From Bolinopsis microptera (Eukaryota; Ctenophora; Tentaculata; Lobata; Bolinopsidae), in the NCBI RefSeq assembly GCF_026151205.1, contig NC_087073.1, forward strand, positions 14,777,837 to 14,837,836: a stretch of 60,000 nucleotides of DNA. The letters run 5' to 3'. A program made the translations under genes and the position numbers. Positions 1-60,000 of the stretch are shown here, in pieces. Within the stretch, counting starts at the first letter, position 1. Each line of letters starts with the position of its first letter. The notes beneath the pieces are model-generated. The model saw only the letters and a list, made by a program, of their open reading frames with translations, had not been told where the DNA came from and made no database searches.

Positions 1-275
1 TATTGGTGGATATCGTCAAATTGCCGCAATTACGTCAATGATGTACACTTAGTCTTAATTACAATTGTACAATTACATGTTGTGTATTTAGCTCTATTTA
101 CATGGAAAAGGTGTAAGATCGCATAGGATGTGGGTGTGGCACTTTTAGTTAAACTCCAATTAATTGTGAATTTTAGGTTAGCAGCCAGGGCCCAGGGTGC
201 AAAGTTTCGGGGTTCGTAGCAAAGTAAATGAATGTAAATAAAAATTCGACAGCAGAGTGCAGACGTCCTGTGACG

Positions 276-1157
276 TTAATGTTTGCTTACTTTATTTAAC
301 TCACCCTCTTGTGTCTCTACAGAACTGTTTAAAGCTGTAGTATCAGATCTATCACAAACAGACTCGACGTCTTCCTCTGTTTTAGTCTGATCGTTATCTT
401 CTTTACCAGCTCGATGAACTGTTTCAGAAGTATCTTCTGGGTGAACTGTTTCAGAAGTGTCAGCTGGATGAACAGATGCGGGAGCTAAATCAGTTGGTTG
501 CACGGACTCAGTTGTTGGTGAAACTGGTTCGAAGGTAACTGGTGCGAAGGTAACTATCTCTCTAGATTTTGAGAAGACAGGTAAAAGTAGATCTCCGGGT
601 TTACTGTGATAAACAGGAAGCTCGTTACTTTTAACAGTGTCCTGAGGTAACTTTAAACAGATGCTGTTATACAAGACACTCAAAGAATCAGAAGTGTCTA
701 TCTCTGGGATTATATCAGTATACTGATGTTCAGCAGGATCTGCAGCTAAACTGTCAGACCTCTTATCTCTGAGATTATCTGGATCAGTGTAGATATTATC
801 CTGCTGCTTGACAGAAGCTCTGTGATCAGGATATGATTCACAATCTGGTATTTTATTCTCTTCAACAATCAAACTGTGATCACAGTAATCGTACTCACTT
901 CCACTCTCGGAGTCCGAACCTGATATCTGATATCGATTCAGAGAGATACAGTCGATATTCTGGTAAATAGGATCAGGAGATACTTCCCAGAACTCCCCCT
1001 CCTCCTCCTCAAGGTAAATACTAGGAAGAGAAACTGTCCTGGTCTTGGTTTCCTCGACTACGGACCGGGAAAAGAATGCCCCGAGCTTCTTAAAACGGCC
1101 GACACAGAATCCTTTCTTCTGAGAATCTGAAAAGGATGGCCTGTTGGCTGTTTGCAA
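276..1157 (-). CDS. Acidic low-complexity protein exon, unrecognised
   Basis: An open frame of about 290 codons on the minus strand contains no methionine codon, so it is more likely an exon than a whole gene. A stop lies just upstream, and a possible acceptor (CAAACAG) sits at about 1147-1153. Near the end, GTAAGC at 285-290 is a good donor, so the true exon may be about 291-1146. The protein starts basic (KKGFCVGRFKKLGAFFSRS) and then becomes acidic and Ser/Thr/Asp-rich. A motif of the type VHPxDTSETVH is repeated about three times near residues 225-250. I see no catalytic motif, signal peptide or membrane segment. It could be the disordered tail of a host protein or a relic of a mobile element. 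Function unknown. Confidence 0.4.
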   Translation of the reverse strand: MQTANRPSFSDSQKKGFCVGRFKKLGAFFSRSVVEETKTRTVSLPSIYLEEEEGEFWEVSPDPIYQNIDCISLNRYQISGSDSESGSEYDYCDHSLIVEENKIPDCESYPDHRASVKQQDNIYTDPDNLRDKRSDSLAADPAEHQYTDIIPEIDTSDSLSVLYNSICLKLPQDTVKSNELPVYHSKPGDLLLPVFSKSREIVTFAPVTFEPVSPTTESVQPTDLAPASVHPADTSETVHPEDTSETVHRAGKEDNDQTKTEEDVESVCDRSDTTALNSSVETQEGELNKVSKH

Positions 1158-2640
1158 GCGTGAAGTTCAATTTTTGAAATTCGAATTGTCATAATGTTTA
1201 ATAAATAATAGTTTGATAATTTAAACCTTCTTCTTTGAGAGACATAGCGGCAAACAACTTATTTAATATGTAGACCGGAGCAACGGCAGTAGAACATAAA
1301 CAATAACTGCTTGAAAGCGGAACAGCAAACGCACAAAAGCTATGAAAAAATGGGTGACTGATATTGGGAGGTTATCACAAGGTTGATGGTGTCAAGTTAC
1401 AAGCTTTAACGTTGCAAGAGGAAGCAAAGTTCATACCTCCACATGATAGGAGCATGTTCGCTGCAAGATCACTGTAATGTGATGTGGAAGTGGGCTTGGA
1501 ATCTTTTACTTGAGTAATTCTCGTAACAGTTCGGAGGAACGATGGTCGATGACATATAAATGACAAATAAGGATGGTAGAGTTTCAGTTTTTAGGCACAC
1601 TTACTTCGGTAACTTAAATTATTTATCCGATAACTATTATTTTTATTTAATTACTTTATTTCGTTGTCGATTATACTCAAAATGGACAGGTTGCAGATCT
1701 AGTAAGGACAGTGCAGATAGTAAGGACTCGAGCCATCGAGATAGATTAATGGATATATTAATTAATTAATAGATTAATGGATATATTTATCTATGAATCT
1801 CATTTGTAAAACAGCTCAAGTAGTTAGTATGTGTTCTTGCTACAGTGGTACATTGTGATATTAATGATATGTTTCAATCAATTGAGTGACTGGATTCATA
1901 GCCTAGAGCTCTTAAATAAATTACACTCAACGATTTGTCAACACTGGAAAACATCGATGATGGGTGATGGAACTAAGATGATTCTTGGTGACTCCAACAG
2001 ATTTGAGTCATTATTATCTCAGAATTAGATGCACAGAGCCAGGTTAGCTGGTATGATTGTCCACAATTCATGAAGCACATTCTTTCAGGTTCCAACTTAC
2101 ATTTCAGTAATCACTTATCAATGTATCAATAATTCTGATAATGTTAAATTCATTCACAGGTTCATCCTTGGCTACTGTACATTGTACAAGAGTCCTTCTC
2201 AATTCTTTACAGTGGCCAAACACTATACTATACAGTAACGGTGCTAAGACTTCCAGAGTCAGTAGCAGCGATTCATATTCGACGATTCTCAATACTTTTA
2301 CGGCATCTTTTTACAAAAACCAGATTTTGGCCATTTCAGACACTCTCCCCCTCTATGAGCTATTGTCAAGTAGCTTTTGAGAAGAAATTACAAAACTTTT
2401 CAAAACCTTACCTCTTTGGCATAACACGTGAAGTGTGAACGATTCTTAAGTAAGTAAACCTATTGAACACTCACCTTAAAAGACGAGATACCACTATTGA
2501 ATACTCCAACATACCTAATTAAAGGATTAAGATTAATCAAGACAACAAAAATTTCAAGATGATAAAACAATTCTTTATTAATTATATTGTTTACGGAGGG
2601 GCCAATATTTGATAACAATCTGTATATTATAACTTTTTTA
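1158..2640. other. Anonymous AT-rich DNA
   Basis: No convincing gene is seen. Several short frames lack family motifs or splice support. A short frame at about 1371-1481 on the plus strand reads like protein (GYHKVDGVKLQALTLQEEAK) but stops quickly and could be an exon or relic. An AT-rich run near 1745-1790 repeats AGATTAATGGATATAT. Confidence 0.5.
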
Positions 2641-2701
2641 AATATTCTAGATAAGGAGAAGAAATTTTAAAAACAACAGCCACAATTGGAGATAACAATA
2701 A

Positions 2702-2880
2702 AGGGGGGGGGGGGGGGGGGTACCACTGTCCATTTTGTCCATTTTGTCTTTGTCTTTTTTTACATTTTTTGTGAAGGACAGTGTTTTGGGGACAAAATGG
2801 ACAATACTAGGGACAAAAGGGACAAAAGGGACAAAAATTTTGGACAAATGAGACAAAAAATTAGACAAGCTCAAATGTAG
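2702..2880. repeat. Poly-G tract plus GGGACAAAA minisatellite with hairpin
   Basis: A G-run of about 18 starts at 2702. It is followed by GTCCATTTTGTCC near 2728-2740, whose reverse complement GGACAAAATGGAC recurs near 2790-2802, giving a 13-bp stem with a loop of about 50 bases. GGGACAAAA-type units are then repeated imperfectly up to about 2870. Open frames across this tract are products of the repeat and are not annotated as genes. Confidence 0.75.
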
Positions 2881-3147
2881 AGAATGTATATATTCTACTC
2901 GACATCAACAATTTAGATTTTCATGTCAGTGTTTTGCTGTACTTAGAATCAACTGAAACCACTGAAGGGACTGAAATAAGCAGAATTCATCAACGGCATC
3001 ACATAAATAAATGTGTACACGGTTCAGTCAATATTTCATTAATCCCATTAATCAAGTGGTGATATCAAAAAAGTCATCATCTTTTAATATCATAACGCTC
3101 ATAGCGGCCAGAAGCAGATACCCAGACCCACACAATTACTTACAAAA

Positions 3148-3308
3148 ACTTATGACTGAAAAACACAGCTGAAAAAGAAGCTAAATGTAAACAACTGTGG
3201 AACAAGAAGGAACGCTTCCTCAGACACAGGAAGCATAAAGAATCGACACCCTGTACCCTATCGGAAATCAGCGACTTCTCTAGCTCATCAGACGAAGAGA
3301 GCTGTTAG
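3148..3308 (+). CDS. Possible small terminal exon or relic ORF
   Basis: After a TGA, a frame of about 50 codons reads as a basic Lys/Arg-rich stretch ending in an acidic serine tail (ISDFSSSSDEESC) and a TAG stop. A weak acceptor (CACAG) lies inside it. The composition is protein-like, but there is no ATG, no recognised family and no linked exon. It may be a relic of a mobile element ORF. Confidence 0.15.
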
Positions 3309-3689
3309 CAAAACGAAATTGTTAACAATGTATAATTCTGAATTTTAAGATTTTGTAATAGATAATCCCGATAATCAGTCTCATCAATGTCTGCCCTTAA
3401 TCCATATTCAATCTAATAACTAGCTCTAGAACTAAACAGAGTAGTTATATCTCTTCCTCTGTATCCCCTCAGTGCAATATTAGTTGTCTTGCTTTTTGAG
3501 TGTTGTTTGCAATGCAAGTTCAGCTCAAACGTCAAATGTGAATCAGTGAGCAGGCATATCGGACTAGACCAAGTTGTCTTGAACAGTGAGTACACTAAGG
3601 CTGATATATAACCAAGATTGACTTTACTGTTCTGTCTGAATTTACCCAACTTATTATTGGTAACCGGATGGTGTATGGCATTTATTGGA

Positions 3690-5796
3690 GGGGAGGGGAG
3701 GGGAGGGGAGGGGGTCAACAAAATCGACCAAAATATTATTTTCTAAATCAATTTAATTTTTGATGACAAAAACATTGCTGCTATTCACATATTTGTAGCT
3801 GCTTAACTTTTTTTATAATTGAGGTTAACCGATTTTCACAAAATTGACTATACAACATTGGGGTTAATAAAATTGAGGTTAATATTTTATTACCCTCCAT
3901 AATTTTTTGTCATTTCGGTCAACAAATGTAAACTCTAAATTTTAGGTTCATAATTGTCAGAAAAAGTAATATCCAAACGTGATTAAATGAGGTTAACCCC
4001 ATTTTTTAGATGTAGCGAGAATAGATCATTTGATAGAGTTATTATTTTTATCGTAAGTTTACGGTATACACATTTCTAAATAGATGACGTGTTGATTGAC
4101 TTGGGTTGACTTTCTTTTATCTTGGGAAAGTGAAAAAAATGAGGTTAACCATCACATTTTGGTACCGTAAGAATATACATTAACATACGATTCTTAATTT
4201 AATAATGTACCACAATTCGCAGTGAAGTATCTATTTGCATCCCAATGCCTTCAACTATGATCACGTGACAAAGGTGATTTGAACTGACCATATTTAAGTA
4301 GAATATTTTACCAGTAAATGGCTAAAAAATGAGGTTAAGCTCCCATTTTTGAATATCTGACCAGTCAATTACATGTTAACCTCAAAAACTTAATCGTTAC
4401 ACTGTGCAAATGTTTTACTACATTATATATGATAACATATTGAAATTACCAATCCCAGTGTTATATGTCTGAATGGAGTTGGGTTAAAACATATAAGTGA
4501 TACGATAGTTTAACTTGTAGAAGCTTTCAATAAACATGTGTTAATAGTCGTCAGCTAGTGTTATATGGTCGCAGTGTTATATGGTCTATAACGAGGTTAA
4601 CAACCAAATTTTTACTAATTTCAAGCAGTTAGTGTTTACAGGAAGTCTTGGTTAACCTCATTTCATACCAAAATCCTTAACTTGAGAAAACCAGCCACCC
4701 CCTGATATTGAGATTTGGTACAGGCTAGGTGTTCCTTGGTTTGTTGCGCAAAAACGTTATTTTTTAGAATTTAGAATTTAGCCTTTATTTTTGAAATATA
4801 TGAGGTTAACTTTTTTTGAAAAATCGAATTTGGGGTAAAGTTAACCTCATATTTCAAGAACAAAGGCAAAAATCAAAATTCTAAAACATAAAGTTTTTGC
4901 ATAATACCCCAAAGAACACCTGTGCCAAGTTTCAGCTTCTGGGTGTGGCCAGCCTTTTCAAGTTAAGGTTTTTAAACTTTTGACAGTTTAAGTTAAAGTT
5001 TATCATGTATATATATATATAACATGATTTATGTAAAAGAAATCTTTATTTAAATAATATCTTTGACCTGCATTATCTCCGTAATTTGAGTTATGACAAG
5101 AGATATTGGCGGAAATTGCAATGAAGTTTTTAATTTTTAGTTTTTGTTTTAGGGAAAGATTAGACTTGGGCGTTGTTTTTTAAACTATCCCTTGTTTAGA
5201 ACTTTGATTTAATAATATATATATAACTCTAAAACTCTGGTCACAAGAGCAACAACAACGGTAAATAATTTAATTGGTCTATAGACTACTGTATAAAATT
5301 CTCAATATAAACTTTTTAACAATAATAAATTAATTAAAAACACACAACAACCTTTGGTGTGTAAGAATGATTAAACAGCCTCATTTTGACACAAAATATC
5401 TTCATAATATTATAGTATATGCTATAATATTAGAACTGTTAAGTTGAGTTCAGGTAACAGAATTTAACTGTAATAGAACCTCTGCTGTGTTATCCACTGT
5501 TGGGATGTAGCCATATCTTCGTCCGGTCTAACATTGACCCCGGCTCATGAAATATATACTTCGTCCGGTCTAACATTGAACCCGGTCTAACATTGAACCT
5601 TTATCATGTAATTACAGGTAAACCTCAATATTTGGCGCGCGATATCTCAAAAACGCAAGGTCAGATTTTGGTCCGATTTTTTCAGCAGCTCTGATCAAAT
5701 ATGTGGAAACTGGAAAAACTACTTTTACCCCCCCCCCCCCCCCCCCCACCCCCCCCCCCCCCCACCCCCCCCCCCCCCCCCCCCCTCTGGCCTTAA
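3690..5796. mobile_element. GAGGTTAAC-motif element, copy 1 (degenerate left end)
   Basis: This stretch aligns by eye along most of its length with the element at 6619-8141. Shared features are the leading G-rich tract, the same order of GAGGTTAAC motifs, the same central inverted repeat (about 4680-4960) and the same right end (poly-C, CTCTGGCC, then TTAA at 5793-5796). It is about 600 bp longer because of extra sequence at about 4980-5600. That insert includes AT dinucleotide runs and a tandem copy of CTTCGTCCGGTCTAACATTG at about 5517-5600. The left terminus is not the canonical GGCCAGAG but an expanded (GGGGA)n tract at about 3690-3712. No transposase is encoded, so it is non-autonomous. 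Confidence 0.7.
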
Positions 5797-6410
5797 AATA
5801 TCTTGAACACAGTGGAGATCAACAGTTAAATCTAATCTTATTCATTTGATTGAATACAACAATGTAAGAACTTATATATAGTTTAATATTGGTTGAATAT
5901 TCTGCTGCTTACACGATAGTTTTTAGTTTCATAATCTTAACACGTACACCTCGTTGTCAAATTCCAAATGAGTTCTAATTAAACAAATTAAATTAAATTT
6001 GTCTGCAGAACTAAATAAAATTGCATTCTGTACAAACATGTTAAGATTTATCGTATATTTATAGTACTGAGTTCATTCCTTTATAATTGTAGGATTTTTT
6101 TCCCTACTCTTGCCGAAGGCAAAAAGATCGTAGGGAATAAGTAATCGGGTTTGGATATATGAGGTGGCCCGATGGACCTGCGATGATGACAAAAGTCTGC
6201 TCCTTTGCAATATAGACCACTCCCCTATAATTAAGTGTATTGGAAGCGTCTGTTATGCTGCGCGCGACGCTAGCCATGTGTTAATTAATTACAGTGAAAT
6301 TCCTCCTTCGCAAAGTTATTTTCCGCAATTTTCTGGATTCATTTATTGTTGATGCGCGGCGCTGCATCAAATAAATCGTTAATTTTTACCATGCACGAAT
6401 CCCACTCATT
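5797..6410. other. Anonymous DNA between repeat copies
   Basis: Mostly AT-rich with no supported gene. Around 6099-6136 a short imperfect hairpin pairs CCCTAC with GTAGGG. The short plus-strand frame at 6164-6352 has no recognisable motif. Confidence 0.5.
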
Positions 6411-6463
6411 TATAAAAAACATACATGTTACATGTTACATGGCGAGATCTCCATCCAAAAGGA

Positions 6464-6618
6464 TTAGTCTGCGTCGACTGCGTCATTACTTTGTATTATA
6501 CAACTTCGGCGGGTAACATTTCTCCATCCCTTTCGGTCTGCAGCTAATCTTCTCATACAATCAATCGTGAGTCCATTCCGATCCAATCTCTGCTCAGCAT
6601 CCTCAATAAATACATCAT
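6464..6618 (-). CDS. LINE ORF, displaced C-terminal tail
   Basis: This short frame ends the LINE protein. It contains FIEDAEQRLDRNGLTID and RLAADRKGWRNVTRRS, the kind of tail found after the GRPRK motif in RTE-type proteins. Joined across the TTAA-flanked insertion with one TTAA counted, the reading frame is kept (KS then LNDV). This shows that the flanking DNA of that element is a single disrupted coding sequence. The stop follows VDAD at about 6464-6466. Confidence 0.8.
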
Positions 6619-8141
6619 TTAAGGCCAGAGGGGGGGGGTAAGGGGTCAAAAAATTCTACCAAAATATTATTTTCTAAATCGATTTAATTTTTAATGACAA
6701 AAACATTGCCGCTATTCACATATTTGTAGCTGATTAACTTTATTTTATAATTGAGGTTAACCGATTTTCACAAAATTGACTATACAACATTGAGGTTAAT
6801 AAAATTGAGGTTAATATTTTATTACACGCCATAATTTTTTGTTATTTCGGTCAGCAAATGTAAACTCTAAATTTTAGGTTCATATTTGTCAGAAAAAGTA
6901 ATATCCAAACGTGATTAAATGAGGTTAACCTCGTCTTTTAGATATAGCGAGAATAGATCAAATGATAGAGTTATTATTTTCATCGTAAGTTTACGGTATA
7001 CACATTTCTAAATAGATGACGTGTTGATTGACTTTCTTTTATCTTGGGAAAATGAAAAAAATGAGGTTAACCAACACATTTTGGTACCGTAGGGAATATA
7101 CATACGATTCTTACTTATGTAATGTACCACAATATCGAAGTGAGGTATCTATTGGTATCACAATGCCTACAACTATAATCACGTGACAAAGGTGATTCGA
7201 ACTGACCATATTTTAGTAGAAGATTTTACCCGTAAATGGCTAAAAAATGAGGTTAACCTCTCATTTTTTGAATACCTGACTAATCAATTATATTTTAACC
7301 TCAAAAACTTAATCGTTATACTGTGCAAATGTTTTACTACATATATAATAACATATTGATAAACCAATCCCAGTGTTATATGGTCTAAAGCGAGGTTAAC
7401 AATCAAATTTTAAGCAGTTAGTGTTTACAGGAAGTCTTGGTTAACCTCATTTTTTACAATACAAGGAAATTAACTACTGAAAGTAGCTAAAATCATTTAG
7501 GGGACGGCCAGGTCTGATCAAGCAAACGTTATTAAGTTTATAAAAAGTCCTAACTAACGAACTGTGATACATTCCAGTGAATATTCAAAATTTTGAAAAC
7601 ACTAAATTGCATCTATCTCAAAACACATTTTTTGACCTTTCGATTCCTTAGTTGAGAAAACCAGCCACCCCCTGATATTGAGATTTGGTACAGTGGTTCC
7701 TTGGACAATTATCCTCATTTATTATGTGACCGATTTTTTTTATTTGACTCAGTTCTCGAATTATGAGGTTAACCAGCTAAATTTTCCGAATTTTTGACAT
7801 GGTTAACCTCATAATTCAAGAACCGAGTCAAATAACAAAAATCGCTCACATAATAAATGAGGATAATTGTCTAAGGAACCACTGTACCAAACCTCAAGAT
7901 CAGGGAGTGGCCGGTTTTCTCAACTAAGGAATCGAAAGGTCAAAAAAGTTACAGCCGTTTAAAGATCCAGTTCAACATGTAATTACAGGTAAACCTCAAA
8001 ATTTAGCACGCGATATCTCAGGAACGCAAGGTCAGATTTTGATCTGGTTTTTTTCTTCTTGTTCGTCTCCAACAGCTATTATCAAATATGTGAAAACTAG
8101 AAAAGTGCCATTTACCCCCCCCCCCCCCCCTCTGGCCTTAA
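6619..8141. mobile_element. TTAA-flanked G-run inverted-repeat element, copy 2
   Basis: TTAA occurs at both ends (6619-6622 and 8138-8141). Inside it lie inverted termini GGCCAGAGGGGGGGGG and CCCCCCCTCTGGCC. The 1.5-kb body carries no transposase frame. It holds about eleven GAGGTTAAC/GTTAACCTC-type motifs and a long imperfect internal inverted repeat (about 7640-7945). The insertion interrupts a LINE coding sequence, and removing it with one TTAA restores the LINE frame, so both boundaries are well supported. A TTAA target duplication is characteristic of piggyBac-type transposition (established). Assigning this element to that superfamily is inference, because no transposase is present. Confidence 0.85.
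7640..7945. repeat. Long internal inverted repeat (hairpin) in TTAA element
   Basis: Two arms of about 150 bases pair imperfectly around a centre near 7790. For example, GGTACAGTGGTTCCTTGGAC on the left answers CTAAGGAACCACTGTACC on the right, and ATTATGAGGTTAACC answers GGTTAACCTCATAATT. The same hairpin exists in copy 1 at about 4680-4960 with different inner sequence. A transcript would fold into a long dsRNA stem. Confidence 0.8.
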
Positions 8142-10020
8142 GCTCTTCCTAGGCCTGCCTCTTGATCTCTTCCCATGCTTGGGTTTCCATTCAAGTAAAT
8201 AGTTGGGTAACCGATCTTCAGGCATTCTACTGACATGTCCAAACCAACGCAGCCGTTTTGTTGTTATTATGTCAGCAAGAGCAGTTATTGATGCCCTTCT
8301 TAAAACATCCTCATTACTTACTCGATGGAACCACCTCACTCTCAGGATTCTTCTTAAGCAGTACTGATGGAAAGACTCCAATCTTCTTGTCTGCACTTGA
8401 GTCGTGTTCCATATCTCACATCCATAGGTCAGAATGGTAAGAACAGCTGCGATGTAGATTCGCACTTTGTTGTTAATGCTTATGTTCTTATTCTTCCAAA
8501 TGTTGTTGAGTTGGTTAAAAGCTCCAGTTGCCTTTCCAATCCTGACACTTATTTCTTTATCAATCTTGCCATCTGATGTAATTTTGGCACCCAAATAAGT
8601 GAATTGAGTGACCTGCTTTGCAGAGTTTCCATCGACAGTTATATCTATGGTCCTATTCTCTGGGAGTGGGTGCTGCGATGTATCTTTCCCAATGACCATG
8701 ATCTCTGTTTTCTTTGCGTTCATCTTTAAACCCCCGAGCCCACAGTATTTCGCAATATTGTCCGTAGTTTCTTGCAGTCCTTCAACAGTGTCATCCATTC
8801 CTGCGATGTCATCAGCATAGTCCAGATCAATGACACATTTTTCCGGTTGTCTGGAACTTTGTCTGTACTGAAGAGTAAAACCACGGGATATATTTTTAAA
8901 CTTCTCTGCAAGTTCTAATCCCCAGTTAAGTACAAGATTAAAAATGGGGGGCCCTTGCACATCACCTTGTCCAGTCCCCGAATCGACATCAAACCATCTT
9001 GTCAATTCTCCATTGACACGAACTGCACTTTCAGTTGCTCTAAAGAACGCTTTGAAAACATTGATATATTTTGTCGGAAGACCATAATGTTCAAAAGCTT
9101 TCCAAATAAAGTCACGATTGATTGAATCAAAAGCAGCTTTAAAATCAATAAAGTTTATGTACAAAGGGACGTTGAATTCTATACAATTGTGTATTATACA
9201 ATGAAGTGAGTACAGCTGATCTATACAAGAACGGTTTCTCCTGAAACCACACTGATTCTCTCTGAGCAATTTTTCAAGCCCATTACTCAGTCTTTTTAAC
9301 AACACAATTTGGAATAACTTTGATACAGTTGAACGTAACGTTATACCTCTGTTATTGTTGCAATATGTGAGGTCCCCTTTCTTTGGGATGATGGTGATTA
9401 TTCCTTTTCTCCAATCATTAGGAATATCCTCACTTTTCCACACAGTTTCAAAAAGATCCTTTAACCAAGGCAGAAGTCCAGAAGAACCGTACTTTAACTG
9501 CTCATTTGAAATTTCATCAATTCCAGCACTCTTGTAGTTCTTCAACTTCTTGATAGCTTCCTCAATTTCAAACAAGGACGGTGGTTCATCATCATTACTA
9601 AGGTATTCAAAAGAAAGTAACTTTTCATCCTGATCCAATATAGAGAAATCCACCGCATTTGCTGCTGGCGTCAAGAGTTCTTCAAAATATTCGGCCCAGC
9701 GATGTGACTGAGCTTCGGGATCTGATATAAGTGTCCCATTCTTATCCCGCACTGCCGCAGATCTGTTTACTCTCTTGTTTGTTAAGGATTTTATTTTCTG
9801 CCAAACATCTCTTTGTTGACCCTGCTTGGCAGCATCTTCTAATTCCTCCGCTACTCTAACAGCCCAAGCATTATCATCTCTTTTACAGTTCTGCCTTACA
9901 AGGCCGTTAATCCGCGAGTACTTAGCACGGTTCTCAGCAGTACTGGGTTTCTTTTTAATCTCCCCTCGTTCTTTTAGGAGATTTTTAGTATCCCTTGAGA
10001 GATGTTCTGTTCTCTTTTTC
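8138..10020 (-). CDS. LINE ORF, reverse transcriptase segment
   Basis: This continues the endonuclease frame after a 12-kb insertion. The frame is open from 10020, so the first start-like codon near 9752 is not the true start. RT motifs in order are FIDFKAAFDSIN (motif A, first Asp), GTGQGDVQGPP (motif B, variant), LDYADDIAGM (motif C, YADD catalytic pair), KTEIMVIG (motif D) and FTYLGAKITSDG (motif E). A thumb and C-terminal region follow, with RLESFHQYCLRRIL, LRWFGHVSRMPEDRLP and RSRGRPRKS. The enzyme copies the element RNA at the nicked chromosome. The right side is cut by copia element A at 10021 and the left side by the TTAA element at 8141. Translation past 8138 into the poly-C tract is an artefact of that insertion. 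Confidence 0.92.
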
Positions 10021-10854
10021 TGTTAGAATCTTAATTCTATTTGTAGCTTGTTTTTGTACTTCATATTACTAACCCTGTATCTCACTTTAGCAAAGGTTTA
10101 GTTCCAGTGATTGTATATACAGTGTTGGGGTAAAGGGACTCCAGAAGGCAGACAAGGCTCGACTCCAGACTCTAGTTGAAGTAACAGAAGAGAGAGGAGT
10201 GTCCAGTGTTTAGTTGACTCCAGACTCTAGCGTAGCAGAAGGGAGAGGAGTGACGTTGTCGACTCCAGACTCTAGCGTAGCAGAAGGGAGAGGAGTGACG
10301 TTGTTTTAGTGATCCCACAGATTCCAGTCGACAGATACTATCTGTGTTCTGTGACGTGGAAAGAGTGGTAAGTAGTTTATAGTTATAGTTTAGTAGTTTA
10401 GTCTAGGAGTTCCCGCTTCCTCTTTCACTTTCATTTATAGTTTCACGTGGATTACCTTTCACTTTACTCACGGTAGTTTTCCCCCAGAGTTTTTGTTTTA
10501 TAGTTATCAGTTCCAGTTTTACTTGAAGTCCTCATCATTCAGAAGTCCCTCATATAGTAAGAAGAACATCATCATCAGGAGTAGTAGTTTTAATTTAATA
10601 GTAGTTTAATCTAATAGTAAAAAAGACATTGTTTAGTTTAGTATTGAAATGTGTTTTAACTATTAGTCAGAGCAGAGTAGTGTGAGTTACTGAGTCACAC
10701 CATATCAATCATTCACTATTTAAGAGAGTACATTGTAGAGTAACAAGGTTACTTTTGACACAAGATTTGTATAACCTCTTTATTCATCTAATTTGTATTT
10801 ATAATAATTGAGTATTATTTGTTATTTAATTAACCCAAGAACAGGGTTCCAACA
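10021..10854 (+). repeat. Extra (solo-like) LTR of copia element A
   Basis: An 834-bp LTR beginning TGTTAGAATC and ending TTCCAACA, the usual TG..CA LTR termini. It is almost identical to 10948-11780 and to the interrupted copy at 15792-22324. One visible difference lies in a G/T run near 10498. It contains about three tandem copies of a 40-45 bp unit built on GACTCCAGACTCTAG (about 10127-10310). It has LINE sequence on both sides and no internal region of its own. That makes it a solo-like LTR next to the full element. Confidence 0.9.
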
Positions 10855-10947
10855 CGGTTCTCAGCAGTACTGGGTTTCTTTTTAATCTCCCCTCGTTCTT
10901 TTAGGAGATTTTTAGTATCCCTTGAGAGATGTTCTGTTCTCTTTTTC
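10855..10947. repeat. 93-bp LINE segment, middle of three copies
   Basis: This segment separates two LTRs of element A. It repeats the LINE sequence at 9928-10020 and 22325-22417 without visible change. The three copies bracket the solo-like LTR and the full element, behaving like a target duplication of 93 bp. That is far longer than the 5 bp seen for copia element B. Confidence 0.9.
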
Positions 10948-11780
10948 TGTTAGAATCTTAATTCTATTTGTAGCTTGTTTTTGTACTTCATATTACTAAC
11001 CCTGTATCTCACTTTAGCAAAGGTTTAGTTCCAGTGATTGTATATACAGTGTTGGGGTAAAGGGACTCCAGAAGGCAGACAAGGCTCGACTCCAGACTCT
11101 AGTTGAAGTAACAGAAGAGAGAGGAGTGTCCAGTGTTTAGTTGACTCCAGACTCTAGCGTAGCAGAAGGGAGAGGAGTGACGTTGTCGACTCCAGACTCT
11201 AGCGTAGCAGAAGGGAGAGGAGTGACGTTGTTTTAGTGATCCCACAGATTCCAGTCGACAGATACTATCTGTGTTCTGTGACGTGGAAAGAGTGGTAAGT
11301 AGTTTATAGTTATAGTTTAGTAGTTTAGTCTAGGAGTTCCCGCTTCCTCTTTCACTTTCATTTATAGTTTCACGTGGATTACCTTTCACTTTACTCACGG
11401 TAGTTTTCCCCCAGGGTTTTGTTTTATAGTTATCAGTTCCAGTTTTACTTGAAGTCCTCATCATTCAGAAGTCCCTCATATAGTAAGAAGAACATCATCA
11501 TCAGGAGTAGTAGTTTTAATTTAATAGTAGTTTAATCTAATAGTAAAAAAGACATTGTTTAGTTTAGTATTGAAATGTGTTTTAACTATTAGTCAGAGCA
11601 GAGTAGTGTGAGTTACTGAGTCACACCATATCAATCATTCACTATTTAAGAGAGTACATTGTAGAGTAACAAGGTTACTTTTGACACAAGATTTGTATAA
11701 CCTCTTTATTCATCTAATTTGTATTTATAATAATTGAGTATTATTTGTTATTTAATTAACCCAAGAACAGGGTTCCAACA
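10948..11780 (+). repeat. 5' LTR of copia element A
   Basis: 833 bp, TG..CA, nearly identical to the other two LTR_A copies. It lacks one T relative to them in the run near 11417. It would carry the promoter of the element, but I do not assign a precise TATA box. The tandem GACTCCAGACTCTAG units lie at about 11090-11235. Confidence 0.92.
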
Positions 11781-11795
11781 GTGGTAGCAGGAAGA
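11781..11795 (+). other. Primer-binding site of element A
   Basis: GTGGTAGCAGGAAG follows the LTR directly. TGGTAGCAG resembles the complement of initiator tRNA-Met ends used by many copia elements (established for the group). The tRNA identity here is inferred. Confidence 0.6.
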
Positions 11796-11887
11796 ACTAC
11801 GTTGCACCGGACCGTATTTATTTTTTTGTATATATTTAAACTAACACCTAACAACTTAACACCTAACACTAGATTTCAGTTTTCATC

Positions 11888-13924
11888 ATGGGAGGTGATA
11901 GAGTACCTGTTCTTGATGAGAAGTCCAACTATACAGATTGGAAACGGAGAGTTCAGTGGTGGAAGAAGGTGACTACCGTCAAGCCTGAGGCAGGAGCAGC
12001 TGCATTAATCATGAATATGTCTGGAAAACCAGAAGCTGTGGCTATACAGCTAGACGTAGAAAAGTTATCCATAGATGGAGGAATAGATGTTCTCATTGCC
12101 GAGCTGGATAAGTTATATGAAAAAGACCAGACACAGTCAGTCTTTACATCCATTGACAGCTTCATGAACTACAGAAGACCCAAGGAAGTGCCCATGGAAG
12201 AGTATGTGAGAGAATTTAGCCATCGTTACAAGAGCCTTGTGCAGAAGCGTGGTGCTACTGTGGTATTTGAAGATGGAGTACTAGCGTACTTCTTATTACA
12301 TCATGCTAATCTCTCGGACCATCAAAAGACGTTAATCAGGGCAACGGTCTCTAAGTTAAGCTACGAGAATATGGAATCCCAGCTTAAAAGAGCATACGGA
12401 GAAGATTATACTAATACATCTTCTTCTTCATCAAGTGCTAGCGGTGAAACATATTCCATCGGAAAACCAAAGATTAAAGAAGAGCCTGTCAATACGTATT
12501 TTCAACAGTACGACATCAACAATTCAGAACATTTTGGTGATGACCAGAGCAACCAGGAGGAAGACCCTCAGAAAGTTTTTTATCAACAAAGATACCACCA
12601 ACACAGGGATTTTTATCCATCTAAGAGACCTTTCGGACAAAGGCCCTTCGGACAAAGACCTGCATTTCAAGGACAGAGTTCAGGAAACGTGTATCAACAA
12701 GCTCCATTTAGATCCAGACGAGGAGCACAAGCCCAACAATCAGGACCCTTACGTTGTCATATTTGTAAGGAAACAGACCATATGATGAGAGACTGTAAGT
12801 ACAACACATTTGGAGAGAAGAAGCTTACATTCTTTGAGTCTGACTTTAAACTAAAAGACGAAGACAAGTGTCTTATGGGAGAATCGAAAAATAGAGCACT
12901 TTTAGATACAGGTGCTAGTTCCACAGTGTGTGGGAAGAAATGGCTGGCAGTCTTCGAGGAATCTCTTACATCAGCTGAACAAAAAGAGGTCAAAGTGACC
13001 TCTAGTGAGAAGAATTTTAGTTTCGGGGATGGAAATGCAGTTACAGCTAAGATACAGAAAATACTCCCAGTGACAATATGTGGACAGGAAGTTACTCTAA
13101 GCGTGTTTGTTGTGGATAATGATATTCCATTGTTACTGTCTAGAGAGTCCATGAAAAAGATGAAGATGAAGATCGATACTGAAACTGACAAAGTTTATGC
13201 TTTCGGAGGAGAAGAGAATCTAGTGATCACTAAGTCAGGACACATGATGATACCCATAGGACGATGTGAAAGTTCTATCAGCCAAACAGATTCTGGAAGA
13301 ACTAATCATGCAACAGAAATTAAGGTCCGTCCTGTTTTAGAGGAGAAGATTTCATCGCCATGGTCACTAAGTGAGGATGAAAGTGATCAAGAGGAGGAGT
13401 TAGAAACTGATAGTGCAGGTGACCTTGAGAGTGTGCAAGACAATGAGCCAGAAATTGAGCCAGATAGTGAGCTAGAGGACCATAGAGTTGTGAGCTCAGT
13501 TTCAGGTAATGTGAATCAAGACAGTGAGCCAGAAAGTGAGCCAGAAATTGAGACAGAATTTGAGCCAGATGACCATGGAACTGTAAGTTCAGTTTCAGGG
13601 AGTGTGAATCTGTCAGATCTGTCAGTGAATCAGTCGGATTGGGAAAGTGTGTGTCAAACCAGAACAGGCGTGGGTGTAAAGAAGAATGACATTATCAGGT
13701 TCAGATCCTCGGAGAGTGATGATTGGAATAATGCCTTGGTGATATGTAGAGCTGGGAAACCTACAGGGAAGAACAAAAATCTTTACAATGTACGACTGGA
13801 CGAGTCAAACGGTGAACCCGTATCAGTTGAGTTGGATAACTCTGTACAAGTGCAGAGGTTAAAGATTGTTCAGGATGTCTCACGAAGAGAGGTGCAGTTT
13901 TCAGCAAGCTCGCTTAAGTCATAG
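11888..13924 (+). CDS. Gag-protease polyprotein of element A
   Basis: 678 aa. The N-terminal ~270 residues are Gag-like, with LDEKSNYTDWKRRVQWWKK and SFMNYRRPKEVPMEEYVREF matching the copia Gag style. A Gln/Arg/Phe-rich linker and a CCHC knuckle CHICKETDHMMRDC (about 296-309) follow. The retropepsin has the active site LLDTGASS (about 339-346) and the downstream strand DNDIPLLLSRESM. After the protease comes a Glu/Asp/Ser-rich tail of about 130 residues with repeated SEPESEPE-type units. The last ~60 residues (GVKKNDIIRFRSS..) resemble the segment between integrase and RT in element B (NDVSVGDTVKLV). The ORF thus keeps Gag, protease and the post-integrase module but skips integrase. The start ATG at 11888 follows an ~107-bp leader. 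It would form particles and process its own Gag. Confidence 0.88.
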   Translation: MGGDRVPVLDEKSNYTDWKRRVQWWKKVTTVKPEAGAAALIMNMSGKPEAVAIQLDVEKLSIDGGIDVLIAELDKLYEKDQTQSVFTSIDSFMNYRRPKEVPMEEYVREFSHRYKSLVQKRGATVVFEDGVLAYFLLHHANLSDHQKTLIRATVSKLSYENMESQLKRAYGEDYTNTSSSSSSASGETYSIGKPKIKEEPVNTYFQQYDINNSEHFGDDQSNQEEDPQKVFYQQRYHQHRDFYPSKRPFGQRPFGQRPAFQGQSSGNVYQQAPFRSRRGAQAQQSGPLRCHICKETDHMMRDCKYNTFGEKKLTFFESDFKLKDEDKCLMGESKNRALLDTGASSTVCGKKWLAVFEESLTSAEQKEVKVTSSEKNFSFGDGNAVTAKIQKILPVTICGQEVTLSVFVVDNDIPLLLSRESMKKMKMKIDTETDKVYAFGGEENLVITKSGHMMIPIGRCESSISQTDSGRTNHATEIKVRPVLEEKISSPWSLSEDESDQEEELETDSAGDLESVQDNEPEIEPDSELEDHRVVSSVSGNVNQDSEPESEPEIETEFEPDDHGTVSSVSGSVNLSDLSVNQSDWESVCQTRTGVGVKKNDIIRFRSSESDDWNNALVICRAGKPTGKNKNLYNVRLDESNGEPVSVELDNSVQVQRLKIVQDVSRREVQFSASSLKS

Positions 13925-15791
13925 ATCAAGGATACTGTGAATATGTCAGAGAGAGTATAACTGTTTTGGACTTTATGTTGTAGAAAGAGATTGAATATTT
14001 TTGCTCGGATTATTTGTTGTTTGAAATGTCAATTTGGTTAAACAATAACTTTTTAACGTCATTTGTAATAAACTTTTAACTTTAAATGTGTGTGTATATA
14101 TTAGTATTGTTAGAATTACCAACTTTGTAACGAGTCATTTTTACATTTTTAACCTTTCAGAGACTTTTAACATGCACGAGGTGTTTGTATTTAACAATCT
14201 TTTAAACATTTGTAACTCTTTACACGTATATTAATTTTGTGTTTTTATGTTCTAGAGAAGTTTCTCGAACAGAAGTTTTGGGAAGGATATTTTGACAATT
14301 TTTTGTCGTTAGTTCATATTTTTTACTGAGAATGTAGTAAGTTGGGAATGTTTGATGAAAAGTTAGTGAATCCCATTTTTAGGAACCAGTCTATCCTTTC
14401 TTTTCTTTTCTCTTAGTCTGGTAACTGAACTTTGGTTGTATTTGCTAAATTTTCAACAATTTTGGGAGAAAGATAGATTAGTTAGCGAATTTAGACGTGT
14501 GTACCAGCTTTAGCGCTCCTTTTCTTTGTGTTGTAGCGCACGGTCACATTTGTCAGTTGATTTGCTAAATTTTCTATTACATGGTGTAGAGATAATAAGG
14601 ATTAATAGATACAATTTAAAGTACATTTTGTACGTGACATGTGTAATAAAATTACCGCTAACAGAATATTTCAGATTCCTACTTCTAAAAGTCTAACATT
14701 TCAGTTTCAAACTTACTTTTCAGAAAGACGATCCTTTTCTTCTCAAAGACATGAAAGTGTTTACCTGATATTACTTTATTAACTTGCATCTTCTGTAGGA
14801 AGTGTTAACAGGGGATGTTTGGTATTTTCTGTTGGGATGAGCTAGGAGCAGCTTGCTCAGCGTGAGTTTTTTGGTTTTATAAGAATGCTGTCGTTTCGAT
14901 CAACATGCTATTACATGTTCTTCACTGATCCCGAGCCTTTAGGGACTCAGTTTGAACCTGTTTTAAACGACAGAATTCATGTATTTTACGTTTTAGAACT
15001 GTTTAGTACAGTGGTGTGTGTCAATGATTTGTTAGTGACGCATTATTGACTCTCTAGAGGTTGTGTTTAAAGCTTGAATAGCTCCTAATATTTAGTTTTA
15101 GTACGCAGTGTTTCTGTCATTACGATAACTCGATACAGAAATCTCTAAAGATCACACTTGTTTACAGTGTTGGACGGGTATTTTTTTGTGCACCTGTCAG
15201 TCTTAGAACGATGTTTCAATTCCGTTCATAGAAAAGAGATTTTCGTATTAAGAACTTTGATAGTTAATTAGCTAATAGTTAGACTGTATTAATTCTATCG
15301 GACGTTTTGTACAAGTATTATATCTCTCAGATCTCACGCTCAGCGTGGAAAGGTAGTCATTTTAGCCACTAGCCTGTTTTACAGCGGATGTTTTTCCCGC
15401 GTTAACAGAGATTTAATCCACTTGTACCACGTGACTCGCCGAATATGGAATAATCGTTAACTGCTTTTTTAGTTATCTGCTTTTATGACAGTGGACATGA
15501 CACGTATTAAATTAGAAATATTTCGGATTGAGCCGCGCATTTTTTCTGTAGCTCAAAACTCATAGAAAGTATCTTTTTCGTTTAGCGCGCACGACACGTT
15601 TTTGTGTTGCGTGTGGGGATTAGAATATTCTTAACTCTACGGTTTTTGCTAGAGTTTATTTCCTAATTTTAACTCGGATAGTCGGATAGTATTTTTTAAC
15701 AAAGAAAGTATAGGGAGTTATGACTTTAAGATTGTAAAAGTCATGAGTTAAATTATTAGTAAGTACTTTTTCTTTTTTAAAGTAGGGGGAA
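13925..15791 (+). other. Non-coding 3' internal region of element A
   Basis: About 1.9 kb lies between the gag-protease stop and the 3' LTR with no long frame and no pol motifs. It is T-rich on the plus strand. It ends in the purine tract AGTAGGGGGAA (about 15781-15791), which should prime plus-strand DNA synthesis. The length suggests either relic pol sequence too decayed to read or a maintained non-coding region, as in other large non-autonomous LTR elements. Confidence 0.7.
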
Positions 15792-15837
15792 TGTTAGAAT
15801 CTTAATTCTATTTGTAGCTTGTTTTTGTACTTCATAT

Positions 15838-16028
15838 TGTTTTATTGGTTAGACGGTGCAATGATAGGCAGTAATTGTAGTGTAAAAACAGCCCCACCAC
15901 TCCTATGGAGATAGATGGTTAGTCATCTTAATAAATAAATAAATGAATATAAATACAAATACAATCCAATAATAGAAATAGAAACACTGCAGCGATGTGG
16001 CCCTCGCAGCTCAGTGAGAATACTAACA
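15838..16028 (-). repeat. 3' LTR of copia B
   Basis: 191 bp and identical to 21341-21531. Preceded (plus orientation) by the duplicated CATAT. Contains an AATAAATAAATAAATG run. It is downstream of pol in the orientation of the element. Confidence 0.93.
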
Positions 16029-16366
16029 TCTTACTCCAATTTCTAAAACAGATTAAAACTTTCCCAAAACTATCATCACATTCTCAATTCTTTCTTCCTT
16101 CCTTTTTCAAAAATCATAATAATACTGTTCATTTCAATTCTTTCAGTCCTTTCAATTTCTTATACTGTATAAATCATAGTCTGTATCCCGTTCTCTCAAC
16201 GGCCATAGATAGCAGGAGAAAGTAAGTAGTCTGTCACGTTGAGAGCAAGGTGAGAGTAGGTACTAGCCAAGAGGAGAGCCACACTACCACAGAGAGATCA
16301 CAAGATCCAAAAACAAAGCAGAGATGCATAGGTACCAATTCCTTGTGAAACCCTGTAAATATTGTT

Positions 16367-16415
<49 letters not shown>

Positions 16416-16513
16416 ATGGGCTGATTCTTGACAAAGTGTCACCGGGACTTCGGATTGTCTTTTTCTTTTAATAAGCTGTTCTTGACAAAGTGTCACCGGG
16501 ACTTCGGATTGTT

Positions 16514-16566
<53 letters not shown>

Positions 16567-16700
16567 TTAAAGGTTAATAATACATTAAAGTCATCGTCAC
16601 TCGTAATTATAAACAGTTTATAAACAATTAAAAAAAACAAATGCACACTGTTTCATTGGCGTCAAAAACTCCCACTAATTAAAAAACCATTAAATGTCAA
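16029..16700 (-). other. Untranslated 3' internal region of copia B with two poly(A) tracts
   Basis: Between the pol stop and the 3' LTR lie two long T-runs on the plus strand (about 16371-16414 and 16514-16565). Between them are two copies of a ~33-bp unit containing GACAAAGTGTCACCGGGAC. On the element strand this reads as unit-poly(A) repeats. It may be a small internal retro-insertion or a replication-slippage product. Frames encoding poly-lysine here are not genes. Confidence 0.75.
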
Positions 16701-19700
16701 TTAAATTGAAACAATTTCTCCTTTATTTAGCATCACTAAAAGTTTATCACTGTTACTGGTTATTTTAGTAAAGGGATCCGCAAGCTGTTTAGCTCCCTCT
16801 TCCCATTTTACTTCAATCTCATCTTTCTGCTGCATTTGTCTAATGGTAGCCAGATCAACGTTCAACCTCTTTTCTTCAACATGTTTACTTGATCGCAAAG
16901 CTTTATCTAATGATTGATTGTCTGTAAAGCCTATTACTGGAACCATTGACTTATCAAATTGATCGAAGTAGATTTCACTTATCAGATGAGAGACATACAC
17001 TCCATGATCTAATGTATCTTTGAATGCCAAAGTCTCTGCGCTCAAAGTGCTGCTTACAACTCGTTTACATTTATGACTTCCCCATGATAACGGTGATATC
17101 TTTCCTTCCTCATTCATCAGGACTATTAGATGACCTTTTCCTGTGGACACCTTGTCACCGAGGTTCATAGATGATGCATCAGAGTAGATGACTATCTTTA
17201 GTGTAGAAATGTCTCCTAACTTTGAGAACTTTGTGTTGTAACATCCGTTGAGCTCTTTCATCCGTCTGAATGCTTTATTGGCCTTCTTAACAGCTTCTAC
17301 TGGATCTACACTCTTTGTTACATTTAAATCATACGTCATGAATGACAAATCTGGGCGTGATTGAGCAGCTACCCAGTTCAACTGACCACATATTGTTCTA
17401 AGCTTCCTGTCAGTCGACAGATGATATATCTCATGTTCTTTATCATTGATGACATCTGCTAGATCTCGGATATATTCATGTTGGTTCACTAGGATACCAT
17501 CTTCTGTCTGCTCAACTGATAGACCAATGTAATTGAACTTTGATTTGCATATTTTACCAGCTTCAAAGTTTGATGTCAGTTCTTTTACAACTCTATCAAA
17601 GAATGAATTTGTACCAGCTACTAAGAAATCATCAACGTGAAGCACAAGTATTCCTTCGAATCCAGTACTAGTTCTCCATATGAACAAAGCAGGATCTAAC
17701 ACTGATTGAGTACAACCAAGGTTGATAAGAAGTCCCTTCACACTGATAAACCAAGCTCTTGCAGCATCATTTAAACCATACACTGTCTTTCTCAATCTCC
17801 ACAAATAACCTTTTTCTACATGAGCTTCCTTGGGTGGTATGACATAAACATTTCTTTCAATTTTATTTCCTTGCAGAAAGGCAGCTTTGATATCAATCGT
17901 TGTTAGTTGCCACTGCTGGTTTGCAGCTATAGCAAGTACAACCTTGAGAGTGTTTTTGAATACTGTAGGTGACTCCACTTCAATCGACTGATTTTGCTCT
18001 TGAAATCCACGGACTACTAACCGGGCTTTAACTCCAAGTTCAGTGCTGGGTTTTTCTGTTATTACCCAAGTTGTTGTAATGACATTCTGATCACAATCCT
18101 TGACTTCATCATATACTTCTCTCTGCTTCCAGTTAGTCAATTCAATAACTTTAGCCTTAATAACCACATCTTCACTGTGTCTGGAAGTGGGAATTGTCAC
18201 AACATTACATTCTTCATGATCGTCTCCAGGTTCTTCATCAATAGCAGCATCAGCTTTGTACATAGCCGTCTTTGTACAATCTATCAGCTTTTCTTCATCT
18301 TGGGTTGTCATAAGTTTCACCCAGTGATCTTTTCTGCCAAGCCGTTTTCCTTTTTGAGTCACGGTACATGTCTCCCATTCATTTTCCTTTCCTTCTTTAA
18401 CAAGTTTCACTGTATCTCCGACCGAAACATCGTTTTTCTGAAGTCTAGTTTCCAAATACTTAATCTTGAGTTGTTGTTTTTGTTCATTGGAAATTATCTT
18501 AGAGTCTATTTCAAGTATTGGTGAGGAGCTCATAATTTCTTGTCCTGTTGGTATGTCCTCTGTTTCCACTGGCACTTGAAATTGAACAGGCATTTCTTCT
18601 ATGTTTTCAGCAGCTTCATCAAACTGATCATCGTTAATATTGACTGCTTCATCATGTTGGCTATTCTCTGTTTCCAATATATCATCATTGTTTTGGTTGT
18701 GCTCGTCACTCACTATATATTCTCGTTTCACAATTCTACAGCTTGCTGCTTTGATAAGCAGTCCTCCATGCCTCAGTATAAGAGTCTTTCCTTCCTTGCC
18801 GACTATCTTGGCAGGTCCTTTCCAGCGTTCAATATTAGGTCTTTTGTAGAATACAACATCACCAATCATAAAGTCTTGGTTGATATCTCGTAAGGGTCTT
18901 TTCAAAGCTCTTTTAACTCTTTCTGAATTCTCTGCCTCTAGATATGCTTTTCTGCTTAGATACATTGCATTAAGATTCCTTTGAATGTCGCTTGATAATG
19001 ATTCATCTGCTCCTTCATTAGCAGGTAACAAGTTGTAAGATACCCCAGGAAAGTTTGGATTCTGACCTGTCACTATCTGCACTGGAGAAAATCCACTGAC
19101 ATTGTACAGTGTGTTCTTGGCATTGATTGACCATGCAAGTGCTATCTTCAATGGAAACCCGTCATACATCATTTTAAGCACTGATTTGTCAACCACAGCA
19201 TGGTTTCTTTCACATAAGCCATTTGACCAAGGTGAGTAGGCACTGGTAACACAAATTTCAAAGTTGAGTTGTTCACTGAGATCATTAAGTTCATTGTTTG
19301 CGAATTATCCTCCATTGTCCACTAATATTTTTCCTGGAGGCCCCATACCTGCTGCAATCCATTCCATAGTAAAGGCTTTTATTACTGTCTCTGGCTTTTT
19401 GTTGGAAATCACCCTAGCTTTGCAGAATCTAGAGAACATATCAACAATGTAAATCACATAACCATTGATTCCAGTAAATTGTTTCAAATCAAGAGCTACT
19501 ACCTCATTGAACTTCGTTGCCATAGGTAATCCAACGACTGGTGTGGAGGGTGTTCTTTTATATCTCGCACAGGCATCACATTCTTTTAGCACTTGATCAA
19601 TCACCTTGTTTACATTTTCACCTTGTACGTTCGCATTTTTGGTAATCTTTTTCAGATTTTCTGCTGAACAATGACCCAGCTGCTTATGAAGTTTGGTAAT

Positions 19701-21341
19701 GCTGCTGACTGTGTCATCTAGATTGACTAGATTACATTGCTCTTCTATAGCAACTTCATTATAATCCCATAGAGATATGCCAATCAGACCTGACTCGGTT
19801 GTTATAACAGGGATCACCTCTCCATCTACTTCAATCGTACTTGTACCAAGGTCTAATTTAAACCCTCGCTTTGCCATCTCTTCTTTGGAGATCAGAAATG
19901 GAATATTCCTTTGCACTATATCAGCCCAAAGGAATGTCTTCTTTCCGGCAATTATACAAGGTACTCTCACCGCATCTGCGGCAGCAATAGGGTCACTACC
20001 TCCAAAACTGTATTTTGAACGGGCGTCTGACACTTTCAGGAGTGCTTTGTCCTCTTCTGTCAGGTTATCTATGTACTCACGAATCCATTCTTCGCCAACT
20101 ACATTCTTCGAGCAAGCAGAGTCTAAAAGTGCAACCTGATGGCATTCTGCTGTCTCCATCTCTGAAATCTCTCTACATTCATTAACATTTTCTGATCTAT
20201 CTGAATGAGGACAATCTTTAATCAAATGCATTACTGATTCGCATCTATTGCATCTCAACCGGGGGTTAAACTTCTGAGTTGCCCTAGAGTCGTCAGCTGT
20301 CTTATATGTCTTAGAGTACTCTTTTTTGAAACTTCTAGAGTTATCTCTTCTTCGATCATTATCTGAATATCTCTTTGGCTTGTATTCTCCTTTGCCATTA
20401 TCCCTTTTGTCACGATTAAATCTTGAGATGTGATTGTTGTATGATCTGTTATTATCTGTTCTTTTCCAAGCCTTTCCTCTATTTCTCCAGTTGGTGTAGT
20501 AGGCTTCCTCTTCTTCAGACATGTTATCAGGATCTGATGATGAACGTGTAGATTCCGACGATTCAGACAAAAATCTCTCACCATTGAATACTGGCTCTTC
20601 TTTGATGGGCGTATCACATTGTGGTCTCTTTTCAACCTCACGGATTCCTTCACCAAAGTATTTCTTTATTGAATTCATCATATCTTCAACAACAGACTCT
20701 GTTTTAACTAACTCTACTCCAGTCATTACCAGCTTTTTGTCATTTGCTGATAAACCGCATCTTTCTAGCATGTGTAATGCTAACACAGTTCCAGGAAGAG
20801 TTATCTTGCTAATTTTCAAGTTGGTGTTGGCTTGATCAAAGTTATTCAGAAAGCTTGACATATCTTGACTGTCCTTTCTCCTAAGATTGATAAAATCCGA
20901 CCAGGATTTCATCATCTTACTGGTATCATCTTTCCTGTATGTTCTATCTAATAGCTTAATGATGTTTTGTACTCCTTCCCCGTCAAGAACATCGATGTCT
21001 TTGTTCTTTACTGCTGAGTTGAGCTTTGATACGACATTATGATCAGTGTGTTGAGATACTAGGTTGAACAAGGCATATCCTTGCTCTGCGGGGTCTACTT
21101 TTCTGACTGCACATAATTTGTCCCACATCTCAACTTGTAGTCTCCATTCCTCATAACTCATAGATGCTTTCCATTGCGGTGGGGCTGTAAGGCGGGCTGC
21201 TGGCTGTTGGTACTGCACTTGTATTGGCTCTGGTTGTACTGGTTGTACTGGTTGTACTGGTTGTACTGTGCCTTGACCATTTGATGATGTTGCTGTTTCA
21301 GGTGGTGGATTACTTTCTTTTTCATCTTCACTGTTTACCAT
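16701..21341 (-). CDS. Gag-Pol polyprotein of copia B, one nonsense codon
   Basis: One frame of 1547 codons, broken only by TAA at 19305-19307. The first part (678 aa) has Gag, a Pro/Gln-rich N-terminus with VQPVQP repeats, and a CCHC knuckle CNRCESVMHLIKDC. A retropepsin-like site LLDSACSKN has Ser-Ala where Thr/Ser-Gly is usual. The integrase zinc finger has LHKQLGHC.. and CDAC. The core begins with VALDLKQF and ends at LVDNGG, right after the second catalytic Asp. After the stop the same frame continues with the third catalytic residue region (PWSNGLCERNH). An SH3-like linker follows, then RT (IDIKAAFLQG; VLHVDDFLVAG, with His replacing the usual Tyr of YVDD) and RNase H (VIYSDASS, SAETLAF, FTDNQSLD). 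The stop separates Gag-protease from most of Pol, so readthrough would be needed for self-mobility. I describe the break only. Confidence 0.92.
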
Positions 21342-21531
21342 GTTTTATTGGTTAGACGGTGCAATGATAGGCAGTAATTGTAGTGTAAAAACAGCCCCAC
21401 CACTCCTATGGAGATAGATGGTTAGTCATCTTAATAAATAAATAAATGAATATAAATACAAATACAATCCAATAATAGAAATAGAAACACTGCAGCGATG
21501 TGGCCCTCGCAGCTCAGTGAGAATACTAACA
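21341..21531 (-). repeat. 5' LTR of copia B
   Basis: 191 bp, followed in plus orientation by CATAT. The last base of this LTR (in element orientation) is the A of the gag ATG, and the primer site TGGTAAACAG begins right after it, so the leader has essentially zero length. Confidence 0.93.
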
Positions 21532-22324
21532 CATATTACTAACCCTGTATCTCACTTTAGCAAAGGTTTAGTTCCAGTGATTGTATATACAGTGTTGGGG
21601 TAAAGGGACTCCAGAAGGCAGACAAGGCTCGACTCCAGACTCTAGTTGAAGTAACAGAAGAGAGAGGAGTGTCCAGTGTTTAGTTGACTCCAGACTCTAG
21701 CGTAGCAGAAGGGAGAGGAGTGACGTTGTCGACTCCAGACTCTAGCGTAGCAGAAGGGAGAGGAGTGACGTTGTTTTAGTGATCCCACAGATTCCAGTCG
21801 ACAGATACTATCTGTGTTCTGTGACGTGGAAAGAGTGGTAAGTAGTTTATAGTTATAGTTTAGTAGTTTAGTCTAGGAGTTCCCGCTTCCTCTTTCACTT
21901 TCATTTATAGTTTCACGTGGATTACCTTTCACTTTACTCACGGTAGTTTTCCCCCAGGGTTTTTGTTTTATAGTTATCAGTTCCAGTTTTACTTGAAGTC
22001 CTCATCATTCAGAAGTCCCTCATATAGTAAGAAGAACATCATCATCAGGAGTAGTAGTTTTAATTTAATAGTAGTTTAATCTAATAGTAAAAAAGACATT
22101 GTTTAGTTTAGTATTGAAATGTGTTTTAACTATTAGTCAGAGCAGAGTAGTGTGAGTTACTGAGTCACACCATATCAATCATTCACTATTTAAGAGAGTA
22201 CATTGTAGAGTAACAAGGTTACTTTTGACACAAGATTTGTATAACCTCTTTATTCATCTAATTTGTATTTATAATAATTGAGTATTATTTGTTATTTAAT
22301 TAACCCAAGAACAGGGTTCCAACA

Positions 22325-23715
22325 CGGTTCTCAGCAGTACTGGGTTTCTTTTTAATCTCCCCTCGTTCTTTTAGGAGATTTTTAGTATCCCTTGAGAGAT
22401 GTTCTGTTCTCTTTTTCCGGCCCCTTTCACCCAGCACTTCAAATGAAACATCAGTTATTATATCTCTCAGTTTCTTCCACTGTTCTTCTAAAGGAGAGTT
22501 TCCATGCTCCTGATCGTTGTTATAGTACTCTTCAGCTATTCTGTTACTATATTCCTGGCTCTTAGATCTATCACGCAGGTGCTCTAAAGCAGGCTGTCTT
22601 ACACGCTTCTTTCTTTTCTGAGGACACTTAAGTTTAATAGATACATATCCTCTTACCAGATAGTGAGTAGTATTTATATCTGCTCCTCTCATGCTCCTGA
22701 CATCAAGCAAAGAATGGCTCCATCTCGTCGAAATACACATATGGTCAATTTGAGTGACGCGGACGGTGTTACCATTTGGGGATCTCCATGTTGTCTTGTG
22801 GATATCTTTGTGTTCAAAGAGTGTGCCTCCGATCGTCAGCTGGTGCATAGTACAGAAATCTAGCATCCGTTTTCCGTTATCATTTGATTCTGTGTGATAT
22901 GAGTGTTTTCCTATAACACCAGGGTGAGCATCAGTATCCCTTCCAACACGAGCATTAAAATCTCCTAAAACTATCTTTATATCATGTGCTGGTAGTCCCG
23001 ATTGAACATCATTCAATTCCTTGTAGAATGAGTCTTTTAAACTGATCTCTGCATCCTCAGTTGGAGCATACACAACTGTAACACTAATGTTGATGTGTTT
23101 GCTATGTAAACGGGCAGTTATAACCCGTCCTGATACAGGGGTGTATGATATGAGAGTATTCTTCATCTTTTTGGAAAGAACAACACCAACTCCTTCTCTC
23201 CGTACTCCATCGCTCCTGCCAGAATAAACCAAAACAGCCCCATTGTCCAAAGTCTGAGTTCCTGATCCAGCCATATGTGTTTCAGTTACCCCAAGGAGCT
23301 CTAGTCCATAATCATCAAAACCTTTTCCTAATTGATACATCTTACTGGAATTACTGACAAGAGAAGTAACATTCCATGTACTGATACAGAGAGGATTCTT
23401 TACAATATTTACAGGATTAGACATACTTGACTGTCTGTTTACAAATGACAAATCTGATGAAGGAATTCTGTATTTACAGTGTTTACGTCGGCTCTTACGG
23501 GAGTTGCAAACAGACATCAAGCTACTAGGGTCCTTTCGGCTTTGCCTAGTCGCCGTCATCACTCCACCTGCGCCTCCACGTATAATACTATTGAATGACA
23601 CTGTAGACGTTTCTGTAGCGGTTTGATTTAAGGTGGATGGTTTGCCGGACCTTCGCACCCGATCCAGAGGCAGCACCGACATCAAGAAGTAAGCGCTCCG
23701 TCCGGACACCAGCAA
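22325..23715 (-). CDS. LINE ORF, APE-type endonuclease segment
   Basis: This is the 5' part of the LINE protein. After an N-terminal region of about 100 residues, the APE-like nuclease fold starts at ISTWNVTSL. It continues with VTETHMAG (catalytic Glu region), VTVVYAPT, IVLGDFNARVG (the D-x-N motif) and QIDHMCIS, then GADINTTHYLVRG where related elements have SDH. In this copy Thr stands where the Asp next to the catalytic His is expected, which may weaken nicking. The nuclease would cut the target strand to prime reverse transcription. The frame runs unbroken until the copia LTR begins at 22324, which truncates it. The methionine at 23715 is the first in frame, but upstream sequence may also be coding. 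It is similar to proteins often labelled craniofacial development protein 2-like in invertebrate genomes. Confidence 0.85.
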
Positions 23716-25690
23716 GCTGGTGGTTAGGTTCGATACGTAAAGTTAAAGCATGCAGAGCTTCTGAAGCCCATAGGGAATCAAAATTAAACCGTAAGTGATC
23801 ATGTCAGAGACAAGATCACCAAGCAAATGCTCGATTACACAGGGCAACCAAGACTTGGACAAAATGGTGAACCGTGAGTGACACACAGATGACCCTGCCA
23901 CAAGACAGCATCACCGAGCACCACCCAGCAATCGCATCCTCTCGCCGCCACAGCAACCAACCCCCCAGTGATATAGCACTGACAGGCAATTAACGGTTTT
24001 GTGGTGTTACCACTCCCAGGTGATCTGTGCTAACAGACTCGGACCAGATGCAATGGGGAGCATATAAAAAACATAGTATGAAAATATGGTGCAATTTTTC
24101 CAGTCACACTTTTCACTCAAAAGAATTAATGGTACAAATACATCGTAGGGAAAATTGATCGTGCGTGGTTTAACCACGGCGAAATTCTTGTTGGCATTGA
24201 GCACATGGTAAAAAAATCATTGAGTAGTAAAAAAAATCAATCCGCCTCCGTCTCATGATTGATTTTTATGGCCTGATAATGAATATTTTTTTAAAAAGTG
24301 TCTTTCGTATATCCAAAATGTGTTTCTTTATCACCAAAGTGTTTCTGTTGCCATACTGTCATTTTATTGTCATTCCTTTGTTAATCCATTATAGCTAGGC
24401 TGTCTGTAAATAGGACAATTGATGACATTCTTTTGTGGTCCAATATTTGAGGACAGTTGCCAGTCTAAGTAGAACAAATTTTCCTTTCTGAACCAACATA
24501 AGTTGTAAGCCGAACAAATAATTTGAGGACAACATGACACTACAAAACTTTTAACATAACACAAGGAAATATGGACAGAACTGAACAAAATCAAAAACCA
24601 CATTCAAAGATTGAGGAATCAGGAGGACTCTGCAACCCAGGAATCAACTAATTAGCTATCATGGCTCAATAATCGGTTTGGTATCGACGTTAACTACTTT
24701 GATGTTCCGACTTTAAAGCTGACTAAAGAAACCAGGGAATTAATTTTACTTTCTTTCTAAAATTAAATTGATTTCATCACCATTATAAAAAAACATTCCA
24801 GTACATTGTGCAGAAAGTTGGAAATTTAAATTTGGAAGTATGTAAGGATCAAGATCTGATATCAATCGTGAATACTAAAAATAATATAGCACAATTGTAA
24901 CTGCAGTTTTACAGAACCCTAAATGCTTAATGAATGCATTTGCAGGTACTAATTGCATACCACCTGTACTCACACTCAGAATTGGGCTTTATAGTAATTT
25001 TCCAATACGAGATTGGGGACAGGTTCTGTAAACAAACAAACATCCCTTGTAACTCTTCTTCTCAGGGATCAGGTTGAAATGAAACAATCCTTACAGAGAA
25101 ACAAATTTTTTAGAGAAACAAATTTGAATTTAGATCTTTATTACAGATTAAACATATCATATATAACCATAAAAGCCGCGCGTCGGCTGATTGTCTCAAC
25201 TTGTATTAGTAGTAACTCCCACTATTCCCCCCCCCCTATTTTTACAAATTCAATATCTTACTTTTCGGAGACAATTATTAGGCTTATATTTCTAAATAAA
25301 ATGCTAGCCTTGTCACTTGTTAAAACCTCAAAATATCACCAAGGAACTGTTTTCCCTTCTTCATTCTTTAAGCCCCGGAATTAATAGTCTGAAACTCAAT
25401 TAAGTCGCAGCGCAGATTTTACAACCCTACTTCTCGTGAAGCTTATATAAAACATTAATGTTATACAAGAATATTCAAACAATATACACATAGTATAGCA
25501 ATCATGACCCTAAATAAAAATTCAATATAAAAATTCCGTAAAAATCTTAGTTAATTTAATAAAAAACATTAATATTATTGATTAAGATTATCCATAATAA
25601 CTGATACTATTTTAAATCCATTTTTAACAAATCTACGTTTAACAATATATTTTTTTCAAATATTAGACTACTCATAAAATATTTGTTTAG
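23716..25690. other. LINE 5' region and anonymous DNA
   Basis: The first few hundred bases (to about 24.05 kb) are GC-richer than the rest and probably belong to the LINE 5' untranslated region. A short GTCCGGACACCAGCAAGCTG hairpin-like stretch lies at about 23700-23725. From about 24.1 to 25.7 kb the DNA is AT-rich with only short unsupported frames. Confidence 0.45.
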
Positions 25691-25747
25691 ATACTCGTAA
25701 AATATTTGTTTTAAACCGCGTCGACGAGTCCAACTCGGCGCGCGTCC

Positions 25748-25979
25748 TTGTAGCGCTATGCACTACTGGGCCGCGCCGCGCATCTTCTCGCACCCATGCA
25801 GATCGGTGAGATGCGAAGGATCGACATCGTGAATCAACACGCGTCCTGCTTGATTCACGATGTCAATCCTTCGCAGCTCGGTGAGGCACAGTGGTGCATC
25901 TCGCCGATCTACCGAAGATCGTGGTAGCGAGAAGAATTATTTGATGCGCGGCGCGACCCAGTAGTGCATTGCGCTACAA
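25748..25979. repeat. 232-bp GC-rich foldback (long hairpin)
   Basis: The outer arms begin TTGTAGCGCTATGCACTACT and end AGTAGTGCATTGCGCTACAA, differing at a few bases. Further inside, CAGATCGGTGAGATGC pairs with GCATCTCGCCGATCT. The innermost arms GCGAAGGATCGACATCGTGA and TCACGATGTCAATCCTTCGC close on a loop of about 12 bases (CACGCGTCCTGC). It lies next to GTCGACGAGTCCAACTCGGC, which is also the arm of the element at 41685-42146. Confidence 0.85.
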
Positions 25980-26237
25980 GCGTCCTGGTATACATGGTAA
26001 TTGGTTGTCATACGTTGTATGACCCGCCGCGCACGAGTGTGCGGCTCCCCATGTATCGTCGAAACTTTACACTCTACAGGCGTGAAGCGACAGTGGGGGT
26101 CACAACTTGACGGATGTTACTCGTCTAAATTTCTTCGAAGTAGCGCGCGCACATCCAATTTGATACGTATGAAATATGTTTATAACTTCCTTGGTTGTGC
26201 ACTAAGTTGGCGTTCCTTGACCAAAATTGAAAGTGAT

Positions 26238-26269
26238 TTTAAACGATTCCCCGCGGGGAATCGTTTAAA
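26238..26269. repeat. Perfect 32-bp palindrome
   Basis: The sequence reads identically on both strands around a CG|CG centre, with half-site CGATTCCCCG flanked by TTTAAA. It sits in low-complexity-free DNA, about 260 bp from the foldback. Confidence 0.9.
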
Positions 26270-28690
26270 CATTAAAATAACTTTCGAGGCACCTGCACCT
26301 CGACAGAAACTTCTCACGCTATTGTGCTTTTTATGGAGAAATGCGTCAGTAGCGTTTTTGAGCTTGTTATTCTCTGTCAAAAGTATTACAAGTGATTTGC
26401 AAAGGTGCATATATTGACTCAGAATACATTGCAAAATAATTTTCCTCGATTCATGAAGTTTGAAAGAAGTTACAGCAATGCGCGCAATTTGGGGAGTGTG
26501 CTTTTGGCGGAGATATAAACTGCGCCTTAGTAATATAAAGAGCCCATGATTATACACATATCTTGAACTAGATATTGATATATTTCGTGAAAAATTTCAG
26601 CTCGATATGACAATAAATGATTGACTTATACATTATAGCCGCTCGATAAAACGAACAACCTAATTTTTGGTGCGGAAACGGTGCGCTAGATGGTCACTGA
26701 ACTTCCTGAGGTCATTTGGGCTGGACATTTTTGGCGTATGCCCCCTTAAATATCATCGTGTGCCAATTACATATCTCGTGAATTTGAAGTGGCACAGGGG
26801 GCAAAATAAAACTTCACGTTTCGATTTGTAACATAATAATATGTATCCTCAATATTAAAATTAACAAAATTCTCTTTTCAGATAACTAAAAATACTATTC
26901 TAGAATGAAGGAATGATTCGCTCGAGTAATTTAAGTGTCCTCTATTAGAAATGTTGCCTGTTAACGTTCTGCCAGTTGCTACGTTTCTAGCCAGTTCACA
27001 TTCGGTTCTTCAAAAACTATACTCCAAAAACTCAGCTTCTGAGAGATTACACTGACTCGTGTGTCATATGCTGACCACCGATGCAAACAGACTGTAAAAA
27101 TGCTATGTACAACAATTGATGACGATAAAATCTATGATCTGACTGTAGCGTTGGTGCAACCACATTGGTCGAAAGTACAAAATCGATTCTTAAGTTCCAT
27201 GGGTTTCTTTTTTATTTAAACCAAACAGATAACCGGATATCGACCAATGTGTACACCAAGTTCGAAAGCTTTATAAAAACTCTCAAGGGCATAAAGTTGA
27301 ATTCCTGGTATCAGCTTTATCAATAACAAGACATTATTATAGTTACACGGCAGCTAAAAGGACCAATTTTGTCACTGACATAGCTTAACTAAAATCTGGG
27401 GTACAAACTGCAATTTTTAACTAGAGAAAATGGATTATATCAAAGTAAGTATAAAATGTATCATAACACCCTAGAATTATGATATGATTGCATAAGAAAA
27501 AGTCTAAATATTCAATTTAAGAAGAAAACTTAACTATTATTATTATTAGGGAACATCAAATTACTGTATTTACTAATTACTACCGACTGCTATACACAAA
27601 CGATTTTTAGACAAATATTAGGGACTTACTGCTTAAGTAAAATTACTCCAAAACACTGTTCAATTCTATAATCCGGGATTTGCATTGCGTCAGCAGTGCC
27701 ATATCGATTTAATATACTCAAATAATTAATTATTAATTATTATATATGCAATACAATGATATGCGAGCTTCAATAGTTATATAAACAATTTACATTTGGA
27801 CAAACCGTCATCTAAACATAGGAAAATAATAAATTATTGAACAAATTATAATTATCGAGAGATGGAGTGACAATCCTTAGCATTTCTGGGCTTATCAGTT
27901 ATCATAGTTCTTCAAATAATTGGGACTGGTGTTTGAGAATAGAAGGAAAAAGTTCGGTTGCCATGGAAGTGGCGCGATGGTTTCCATAGCGACGCGTAGT
28001 TTCATGTGGCACTTTGTTCGCCGTATCCGACCATGTAAGAAAATTGACGAGGAGAAGCGACACAGTGTTTGATAGGAGAAGTAGAGGGAGGGGTCGGAGA
28101 GGGGTCCAGCTCTATTACCTCGTATCGTCCTAAAACAAATCAAGTCAATAAAATAGCAGGTATTATATTACCAGGTTTACAATGAATTCCTTTGTAGTGT
28201 AGGAGTAGTCATGTTGCATTACAATAATGAGTGGATATTGTGTAGGAAATCCAATAGCAAACACACGGGCCCGTGAGGTGCTCTATTTTCAGTTTAAAGC
28301 GGTACGACGATAACAGTTACATTGGTATTGTGTTAAGGTGAGGGTGTAACGAATTAGATGAGCTGGTTGGGGGATAAGGCCTGGGGAGAGTGGCTGGTAA
28401 ATTAGTGAGGCCCCCGGCGCCGGTCCCCCAAGAGAGTTATATATAATATATATTACTGGGTTTAAACGTTTAACAAGAAAATAAACAAGTAGTTGGAATA
28501 GTAAGTAAGTTCAATCTACTTCCCCCAAGTCCCCAAATAAAAAATCTCAGATTGCATCTACCTCGTTTGCTGGAGAATGTAGATGTGGAAGGAGAGGGTT
28601 GTTCGAAATTTCCATTAACTGTTGTGGTATTCTGCAACGTGTAAATGATTATTTGTGATAATTTTATTTAGTTTCAGATAATTAATAGCT
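26270..28690. other. Anonymous DNA, no gene recognised
   Basis: AT-rich with short unsupported frames. A slightly GC-richer segment around 27.95-28.4 kb includes CCCCCGGCGCCGGTCCCCC-like runs but has no coding signature. Confidence 0.5.
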
Positions 28691-28696
28691 GCTGTC

Positions 28697-29257
28697 ACAG
28701 ATGTTTATCTAAACTGTTAATTATGAAGTGAAGAGTAAAGACCATACAACCTGATGTTAATTTAAATTGTTAATTGTAAAGTAAAGATCATATAACCTAA
28801 TGTTCATTTAAATTGTTAATTGTAAAGTAAAGACCTGAAACCTGATGTTCATTCAAACTGTTAATTGTAAAGTAAAGACCATATGTTCATTGTTCATTTA
28901 AAATGTTAATTGTAAAGTAAAGACCTAAAACCTGATGTTCATTCAAACTGTTAATTGTAAAGTAAAGACCATATGTTCATTTAAAATGTTAATTGTAAAG
29001 TAAAGACCATAAAACCTGATATTCATTTAAACTGTTAATTGTAAAGTAAAGACCATATGTTCATTGTTCATTTAAAATGTTAATTGTATAGTAAAGACCA
29101 TAAAACCTGATATTCATTTAAACTGTTAATTGTAAAGTAAAGACCATATGTTCATTGTTCATTTAAACTGTTAATTGTAAAGTAAAGACCATAAAACCTG
29201 ATATTCATTTAAACTGTTAATTGCAAAATAAAGACCATAGAACCTGATCTTCACTTA
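28697..29257. repeat. ~47-bp minisatellite, about 12 units
   Basis: Units of roughly 40-58 bp share the core TTAATTGTAAAGTAAAGACC followed by a variable ATAAAACCTGA or ATATG and then TTCATTTAAACTG. I count about twelve cores. Length alternates between longer and shorter versions, suggesting a higher-order pair unit. It lies about 100 bp past the stop codon of the minus-strand gene, so it could fall in its 3' UTR or beyond. Confidence 0.9.
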
Positions 29258-29349
29258 AACTGTAATCATCATTACCACCCAACGTTAAAAGACGAGCTGA
29301 TAGAATAATAATTCCAATCAAATAGAGATTAAAGATTCCACCCGAACAT

Positions 29350-32300
29350 TTAAAGGCAAACCTTAGGAGTAGAGGCCTGAGAAGGGGACTTGGTAATTTT
29401 CCGTTTATTTTTCCTCCCGGAAGAAGTTCCTGTCCTCATCAGTCTCATCCTCTCTTCCTCCTTCGCTCGACGTCCCTCCTCGGGGTCATCGAACTCAAAC
29501 ACCGCCATCGCACTGTTAGACTTGATCTGGTTGGTGTCGACTTTCAATTTTGGGATGTTGGGCTTGTTAGCCCCGGGTGGAGCAAACAGTTTGTTGGAAA
29601 GTTTACCGGGATCTGCATAGTCAGTCCATGATAACGAGTCGGAAAAGAAGTCGTCGGAGAAGGACTTGTCGAGAATATCCGGATCGAAGATGTCGAGGAG
29701 CTTGTCGACACCAGGGGACGTTTGTCGGGAGGAAGAGAAACTGTCAGAGTATTCGTCCAACCGCTGGCTACGAGTCCCTTGAGAATCAGTCTGGTAGTCT
29801 GCCAAAAAAATAGGTGTTTAAAAATGTATTTACAATATGACCAAAATACTTTGGAGCTTTGGGTCGGCATCCGACTGATGTATCATGCATGTAAAGTATT
29901 AAGTATCATGCCCGTCAAGGAAGTATAATGTTCGTGATTCGAATACTTAAAACTATAATATGCGTTTTTTGTTACAAATAATTCATGACAAATTAAATTT
30001 AAAAAGATAATCGAATATCCTACCGGTGGAGGTGACAATAGCTTCGCTCACTGAAGCGTCTTGTGATTTTATTTCGCTGAAAACATAAAGTTTAGCGCTG
30101 AACACTGACCAGCTGATATATTTAGCACCAAGTACACGATGAATAAGTTTTAAAACTTATTCAAAAATATGTTTTTATATAAATTTATCTCGTTTTACCT
30201 CACAAAATGATACTGCCACTTAATAGACTGATTAATATGCGCATGCAACATTTTATGGATGTGGCGAAAGTACATTTCGTTGTGACGAAAGTGCATTTCA
30301 TTAAAATTATATCAAAAGTAGCAACGTTTCCTGAACAAGTCATCCAGTAGTAGTTAAAATTACCAGCGCATGCACTTAGGAGGAGTCTTAGTACCAATAA
30401 TAGCAAATGACAGAAATATTCACACTTTTATAACTGTCACACTTTAGTTATATACCGACTTAAGACTCAACCCAAAACAGCACGTGGACTCAAAGAAATT
30501 CTTCAGACTGCAGTCTTATTGCATCTTGATTATATATATCTCAAATATTTACTGTATGAAATCACATACAAAGGCTTTTCGCACGGCATTATATTATTAA
30601 GAAACAATCCACTACAAGCCAATATAACACAGTATTATATGCTAACCAAGTACACTCATAGGTCTGCGGAGACGGCAGTATGTTATTAAGAGCAGCCCTC
30701 AAGTTATCCGAACATCTCGTGAACACCATCTGACCTGATCCCATACTCCTTCCACCGTAATGTGACGTCTGAAATCAGAACACATGTTAGCAAAAAGTTC
30801 GGCTCATCACATTGTACTTGCTTCTCTTACATAGTACACAGGACTAAGTACACATATAAACAAAATTTAATCTTTACATAATTACATCTCTTTCTTTTGC
30901 TTTCAACAGAAAGGCTTCTATTTATCACGAAGCGGAATATGATGATTATAATATAATAATAACTAACCCCAAGAGGCCTAGGTCGTTGGTGTTGGTACAT
31001 CAAACCGTTCCGATGTTCTGCAAAGACTATAAGTTATTCTACACAATACGCATTCTTTGTCGGTATTTAAATTGTAAACAATGATATTGATATCAGGCTT
31101 AACTGTGACATTGACGGGTGATAGTATATGAGGTAATAAGTAAGCGGAAGCAAATGATGCAAGATTAAATTATTAGAAATCAAACCTCTCGTCACATCCT
31201 CCCTGCAAAGAACATGTTTATCAATATATTGCTTATAATGAAACTTCATCGAAGAGTTCATAAAGCCTTTGTTTTATTAGCTGTGAGTTAGCACTACATT
31301 AACTGATTTTAAAATATCACGTACAAAAATTGGTTATAGCCTATAGTCAGTCAGTTTAACACGCATCAGTTTAACATCGGTTAGATACCGAAATAATAAG
31401 TTGTTTGTATCAGTTTACGCAACAGGAAGTTGCCAGCTCCAGTTTATTTACGAAAACAGCGCTGTAGTGCAGTAACTGTGTACTTACGGTATTCGTTGAA
31501 GGAACGCATTTTTGTTGACCGTCGGAAGCTGTTTCAGCAAACTTTTGAAGTTAAACACACCCGGTTTCAACTTGAACTCCTCCTTAGGTTCGACATTTTT
31601 GAGATCTGAAAAAACCGGAAATGGGTTAGAGAAACTTTTCGGCCCTGGCTTAAATGCATTTTAATCGACTATCGCTTGCTTGAGAAGCAAAACAAGCAGT
31701 ATACCTAATTCTACAGGACTATAATAAGATAATACGTGCGCTATTTTTGCGCTGGAGCACACCCAATGCCTTCAACTTTTTATGAATCTGTGTACTTGGC
31801 GCGTTACGCAAACCAAACATAAACAGTGACAAAGGGTGCCAAAATGGAATCAGAAACACTTAAGAGCATGAAACTCAAAGTAAAGGGTACTAGCGAATAA
31901 TAAAACGACAACCAGTCACTCCCTTCACATAATTAACAGTCAAAACGACAAAAATTAAGCTAAAATCACGTATCTACGCAGAAATATCTAGAAATTAATA
32001 AGTAAAGATATGACCTAATAAAATGATTACAGACAGTAACATAGGCAGACTCACCCGTGCTGATTTCTCTTTTGGTGACCTTCTTTTGAGGCTTAGTCAG
32101 GCGAGGTGGGGATGGGTAGAGCGAGGGTGGAGATGGCGGCGGAGATGCGACATGAGACATAGCGTTCAATATTATAGTATCACTCTCCTTGTCATCCACT
32201 GACATTTTCTGGTGTCGATTTCTGACCTGATTTTTCCTATCTCTACCCTTTTTCAGGTTCTTTTTCGTCGATTTGTTGCCAGATGAGGAGACATTTAGGG

Positions 32301-35300
32301 AAATTTTATTCTTAGGTTTGGTTTTGACAAAACCTTCCTCTTCTCGGATGAGCTGCTCTATTCGGTTGTTGGGTGGTAGGGGGTGTTTGAATTTCTGGGG
32401 GTGTGGTTTGGGGGGAGTACTGTGTCGTGTGGTGTTAATCACTGAACTACTGTTACTACTGCTGCTGCTGCTGCCTTGCGTTTGAACCGGTCCTGTAGTA
32501 TAACCACGGGTTAAATTAACATTGATTATTTTAAAATAGACTTTGACAAGCGAAGCCCCATGTCTAATTCCTTCCAAAGTGAAAAGGGAAAGTGAATTTC
32601 AATTTCATTAAACGCGATTTTGAGCAATTTGGTAACATCGAACCATTCAATATAATAGAAGTAATGGTTATATGAAAAGTCGTTATAAAGTTCGATACTA
32701 AGCAGTACTTGAAGATGGGCTTGCAATACAATTTGCAATGTACAATTTCCTAATATAGATTTAACAGACATTTACGTAAGAGTGAAGTGTTGAGTGAATT
32801 ATTAATCAAACGACCTTCAACCCACCTGTTCATTGAAACACCGATTAATGTTCGTAGTAATAATTTGTATTCGGAAATTAATTTAAGAAGAGGTAATTGC
32901 GCAGATTATGCAAATTATTTAAATTAGATATTCAGAATAATTAATTGCGAAGACAAACCTGGATGAACTTTTCTGATGTGATGCGCAAGGAATGCAGGCT
33001 TGAGCAGAGCTCCGCATTCATGGCATGAAACAACCAGTAGGTTGGATACTGAACCAGATCCAAACAGAAACAGATCTAATTGTCATAGTTAAGGAATGTT
33101 AATCGAAATATTTTGGAATTTTATGGTATATGATCAAAGGAATGCTCACAATCCACATGTTCAGTAAAATCATGCATACTCGTAGATATTTCCTTTTTTC
33201 TTCACGATAACAGGAAAATAAGCGACAGATTACCGATAATCGGTGTTGTAATTGAGTCATTATGTAATTAAGTAATTAAGTATAATTTTGAACGGCCGAT
33301 TAAGTGGTTAGTGTAACTGCCTAAATTTCACTGTCATATCAAACGTGAGAGATGGATTACAGGCCAACTGGCCAAGAAAGCCAAATTAATTAGATAACAT
33401 TTCTGTAGAGTCGGGAATGTTATGCAAAACATTTTTATTACACATAATTACTCGTTAAACGGTTAAAAACTAAAGCTGCATGTGTGACCTCGAATGATCA
33501 TAATATTGTGGAAACGGTTAGTAATCTTTCAGTTAGTCATTGGCGGATTTATCACACCTGCAATGTCATATTTACAGTAGGGCTCTTTTGTAACGTAACG
33601 CGATATATTCCATTAACATTTTAACAATCCCTGTATGCAGTACGAATTATGCATTTTTGATGATTCTTCGTGATACAGAGCGTATTCAATAACCCGACAA
33701 CATATCTTTTGTATGAAACACAGATAGCAGCCAAAGGTGTATCAATTTCACATTCTTTTCATCGCTTAAAACAGCACTTTTAGATTGCGCTAAGTAAGCG
33801 CAATGCCAGGGCATTAGTATTTAGTGGAGGTTTTAGCCATCATCCGTTTATAATTGTTATACCGCACAATTTTTATTGATAATTGACTAGTGACTACTTT
33901 GTGCTCAACTTCATACCAATAATATCTCAGTCACCTCTACAGTGACAATTATAGCATCCCCACATTTGTAACTGTTTTCTAACTAAAGATAGCATTTGTT
34001 ATAACTGATTTCTATCTTTATATAATATATATCTCATCTTGTTAACCCTGCTAGAACAGTCTCGGAGACACGTGGCTGTGCTGATCGGTGTTGAATACAA
34101 ATGACATCACGACTCAAAAATTTGATTGGTCGTTGTTGCAAGCGAGAAAAAAGATCATTTTATCCCCCTACATTTCATCCCCGCCAATTTGAATTAGGTT
34201 ATAGAGTTAGGCCTAAGGGTCAGGGTCTGTATTCATATTTGGGTTAGGGATAGGGTAAGGTTTAAGTTTAGAAGTGATGCTACCTTTGAGTTTCAGAATC
34301 GGAAGATCAGAGGTCAGGAGATGAAATGCAGTGAATCACTGTAAGGTGTTAGTTAACCGGCTAGTCACTGTCATAATGTCTAGTATTCAATTCAATAAAT
34401 TCATTTTTGTATAAATCTAATAATCTATCTTATACCAAATTGGATTAAATAATTTACATTTTGAGATGCAGAGCACGCCCATGAAGAAAATAGCAGCATG
34501 AATATATTATTTGTTTTTTATAGAGGATGCATTATGTAGCACTACGAGTAATTACATATATGTCACAGGGCCAAAATAGTTTATGTAGTATGTGCTGGAA
34601 AACAGTTAGGACTAAAAACGTAATGAGTTTGTAGCGCAGTTCAGTGAAGAATGCCAGCTTTACTGCGTCAAGAGAGGGACAAGCGTTCAGAAAAGGCTAA
34701 TAACAATTACGCTAATGATAATTGATAGTTATACTAATATAAGCTAACTCGGTTATGGCCCGATGCACGGTCATATTCTCAAAAGTGATGATAGACTTGT
34801 AATTATGCAGTAGTTGATATTCTGAAATAAAACTTGGATATTTTTTGCTTTACTATGTAACTGAATTATTTCACTGTCAAAGAGGGTTTATCTATAATTA
34901 TCAAGTATAAAAATACTGCCTGCTATCAACGAATTGTCATATATATGCCACAAGTTTTTAATATTTGTATATTGATTACTTTTTAACCAGTTTATGGAAA
35001 AATATCTTTGATTGCAGTAAAAGGATACCATTCTTCTTGAGATGGGAGGCAGCCGAAGGTAGCTCATTCGGAACGCTGTCCTTATCTGGTCCACCTGCAA
35101 TAATTTAACTTTTACAAATAAATTATGAAATAATAATAAACACCAAATTGTAAAATAGTAATAACAGAATAAGTTGTAGAATAATATAATAGAATATAAT
35201 AGAATATAATAGAATATAATAGAATATAATAGAATATAATAGAATATAATAGAATATAATAGAATATAATATAATAGAATAGAATAGAATAGAATATAAT

Positions 35301-36904
35301 AGAATATAATAGAATATAATAGAATATAATAGAATATAATAGAATATAATAGAATATAATAGAATATAATAGAATATAATAGAATATTATAGAACAGAAT
35401 ATAATATAATATAATATAATAGAATATAATAGAATAGTAATATTATAATAGAATAAGTTGTAGGTTTTATGTACAGTAAACACAGATGAAAAATGTAGAC
35501 TGTAATTCTTAGCGTCATCGATGACTATTATTAGCGAGGGATTTAATCCTATTTTTAATTAACATTGAGTTTGAATACGGTTTTCTGTGATTAACGCATT
35601 GATGTACACTATATTATCTAACATTGAATAGCAGTTCCTGAAGTTCAAGATTGACTCAATGTTTAAACTTAAATTTGATTAGGAGAATGGAGATATAAAT
35701 AGATCTACCAATAACCAACCTAAAAAGTACCTATCTTCAGCATTTATCAACTTATTGACTAATAGCGCTACAAAATATCACAGTGCAATATATTTTAAAA
35801 TGCTCTTGACGCAATCATCTGTATCAAATTATGAATTTAAGGCAATGCTTTTTGGCTCTCTTTTGTCAGCGTAATGTTATATAGTTGAGATAATGAGTAT
35901 CAACGTCAGATCTGCATCATGGTGTTTAACTATCTAGGCAAAATACAGAACTATTCTTGGAATTTTGTCAGATCTTCAGATTAGCTACTATTTTACAGCG
36001 AATTTGCTTTAAGGTGGTCAAAATTATGACCTTGTTCATCAGAAGCTTTAATGTATAAAGCTTTAGCGATTAAAATGTTGGTGACGTGAAAGGTCCTTAA
36101 AAGGATGTGGATTATGAAAACGATGAATAAAACTCCAGCTTTTTGTCACTAGAAAAATTAATGCACGTATATAGCATGTTTTACCTTCAAAACTCTTAAA
36201 TTTCGGTCATATTATGATTCATAATTTATATGAGTATGGGCACTATTCATTTGTGCTGGCGATTGCAGGATTACATAATCTGTCAATTCCCTCTTTTTGC
36301 ACAATGAATGCATTAATAACAAAATTTTATAGCATAACTAGTGACAAATCGACTAGTACCTCCTAATTTCAGAGAAGTTCAATAAAAGTCCACGGTAGAA
36401 TCACTGCATAACCTGGCAAATTGTGCAGCAACTTGCTGCATAATTCGTATTTTAAGATAGTTGCTGCATTGCATAATTTGTCAAAAGATCTCACAACTAA
36501 ATGGCAATTCTGAACTTACGAAACAAAAATGTACATACAGCAAGAGATGACAGATCATCACGTTTTTGGAAAAGAGGTCGGGTCAAATCGGAATAAAAGA
36601 AGCTTACAAGGTAAAACTCCATTGCAATACAAAACAATCAATATGTAACTCTTACTCTTGTTATAATTTGCAAATTATTATTATATCATATATCATATAT
36701 CATTAATAAATCTATTGTGTAAATCAACTATATCATTAATACTAATTATAATGATACAACGATTTTATCATTCAGTACTCTGATTATGTAACATAGTTTT
36801 AAAATGTTCGAACTGGAATAAAAAACAAATTTGATAAAAATGCACATACCTCTCCCAAGCTCTTTGCGTAGATTAGCCTCAAATTGGGCCCAGGAGCTGC
36901 TCAT
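29350..36904 (-). CDS. C2H2-type zinc-finger protein, ataxin-7-like? (7 exons, 422 aa)
   Basis: Minus-strand exons: 36850-36904, 35029-35094, 32959-33048, 32055-32492, 31488-31605, 30024-30076 and 29350-29798. Every junction has GT..AG and the phases agree, giving 1269 nt (422 aa plus stop). The N-terminus is MSSSWAQFEANLRKELGR. At about residues 46-65 a finger reads CHECGALLKPAFLAHHIRKVH (C-x2-C..H-x4-H). The position after a short W-containing N-terminus and the LLVV..C..C..KP..H pattern recall the first zinc finger of ataxin-7/Sgf73 SAGA subunits, but the SCA7 domain motif CTRSLTCKTH is absent. The rest is disordered: a Ser/Asn run, Pro-rich and Lys-rich stretches, then acidic and hydrophobic motifs (KLLDIFDPDILDKSF) and a basic tail. 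It is probably nuclear (inference). The gene model is solid; the family name is weak. Confidence 0.72.
33049..35028. other. Large intron of the zinc-finger gene
   Basis: About 2 kb of AT-rich intron without a supported internal gene. A tRNA-like string (AAGTGGTTAGTGTAACTGCC) near 33300 lacks a good B box. No repeat family is recognised. Confidence 0.5.
35170..35450. repeat. AATAGAATAT microsatellite in intron 1
   Basis: A nearly perfect 10-bp unit (AGAATATAAT) is repeated about 25 times, with interruptions at AATAGAATAG and ATATTATAG. It lies in the first intron of the zinc-finger gene. The Ile/Tyr-rich frame on the minus strand is only a translation of the repeat. Confidence 0.95.
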
Positions 36905-37200
36905 TTTATCATTTCAACATTACATTTCCATGCCAACCTCCTTAACTAGGAAACAATTTGGTTAGTATACTGTTTATAAAAGAAACCAGGCTCTATAGCT
37001 ACAAGATACCTTTGACCCTCTTCAGGGGCCCAAAAATGTATATTATTGTACTATGCAATCAATGATGTAGCTCATATTCCTGCCAACATGAAACTGTGTA
37101 ACTACTCTTACACCGGGAAGTACCCTCAGTTTGGGTGGAATGCATGCAACATCAAGCACATCACGACTGTCAGCTCTGTTACCAGGAACTCACAAGGGGT
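36905..37200. other. Putative 5' region of the zinc-finger gene
   Basis: Sequence upstream of the minus-strand ATG. No clear TATA box or CpG island is visible. An untranslated first exon cannot be excluded. Confidence 0.3.
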
Positions 37201-37660
37201 ACAACTGCAACTGGAGAGATGACCACGTCCTGAGAGTTATCGCAGGAGCAAGTCGGGCAGATCACCCCCAAAGAGAACAGTGGATGGGGTAAGTGTAAAC
37301 TTATCCAATACTAGAAGCCTGGAAAGAAGATGAAGATGAAAAAGGACATCTTTAGTGATGTGAAAGATTGGAGAATACTGTTGGACAAAGATAATGACCC
37401 TTCCCAATTCCCTCAGCATACCTACAAAACTGCAGAGAGGCTGGATAATGAAGTTTGGTCAGATAGCACCAATCATGTTTTCTGATTGAACTGAGGTGTG
37501 GTGATGAGAGTAACTTCAGTGATCAAGTGGAAAGGAAAGAAAATCGATAAAACAGAGAGCTAGTTCCAGGATCATCAGCAGTGACTGGAGGGTGAAGCTC
37601 TTTAAACGACCAAGTTCGCATAAATGTCTATCCAACCAAGAATTCAGGAGGCAAGGGTGG
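37200..37660 (+). pseudogene. Decayed retroelement C-terminal fragment
   Basis: In shifting plus-strand frames I read CNWRDDHVLRVIAGASRADHP and then KKDIFSDVKDWRILLDKD followed by LDNEVWSDSTNHVF. The pattern (YxWRHDxVL; DW..D.......LVLWSDSTK) resembles the nuclease-like end of RT proteins of the same type as the fragment at 40837-41445. Several stops and frame changes show it is dead. Confidence 0.35.
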
Positions 37661-37811
37661 GTACGTAAACTTCACGTTCTGCACTCTGTGATCCTATATC
37701 ACCCTGGATTCTTTTTGACGTATTTTTGTAAAAGGTATATACCTTCTAGGCACTCTCTTGCTACTCCAAGTCGCCTAAGATATCTCGTCTAAAGGTTGTG
37801 CTGTTATATAT

Positions 37812-37905
37812 AAAATATATTTTTGTTTGCTTTAATTGAAAATAAATAAAATTGTTGTTTTGTTGAAATTGTTGTTTTCTTTACAGTAGAGATTGGTTGC
37901 AAATT
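37812..37905. repeat. Dispersed AT-rich repeat, copy 1
   Basis: ATAAAATATATTTTTGTTTG followed by TTTAATTGAAAATAAATAAA and GAAATTGTTGTTTTCTT closely matches 43836-43920. Its identity is unknown. Confidence 0.6.
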
Positions 37906-37963
37906 ATTCCTGTCCTTTTTAACTACTTTGGTGTGTAGAAAAAACAAAGAATAAAGTATTAGC

Positions 37964-39308
37964 TTAAAGGATGAGGGGACCTTAGAAAAAGTTTTTTTCT
38001 CGTGCAAATCCTTTTATTACATTAATCGTATAAACCACTTTAGTGAAATCCGCAAAGTTGTATTTCATTCGCGCGCCGAGATATCCAGCCAAAACAATTT
38101 GAACCTGTGACGTCAATTATGTGAGTTGCTCTGATCCGCGCATATAGAAATACAGGTAAAATGAGCGTGCGGGCCGACTAAATTAATAATTAAGAATACA
38201 TTAACAATTTACGATACTAACGAGCCTATAACCAATGGAGAGGAGACTTTTTATGACCGGTTGAAAAAAGAATTATCACCCTACGATAACCATGAGCCGA
38301 GATACACCTGAAATAAGATTGAAGTCACACAGAAAGGCATGTAAATTATGTATATTTATAGCTCCCAACGTAACACCTAGCAACTCCCTGTATCGTACCA
38401 CAGTTGATATATCAATATGTCATATCAACACAACACGGTCCTAATAAAAATGGATCGGGTAGGTATGAAATGCATGTCTTCATTCCAGTTGGACAAGCAA
38501 CAAGCACCAAGCTTTTAAGTTCTAACTCACTATGTGACACTACTTATAACGTAAGCAAGATTTGCAACTATCACACCAAGCAATATTATACCAAGCATAG
38601 CAGACGAACACATCCACATTCGTTACGCTTTACACTCAAGTCACAGCAAACTAAAACGGTAAATTATAAATGAGTGTACAACTAAAGGCCGGTACACGCC
38701 GCATTGTCAAACCGCACGTGCGCACTCAGATAGGACTAGAGGCGCCAAGGGCCAGCTAGTAAAATGTCTTCTACTACATCATACATTCAACCGATTTTTA
38801 GATCTGTATTCTTGTATGAACTTGAAGAAATATGCCGATTTTTAATTGTGTCCATATCGGGTTTCAAACAAGTCAAAACAAAATAGCAGTTTGTGGTTTA
38901 GTTAGCGGATGCTACTTATCTTAGCTATTTATAAATAGAAATACCTACTACAACTACAAGAAAGCCTTTCTGAGTTACATTTAACTATTAAGGAGAATTA
39001 TTCGTAACTTAGATCTTGACTAGTTCAGTGCAAACAAAGATACCGCTCTCGCAAACGCCAAAGGTAACACGACGTAATTGAAACAGCACAGAAGAAAATG
39101 CTGACACAAGCGAAGGGTGCGCGCGCACGTTGGTCTTAACACATAAGTGACGTCACAGCCCAAAATTGCTATCAGCCAATAGGAGCGCGGCGTGATATTG
39201 CACGAATTATCGATTTCACAGTCCGGCGTATTTTTTGATTCTACACACTTTCACAGGACTTAAACGCGAATATTTGGAAGTAAATTCTAAGGTCCCCTCA
39301 TCCTTTAA
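37964..39308. mobile_element. Second TTAA-flanked inverted-repeat element
   Basis: TTAA at 37964-37967 and 39305-39308 encloses a body of 1337 bp whose ends are 20-bp inverted repeats: AGGATGAGGGGACCTTAGAA at the left, and its reverse complement at the right. No transposase is encoded; the plus-strand frame at 38404-38673 has no recognisable motif. It may be a non-autonomous piggyBac-like element (inference from TTAA). It differs in sequence from the element at 6619-8141. Confidence 0.75.
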
Positions 39309-40245
39309 AATAGAAAAGAAATTCCTTTCCAGACTAAAGACCTTCGCCCGGGAAGTTCTTGTTCCATGTTAATGCCAGCTAAACAAAATGAGGCAAAAAG
39401 TTTTCAGGTTAAGGCTAAGGCGAAGAGGACAGCGAGCCACTTCCTAATGGGGAAATCCTTTTAGATATGAAGCTACAATAAACCATCCCAAAATTCTTTC
39501 AGATTATTATGAACAATTGTAACTGTTTTCCTCCAAACCCAGTGAAGCTTCCTCTGTTTCAAGATTGGGTGTTAGGAACAGAGATGACATGTCATTTACA
39601 CTACTTGTATTTCTAATTTGGACTCTCTTTACTCTAGTTTTGAATGCTTTAAATGGCATACAATTTAAATTTTTGCTTGATTGATTTGTTGTGAGAACAT
39701 TGTCTGATTTTGTTACTTCGCAGGATTCTGATGGCTGTGTGGGGAGTCAAGGAAAACAAATTTTAGAGAAAAGAAAAGTATGTTGGTTTTATTAGTATTG
39801 AAAGTGGAGAAAGGATTTACAACCTCCTACTCAGACGGTCATGTTATCAACATTTAAGTGCAGATTTAAAATCAAATAGTTGGTGTTTACAGTTTACTAA
39901 GTGGGTACTGCACTGGGTACCCTTACAAGATACTACTTCTTTGGGCAATGGGCAGGGACTTTCAATTCCTCATTAAACTCTCAATCAAAGATTTCCTGAA
40001 CCTTTGGCCGGGTCGACTGCAGGAGATTGCATAGATTACTTTACTTTATCTATTATATCTCCTTTGTGTTGATAGTATTTCCCACAACGTCCTTTTATTT
40101 GGTGGAATTAAGAATGGTTCGAAAAGATCTACCCATCATCATATTATCTGATTTCCGAATAAGTCAATTAGTGCCAGGGTGAGTCTGTTGGTTATTAATG
40201 CTCAGTGTCTGGTTCAGATCTTGAAGAACTTTTGATATGACTCAT
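39309..40245. other. Anonymous DNA, no gene recognised
   Basis: No frame with a recognisable family. Average composition is close to the neighbouring desert. Confidence 0.4.
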
Positions 40246-40330
40246 GTTAGGTGGCCTAGTGGTTAGAGCTTCCGCCTTTTGCACAGATGGTCCAGGGACC
40301 GAATCCAAGTCTCGTCTGGGGAGTATAAGT
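40246..40330 (+). repeat. tRNA-derived SINE head or tRNA pseudogene
   Basis: TGGCCTAGTGG (about 40252-40262) fits the RNA polymerase III A box, and GGACCGAATCC (about 40297-40307) fits a B box with one change from the consensus. The spacing is about 35 bases. The region between does not fold into a convincing cloverleaf, and sequence continues downstream (GTATAAGTAGC..) without a terminator at once. It therefore looks like the head of a SINE rather than a functional tRNA gene. Confidence 0.6.
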
Positions 40331-40836
40331 AGCTGTTTGTTTGGGGACCGGTTTTTGGTACATCGGCCAATGTTTACAAAATCATATGATACATAACAAT
40401 ATAATTTTATTTAATATACATGAATATGAGAATTGAAAATTAAGATGTAACCTTTTATATTTATTCATTTTTTTAAAAACCAACATTTTAAAAATTAGTT
40501 TAGCTAACGATCCATTGGATCTATGCGAAATTTCACATCTGTGAAATGTCTCTTTGCTCCTCGGTTGACTTAGCCGATCAATGATCAGAAACTTTATTAA
40601 GGGTTAACCGAGGAGGGACCCTACCAGGAGATCAAAAATTTGATTTTCTGTTTTATTTTGAAACTAGGATGCCCCTTCAGTACATCTCAATTGTAGTGAA
40701 TATATTAATATGCCATGTTATTAAGCAGATATTTCAATCGAACTTAATAATAACAAACACAAATACTTTTTTTTATTGCCATTACAATGAATAATTTGAA
40801 AACTGGCCACGGGCCTAAATATTACATATCAAACAA
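40331..40836. other. Possible SINE body and anonymous DNA
   Basis: AT-rich sequence, possibly including the SINE body in its first ~100 bases. An imperfect inverted pair (CTCCTCGGTTGACTTAGCCG / GGTTAACCGAGGAG) occurs at about 40557-40615. Confidence 0.4.
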
Positions 40837-41445
40837 TTACAATTCATTAACATTACCAATATTAGAGTTATGCCTCAAGGTCACATAACCCCCAAGTTTA
40901 CACGTGAGGGCATGGTTTGCGGAGTAGGAATCACCACCAGTACAAAGTTTTAGACAATCTTTCAGCTTCAGGTTATATCTTAAAGCTATAGCATCTGAAA
41001 ACTGTTGCTTATTCAGGAGATAACCATAGCTTTTGAGTGGTAAGGTGGTTAGCCAGGAACTTGCACCCTTCTCTGCTGCTAGCTGTAACATAAGTTTAGA
41101 TGTTTGTGGCAGAGACTCCTGAATTGCCTCCTGTCTTCTGGTGTAATACTCATTGCGATCTTTACTGATGGATGTCTTGATTTCATGACTTTTATCCTTG
41201 TCTTCAAGATAGTTTACCTCTTGGCTTAGTATAGCCGTTTTAAGCAAAACTGTAGCTTTGACTGAATACAGGAACTCTGAGTTGGCCAGTTCTGTTATTA
41301 TAGGGATACCCAGCCCTCCATACCTTGGTGGTAGAGAAAAGATCTCTCTAAGAGTGTCAGTGCAACTAAATGCTCTATCAAGGATTGCTGGAATGAACTC
41401 CTCTCTGATGGTAAGTTCGAGTGATACTAGACACTTAACTTTTTA
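40837..41445 (-). pseudogene. Retroelement RT-protein C-terminal fragment
   Basis: A continuous minus-strand frame of about 200 codons starts near 41445 and stops at 40837. It reads REIFSLPPRYGGLGIPI, then SSWLTTLPLKSYGYLLNKQQ, FSDAIALRYNL and HALTCKLGGYVTLRHN. This order (PPRxGGLGI; WLTxLPL..GF.LNK.EF.DAL.LRY; C..H...CK.GG....RHN) is the well-known tail of certain metazoan reverse-transcriptase polyproteins. The expected nuclease-like part after RHN is missing and no polymerase core is present upstream, so the copy is truncated at both ends. Confidence 0.7.
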
Positions 41446-41684
41446 ACGGTATTATATTATATATTATGTATGTAAATTAAAACTTTTAATTAATAAAGTA
41501 ATTAAAACTTTTACATCCTAAAATGCAATATTCAATAGTATGTACTAACTGATTTGTTGTGAAAATCCTGAATCAATTTATACGTTTGTGCTCAGCTAGC
41601 TGATATCAGGCTTGGTGTGGTGCTTTAGAAGCGGTATTTCGGGTACTAGTAAAGCTCTTACAGGCAACTGGTTCCTTTTGTTGC

Positions 41685-42146
41685 AGGTTTACAACCTACC
41701 AGGACGCGCGCCGAGTTGGACTCGTCGACGGTCCAATATATGGAACAGATATTGTACGAGTATCACACGTTAATCCTTTTGCCAACCGTTTTTAGTCCAA
41801 GTACTGTCCCATTTCTGATCTCAGAACAGGTGCAACTAAAATTTTCTTATGCCAACGTGGAATTATTTGTATCACGTCATGACCCCCCTGTACAAACAAA
41901 AGTATCGATTTGCGCATTGATCTAACCAGAGCCCTGTCGCTTGCAGTAGCGCGCGACCGCCGAAGGCTTGTGAAACAAGCGCGTCACGCAGTACGCGTAT
42001 ACACATGGTTATAAGAAATTTGCGCAGTACAATCCAAAATGGCAATAACGCTCACAATTTTAACGGGTGATACTCGTAAAATATCTGTTCCATACAGGAC
42101 CGTCGACGAGTCCAACTCGGCGCGCGTCCTGGTAGGTTGTAAACCT
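41685..42146. mobile_element. Inverted-repeat (MITE-like) element, family 1
   Basis: The arms at 41685-41775 and 42070-42146 are reverse complements. Key strings are AGGTTTACAACCTACC, GGACGCGCGCCGAGTTGGAC and GTCGACGG on the left. About 290 bp of unique centre includes a GC-rich CGCGCGACCGCCG stretch that recurs inverted at about 42695-42715. A partial arm (GTCGACGAGTCCAACTCGGC) is present at about 25720-25745. No ORF is recognised. Confidence 0.75.
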
Positions 42147-42511
42147 ACAAGGTTGACATCGTTCGTTCATTAATTTGTAGCACTCACCTCGGGTAATATT
42201 TCAAAAAAGCAGCGCGCGCAGCACAACTTCAAAAAATTAATACGAGTATTATCCGTCGATCAAACAAACGTACAACTTTTGTTTGTTAGACTTGATTTGA
42301 TTTCAGCCTAATCACTTATTTTAAATGTTAGTTTTGTTAATGTAAGTTATCATTTTGAATTTCAAATGTTGAAATATTTTTGATTGACGATTCCAATTTG
42401 TTGTTACTTATTTGTTGATGTAATGAATGTGGTCTAAAGTTCGTGCTAGTTATTTATTGTTGTATCACGTCGTGACCCCCTTCGTCGTTTCACTACGATA
42501 CAGGGGGAGCC

Positions 42512-42876
42512 TTACTGGGCCGCGCTCAGCCTGTCATTCCGCCGAATCTCTATTCTCTATATGTTTATGAACATGATAGCCTGAGGTCCCCAGGTAAGGG
42601 GAGCCGCGCACACGTGCGCGACGGGTCATGCAACGTATGACAAATTCACATAGCCATGTGTCTACGCGTACTGTCTACGGCGTACTGTCTACGGCGGTCG
42701 CGCGCTACTGCAAGCGAGAGTGATCTGGTTAGAGCAATATGACGAACATATTGGCATTTGCATTGCAGTTTTCACGGCCTGTACTGCGCGAATGTTACCT
42801 GAGGACCCCAGGCTATTATGTTCATTAACATAGAATAGAGATTAGGCGGAATGACAGGCTGAGCGCGGCCCAGTAA
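42512..42876. mobile_element. Inverted-repeat (MITE-like) element, family 2
   Basis: The 365-bp element starts TTACTGGGCCGCGCTCAGCC and ends with its reverse complement, with arms of about 80 bp that run through the CTATTCTC and GGTCCCCAGG region. Its centre has GTACTGTCTACGGC in tandem and a segment related to about 25990-26056 (AACGTATGAC..). A solitary arm occurs at 43945-44022. No protein is encoded. Confidence 0.8.
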
Positions 42877-43944
42877 CGCGAATGGCGAACGACAGAAAAT
42901 TCCCTAACAATTATTCTGCTTCTGAAAAAATGTTGGCTCTAGTAATTAATAAATGTGACATGTAATTGTAAGATAACAATTAAATAGGTCCTGCGCGCGG
43001 CACATACAGCCGCACCTAAGGATTTCTCAACAATGTGTGGCTGTGTGCGTGGCGCGGGCTGTATATATGGCCTATGGTTGAAATTCAAATTTGAATTTAT
43101 TTATGAATATAAAATTGTGTACTGATTGTTTTGTGGTAAATAAAAATTTTCTCTTTCTTAAAAATTTGTCTCTTTCTTATATATATTACTAAAAACCCGC
43201 TAGTCGAAAGCTTTGTTCGAGGAAATTTTAAAAATCAGTTATGTTTTAATTTCTCTTCATCATACAGCTCTGTTATACAGTAGACATAATGGAATTTATT
43301 TAACAATGGCGACAGCGTTGTTAGTATTCGGATTCCCAAAACGATACTTTTTACCGCATCAAAAAATACCAATCACAACCAAAGTTATAAATATAAGTCA
43401 TAGCGTGAGCGTAAATGTGAGCTAGTTTTGAAGTTATGACGTAGCATACAGCATAACAACGCGCTTAGTTAAGATGTTCTTGCTCGCGCACGTGCATTTT
43501 TATCGTTGCTACGCAACAGCGCAGTAAACCTTTGCTAAAATAACGCCATTATTCTAAAGATTATTTAACCTCACTTCCGACGTTAATTATAAAAAATCTA
43601 AAGCCTAAATTAAAATTCTAAGAATGCTATAGCCTATTCCCATCCTTTTTCTACAACCCTGCTAAAAATGGCGAGGTTTCAACTCCATTTGCGAGCTGGG
43701 TTTGGCATCACCAGAGGGTCATTTTGAGGTCGATTTTCGGTGTTTTTTCTTCTATGTCCCCGTTGCCGGGGAAATTTCGTCAAGTTTAAAATATAATATA
43801 GATATATAAATAATAATTTCTTATATATAAATATATAAAATATATTTTTGTCTGTTTTAATTGATAATGAATAACATTTTTGTTTTCTTGAAATTGTTGT
43901 TTTCTTGAATGAATTTGTTGTTGTTTTAGCTCGTAGCACGATTT
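42877..43944. other. Anonymous DNA with small hairpin and dispersed repeat copy
   Basis: A short inverted pair (GCGCGCGGCACATACAGCC / GGCTGTGTGCGTGGCGCGGG) lies at about 42991-43063. A copy of the AT-rich dispersed repeat occurs at about 43836-43920. No gene is recognised. Confidence 0.5.
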
Positions 43945-44022
43945 ACCTGAGGACCCCAGGCTTTAATGTTGGTAAACCGAATAGAGATTAGGCGGAATGA
44001 CAGGCTGAGCGCGGCCCAGTAA
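43945..44022. repeat. Solitary arm of family-2 inverted-repeat element
   Basis: CCTGAGGACCCCAGGCT through AATAGAGATTAGGCGGAATG to GCGCGGCCCAGTAA matches the right arm at 42797-42876. The other arm is not seen nearby, so this is a remnant. Confidence 0.8.
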
Positions 44023-44890
44023 AGCACGATGCATTAAAATTAACATCGTCAGTAAACATCAAAGCTCTGCTATGATTTCGAAGCAAAGTAAACATTTTTT
44101 AATTATCTTTGTGGTTTGATTGACACAAAACAAATATCATTCATTAAAGTTTTAGTTAATACATTGATATGTAAATGTAAACTTATTAGTTGCAGTAGAA
44201 TCGAATGTCATCACGTAATGTCATTTCTTACTACTGTAGTAGGAGCAATTTTTACCACTTTGAGGGACAGAGCACGTAATTTTAAATGATTTTAACCTTT
44301 TTACGGGTAATTTTCTCGTTTCCGAGAAGTTTTTAACGAGAAATTTACATAATTTATAATTCGTTTAACTTTTTACACGTATTTGTTTACGGGCAAGGTA
44401 TTTGTCACGTAATTACTTTGATAATACCAATTTATATTATAATATTGTGTACGAACATATTATTATTTTTTTCATTAACTAACATCCTAAAAATGTCAGA
44501 TACCTTCAATTTTGGAAACTTTACTTTTAGAAAGACGAGAGACGAATGAAACTTCATTTTTCAGAGAAAGCAGAAATCTACACAGAACACGATGTTTAGA
44601 TTAAAATACTTGTCAGTCTAGTCGTGAAATTTGGTCAGTCTACACATTTCCAAAAAAAAACACTACTATATAGTAAATCACGTACAATATTATTTTATTA
44701 TTAATTAAAATTGAAATTTAAAAACACCACTATTAAGCGTACACTTTTACTCAGCAGTGTCACTACAACTAGTTTACAAAAATACTTTTAAAACTATATA
44801 TCAAAAGCAAAATAAAGTTCTATGTATAAATTCGTTCATAAAACTTCCAAAAAGCTAATATAATTTAGATAAGTCAAAGAGAGGGTTAAA
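44023..44890. other. Anonymous DNA, no gene recognised
   Basis: Very AT-rich. No frame with family support. It probably includes some of the 3' flank of the LINE fragment that follows. Confidence 0.4.
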
Positions 44891-44894
44891 ATTA

Positions 44895-45285
44895 TTAATA
44901 AAACATTTTTGCTACCTCAGTGTCAGATAAAGTAAACAAATAAGTCTTCAGTGCGGACTTAAACGCCTCAACAGAATAACATTGTTTAACTGAGTCTGGT
45001 AGTGCATTAAAAACTCGTGGACCAACCACACTAAAACTACGATCACCAAAACCCTTGGTTGAACGATAAGGGACTATGAGCCTAACAGTGTGTCCATGGT
45101 GAGCATACTTAAACATATCTTGAAGGTACAGTGGCGCTATTCCATTAATAGCCTTAAAAGATAGGAGACATATTTTAAAAATCACTCTTTTAGGTATATT
45201 AAGCCAGTGCAATTTATCAAGATCGTCGCCTAGGTGATCAAATTTATATTTTCCAGTTACTGCTTTTGCACAGGCATATTTGTTT
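44895..45285 (-). pseudogene. CR1/L2-like LINE, RT C-terminal fragment
   Basis: A minus-strand frame of about 130 codons reads ACAKAVTGKYKFDHLGDD, then KLHWLNIPKRVIFKICLLSF, GIAPLYLQDMF, GDRSFSVVGPRVFNALPDSV and FKSALKTYLF. This matches the thumb/C-terminal end of CR1/L2-type reverse transcriptases (pattern LHWLPV..RI.FK; GDRAFSVAAPRLWNSLP; FK..LKT.LF). It is truncated at the 5' side, the usual outcome for LINE insertions. It is a different family from the LINE at 6.4-23.7 kb. Confidence 0.82.
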
Positions 45286-45289
45286 TAAC

Positions 45290-48072
45290 TTGTTTTTAAA
45301 TCTGTAACGTTAATAATTTAATGTATTCGATTTTTGGGTTAGATAACACTAAACAGAACTTAAAAATAGCTCAAGCAGTCAAATTCGAGCGGAGACTCTT
45401 TCGTCTGGTCGCTGTGGGTATATCTTTTGACTGTAGTTTTGAAGCTGTGTTCAACCAGCACACTGAAATAATAAGTTCTGGTTAGTAAAGCAGTTAGTTA
45501 CACTAGATCACATATATTAACTGTTTACTTTAGTAAGTACGTAACTCGAACATGTGTATGTTAACAAATGTTGAAAAGAGAGTGAGAAGAGAAGATTTGA
45601 CACGACAGGTTTGAATATTTTAATGAGAGATGAATTTTTAGACCTAGCTTAACTTAGAATTTCTTTCCGATAAGTTTAAATACAGTTTCTTAACGTAGAA
45701 CTCGACATGAATTTGTGTATCTTAGTGATACTAGAGATCTTTTATCACCGGTATGGGACGGGAAGTTAATTTTAACACGTGTACTCTTTTCGGAATATTC
45801 TATAAAGCTGTAATACACAGCAAGATATCTCTTAAAACAGGCAGTCATTTTACACTGCAGCGAGTTTTACCGCTCTTTTTACGTGTAAAACAAGAGATAT
45901 AATGCAAATGTGTCACGTGCTAACTCCTTTTATGGAATAACTAGTAACCGTATTTTTTAACAAGGGTTTTTAGAGATAAAATTTTCTTGCGCCAGAAGGG
46001 TTTAAAGTTAAAGAAAGTTGAATTTTTTTTGGGGCACGAGCGTTTGCGCTGAGCCGCGCATGGATTTAAGGATATTAATTTTAACGTGTTTTTTGATATT
46101 TTGCGGGCATTTTAAAGACGTGGCGGAGTGTTGGGAAAGAAAAGAAAAGAAAAGAAAGAAAAGACAAAGGGTGGAATGTCGATTATTAACCGATCTTTCT
46201 ATAAGCATGTAAATACAGCTGATGTAAATAAGAAGAAGACAACAACAACCGGCTCGGGACCTACTAACAACCACGAGAGTGTCTGACTTGAAGCCGGTAA
46301 GTGTTTGTATGTTAGTTGTTGTCTTTCCCGTATTACATTGTGATCTGTTTTACTTTACTAGATCTTGATTGTGTATACTTCCTGAGAGGATGTTACTTAC
46401 GGTGTTTTAAGTGCCTTATTACCCCAGGTTGTTTTGTGTGGATGCTAGCGTAGCAGTCCAGTGAAGTTAGATTGAGGATATAGTTCTAGAGGGAACAGCT
46501 CTGAGAGAGCAGACAAGTATAGCAACCTGAGTGGACCTGAGTAAGCTCTGAGAGAGCAGTCACCAGCACAGCACAAGTAAGATCAAGAGGGACGGTATAG
46601 CTGAGAGAGCTATTACTAGTAAAGAGTGGATCAAGGAACTTTCCCAAAAGCACAAGTTAAATTATTAGTAGATAATATTTATTGAAGTGATTTGGATATT
46701 GAACACAGATCACTCAGCGTAATAACCATACACACTCATATCACTGATCAACCAAGTACATCTGAGAGTTATAACTAGAGAGTTATCTAACCTTGTTATA
46801 AATCTATTTTATTACAACCCTTTATCCCACAGAGTTTGACTTGGTATTATTGATAACAATTCTCCCTATATAGCGGTATTAACAATTTTCACTTCTAGTA
46901 ATTATAACATTGTAAGGTCCCTGCTCAGTACCTTAAAAGTCATTGCATTGTTAATTGACCAATACGACTCCAACGATGTCGATTGACGGTTCCCTCTTTA
47001 CAGATTTGATTTACAGAAAAAATGGTTTGTGATGTTAATAATATATGATCCTGTCGTTGATGTTCCCAATGGAGACATTAGCTGTGGAGTTAATTTGTAG
47101 CTTTGTTGATTACTTGATGATGTTTCCTTTAGTCCCCGCACACCAGTTGACTGGTTTCAAATATATATATATATGATTTCTCAGGTGAGAAATATTAAGG
47201 ATTCTCAGGTGGTTTTGATCAGGTTGAAAGGTCCAGGTCGAGAGGAGCCAGGTATTGTTCTGGAGGAATATTATTTTGGCTTGGGTAGGACAACATAGAC
47301 CTTTCTGTGTTCAGCCGATTGGATGTCAGTAAAACAGTAAATATGAGCTGGAGGTAGAGGAGCTGGAAGAGGTATCCATATCATATCACTGTCATAGTTA
47401 GAGTTGCAGGGTAGGGGTTCCAAGAGCTACGTTAAACATACATTTGTGGAGAGTAATTGTGTAATTAGAGTCATCAAATTTCAATTTTACATACATTACC
47501 ACTGAGAGTATTTTCTAAATTATTTCTATACCATTTAATTGCATGATTTTTGTTAAAATTAGGAACACAAGTTTTAAATTTTGGAATTTATTAATAACAA
47601 TCAAAACATATCATATGGACACGTTCATAAAAAGGTGGCACTAGAGATTGATTTTTCACTGCCAAAATTGTGTGAAGCATTTTAAAATACTTGTATCTCA
47701 AGGAGTATGCTATGAAAGTTAACCAAATTTTAATATGTGGTCCAAAAAGATTCAAATGTCACATAATTAAGTCATTCATCTCTTTATATCTGTTAATTGT
47801 GCAGATATGAGCCAGAAATCACAAAATATTCATTTCTTTGATATATAAAGCGCGTTGGTTGGCTGCCTCAGTAATTGTATCACAAGTTATCTAATATCTT
47901 TTGGTATCTTGATTTTACTAAATTCATTGTCAGTTTTCTATAATCAATAGATTTTCCAGATTTGATTACATAAGGCTGACTACAGTACAGACTTTATGTG
48001 ATCCATCGACAGAGTGTGAAGGATCAATGGAGCAAGTTTTTCAGTTAATTGGGTTGACGAGAAGAAATCATT
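45290..48072. other. Anonymous DNA with short internal repeats
   Basis: No gene is supported. At about 46495-46615 the string CTGAGAGAGC recurs three times in a GC-richer stretch that superficially resembles the LTR_A layout (repeated short purine units, then an AT-rich end). No LTR pair, primer site or TG..CA boundaries could be fixed. An AT dinucleotide run lies at about 47160-47174. Confidence 0.4.
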
Positions 48073-48108
48073 TAAACTGATTTACGAATAAAACTATTTC
48101 ATAAAGAC

Positions 48109-49287
48109 ATGATACATGTTGAAGATAATGCTACCAACAAAAATGAGTGCCCTTGTGGTTCTAGTGATGACCAATCTATCTTTATCATGTGTGAAAAATG
48201 TGAACAAAAGTGGCACAATAGATGCTGCAATCTCTCTGGGCTTAACACAGCTGCTGTAGAAATGCTTGATGATTGGGAATGTCCTATGTGCTATGTTTCC
48301 CCTTACACCTTCCATCATCAACCTTCCATTAATGAATATGCTGGCCGTTCAGAATTCCATGGCAAACTCAATCAGCTAAATAATGTATGGTTTCCGTGCA
48401 GTGAAATGGTGGCCAGACCATTTTCCAGAGGTGTTAACTCAGATATTGATGAGCCAGAAGAAAAACCTCCATTTTTGGAGGTTTCAGAGGTAGGGACTTC
48501 AGAGGCTCCTCCACAAAATCCAAAATTAACTCCGAGAATATCAAATAAATTTGATGGAGAAGATCTAACCAAACAGGTCCAAATTTTACACAATTCTCCT
48601 TTAAAGACACATAGCCAGTCTTTGCCTTCCAGTTCGCATGACAGTGTAACTAATACCAAGAGACATTGTTTTGAAATCCCAACTATTTCTGACTCCTCAA
48701 AATCTATCAAGTTAGGACCTGCTTGTGAACCTTATGTGATGCATGATCCAAATGCAATCGATACTGAACTGAAAAATGAGCTTGCAAAGTTTGTGAAAGA
48801 CAAAGAAGAAGATTTCAAAATGGTCGGTGAGAAATCTCGTGTTCTTTATTATGGCATCCACTCTTATCGTAAATTTGGCTACATTTTTGAGCCAAAAGAA
48901 ATGCCAGCAGTGGTTCACAAACTGCTCAATGCATTGATTACACCCAAATGTCCACCTAAACAACACGTTAACTCATGTCTCATTACTAAGTATCAATCCG
49001 GATCCAACAATGTTGATATGCACAGGGATGATGAACCTGTAATTGATTTGGAATCATTGATTCTTACTGTTTCGATTGGAGCAACACGTACGATGACCTT
49101 TATAAGTAATGACAAGAGTAAGAGAACAGACATCTCACTGGAAGACGGTAGTCTGTTGATAACCAGTCGATATTCTCAGGACTTTTGGAAGCACGGATAT
49201 TGCACTGAGGAGAGCTCTGAGAATGAAAATATTGGCTTTTCATTTAAATTTAGGAACATAGCTCCTTATTTTATGTTGTCTTATTAA
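48109..49287 (+). CDS. PHD finger - AlkB-like 2OG-Fe(II) oxygenase, single exon
   Basis: 392 aa without introns. A stop at 48073 lies upstream, and the first ATG is at 48109. Residues 14-61 form a PHD finger (C14, C16, C28, C31, H36, C39, C58, C61; MCEKCEQKWHNRCC and WECPMC), a fold that usually reads histone tails. Residues ~100-210 are Ser/Pro-rich linker. Residues ~245-390 have the AlkB-like oxygenase layout: LITKYQSGSNNVDMHRDDEP holds the iron ligands H305-x-D307, then SIGATRTM, the distal ligand H362 in KHGY, and FSFKFR with R382 for 2-oxoglutarate. The second Arg normally six residues earlier is Gly376. Predicted role: chromatin-targeted oxidative demethylation of nucleic acid or protein (inference). 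It could also be a protein carried by a retrotransposon. Lack of introns next to a gene with over 20 introns suggests a retro-copy or mobile origin. Confidence 0.85.
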   Translation: MIHVEDNATNKNECPCGSSDDQSIFIMCEKCEQKWHNRCCNLSGLNTAAVEMLDDWECPMCYVSPYTFHHQPSINEYAGRSEFHGKLNQLNNVWFPCSEMVARPFSRGVNSDIDEPEEKPPFLEVSEVGTSEAPPQNPKLTPRISNKFDGEDLTKQVQILHNSPLKTHSQSLPSSSHDSVTNTKRHCFEIPTISDSSKSIKLGPACEPYVMHDPNAIDTELKNELAKFVKDKEEDFKMVGEKSRVLYYGIHSYRKFGYIFEPKEMPAVVHKLLNALITPKCPPKQHVNSCLITKYQSGSNNVDMHRDDEPVIDLESLILTVSIGATRTMTFISNDKSKRTDISLEDGSLLITSRYSQDFWKHGYCTEESSENENIGFSFKFRNIAPYFMLSY

Positions 49288-49798
49288 GACACTGCACTTG
49301 TTAAATATGTGAAACTATATAATCATGAAATATGCTATTCTTTTAATCACAACCATAGTCAAGACTTCCTATGCATTCTTTGAATTGACTTCTCTTGTAT
49401 GTTTAATGCTTGAATAGCATTCAGACTTTTCATTATTAGAGCAAGTTAGTATGCTTTTATATTTTATTATCTACACATGATTCAGCATTGAATTAAAGTC
49501 TACTACATAATACAGCATTTGGATAATCAAACATGTTTACATAAATCTCTGCTGATCTTTAGTTCTGAAACTAGCTGTTGTATGATTTGAAGCATGGAAC
49601 AACTTTTAAAGCTTCAGTGATACTGCTCTTTTCATAAAATCCTAATATCTTTCACTGCTTGATCAAACATTCGAACTTGAATGGCTGAATCCTTTTTTTT
49701 TCTAAAGCAGATCATTAAATTTCCTTTCTAATTTTGTATTATAATTTAACACAATTTTAATTATTCACAACTTGTAATCCTCACAATGTTGCGTAGGA
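49288..49798. other. Intergenic spacer, possible shared 3'/5' regions
   Basis: About 500 bp separates the PHD-AlkB stop from the first EFCAB5-like ATG on the same strand. AT-rich, with a candidate AATTAAAG signal near 49491. No other gene is seen. Confidence 0.5.
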
Positions 49799-52700
49799 AT
49801 GGCAGCTATCCCTGATCAGAGGGACAGTAGTCCTGGAGGGGAGCTCCTGAACGCCCTCTCTCCGTCGCGCATCCTTCCTAACCACGTCATTGCTGTGAGG
49901 CGCTGGCGCAGAATCAATGAGAAGAACATCAACAACAAAATAAGGAGGAATATCAGAGATAAACGAGCGATAGTGCTTGAAGGCAGAGATATAAACTTCA
50001 AAAGGAACAAGAAGATTCCTCTGGATATCTTGACAAAGGATTGGCTGGAAAACATTGGTAATATTCAGTTTGACCATTACTTTCATCATTACTTGTAACC
50101 ATCCAGCCCCTATCATTCTTCGTTTAACTTTCATAATACCAAAACCTTGTAATTACATATATATTATATATGTTAAATGTATGGTACCCTTAAAACTTTA
50201 GATACTGTCTATAATCATATCATATTTTATTGAATTTTATAATAATACATATTTGATTTTATCATTACGGAATTGTTTTCCTTCAGGTGGCACCGACGAA
50301 CTTAGAGTGTATCTTATAGACAACTGCCTTCCTTCCCTTGTATTGGGACTTGAATCACTTCTTGAAGAAGTTTGATATTTTTATAATCACTTTAGAGTTT
50401 AAACTTTAAGGAAGTTCTAATTCTATCGATTTTTATGTACATTTCGTACATTATTGCTGGAATCATGTACGGTACGTGTAAACATCACGTGTCTAATATC
50501 ACGTGACTATCAGGTGGGAAAAGCCAAAGACAACTTCAACCCTCTGAACTATCTGGCCCAACATCTGATGAGGAATAATCCTCGCTACAATCATCTCATC
50601 AAGAACAGCCCTTACATGAAAGGGTTGAATGAGGTTTATTTCTAGAAAATATGATTTCTTATCATGTGTGTTATTGTTTAAAAGTTCAGATAATATCTGA
50701 AAAATATTATATGGCTTGATTCTTTTGAGGGTTTAAACGTGAATATTTAATTTAAGAAATAAGTTCTCAGATAAACGTCTTTACTTGACTTTAAATATAA
50801 TTTGATGCAGGTAAAAACAGAATTGCGGCAACTAGTTGCCAAGCTTCGTCACAGCAAGTCCGCTAAGATAACTTCCGATGCGCGCAAGAGGCGTTACCAG
50901 CGCCAGACAAAGGAGGCGCTGGAACCTGCTGAGATGGACAGAAGAACCGAGATCACTGCTAAATCTTTCCAGAAATGGAGCTTTGGAGACGAAACTATTC
51001 CTCAATATAAAGTACTAGATCAGTCACATCTATTATTACTTTTTGGAAGCTTAAAATTTGTTTATTATTTATGTTGGGTTTAACTTTTGTTTGACTCACC
51101 GCTGATTGTGGGCACATTACAAGCGATTGAAATCTCCAGTTTTGAATTAAGATCGATCATGGAGCAATTCTTGATTAACCATCTACGCTCATGTACATTT
51201 TTCAACATTAATTTTCTAGCGTAAACTTGTGCTTCATAAATTTCAAACAAATTTAAAAAGCGAGCTTGATGAGCAGAATTAACAAGCATGTTAACATGCC
51301 TGGTTAAGCTGCAGACAAATTTTGGGTTATCAGAACATTGAATCACCACCCGTTCTCACTTACTATTTTTAATTATTACTTACTATGTTGCTATTTTTGT
51401 ACCAGAATAACTCATATTTCAATGAATGTTTATCACCGATCTATAAAACTCTCTTTGTACTCTCTTTGTACATCACATTTACAGTTGTTATATATAACAA
51501 CTGTAAATGTATATAATCACGTTACTTTCCATTTCACAACATTACAAAGATTTAACAACACTATTCTCTACTTGCTAACTTTCAACTGTTTTCACCAGAT
51601 TCAACGTGCTCTGAGATCGTTTATGGAGGAGAAAGTGCCCAAGTTCAACGAAGAAATGCGCGAAGGTACATCTAACATCAGTCCTTCATTTCAATGTCCA
51701 TTGTTTGTTGGCATGCTTATGATATGTGTCACGAATCACGACACGAATTCACTTAAGTACTATAAATAAACTAAAATCTTGTAGATTAAGTAAAAAAACA
51801 CGTCTTGAAGATAAGCACGGATTATAATAATCCCATTGAAACATGTACGGATTGTAGCAGCATGCATGCTTTAGCAAGCTAAACCAAGCAAGCCAGAGGT
51901 CCTTCCCCACACATATGGAATCAATATGATTAGTGTCACAGTGTCACACAGGCCACAGTACACTACATGTACACATCATATTAAACATGTTTAACAGATC
52001 CATGTCTAGTCAACTCAGAGGCTTCAAGCCTGGCCAGTCAACAGAATAATTAGTCATGGTAAGAGTACACGCTGTCATACTACATATATGTTATGTATTA
52101 TATGTGTATTATTATATGTGTGGTATAGAGTGAAGCCGTTTAAGCTCCTCTCAGAAAGAGAGAACAGAGTGTAATGCTGGCGAGTGGCGAGTTTGCCATT
52201 AGTTACGTGTAATACTGGCGAGTGGCGAGTGCTGTAATCACTATATTACAGTACACAAATACCTCTTCTGTAATTCTCTTATCGTTGCAGTGTGTAAGTA
52301 CATACAACCAGTACCACTAGACGACAGGAAGGACGCTATTTCATGTCAGCAGTACTGTAAATACGTCATGGACCGCACTGAAGGATGGCCTATTGGAGCG
52401 TTTGGAGCGCTAATGCAGCACATTGAGGCGTGCGCTAAAGCTGTACCTGTGGGGGATCAGCGCCAACGATTACAGTTAGTTTGTTGCAGTGCGGAAGGGG
52501 GGTTTCTCCTAAGATTGTCTTCTATATTCTTTTATGTTATTTTCTGAAAAATGTTTCAAGATGTTCGTCATAGTTGGACTTATCCGTCAATCTTACTTAT
52601 TTACTGGATTTTATTTTGAAGTTCAATTTTTCAGACACGCATTAACATCACTCTTCCGTTCAATCGATAAAGAACAGGTTCGTTTTCCTTCATACATCTT

Positions 52701-55700
52701 GCTGTGAGACGTGACAACTATCTTGCATAGAGACAGCTTATAATATGAAACAGACGTTGCGAACTTAACTACATTGCTTGCAGTTATCATAATTATAAGT
52801 GTTAATAATAATGATAATATTGAACTTTCAGGAGAATCAGCTGAATAGAGCACACATTTTAACATTGATCAAGGAGTTCTACGGCAACATACCTATCAAC
52901 ATGAAGAAATACATAACCAACCCACTCGACTGTAAGCATTTTGGTGGAACTTTTATAGCTTTTCATCGCTAAAATACTACACTTAAGGTGATTGATCTAC
53001 TAACTGAGCAATTACCTATCCAACTCTAAACTTAACTTCAGGGTCAGATAAGGACACAGTGTACAGCCCCACTCCCACGCCCAGTGTAATGACTACACCC
53101 TTCTGTGGCAGCGCATCTATCCCGGTCTACTCAGAGACTCCAATAACCATCGACACTCCGGCAGTCGATGAACCAATGGCAGCCCAAGAATTGGTTAGTT
53201 ATTAGATTAAATAAAGTACTCGCAGGTTATTGAGACTGTCGACAGTATAATAAGTTAAGACACTACACTTGTCTTGGCAACAGCGTGTTTATGGCCCGCG
53301 CGGCTCAAGCTACTGCTAGTTTGTATCAGTTTGTGTCATGCTAGAAGTGTAGCTTGTAGCAGTGAGTGTGTTTTAAAAGTCGCGCGCGCGCGCGTGGTGA
53401 GTTCTAAATTTTTGTCACAATATGAAATTTGAGAACGATTTATCTCAGCTTTACACAGTAGCTAGGACGTAGTTCTTGAATTTCTGGATCATCCCAACCT
53501 CTAAAATATACTTCACCGGCCTGTCAACTTTTTGTTCGATAAAATTCTAAGAGTCTGTATTCACTTTTCGTTTTACAGACTACGGAACCTTCATCTCCAG
53601 AGAAAACTGTCCGGTTACCTCCAGAGGACGATGGTGAGCAAATTATTTCAAAAAATTGTTAACTTTTGATTTTGAATAGAATTTAACATTTGGGTAATTG
53701 GAACATGAGTTATCATACTGACGGTAAGAACACAACTAATGTTTCACATCTTCGCTGGTCTTCAGTAAATATATGTATATTACACATACTTCCTCAATCA
53801 TTTTACCTAAATTTCCTCCCCCATTCTCTCACAGCACAAACATCACCCACTCCGACTGTCCACATTGTTCACACCACAGTCGAAAATACCGAACATGATG
53901 ATTTAGAAGCACCCAATAAGAAAATGTCTGCTAGGAAATCGATATTTTCGTTACAGTCAGAAACCAGCATTGGTGATGATTTTGTTCCCGTCACATCAGT
54001 CATCCACATCAATAGTCCATCTTCCGACGAATCACCATCCGTCAAATCACCTACTGACGAATCACCTTCCGACGAACCTTGGATAACTGAAATCAGTTGA
54101 GTCCAATATAACATCTTGCCAATAATCAACTCACACTTCTCATCTTCAACTTATCTTCATACTTTTCACCATTTGATCATTTTCATCACGTACATAGTAA
54201 CTCACTGCGTAGTAAAGAACATAACTGCGGAATAATTCACTAATTAATATTCCTAGATGACGAAGAAGAGGTTCAACTACTGAAACATGACATAGAACTA
54301 ATCGGAGAAGAGATCCCCTCCCACTTAACTCAACCCAGAGACCAAGAAATAGATACCAAGATTAACCTCGAGGAGTTCATCTACGTCACTGAGCGGCTTC
54401 TGGGCGAGGACCCTCATCCGTTAGTTTGATCCTTAGTAAATGTTTAACATATCTGTGTAGTTCCTAAAGCTGAATGGAGTTGTTTAACATTGATGAGAAG
54501 TGTTACTGTTAGGTATGGAAATTATAGTTGTGTGTAGTCAGTGTAGCTTACGTTGCAATTATCGAGCTCTCTTATCTTTTGTAAATTGCGATAAGTTCAG
54601 TTTGCTGCTACCGTGTAGTTAGCCTTTGCGTGTGTACTTGTACATTCCTATACAAGTACATTATGGAGGATGATCGTAAGGTGACCCAATCTCTGGACCA
54701 AATTCAAGGATTCGAGTATGATGAACAGACAAAATTGAAGGACAGTGTTACTAAGTGGTTCAATACGCTGGGAAAAGAACTGAAAATCGACGACAGAGAT
54801 ATTTGTGGAGATATGGACAGAGAAATATTTATGGCTCCAACTGTCTATAAAAAGCATCTGGCACTTCGGCTTGTGGAAGCAATAGACCTCGTTCAACGGC
54901 ATGAATGCCAGATGGCTAAAATGGAGGAGATCATATATTTCTTGAAGACGGAAGCGTTAGAAGACAAGGATAAGTTGATCAGGCTGCAGGGCCAGCTGCT
55001 TGTGCAGAAGGACAAAGAACTGGAGTTGTTTAAGACGTCGGTTAAGAAGACAGTGCAAACAACGGTGGAGTCAGGGATTAAGAGCTACAGTGCAGCTGTA
55101 CAACAGAACAGTGCAAGTGGTACGGTCTGCAACAGTAACATCCTGAAGAAGGTGATGAAGAGTGTGGCTGCAGAGGAGGACAGGAGCAAGAACCTGATTG
55201 TGTTTGGGTTGAAAGAAGAAGAGGGAGAACAGCTTCCAGCGCTATTAACCGCAGTTCTGGAGGAGATTGGGGAGAAACCTCACTTCGAAGCGACTAGAGT
55301 CGGCAGGAAGAGGCCAGGTAGTACGACTATCCGACCAGTAAAGATCACTGTCCCAAGCTCTACAGCGGTTCAACAGATTCTGACGAAAACAGGAAGACTG
55401 AGGCTAGTTGAGACCCACAAAAATGTATGGATCTGTCCAGATAGATCTAGCGAAGAACGAGCAACGAGGAAACATCTGGTTACCGACCTGAAGAAGAAGA
55501 GGGTTGAACAGACTCACCTCGACCACTATATCCGGTACGGGAAAGTCTGTAGCCGTGATAAGAAACCACCGTGAAGCAATTCATGTCTCTCGGACACTGA
55601 TCAGTATTTGAATGAGTATTGCGTATCTTAATAGTTTTCGGACGTTATCTGTATTTGAGAGACAATTTTATAATTTATTTATTTATAATTTATATACGAG

Positions 55701-58700
55701 CTATTTTTTTGATTGTTTCACACTTCATATTTCATAATTTGTTTCACACTTCATATTTCATAATTTTATTACTAGGTGGAGGTGACGTTATTGAGACTTT
55801 GGGCGGCCATAAACCTCGTGTTTTAAAAGTTGTCCTCTGTACTTGTTTCACTGACCCACGCTTTATAGCATTTATACATTTCGGCCCATTTTATATGTTT
55901 GTTCGATTTGCTGTACATTTGTATATTTGCTATTTTGTAAAAGTTTCAAATCAAATCATAGTTAACCAGGTCCCAGACATGAGTTTACTAAACAGCGTTT
56001 AATTTAATTGTTGAAACACCTTACACGGATTAACTGATGTGCTTGTGTATTCAGGCGAGCACTGACAGCACTATCTGAGTTCCTGGAGGACAGTTTCCAA
56101 GAGACACCCCAACAGAGACAATCCAGACAGTTAGATGAGAAACTTGCTGCCAAACATCACGCTATGATGACCAAGTTAGTTTTGCTCTAAACTTGTTCAG
56201 TTTATTTCTCAGAAAAGTTCAAGACTCTTAATATAGAGGGTTCGGGTCGAGAACAAATACTCTGGCTCAATATGCGGAATATTCGTAGAAATAAAATCTT
56301 TATACCCAATTCCTGTTGTTTGAATAACTGCAAAGCTCATTTATTCGTTTAAAAACGAATTTTCATCAGGATAAATGATTTGTTTGATGAATGGGACGTG
56401 GATAAACTTGGCTACCTGGATCGCACAGAGATTCTTGCAGTTCTATCTCAGTGGCAAAAGAACTCTACTAAACCTTACAATGTTGAAATGTGTGAGTAGT
56501 TACCACTTTCTCACCTTGTTTGATCACCGCTTTTTTAATTAACATTGCTGTATTTATTTTAAGCGTTTTTTGGCGCAATTAACAATTGGTAAATTTTAAG
56601 AGCAATGAAAGAGAAGATAAGAACTATAACGTCGGTTTTACTTTCCTATTTCAGCAAAACAGATATGCAAGTCGGTGGAAGAGGTTGATAAGAAGGATTT
56701 ACTGAGAGAAGACTTCCTGAAGTTGTGTCATTCCTTCCACAAAGTACTGGACAGTGACGATTACATGGACAGACTACTAGACTTCGTTGGCCTTGTCGTC
56801 CAGGTGAGTTTTGAGAAATTAGAAACAGCACCCAAAATTGGACGGGTTTAAATTTGATATTTTGAAAAGCTTTTTATTCATCAACTAGACTTTACATGTC
56901 GTTTCCTATCAAAATCTTGCTGTTATTGTTAAATATTCAAATTCATGTCGAGGAAATTTGAAACATATCTCTTTTTAGACCCAACGAGGAGATCTACGCC
57001 GAGAGAGGAAGAGGAGGAGATGGCTGGAGGTGATGCATCTCCTTCCCAAAATATCCGGATCTGATCACAATCTCTACTTCAGAAGTTTCTTCGATATCAT
57101 TGAAAAGGTGAAATAATCCGGTGTTTTGTATCAATATGAGGCAGTGCTTACAAGAGCTTACAATTTACATGTCCGAATTCTATACTCAACTGATTCACAT
57201 CTGCATGCTGTCCACGACCCATGTTTATTGTTAATAATTCCAGGACTTTGCATATCACGGTAGTGGACGGTTAATAAACGCGTACATAGCGTTGATAGAA
57301 ACAGATCCCGACGCAGACGATGAAGACGAGGACAAAACACTGTTGAGATACGTTGCAAGTACTGCTAATGATCAAAATATTCTCATGGGCAGGACTCTGT
57401 ACGCTACACAGAAGTGCATCAGGTAGGCTTGGTTGTAAGAATATTACATTTGTTTGAATTCGAATATAGCCAGCCTACTGCGCATCTCTAAATGTGATAG
57501 AATAAACAGATGGAAATGGAATGTAAATGTGATATTTACCCCCTCTTATCCAGTAATCAAGTGCGCCGGTCGGGCAAGGCAGTGTACATAAACCAGATCC
57601 GTAACAATAACCAAGTACACCTGTGGGCCATGGACAGATGGGCGGTAGATGAGGATAGAGACGGAGCTTTCCTGGTTCTGCCTCTCAAAAATGATACGGA
57701 AAAGGTAGTGATTATTTGATAACTTCAACTGTTTCTTATATCTCCATTTCATGTTTTCCCTACATGCATCTTGAACGATAGTTATATAAAGGATATAAGT
57801 CGGCGCACGCTATAGCATAGGTTATACATAACATTCGATTAACAGGAAATGAGCAAGGCGGTTTATAGTATCTCATCGATATCAATCCATTTCAACCAAA
57901 CCTGATATCTCTTCTCCAGGTGGTTGGTGTGGTTGGAGTTGATACACTCCTCAGTTCTAATCCTACCCAGTTCCTCCCCCACGAGATTACTTTTATTCAG
58001 GTAACAGTCTGCAGTTTACACTTGTAGAAGGTGCTTGTTCTCACTTATTTGCACTTGGAGGTAGTGAATTGTATTGTAGGTGCCCATTACAACATCGCAT
58101 TTCTATGTCGAATTGAACAACATGAAACTTCAGCCTGGTAATGTACATGTATCATATTATTATCATGTATATTATTGTATTAAGCTATTATCTACCCATT
58201 TGTTATGCGGTCTCAATGAATGAAATGTTGTTTAGAAATCGATTAACAAATATTTGATCTGTAAGTATTTTTAAATGCACGTTTGCAATTACATTTAAAC
58301 TAAATAGTCAGATAAGAACAATTCCTCTAATATTCCTACGGTTACTTGTCGCATCCATAAATGATGATGAGTAGACAGTAGTGACTTCCTTTACCAACAT
58401 TTACTCTCACACTTCTCAATGCTTGTACTTATTGATCACCGAAATGTACTTATTCTGGTCATTGTATTATATATAATGAAGCTGCCGTTAAATTACTGTT
58501 GCTCTTCAATATCGAAATGTTGTTCGCTAATTAACATCGTTATTCGTATCCATAATCATAAATAGTTTACTTATCATTTCAACTGGTTATCAGTTTTTAA
58601 ACATTCTGGTTATAATCAGCTGTAACGCCCCCTCAGAACGTAGTACGGCAGCTGAGTAGTGGTTTCTCCTTCCTTGACGCTCGACACAAGTTCTCCCGAA

Positions 58701-59123
58701 CCCTGATCAGTCTCCTGGAGACGATCCCTCGTAAAGAGTCCGCTGTTTTGTCAGTTTCTTGTTACGTTGTTGAGCCATTACCTCACGTGAGTTGTAGCAT
58801 GAGATCACTCAGATTATTTAGGACCTTTATCTCACTAAAAGTTCTTATCTTTAAGCTTACAAATAAAAACAAAAATTTTAGCTTTAAAATTTAATGTGTC
58901 ACCTCACATCATCCTGACTGTTCTGGTCCCAGGTTCCCTCAGGTCCGTCCGCTCCGGACGCTCCGGAAGAGTTCGCACTCCGTCACACCATGTCGCTCAA
59001 CCCCAAAACGGGAATAGTGGAGATGACTCAGGGGGTAAACAGGGAGACGATCAGAAAAAGTGATAGCTCCTTTAGGTACATTGAGGAGGAGGCTCCTGAG
59101 AACACCAACATGAACGGGAAAAG
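49799..59123 (+). CDS. EFCAB5: EFCAB5-like protein, 21 exons, 3' end beyond window
   Basis: Exons: 49799-50057, 50287-50369, 50514-50633, 50811-51011, 51599-51665, 52291-52474, 52635-52677, 52832-52931, 53042-53193, 53579-53633, 53835-54095, 54257-54419, 56055-56174, 56370-56491, 56655-56803, 56979-57107, 57244-57422, 57554-57704, 57920-58000, 58637-58786 and 58933-59123. All introns are GT..AG and all phases agree, giving about 986 aa so far. The last donor (GTAAAG) shows it continues. The N-terminal part (IPLDILTKDWLENI; LRVYLIDNCLPSLVLGLESL; FNPLNYLAQHLMRNNPRY) follows the order I know for EFCAB5. One EF-hand loop DVDKLGYLDRTE is near residue 620. A GAF-like region (KAVYINQIRNNNQ; GAFLVLPLKND; VVGVVGVDTL; FLPHEITFIQ) lies near 800-880. 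EFCAB5 is known mainly from ciliated tissues, so a calcium-linked axonemal role is likely but inferred. Confidence 0.82.
51475..51510. repeat. Perfect 36-bp palindrome in an EFCAB5 intron
   Basis: The half-site ACATTTACAGTTGTTATA is followed immediately by its exact reverse complement. There is no loop. It lies in intron 4, about 90 bp before exon 5. Confidence 0.9.
52170..52235. repeat. Short direct repeat in an intron
   Basis: GTAATGCTGGCGAGTGGCGA recurs with one change (GTAATACTGGCGAGTGGCGA) about 40 bases later, each with GGCGAGT internally doubled. It lies about 60 bp before exon 6. Confidence 0.75.
54663..55574 (+). CDS. LINE ORF1-like protein inside an EFCAB5 intron
   Basis: One continuous frame in intron 12 (54420-56054), same strand as the host gene. 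An upstream ATG at 54630 is in frame, but the second ATG (54663, MEDDRK) gives a more natural start, so about 303 aa. The order is a helical N-terminus, a likely coiled coil (KLIRLQGQLLVQKDKELEL), then a domain opening with KNLIVFGLKEEEGE and containing RVGRKRPGSTTIRPVKITV and KNVWICPDRSSEERATRKHL. This matches the RRM-plus-C-terminal layout of ORF1 proteins in L1/CR1-like LINEs, which bind element RNA. No endonuclease/RT follows it. It is either an internally deleted LINE, a retained ORF1 or a captured gene. The frame has no stops. Confidence 0.75.
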   Translation: MEDDRKVTQSLDQIQGFEYDEQTKLKDSVTKWFNTLGKELKIDDRDICGDMDREIFMAPTVYKKHLALRLVEAIDLVQRHECQMAKMEEIIYFLKTEALEDKDKLIRLQGQLLVQKDKELELFKTSVKKTVQTTVESGIKSYSAAVQQNSASGTVCNSNILKKVMKSVAAEEDRSKNLIVFGLKEEEGEQLPALLTAVLEEIGEKPHFEATRVGRKRPGSTTIRPVKITVPSSTAVQQILTKTGRLRLVETHKNVWICPDRSSEERATRKHLVTDLKKKRVEQTHLDHYIRYGKVCSRDKKPP

Positions 59124-59805
59124 GTAAAGGAGCTAGATAATCGGTTATCTTGTCGGGCATGAGTTCACACCAGGTGTTCACAGTCACGTGCATTTTGCAT
59201 GCTAGTTTTTCAGTCGCGGGAAAATCCAGTGCTGCATGGGGTTTTAAAGTTGGTATATTGACATTATGAGCATGACTTATTTGAAAATGTGATGCAGCGT
59301 GCGTCAGCAGTCTTGTTTAGCGAGGAGTTTCTTATATTATACGCCGAAACGGAAGTTTCCTACTACAAGCTCGCCTGATCGTGCATGGAATGTTTTATGC
59401 ATCCTATTTCCGCATGGTTTTTAAACGTCATTGAAGAAAATCTAACCAACTCATCGACAGTTTCCTGTGCTTTAAAGTGAAAACGCGGCATTTCCTAGTA
59501 CTACTTAACTACTATAGGCTCATGATAATTTCAGGACGGTTAATTACATTTTTACTCATTTACCCAGTAAGGCCAGCAACGTGTCTGAGTCAACTTACTT
59601 TTCAACTTACTTGATTTGCTCTTTAAATTGCATGAAAACTTACTTCATCATAAAAGCGAAACTCTTTTCATGAAGCCATCTTCATAAAGATCATGCAACT
59701 CTTCGGAAATTTTTAATCTTTCTTCATATATATATATAAAGATAAAATAGACAGATATGACAAGAGTGGCAGTCTGTTATCTTGAAATAATGGCACTATC
59801 CGTCG
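59124..59805. other. Intron or flank after the last visible exon
   Basis: No further exon of the EFCAB5-like gene could be placed before the window end. AT-rich, with a short AT dinucleotide run at about 59726-59738. Confidence 0.5.
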
Positions 59806-60000
59806 CGGAGTCGAGTCCGCGGCGGAGCCGCCGGACTCCGGGCGGACTCCGAGCGGACTCCGGCGGAGCCGCCGGACTCCGAGCGGACTCCGGCGGTGCT
59901 CCGCCAAAATGTATTTACAGTGGACTCGAGTACATTTTGGCGGACTCCGAGCGGAGCCGAGCGGACTCCGAGCGGACTTTAAAGTCCGCCGCGGACTCCG
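59806..60000. repeat. GC-rich palindromic repeat array at window end
   Basis: Units of GCGGACTCCGA, with CCGGCGGAGCCGCCGGA as a self-complementary variant, are repeated many times and continue past the end. A stem pairs CCGCCAAAATGTA with TACATTTTGGCGG around a loop of about 17 bases (about 59900-59945), and ACTTTAAAGT is also palindromic. The sharp jump in GC content from the flanking AT-rich DNA sets it apart. Confidence 0.88.

What the first reader, a model, noticed from the sequence alone, without database searches (positions are those of the whole stretch)
48109..49287. Single-exon gene joining a PHD finger to an AlkB-like oxygenase
The same frame clearly shows the eight zinc ligands of a PHD finger and the HxD..H..R set of an AlkB-type Fe(II)/2-oxoglutarate oxygenase. 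A histone-reading module tied to an oxidative demethylase fold suggests a chromatin-targeted DNA, RNA or protein modifier. The gene has no introns, while its neighbour has at least 20. It sits among LINE relics, so it may have arrived by retroposition or as a retroelement cargo gene. I do not know a named, characterised animal protein with this architecture, though uncharacterised homologues may exist.
Basis: partly seen in the sequence, partly recalled or inferred. Interest (0 to 1): 0.75.

Follow-up and report, generated by a model that had tools for sequence, protein, structure and literature searches.

The report
Lone jumping-gene-derived PHD–AlkB gene
A single-copy gene pairing a PHD finger with an AlkB-type enzyme fold closely resembles the first protein of jumping genes (LINEs) found in many copies in this animal's genome; it looks like a piece of such an element kept intact, possibly put to use by the host, with one key enzyme residue lost.

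Summary
The ORF at 48109-49287 (392 aa) is real: a PHD finger followed by an AlkB-like Fe(II)/2OG oxygenase domain. It is not isolated. The genome search listed 151 AlkB-domain matches, a lower bound. Of nine loci first examined, eight are LINE-like, with ORF1 of order PHD–AlkB–SGNH esterase or AlkB–SGNH, and one is a Helitron-like frame with SGNH and AlkB. The window protein groups with one ORF1 family (49% identical over AlkB). No close DNA copy was found: the best other matches are 11 places at 67-68% over 229 bp. The ORF1 N-terminus, SGNH and ORF2 were not detected beside it. The frame is intact and neutrality over the whole branch is rejected, which fits a domesticated LINE ORF1 but does not prove it. 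Zinc and iron ligands are kept, but the first R of RxxxxxR, reported to coordinate 2OG, is G here and R in 18 of 18 aligned mobile relatives, so ordinary demethylase activity is doubtful. Expression and orthologues could not be tested.

The parts
48109..49287 (+). Single-exon ORF, 392 aa, PHD-linker-AlkB; one copy found in the genome
48148..48291 (+). PHD finger (aa 14-61), eight zinc ligands kept
48292..48702 (+). Linker (about aa 62-198); aa 61-202 match only themselves in the genome at E <= 1; the coiled-coil-like stretch of the LINE ORF1s is not recognisable by eye
   Evidence: comparison by eye
48703..49272 (+). AlkB-like 2OG-Fe(II) oxygenase domain (aa 199-388)
49021..49029 (+). HxD iron ligands H305 and D307
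   Evidence: bases
49192..49194 (+). Third iron ligand H362
   Evidence: bases
49234..49254 (+). RxxxxxR position: G376 in place of the first R, K380 in place of T, R382 kept
47613..47838 (.). About 226-bp high-copy repeat upstream of the ORF (39 further matches listed at 96-100% identity, a lower bound); not part of the gene

Best explanation
The ORF is a single-copy, host-resident derivative of the ORF1 protein of a LINE retrotransposon (closest to the '707-aa' PHD-AlkB-SGNH family of this genome). It is cut down to PHD plus AlkB and has been kept open by selection, i.e. a domesticated LINE ORF1. Shown: homology to LINE ORF1; no close second copy found; ORF1 N-terminus, SGNH and ORF2 not detected beside it; intact frame; neutrality of the whole branch rejected. 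Inferred: that it is expressed and serves the host, and the direction element to host. Likely mechanism (inferred): the PHD finger docks on a histone tail or another partner and the AlkB fold binds nucleic acid and Fe(II). Because the first R of RxxxxxR is lost, catalysis is probably weakened, absent or rewired (perhaps through K380, two residues from R382 on what should be the same strand; no model supports this), so it would act mainly as a binding or antagonist protein toward nucleic acid or its mobile relatives rather than as an ordinary demethylase.
For: Homology to LINE ORF1 over PHD and AlkB. Relatives sit in ORF1 beside endonuclease-reverse transcriptase ORF2. Trees join it with the 707-aa family (FastTree 0.98; SH-aLRT/UFBoot 95.5/98). 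DNA of 47845-49795, with all 12 candidates scored, matches itself and 11 places at 67-68% over 229 bp; by position 7 of the 11 lie in frames listed at 49-54% protein identity that I had fetched or that carry the 707-type frame, and the others have the same protein identities. Linker found once, degenerate pattern once. No SGNH, ORF1 N-terminus or ORF2 trace detected beside it. Foreground omega = 1 against free omega: 2 delta lnL about 17.5. Best neutral tail is 0 and about 0.1 substitution per site costs 1.9 lnL. A neutral copy diverged 0.05 per site keeps a stop-free frame with P 0.07, and at 0.03 with an assumed indel rate P 0.02; a copy that young should have near-identical siblings and none were found. 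GC3 is 0.33, below all 15 LINE ORF1 frames measured (0.36-0.49).
Against: No RNA evidence and no orthologue. Selection after immobilisation cannot be separated from selection while it was a mobile ORF1, except through the intact frame and missing siblings. Synonymous change is saturated: the free omega ran to the branch bound; the neutral-tail profile re-optimised three branch lengths only, with kappa, omega and tree fixed. Four of 17 columns invariant in 14 other families are changed here (Y255K, P303D, R376G, T380K), against 0-2 in any other family, which could mean relaxed constraint. The composition argument is weak: two LINE ORF2 frames and the Helitron-like frame have GC3 0.34-0.39 and one exon-like host frame has 0.58. 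Gaps or withheld stretches could hide a sibling.
Confidence: 0.6

Rival explanations
1. It is a recently dead, low-copy LINE ORF1 remnant that happens still to be open; no host function.
For: Clear LINE ORF1 relationship; loss of residues otherwise invariant in the sample; a neutral tail of up to about 0.1 per site is not rejected by the codon fit alone.
Against: No close sibling at DNA level; no ORF2 or 3' part detected although LINE copies are as a rule 3'-anchored (general knowledge; L010 and L012 look like 5'-truncated copies); an open 392-codon frame is unlikely beyond a few percent neutral divergence.
Confidence: 0.22
2. It is an old host PHD-AlkB gene from which the LINEs captured their ORF1 domains (host to element).
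For: Single copy, compact, frame ends at the domain edges.
Against: It groups with one particular LINE family to the exclusion of the other sampled sequences. But the trees are unrooted, and the next node is weak (0.55; 58.7/74), so this is not excluded.
Confidence: 0.1
3. It is an active, chromatin-targeted 2OG nucleic-acid demethylase.
For: HxD and H iron ligands and the last R kept, strong PF13532 match; an AlkB domain in an orchid Ty3/Gypsy element demethylates RNA in vitro (PMC9289625, abstract passages).
Against: The first R of RxxxxxR, 2OG-coordinating in one passage of PMC544882, is G here and R in 18 of 18 aligned mobile relatives.
Confidence: 0.12

Closest known systems
ORF1 of CR1/L2-type (Jockey superfamily) LINEs (PMC4120745, passages)
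   Same: PHD finger and esterase are recorded ORF1 domains; ORF1 is followed by an endonuclease-reverse transcriptase ORF2, as in the elements here
   Different: Its main text has no occurrence of AlkB, oxygenase or 2OG. Here AlkB sits in ORF1, with PHD and an SGNH-like part in one protein in several families. The LINE clade of these elements was not determined. The window gene lacks SGNH and ORF2
L1TD1, domesticated LINE-1 ORF1 of mammals (PMC4161310, passages)
   Same: Host gene derived from a LINE ORF1
   Different: RNA-binding protein (abstract) with no catalytic fold that I know of (recalled); found in several species, which could not be tested here
AlkB domain of orchid Ty3/Gypsy elements (PMC9289625) and of plant RNA viruses (PMC544882)
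   Same: AlkB domain carried by a mobile element or virus
   Different: LTR element or virus; 'PHD' does not occur in the orchid paper's main text. The orchid domain is active in vitro, whereas the window copy lacks the first R
ALKBH2, ALKBH3 and bacterial AlkB
   Same: Nearest solved folds by sequence; iron ligands kept
   Different: ALKBH3 shows both arginines in the alignment, the window only the last; no PHD finger in these enzymes (recalled)
BPTF PHD finger
   Same: C4HC3 ligand pattern; phmmer E 3.5e-5
   Different: The residue aligned with the BPTF cage tryptophan (recalled) is K here and Q in L001, so H3K4me3 reading cannot be assumed

Membership tests
AlkB (2OG-FeII_Oxy_2, PF13532) | Profile match over the curated cut-off | tested here: met
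   62.4 bits against 31.2
AlkB (2OG-FeII_Oxy_2, PF13532) | HxD and H iron ligands | tested here: met
   H305, D307, H362
AlkB (2OG-FeII_Oxy_2, PF13532) | RxxxxxR motif, first R for 2OG | tested here: not met
   G376 and R382; 18 of 18 aligned mobile sequences have R at the first place; rule from PMC544882. So: homologous domain, not shown to be a working AlkB
AlkB (2OG-FeII_Oxy_2, PF13532) | Oxidative demethylation | not testable with these tools
   needs an assay
PHD finger (PF00628) | Eight zinc ligands C4HC3 | tested here: met
   alignment
PHD finger (PF00628) | Profile match over cut-off | tested here: inconclusive
   22.0 bits against 24; BPTF match E 3.5e-5
Intact LINE retrotransposon | ORF2 with endonuclease and reverse transcriptase downstream | tested here: not met
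   none detected beside the ORF
Intact LINE retrotransposon | Close sibling copies | tested here: not met
   none found; best other DNA matches 67-68% over 229 bp
Domesticated LINE ORF1 gene | Derived from LINE ORF1 | tested here: inconclusive
   homology and grouping shown; direction element to host inferred, trees unrooted
Domesticated LINE ORF1 gene | Frame kept by purifying selection after immobilisation | tested here: inconclusive
   neutrality of the whole branch rejected, but mobile and resident phases cannot be split
Domesticated LINE ORF1 gene | Orthologue at the same place in other species; expression | not testable with these tools
   no related genome or RNA held

The most novel reading that the evidence does not exclude
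LINEs and Helitron-like elements of this lineage use AlkB (with PHD and SGNH) as a shared counter-defence module that erases host marks on their RNA or DNA, and the host has captured one such ORF1, stripped it to PHD-AlkB and disabled its 2OG site, turning it into an antagonist of, or chromatin adaptor against, its parents.
Probability: 0.15. Interest if true: 0.85.

Novelty: new variant of a known kind. Interest (0 to 1): 0.6.

Why it matters
It points to a LINE ORF1 type that I did not find described in the papers I could search: PHD–AlkB–SGNH, in multi-copy families of what is probably a ctenophore, one of them with copies 97.6-100% identical, and AlkB also in a Helitron-like protein. Erasing methyl marks on nucleic acid would be a direct way for a transposon to escape control, and near-identical copies make that testable. 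The window gene would be one of few known host genes made from a LINE ORF1, and one whose enzyme site appears altered.

Tried and rejected
Structure: AlphaFold2 on the window protein alone gave mean pLDDT 34.4, useless, so no fold search was run.

DNA copies: only 40 of 470 candidates were scored and the upstream repeat filled the list, so its silence about the gene says little. I repeated the search without the repeat, where 12 of 12 candidates were scored.

Viral contigs: one scan with the window protein found nothing. Flank search for decayed SGNH, ORF1 N-terminus or ORF2 found nothing significant; the best ORF2 hit (E 0.003) is PHD against PHD at the gene itself. A tblastn hit ran about ten codons past the stop (to 49317); I judged it too weak to call an SGNH trace. 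Branch-specific omega as a number: rejected, because it ran to the bound. Host identity from a marker gene: not attempted. Copies of the LINE family outside this genome: not searchable with these tools.

Literature: ten searches. Those bearing on AlkB in mobile elements are 9, 13, 19, 42, 55 and 58. From titles and abstract beginnings alone, none of the papers listed reports AlkB in a LINE ORF1 or Helitron; some lists were partial (20 of 80; 25 of 465; 20 of 1,011). Only open-licence PMC papers are held, and Repbase was not available. Papers seen: passages by 'find' of PMC4120745, PMC9289625, PMC11797021, PMC544882, PMC5408684, PMC4982230, PMC4161310, PMC9246332; PMC2800194 had no hits for my terms; the L1TD1 eLife paper PMC11925450 in a search listing only.

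Full report
1. The ORF 48109-49287 encodes 392 aa. Pfam finds an AlkB-like 2OG-Fe(II) oxygenase domain (E 8.6e-17) and a PHD finger (E 1.6e-4, two bits under its cut-off). phmmer against solved chains finds ALKBH3, ALKBH2 and the BPTF PHD finger.

2. The genome changes the picture. A search of the window's own genome (264.65 Mb, 232 contigs) with PF13532 listed 151 matches, with 150 of 587 first-look candidates scored, so this is a lower bound; it includes any ordinary host ALKBH genes, which I did not sort out. With the window protein as query the gene itself is the only 100% match; the next best are 49-54% identical over all or part of AlkB. In several repeated frames PHD and AlkB matches lie in the same open frame.

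3. What the relatives are. Of nine loci taken first, eight are LINE-like and one (L005) is Helitron-like. L001, L002, L004 and L006 have ORF1 with PHD, linker, AlkB and an SGNH-like C-terminus, overlapping an ORF2; L003, L007, L008 and L009 have AlkB and SGNH without PHD. In L007 only an endonuclease-like frame was seen, by eye, in place of a full ORF2. Pfam reports RVT_1 and an endonuclease family in four of four ORF2 frames scanned (L001, L002, L003, L008; the endonuclease match of L002 is under its cut-off, and the L008 frame is cut by the locus end). L004, L006 and L009 ORF2 were not scanned; L006 and L009 are 96% and 98% identical in DNA to L002 and L003 over the parts compared, ORF2 included. 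PHD was reported, under its cut-off, in three of the six ORF1 frames scanned (L001, L002, L004). SGNH (PF13472) was reported, under its cut-off, in four of six (L003, L004, L007, L008) and not in L001 and L002, where I assign it by eye from the GDSN and GIN motifs. The L005 frame has Helitron_like_N, DUF6570 and AlkB over their cut-offs and SGNH under it. Sixteen further loci are more copies of the 707- and 750-aa families (L010-L017, L022) and ORF1 stretches of other families (L018-L021, L023-L025; too short to show ORF2). Five other copies of the 707-aa family are 97.6-100% identical in DNA to L001, so that family is young.

4. The window copy is different. It is alone. With the upstream repeat left out, DNA of 47845-49795 gives 12 matches, all 12 candidates scored: itself, and 11 places at 67-68% over 229 bp of the AlkB part; all 11 are places that the protein search had listed at 49-54% identity. 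Its linker matches only itself at E <= 1, and a degenerate pattern finds it once. The ORF1 N-terminus, SGNH and ORF2 were not detected: HMM profiles of the first two against 45.0-48.15 and 49.26-52.0 kb, ORF2 of L001 and L002 against 46-54 kb, and tblastn of eleven ORF1/ORF2 queries against the whole window, which found ORF1 homology only here. Reverse-transcriptase relics at 8.3-10.0 kb and, weakly, 44.9-45.2 kb lie on the other strand.

5. Relationship. From 19 aligned AlkB domains, a tree of 15 (L006, L008, L013, L005 left out) and one of 17 (L006, L013 left out) both join the window with the 707-aa family (0.98; 95.5/98). Identity to L001 over 190 aligned AlkB positions is 49%. The trees are unrooted and the next node is weak, so the direction (element to host) is inference.

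6. Selection. On 186 codon columns and 15 sequences a one-ratio model gives omega 0.076, lnL -8247.54; omega = 1 on the window branch gives -8254.25; freeing it gives -8245.48 but runs to the branch bound, so the value is unusable (own implementation, fixed tree, at most 60 iterations). Adding a neutral tail never improves the fit, and lnL falls by about 1.9 at 0.1 per site, with three branch lengths re-optimised and the rest fixed. Point mutation alone leaves a stop-free 392-codon frame with P 0.34, 0.07 and 0.005 at 0.02, 0.05 and 0.1 per site. A copy dead for so short a time should have close siblings; none were found. This favours retention by selection but does not prove host function. 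GC3 (0.33) is below all 15 LINE ORF1 frames measured (0.36-0.49), but LINE ORF2 and the Helitron-like frame reach 0.34-0.39, so composition adds little.

7. Catalytic site. The window keeps H305, D307, H362 and R382; position 376 is G where 18 of 18 aligned mobile sequences have R, and 380 is K where 18 of 18 have T (these 18 stand for 14 families). Over one sequence per family, the window changes 4 of 17 columns invariant in the other 14; no other family changes more than 2, two of those being gaps in the partial L005 (L017, L013, L006, L022 left out as near-duplicates). One passage of PMC544882 states that the first R of RxxxxxR coordinates 2OG; another counts it with the iron residues. In the register that phmmer gives against ALKBH3 the position is N374, also not R. 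So canonical catalysis is doubtful; relaxed constraint is the other reading.

8. Host. Twelve contig lengths were seen, 15.2-26.2 Mb, 241.7 Mb together, and C4 is at least 11.8 Mb, so about thirteen large contigs make up a 264.65-Mb genome. PMC11797021 gives Bolinopsis microptera 265 Mb and Mnemiopsis 248 Mb, with 13 chromosomes each (passages); its scaffold count for Bolinopsis (346) is not that of this assembly (232). Ctenophore is inference from size and count, not from a marker gene.

9. Known or not. PHD and esterase are recorded ORF1 domains (PMC4120745), and a LINE ORF1-derived host gene is known (L1TD1, PMC4161310). AlkB is known in an orchid Ty3/Gypsy element (PMC9289625) and in plant viruses (PMC544882). 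The literature searches named above, judged from titles and abstract beginnings, showed no AlkB in a LINE ORF1 or Helitron; the library is partial. I rate it a new variant of a known kind.

Noticed in passing
L005:2883-9500: Helitron-like 2206-aa frame (cut by the locus end) carrying SGNH, AlkB, DUF6570 and Helitron_like_N, so the SGNH and AlkB pair is shared between LINEs and a Helitron-like element.
   Followed up: partly
L003:3254-8842 against L009:1-5390: Two LINEs with ORF2 regions 98% identical in DNA but ORF1 regions only 69% identical, suggesting ORF1 exchange.
   Followed up: no
L006:1832-5320: A LINE ORF1 frame runs on upstream into what looks by eye like a Penelope-type reverse transcriptase (1163-aa frame).
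   Followed up: no
window 47613-47838: Short high-copy repeat upstream of the gene: 39 further matches listed at 96-100% identity, plus one 58-bp match at 91% to the stretch just before it (40 of 470 candidates scored).
   Followed up: no
window 54585-55571 and L007:5207-6193: Nearly identical 329-aa frames of unknown type, no Pfam match for the window one.
   Followed up: no
window 49799-50056: First exon-like frame of a + strand gene about 510 bp after the ORF stop; no Pfam match.
   Followed up: partly
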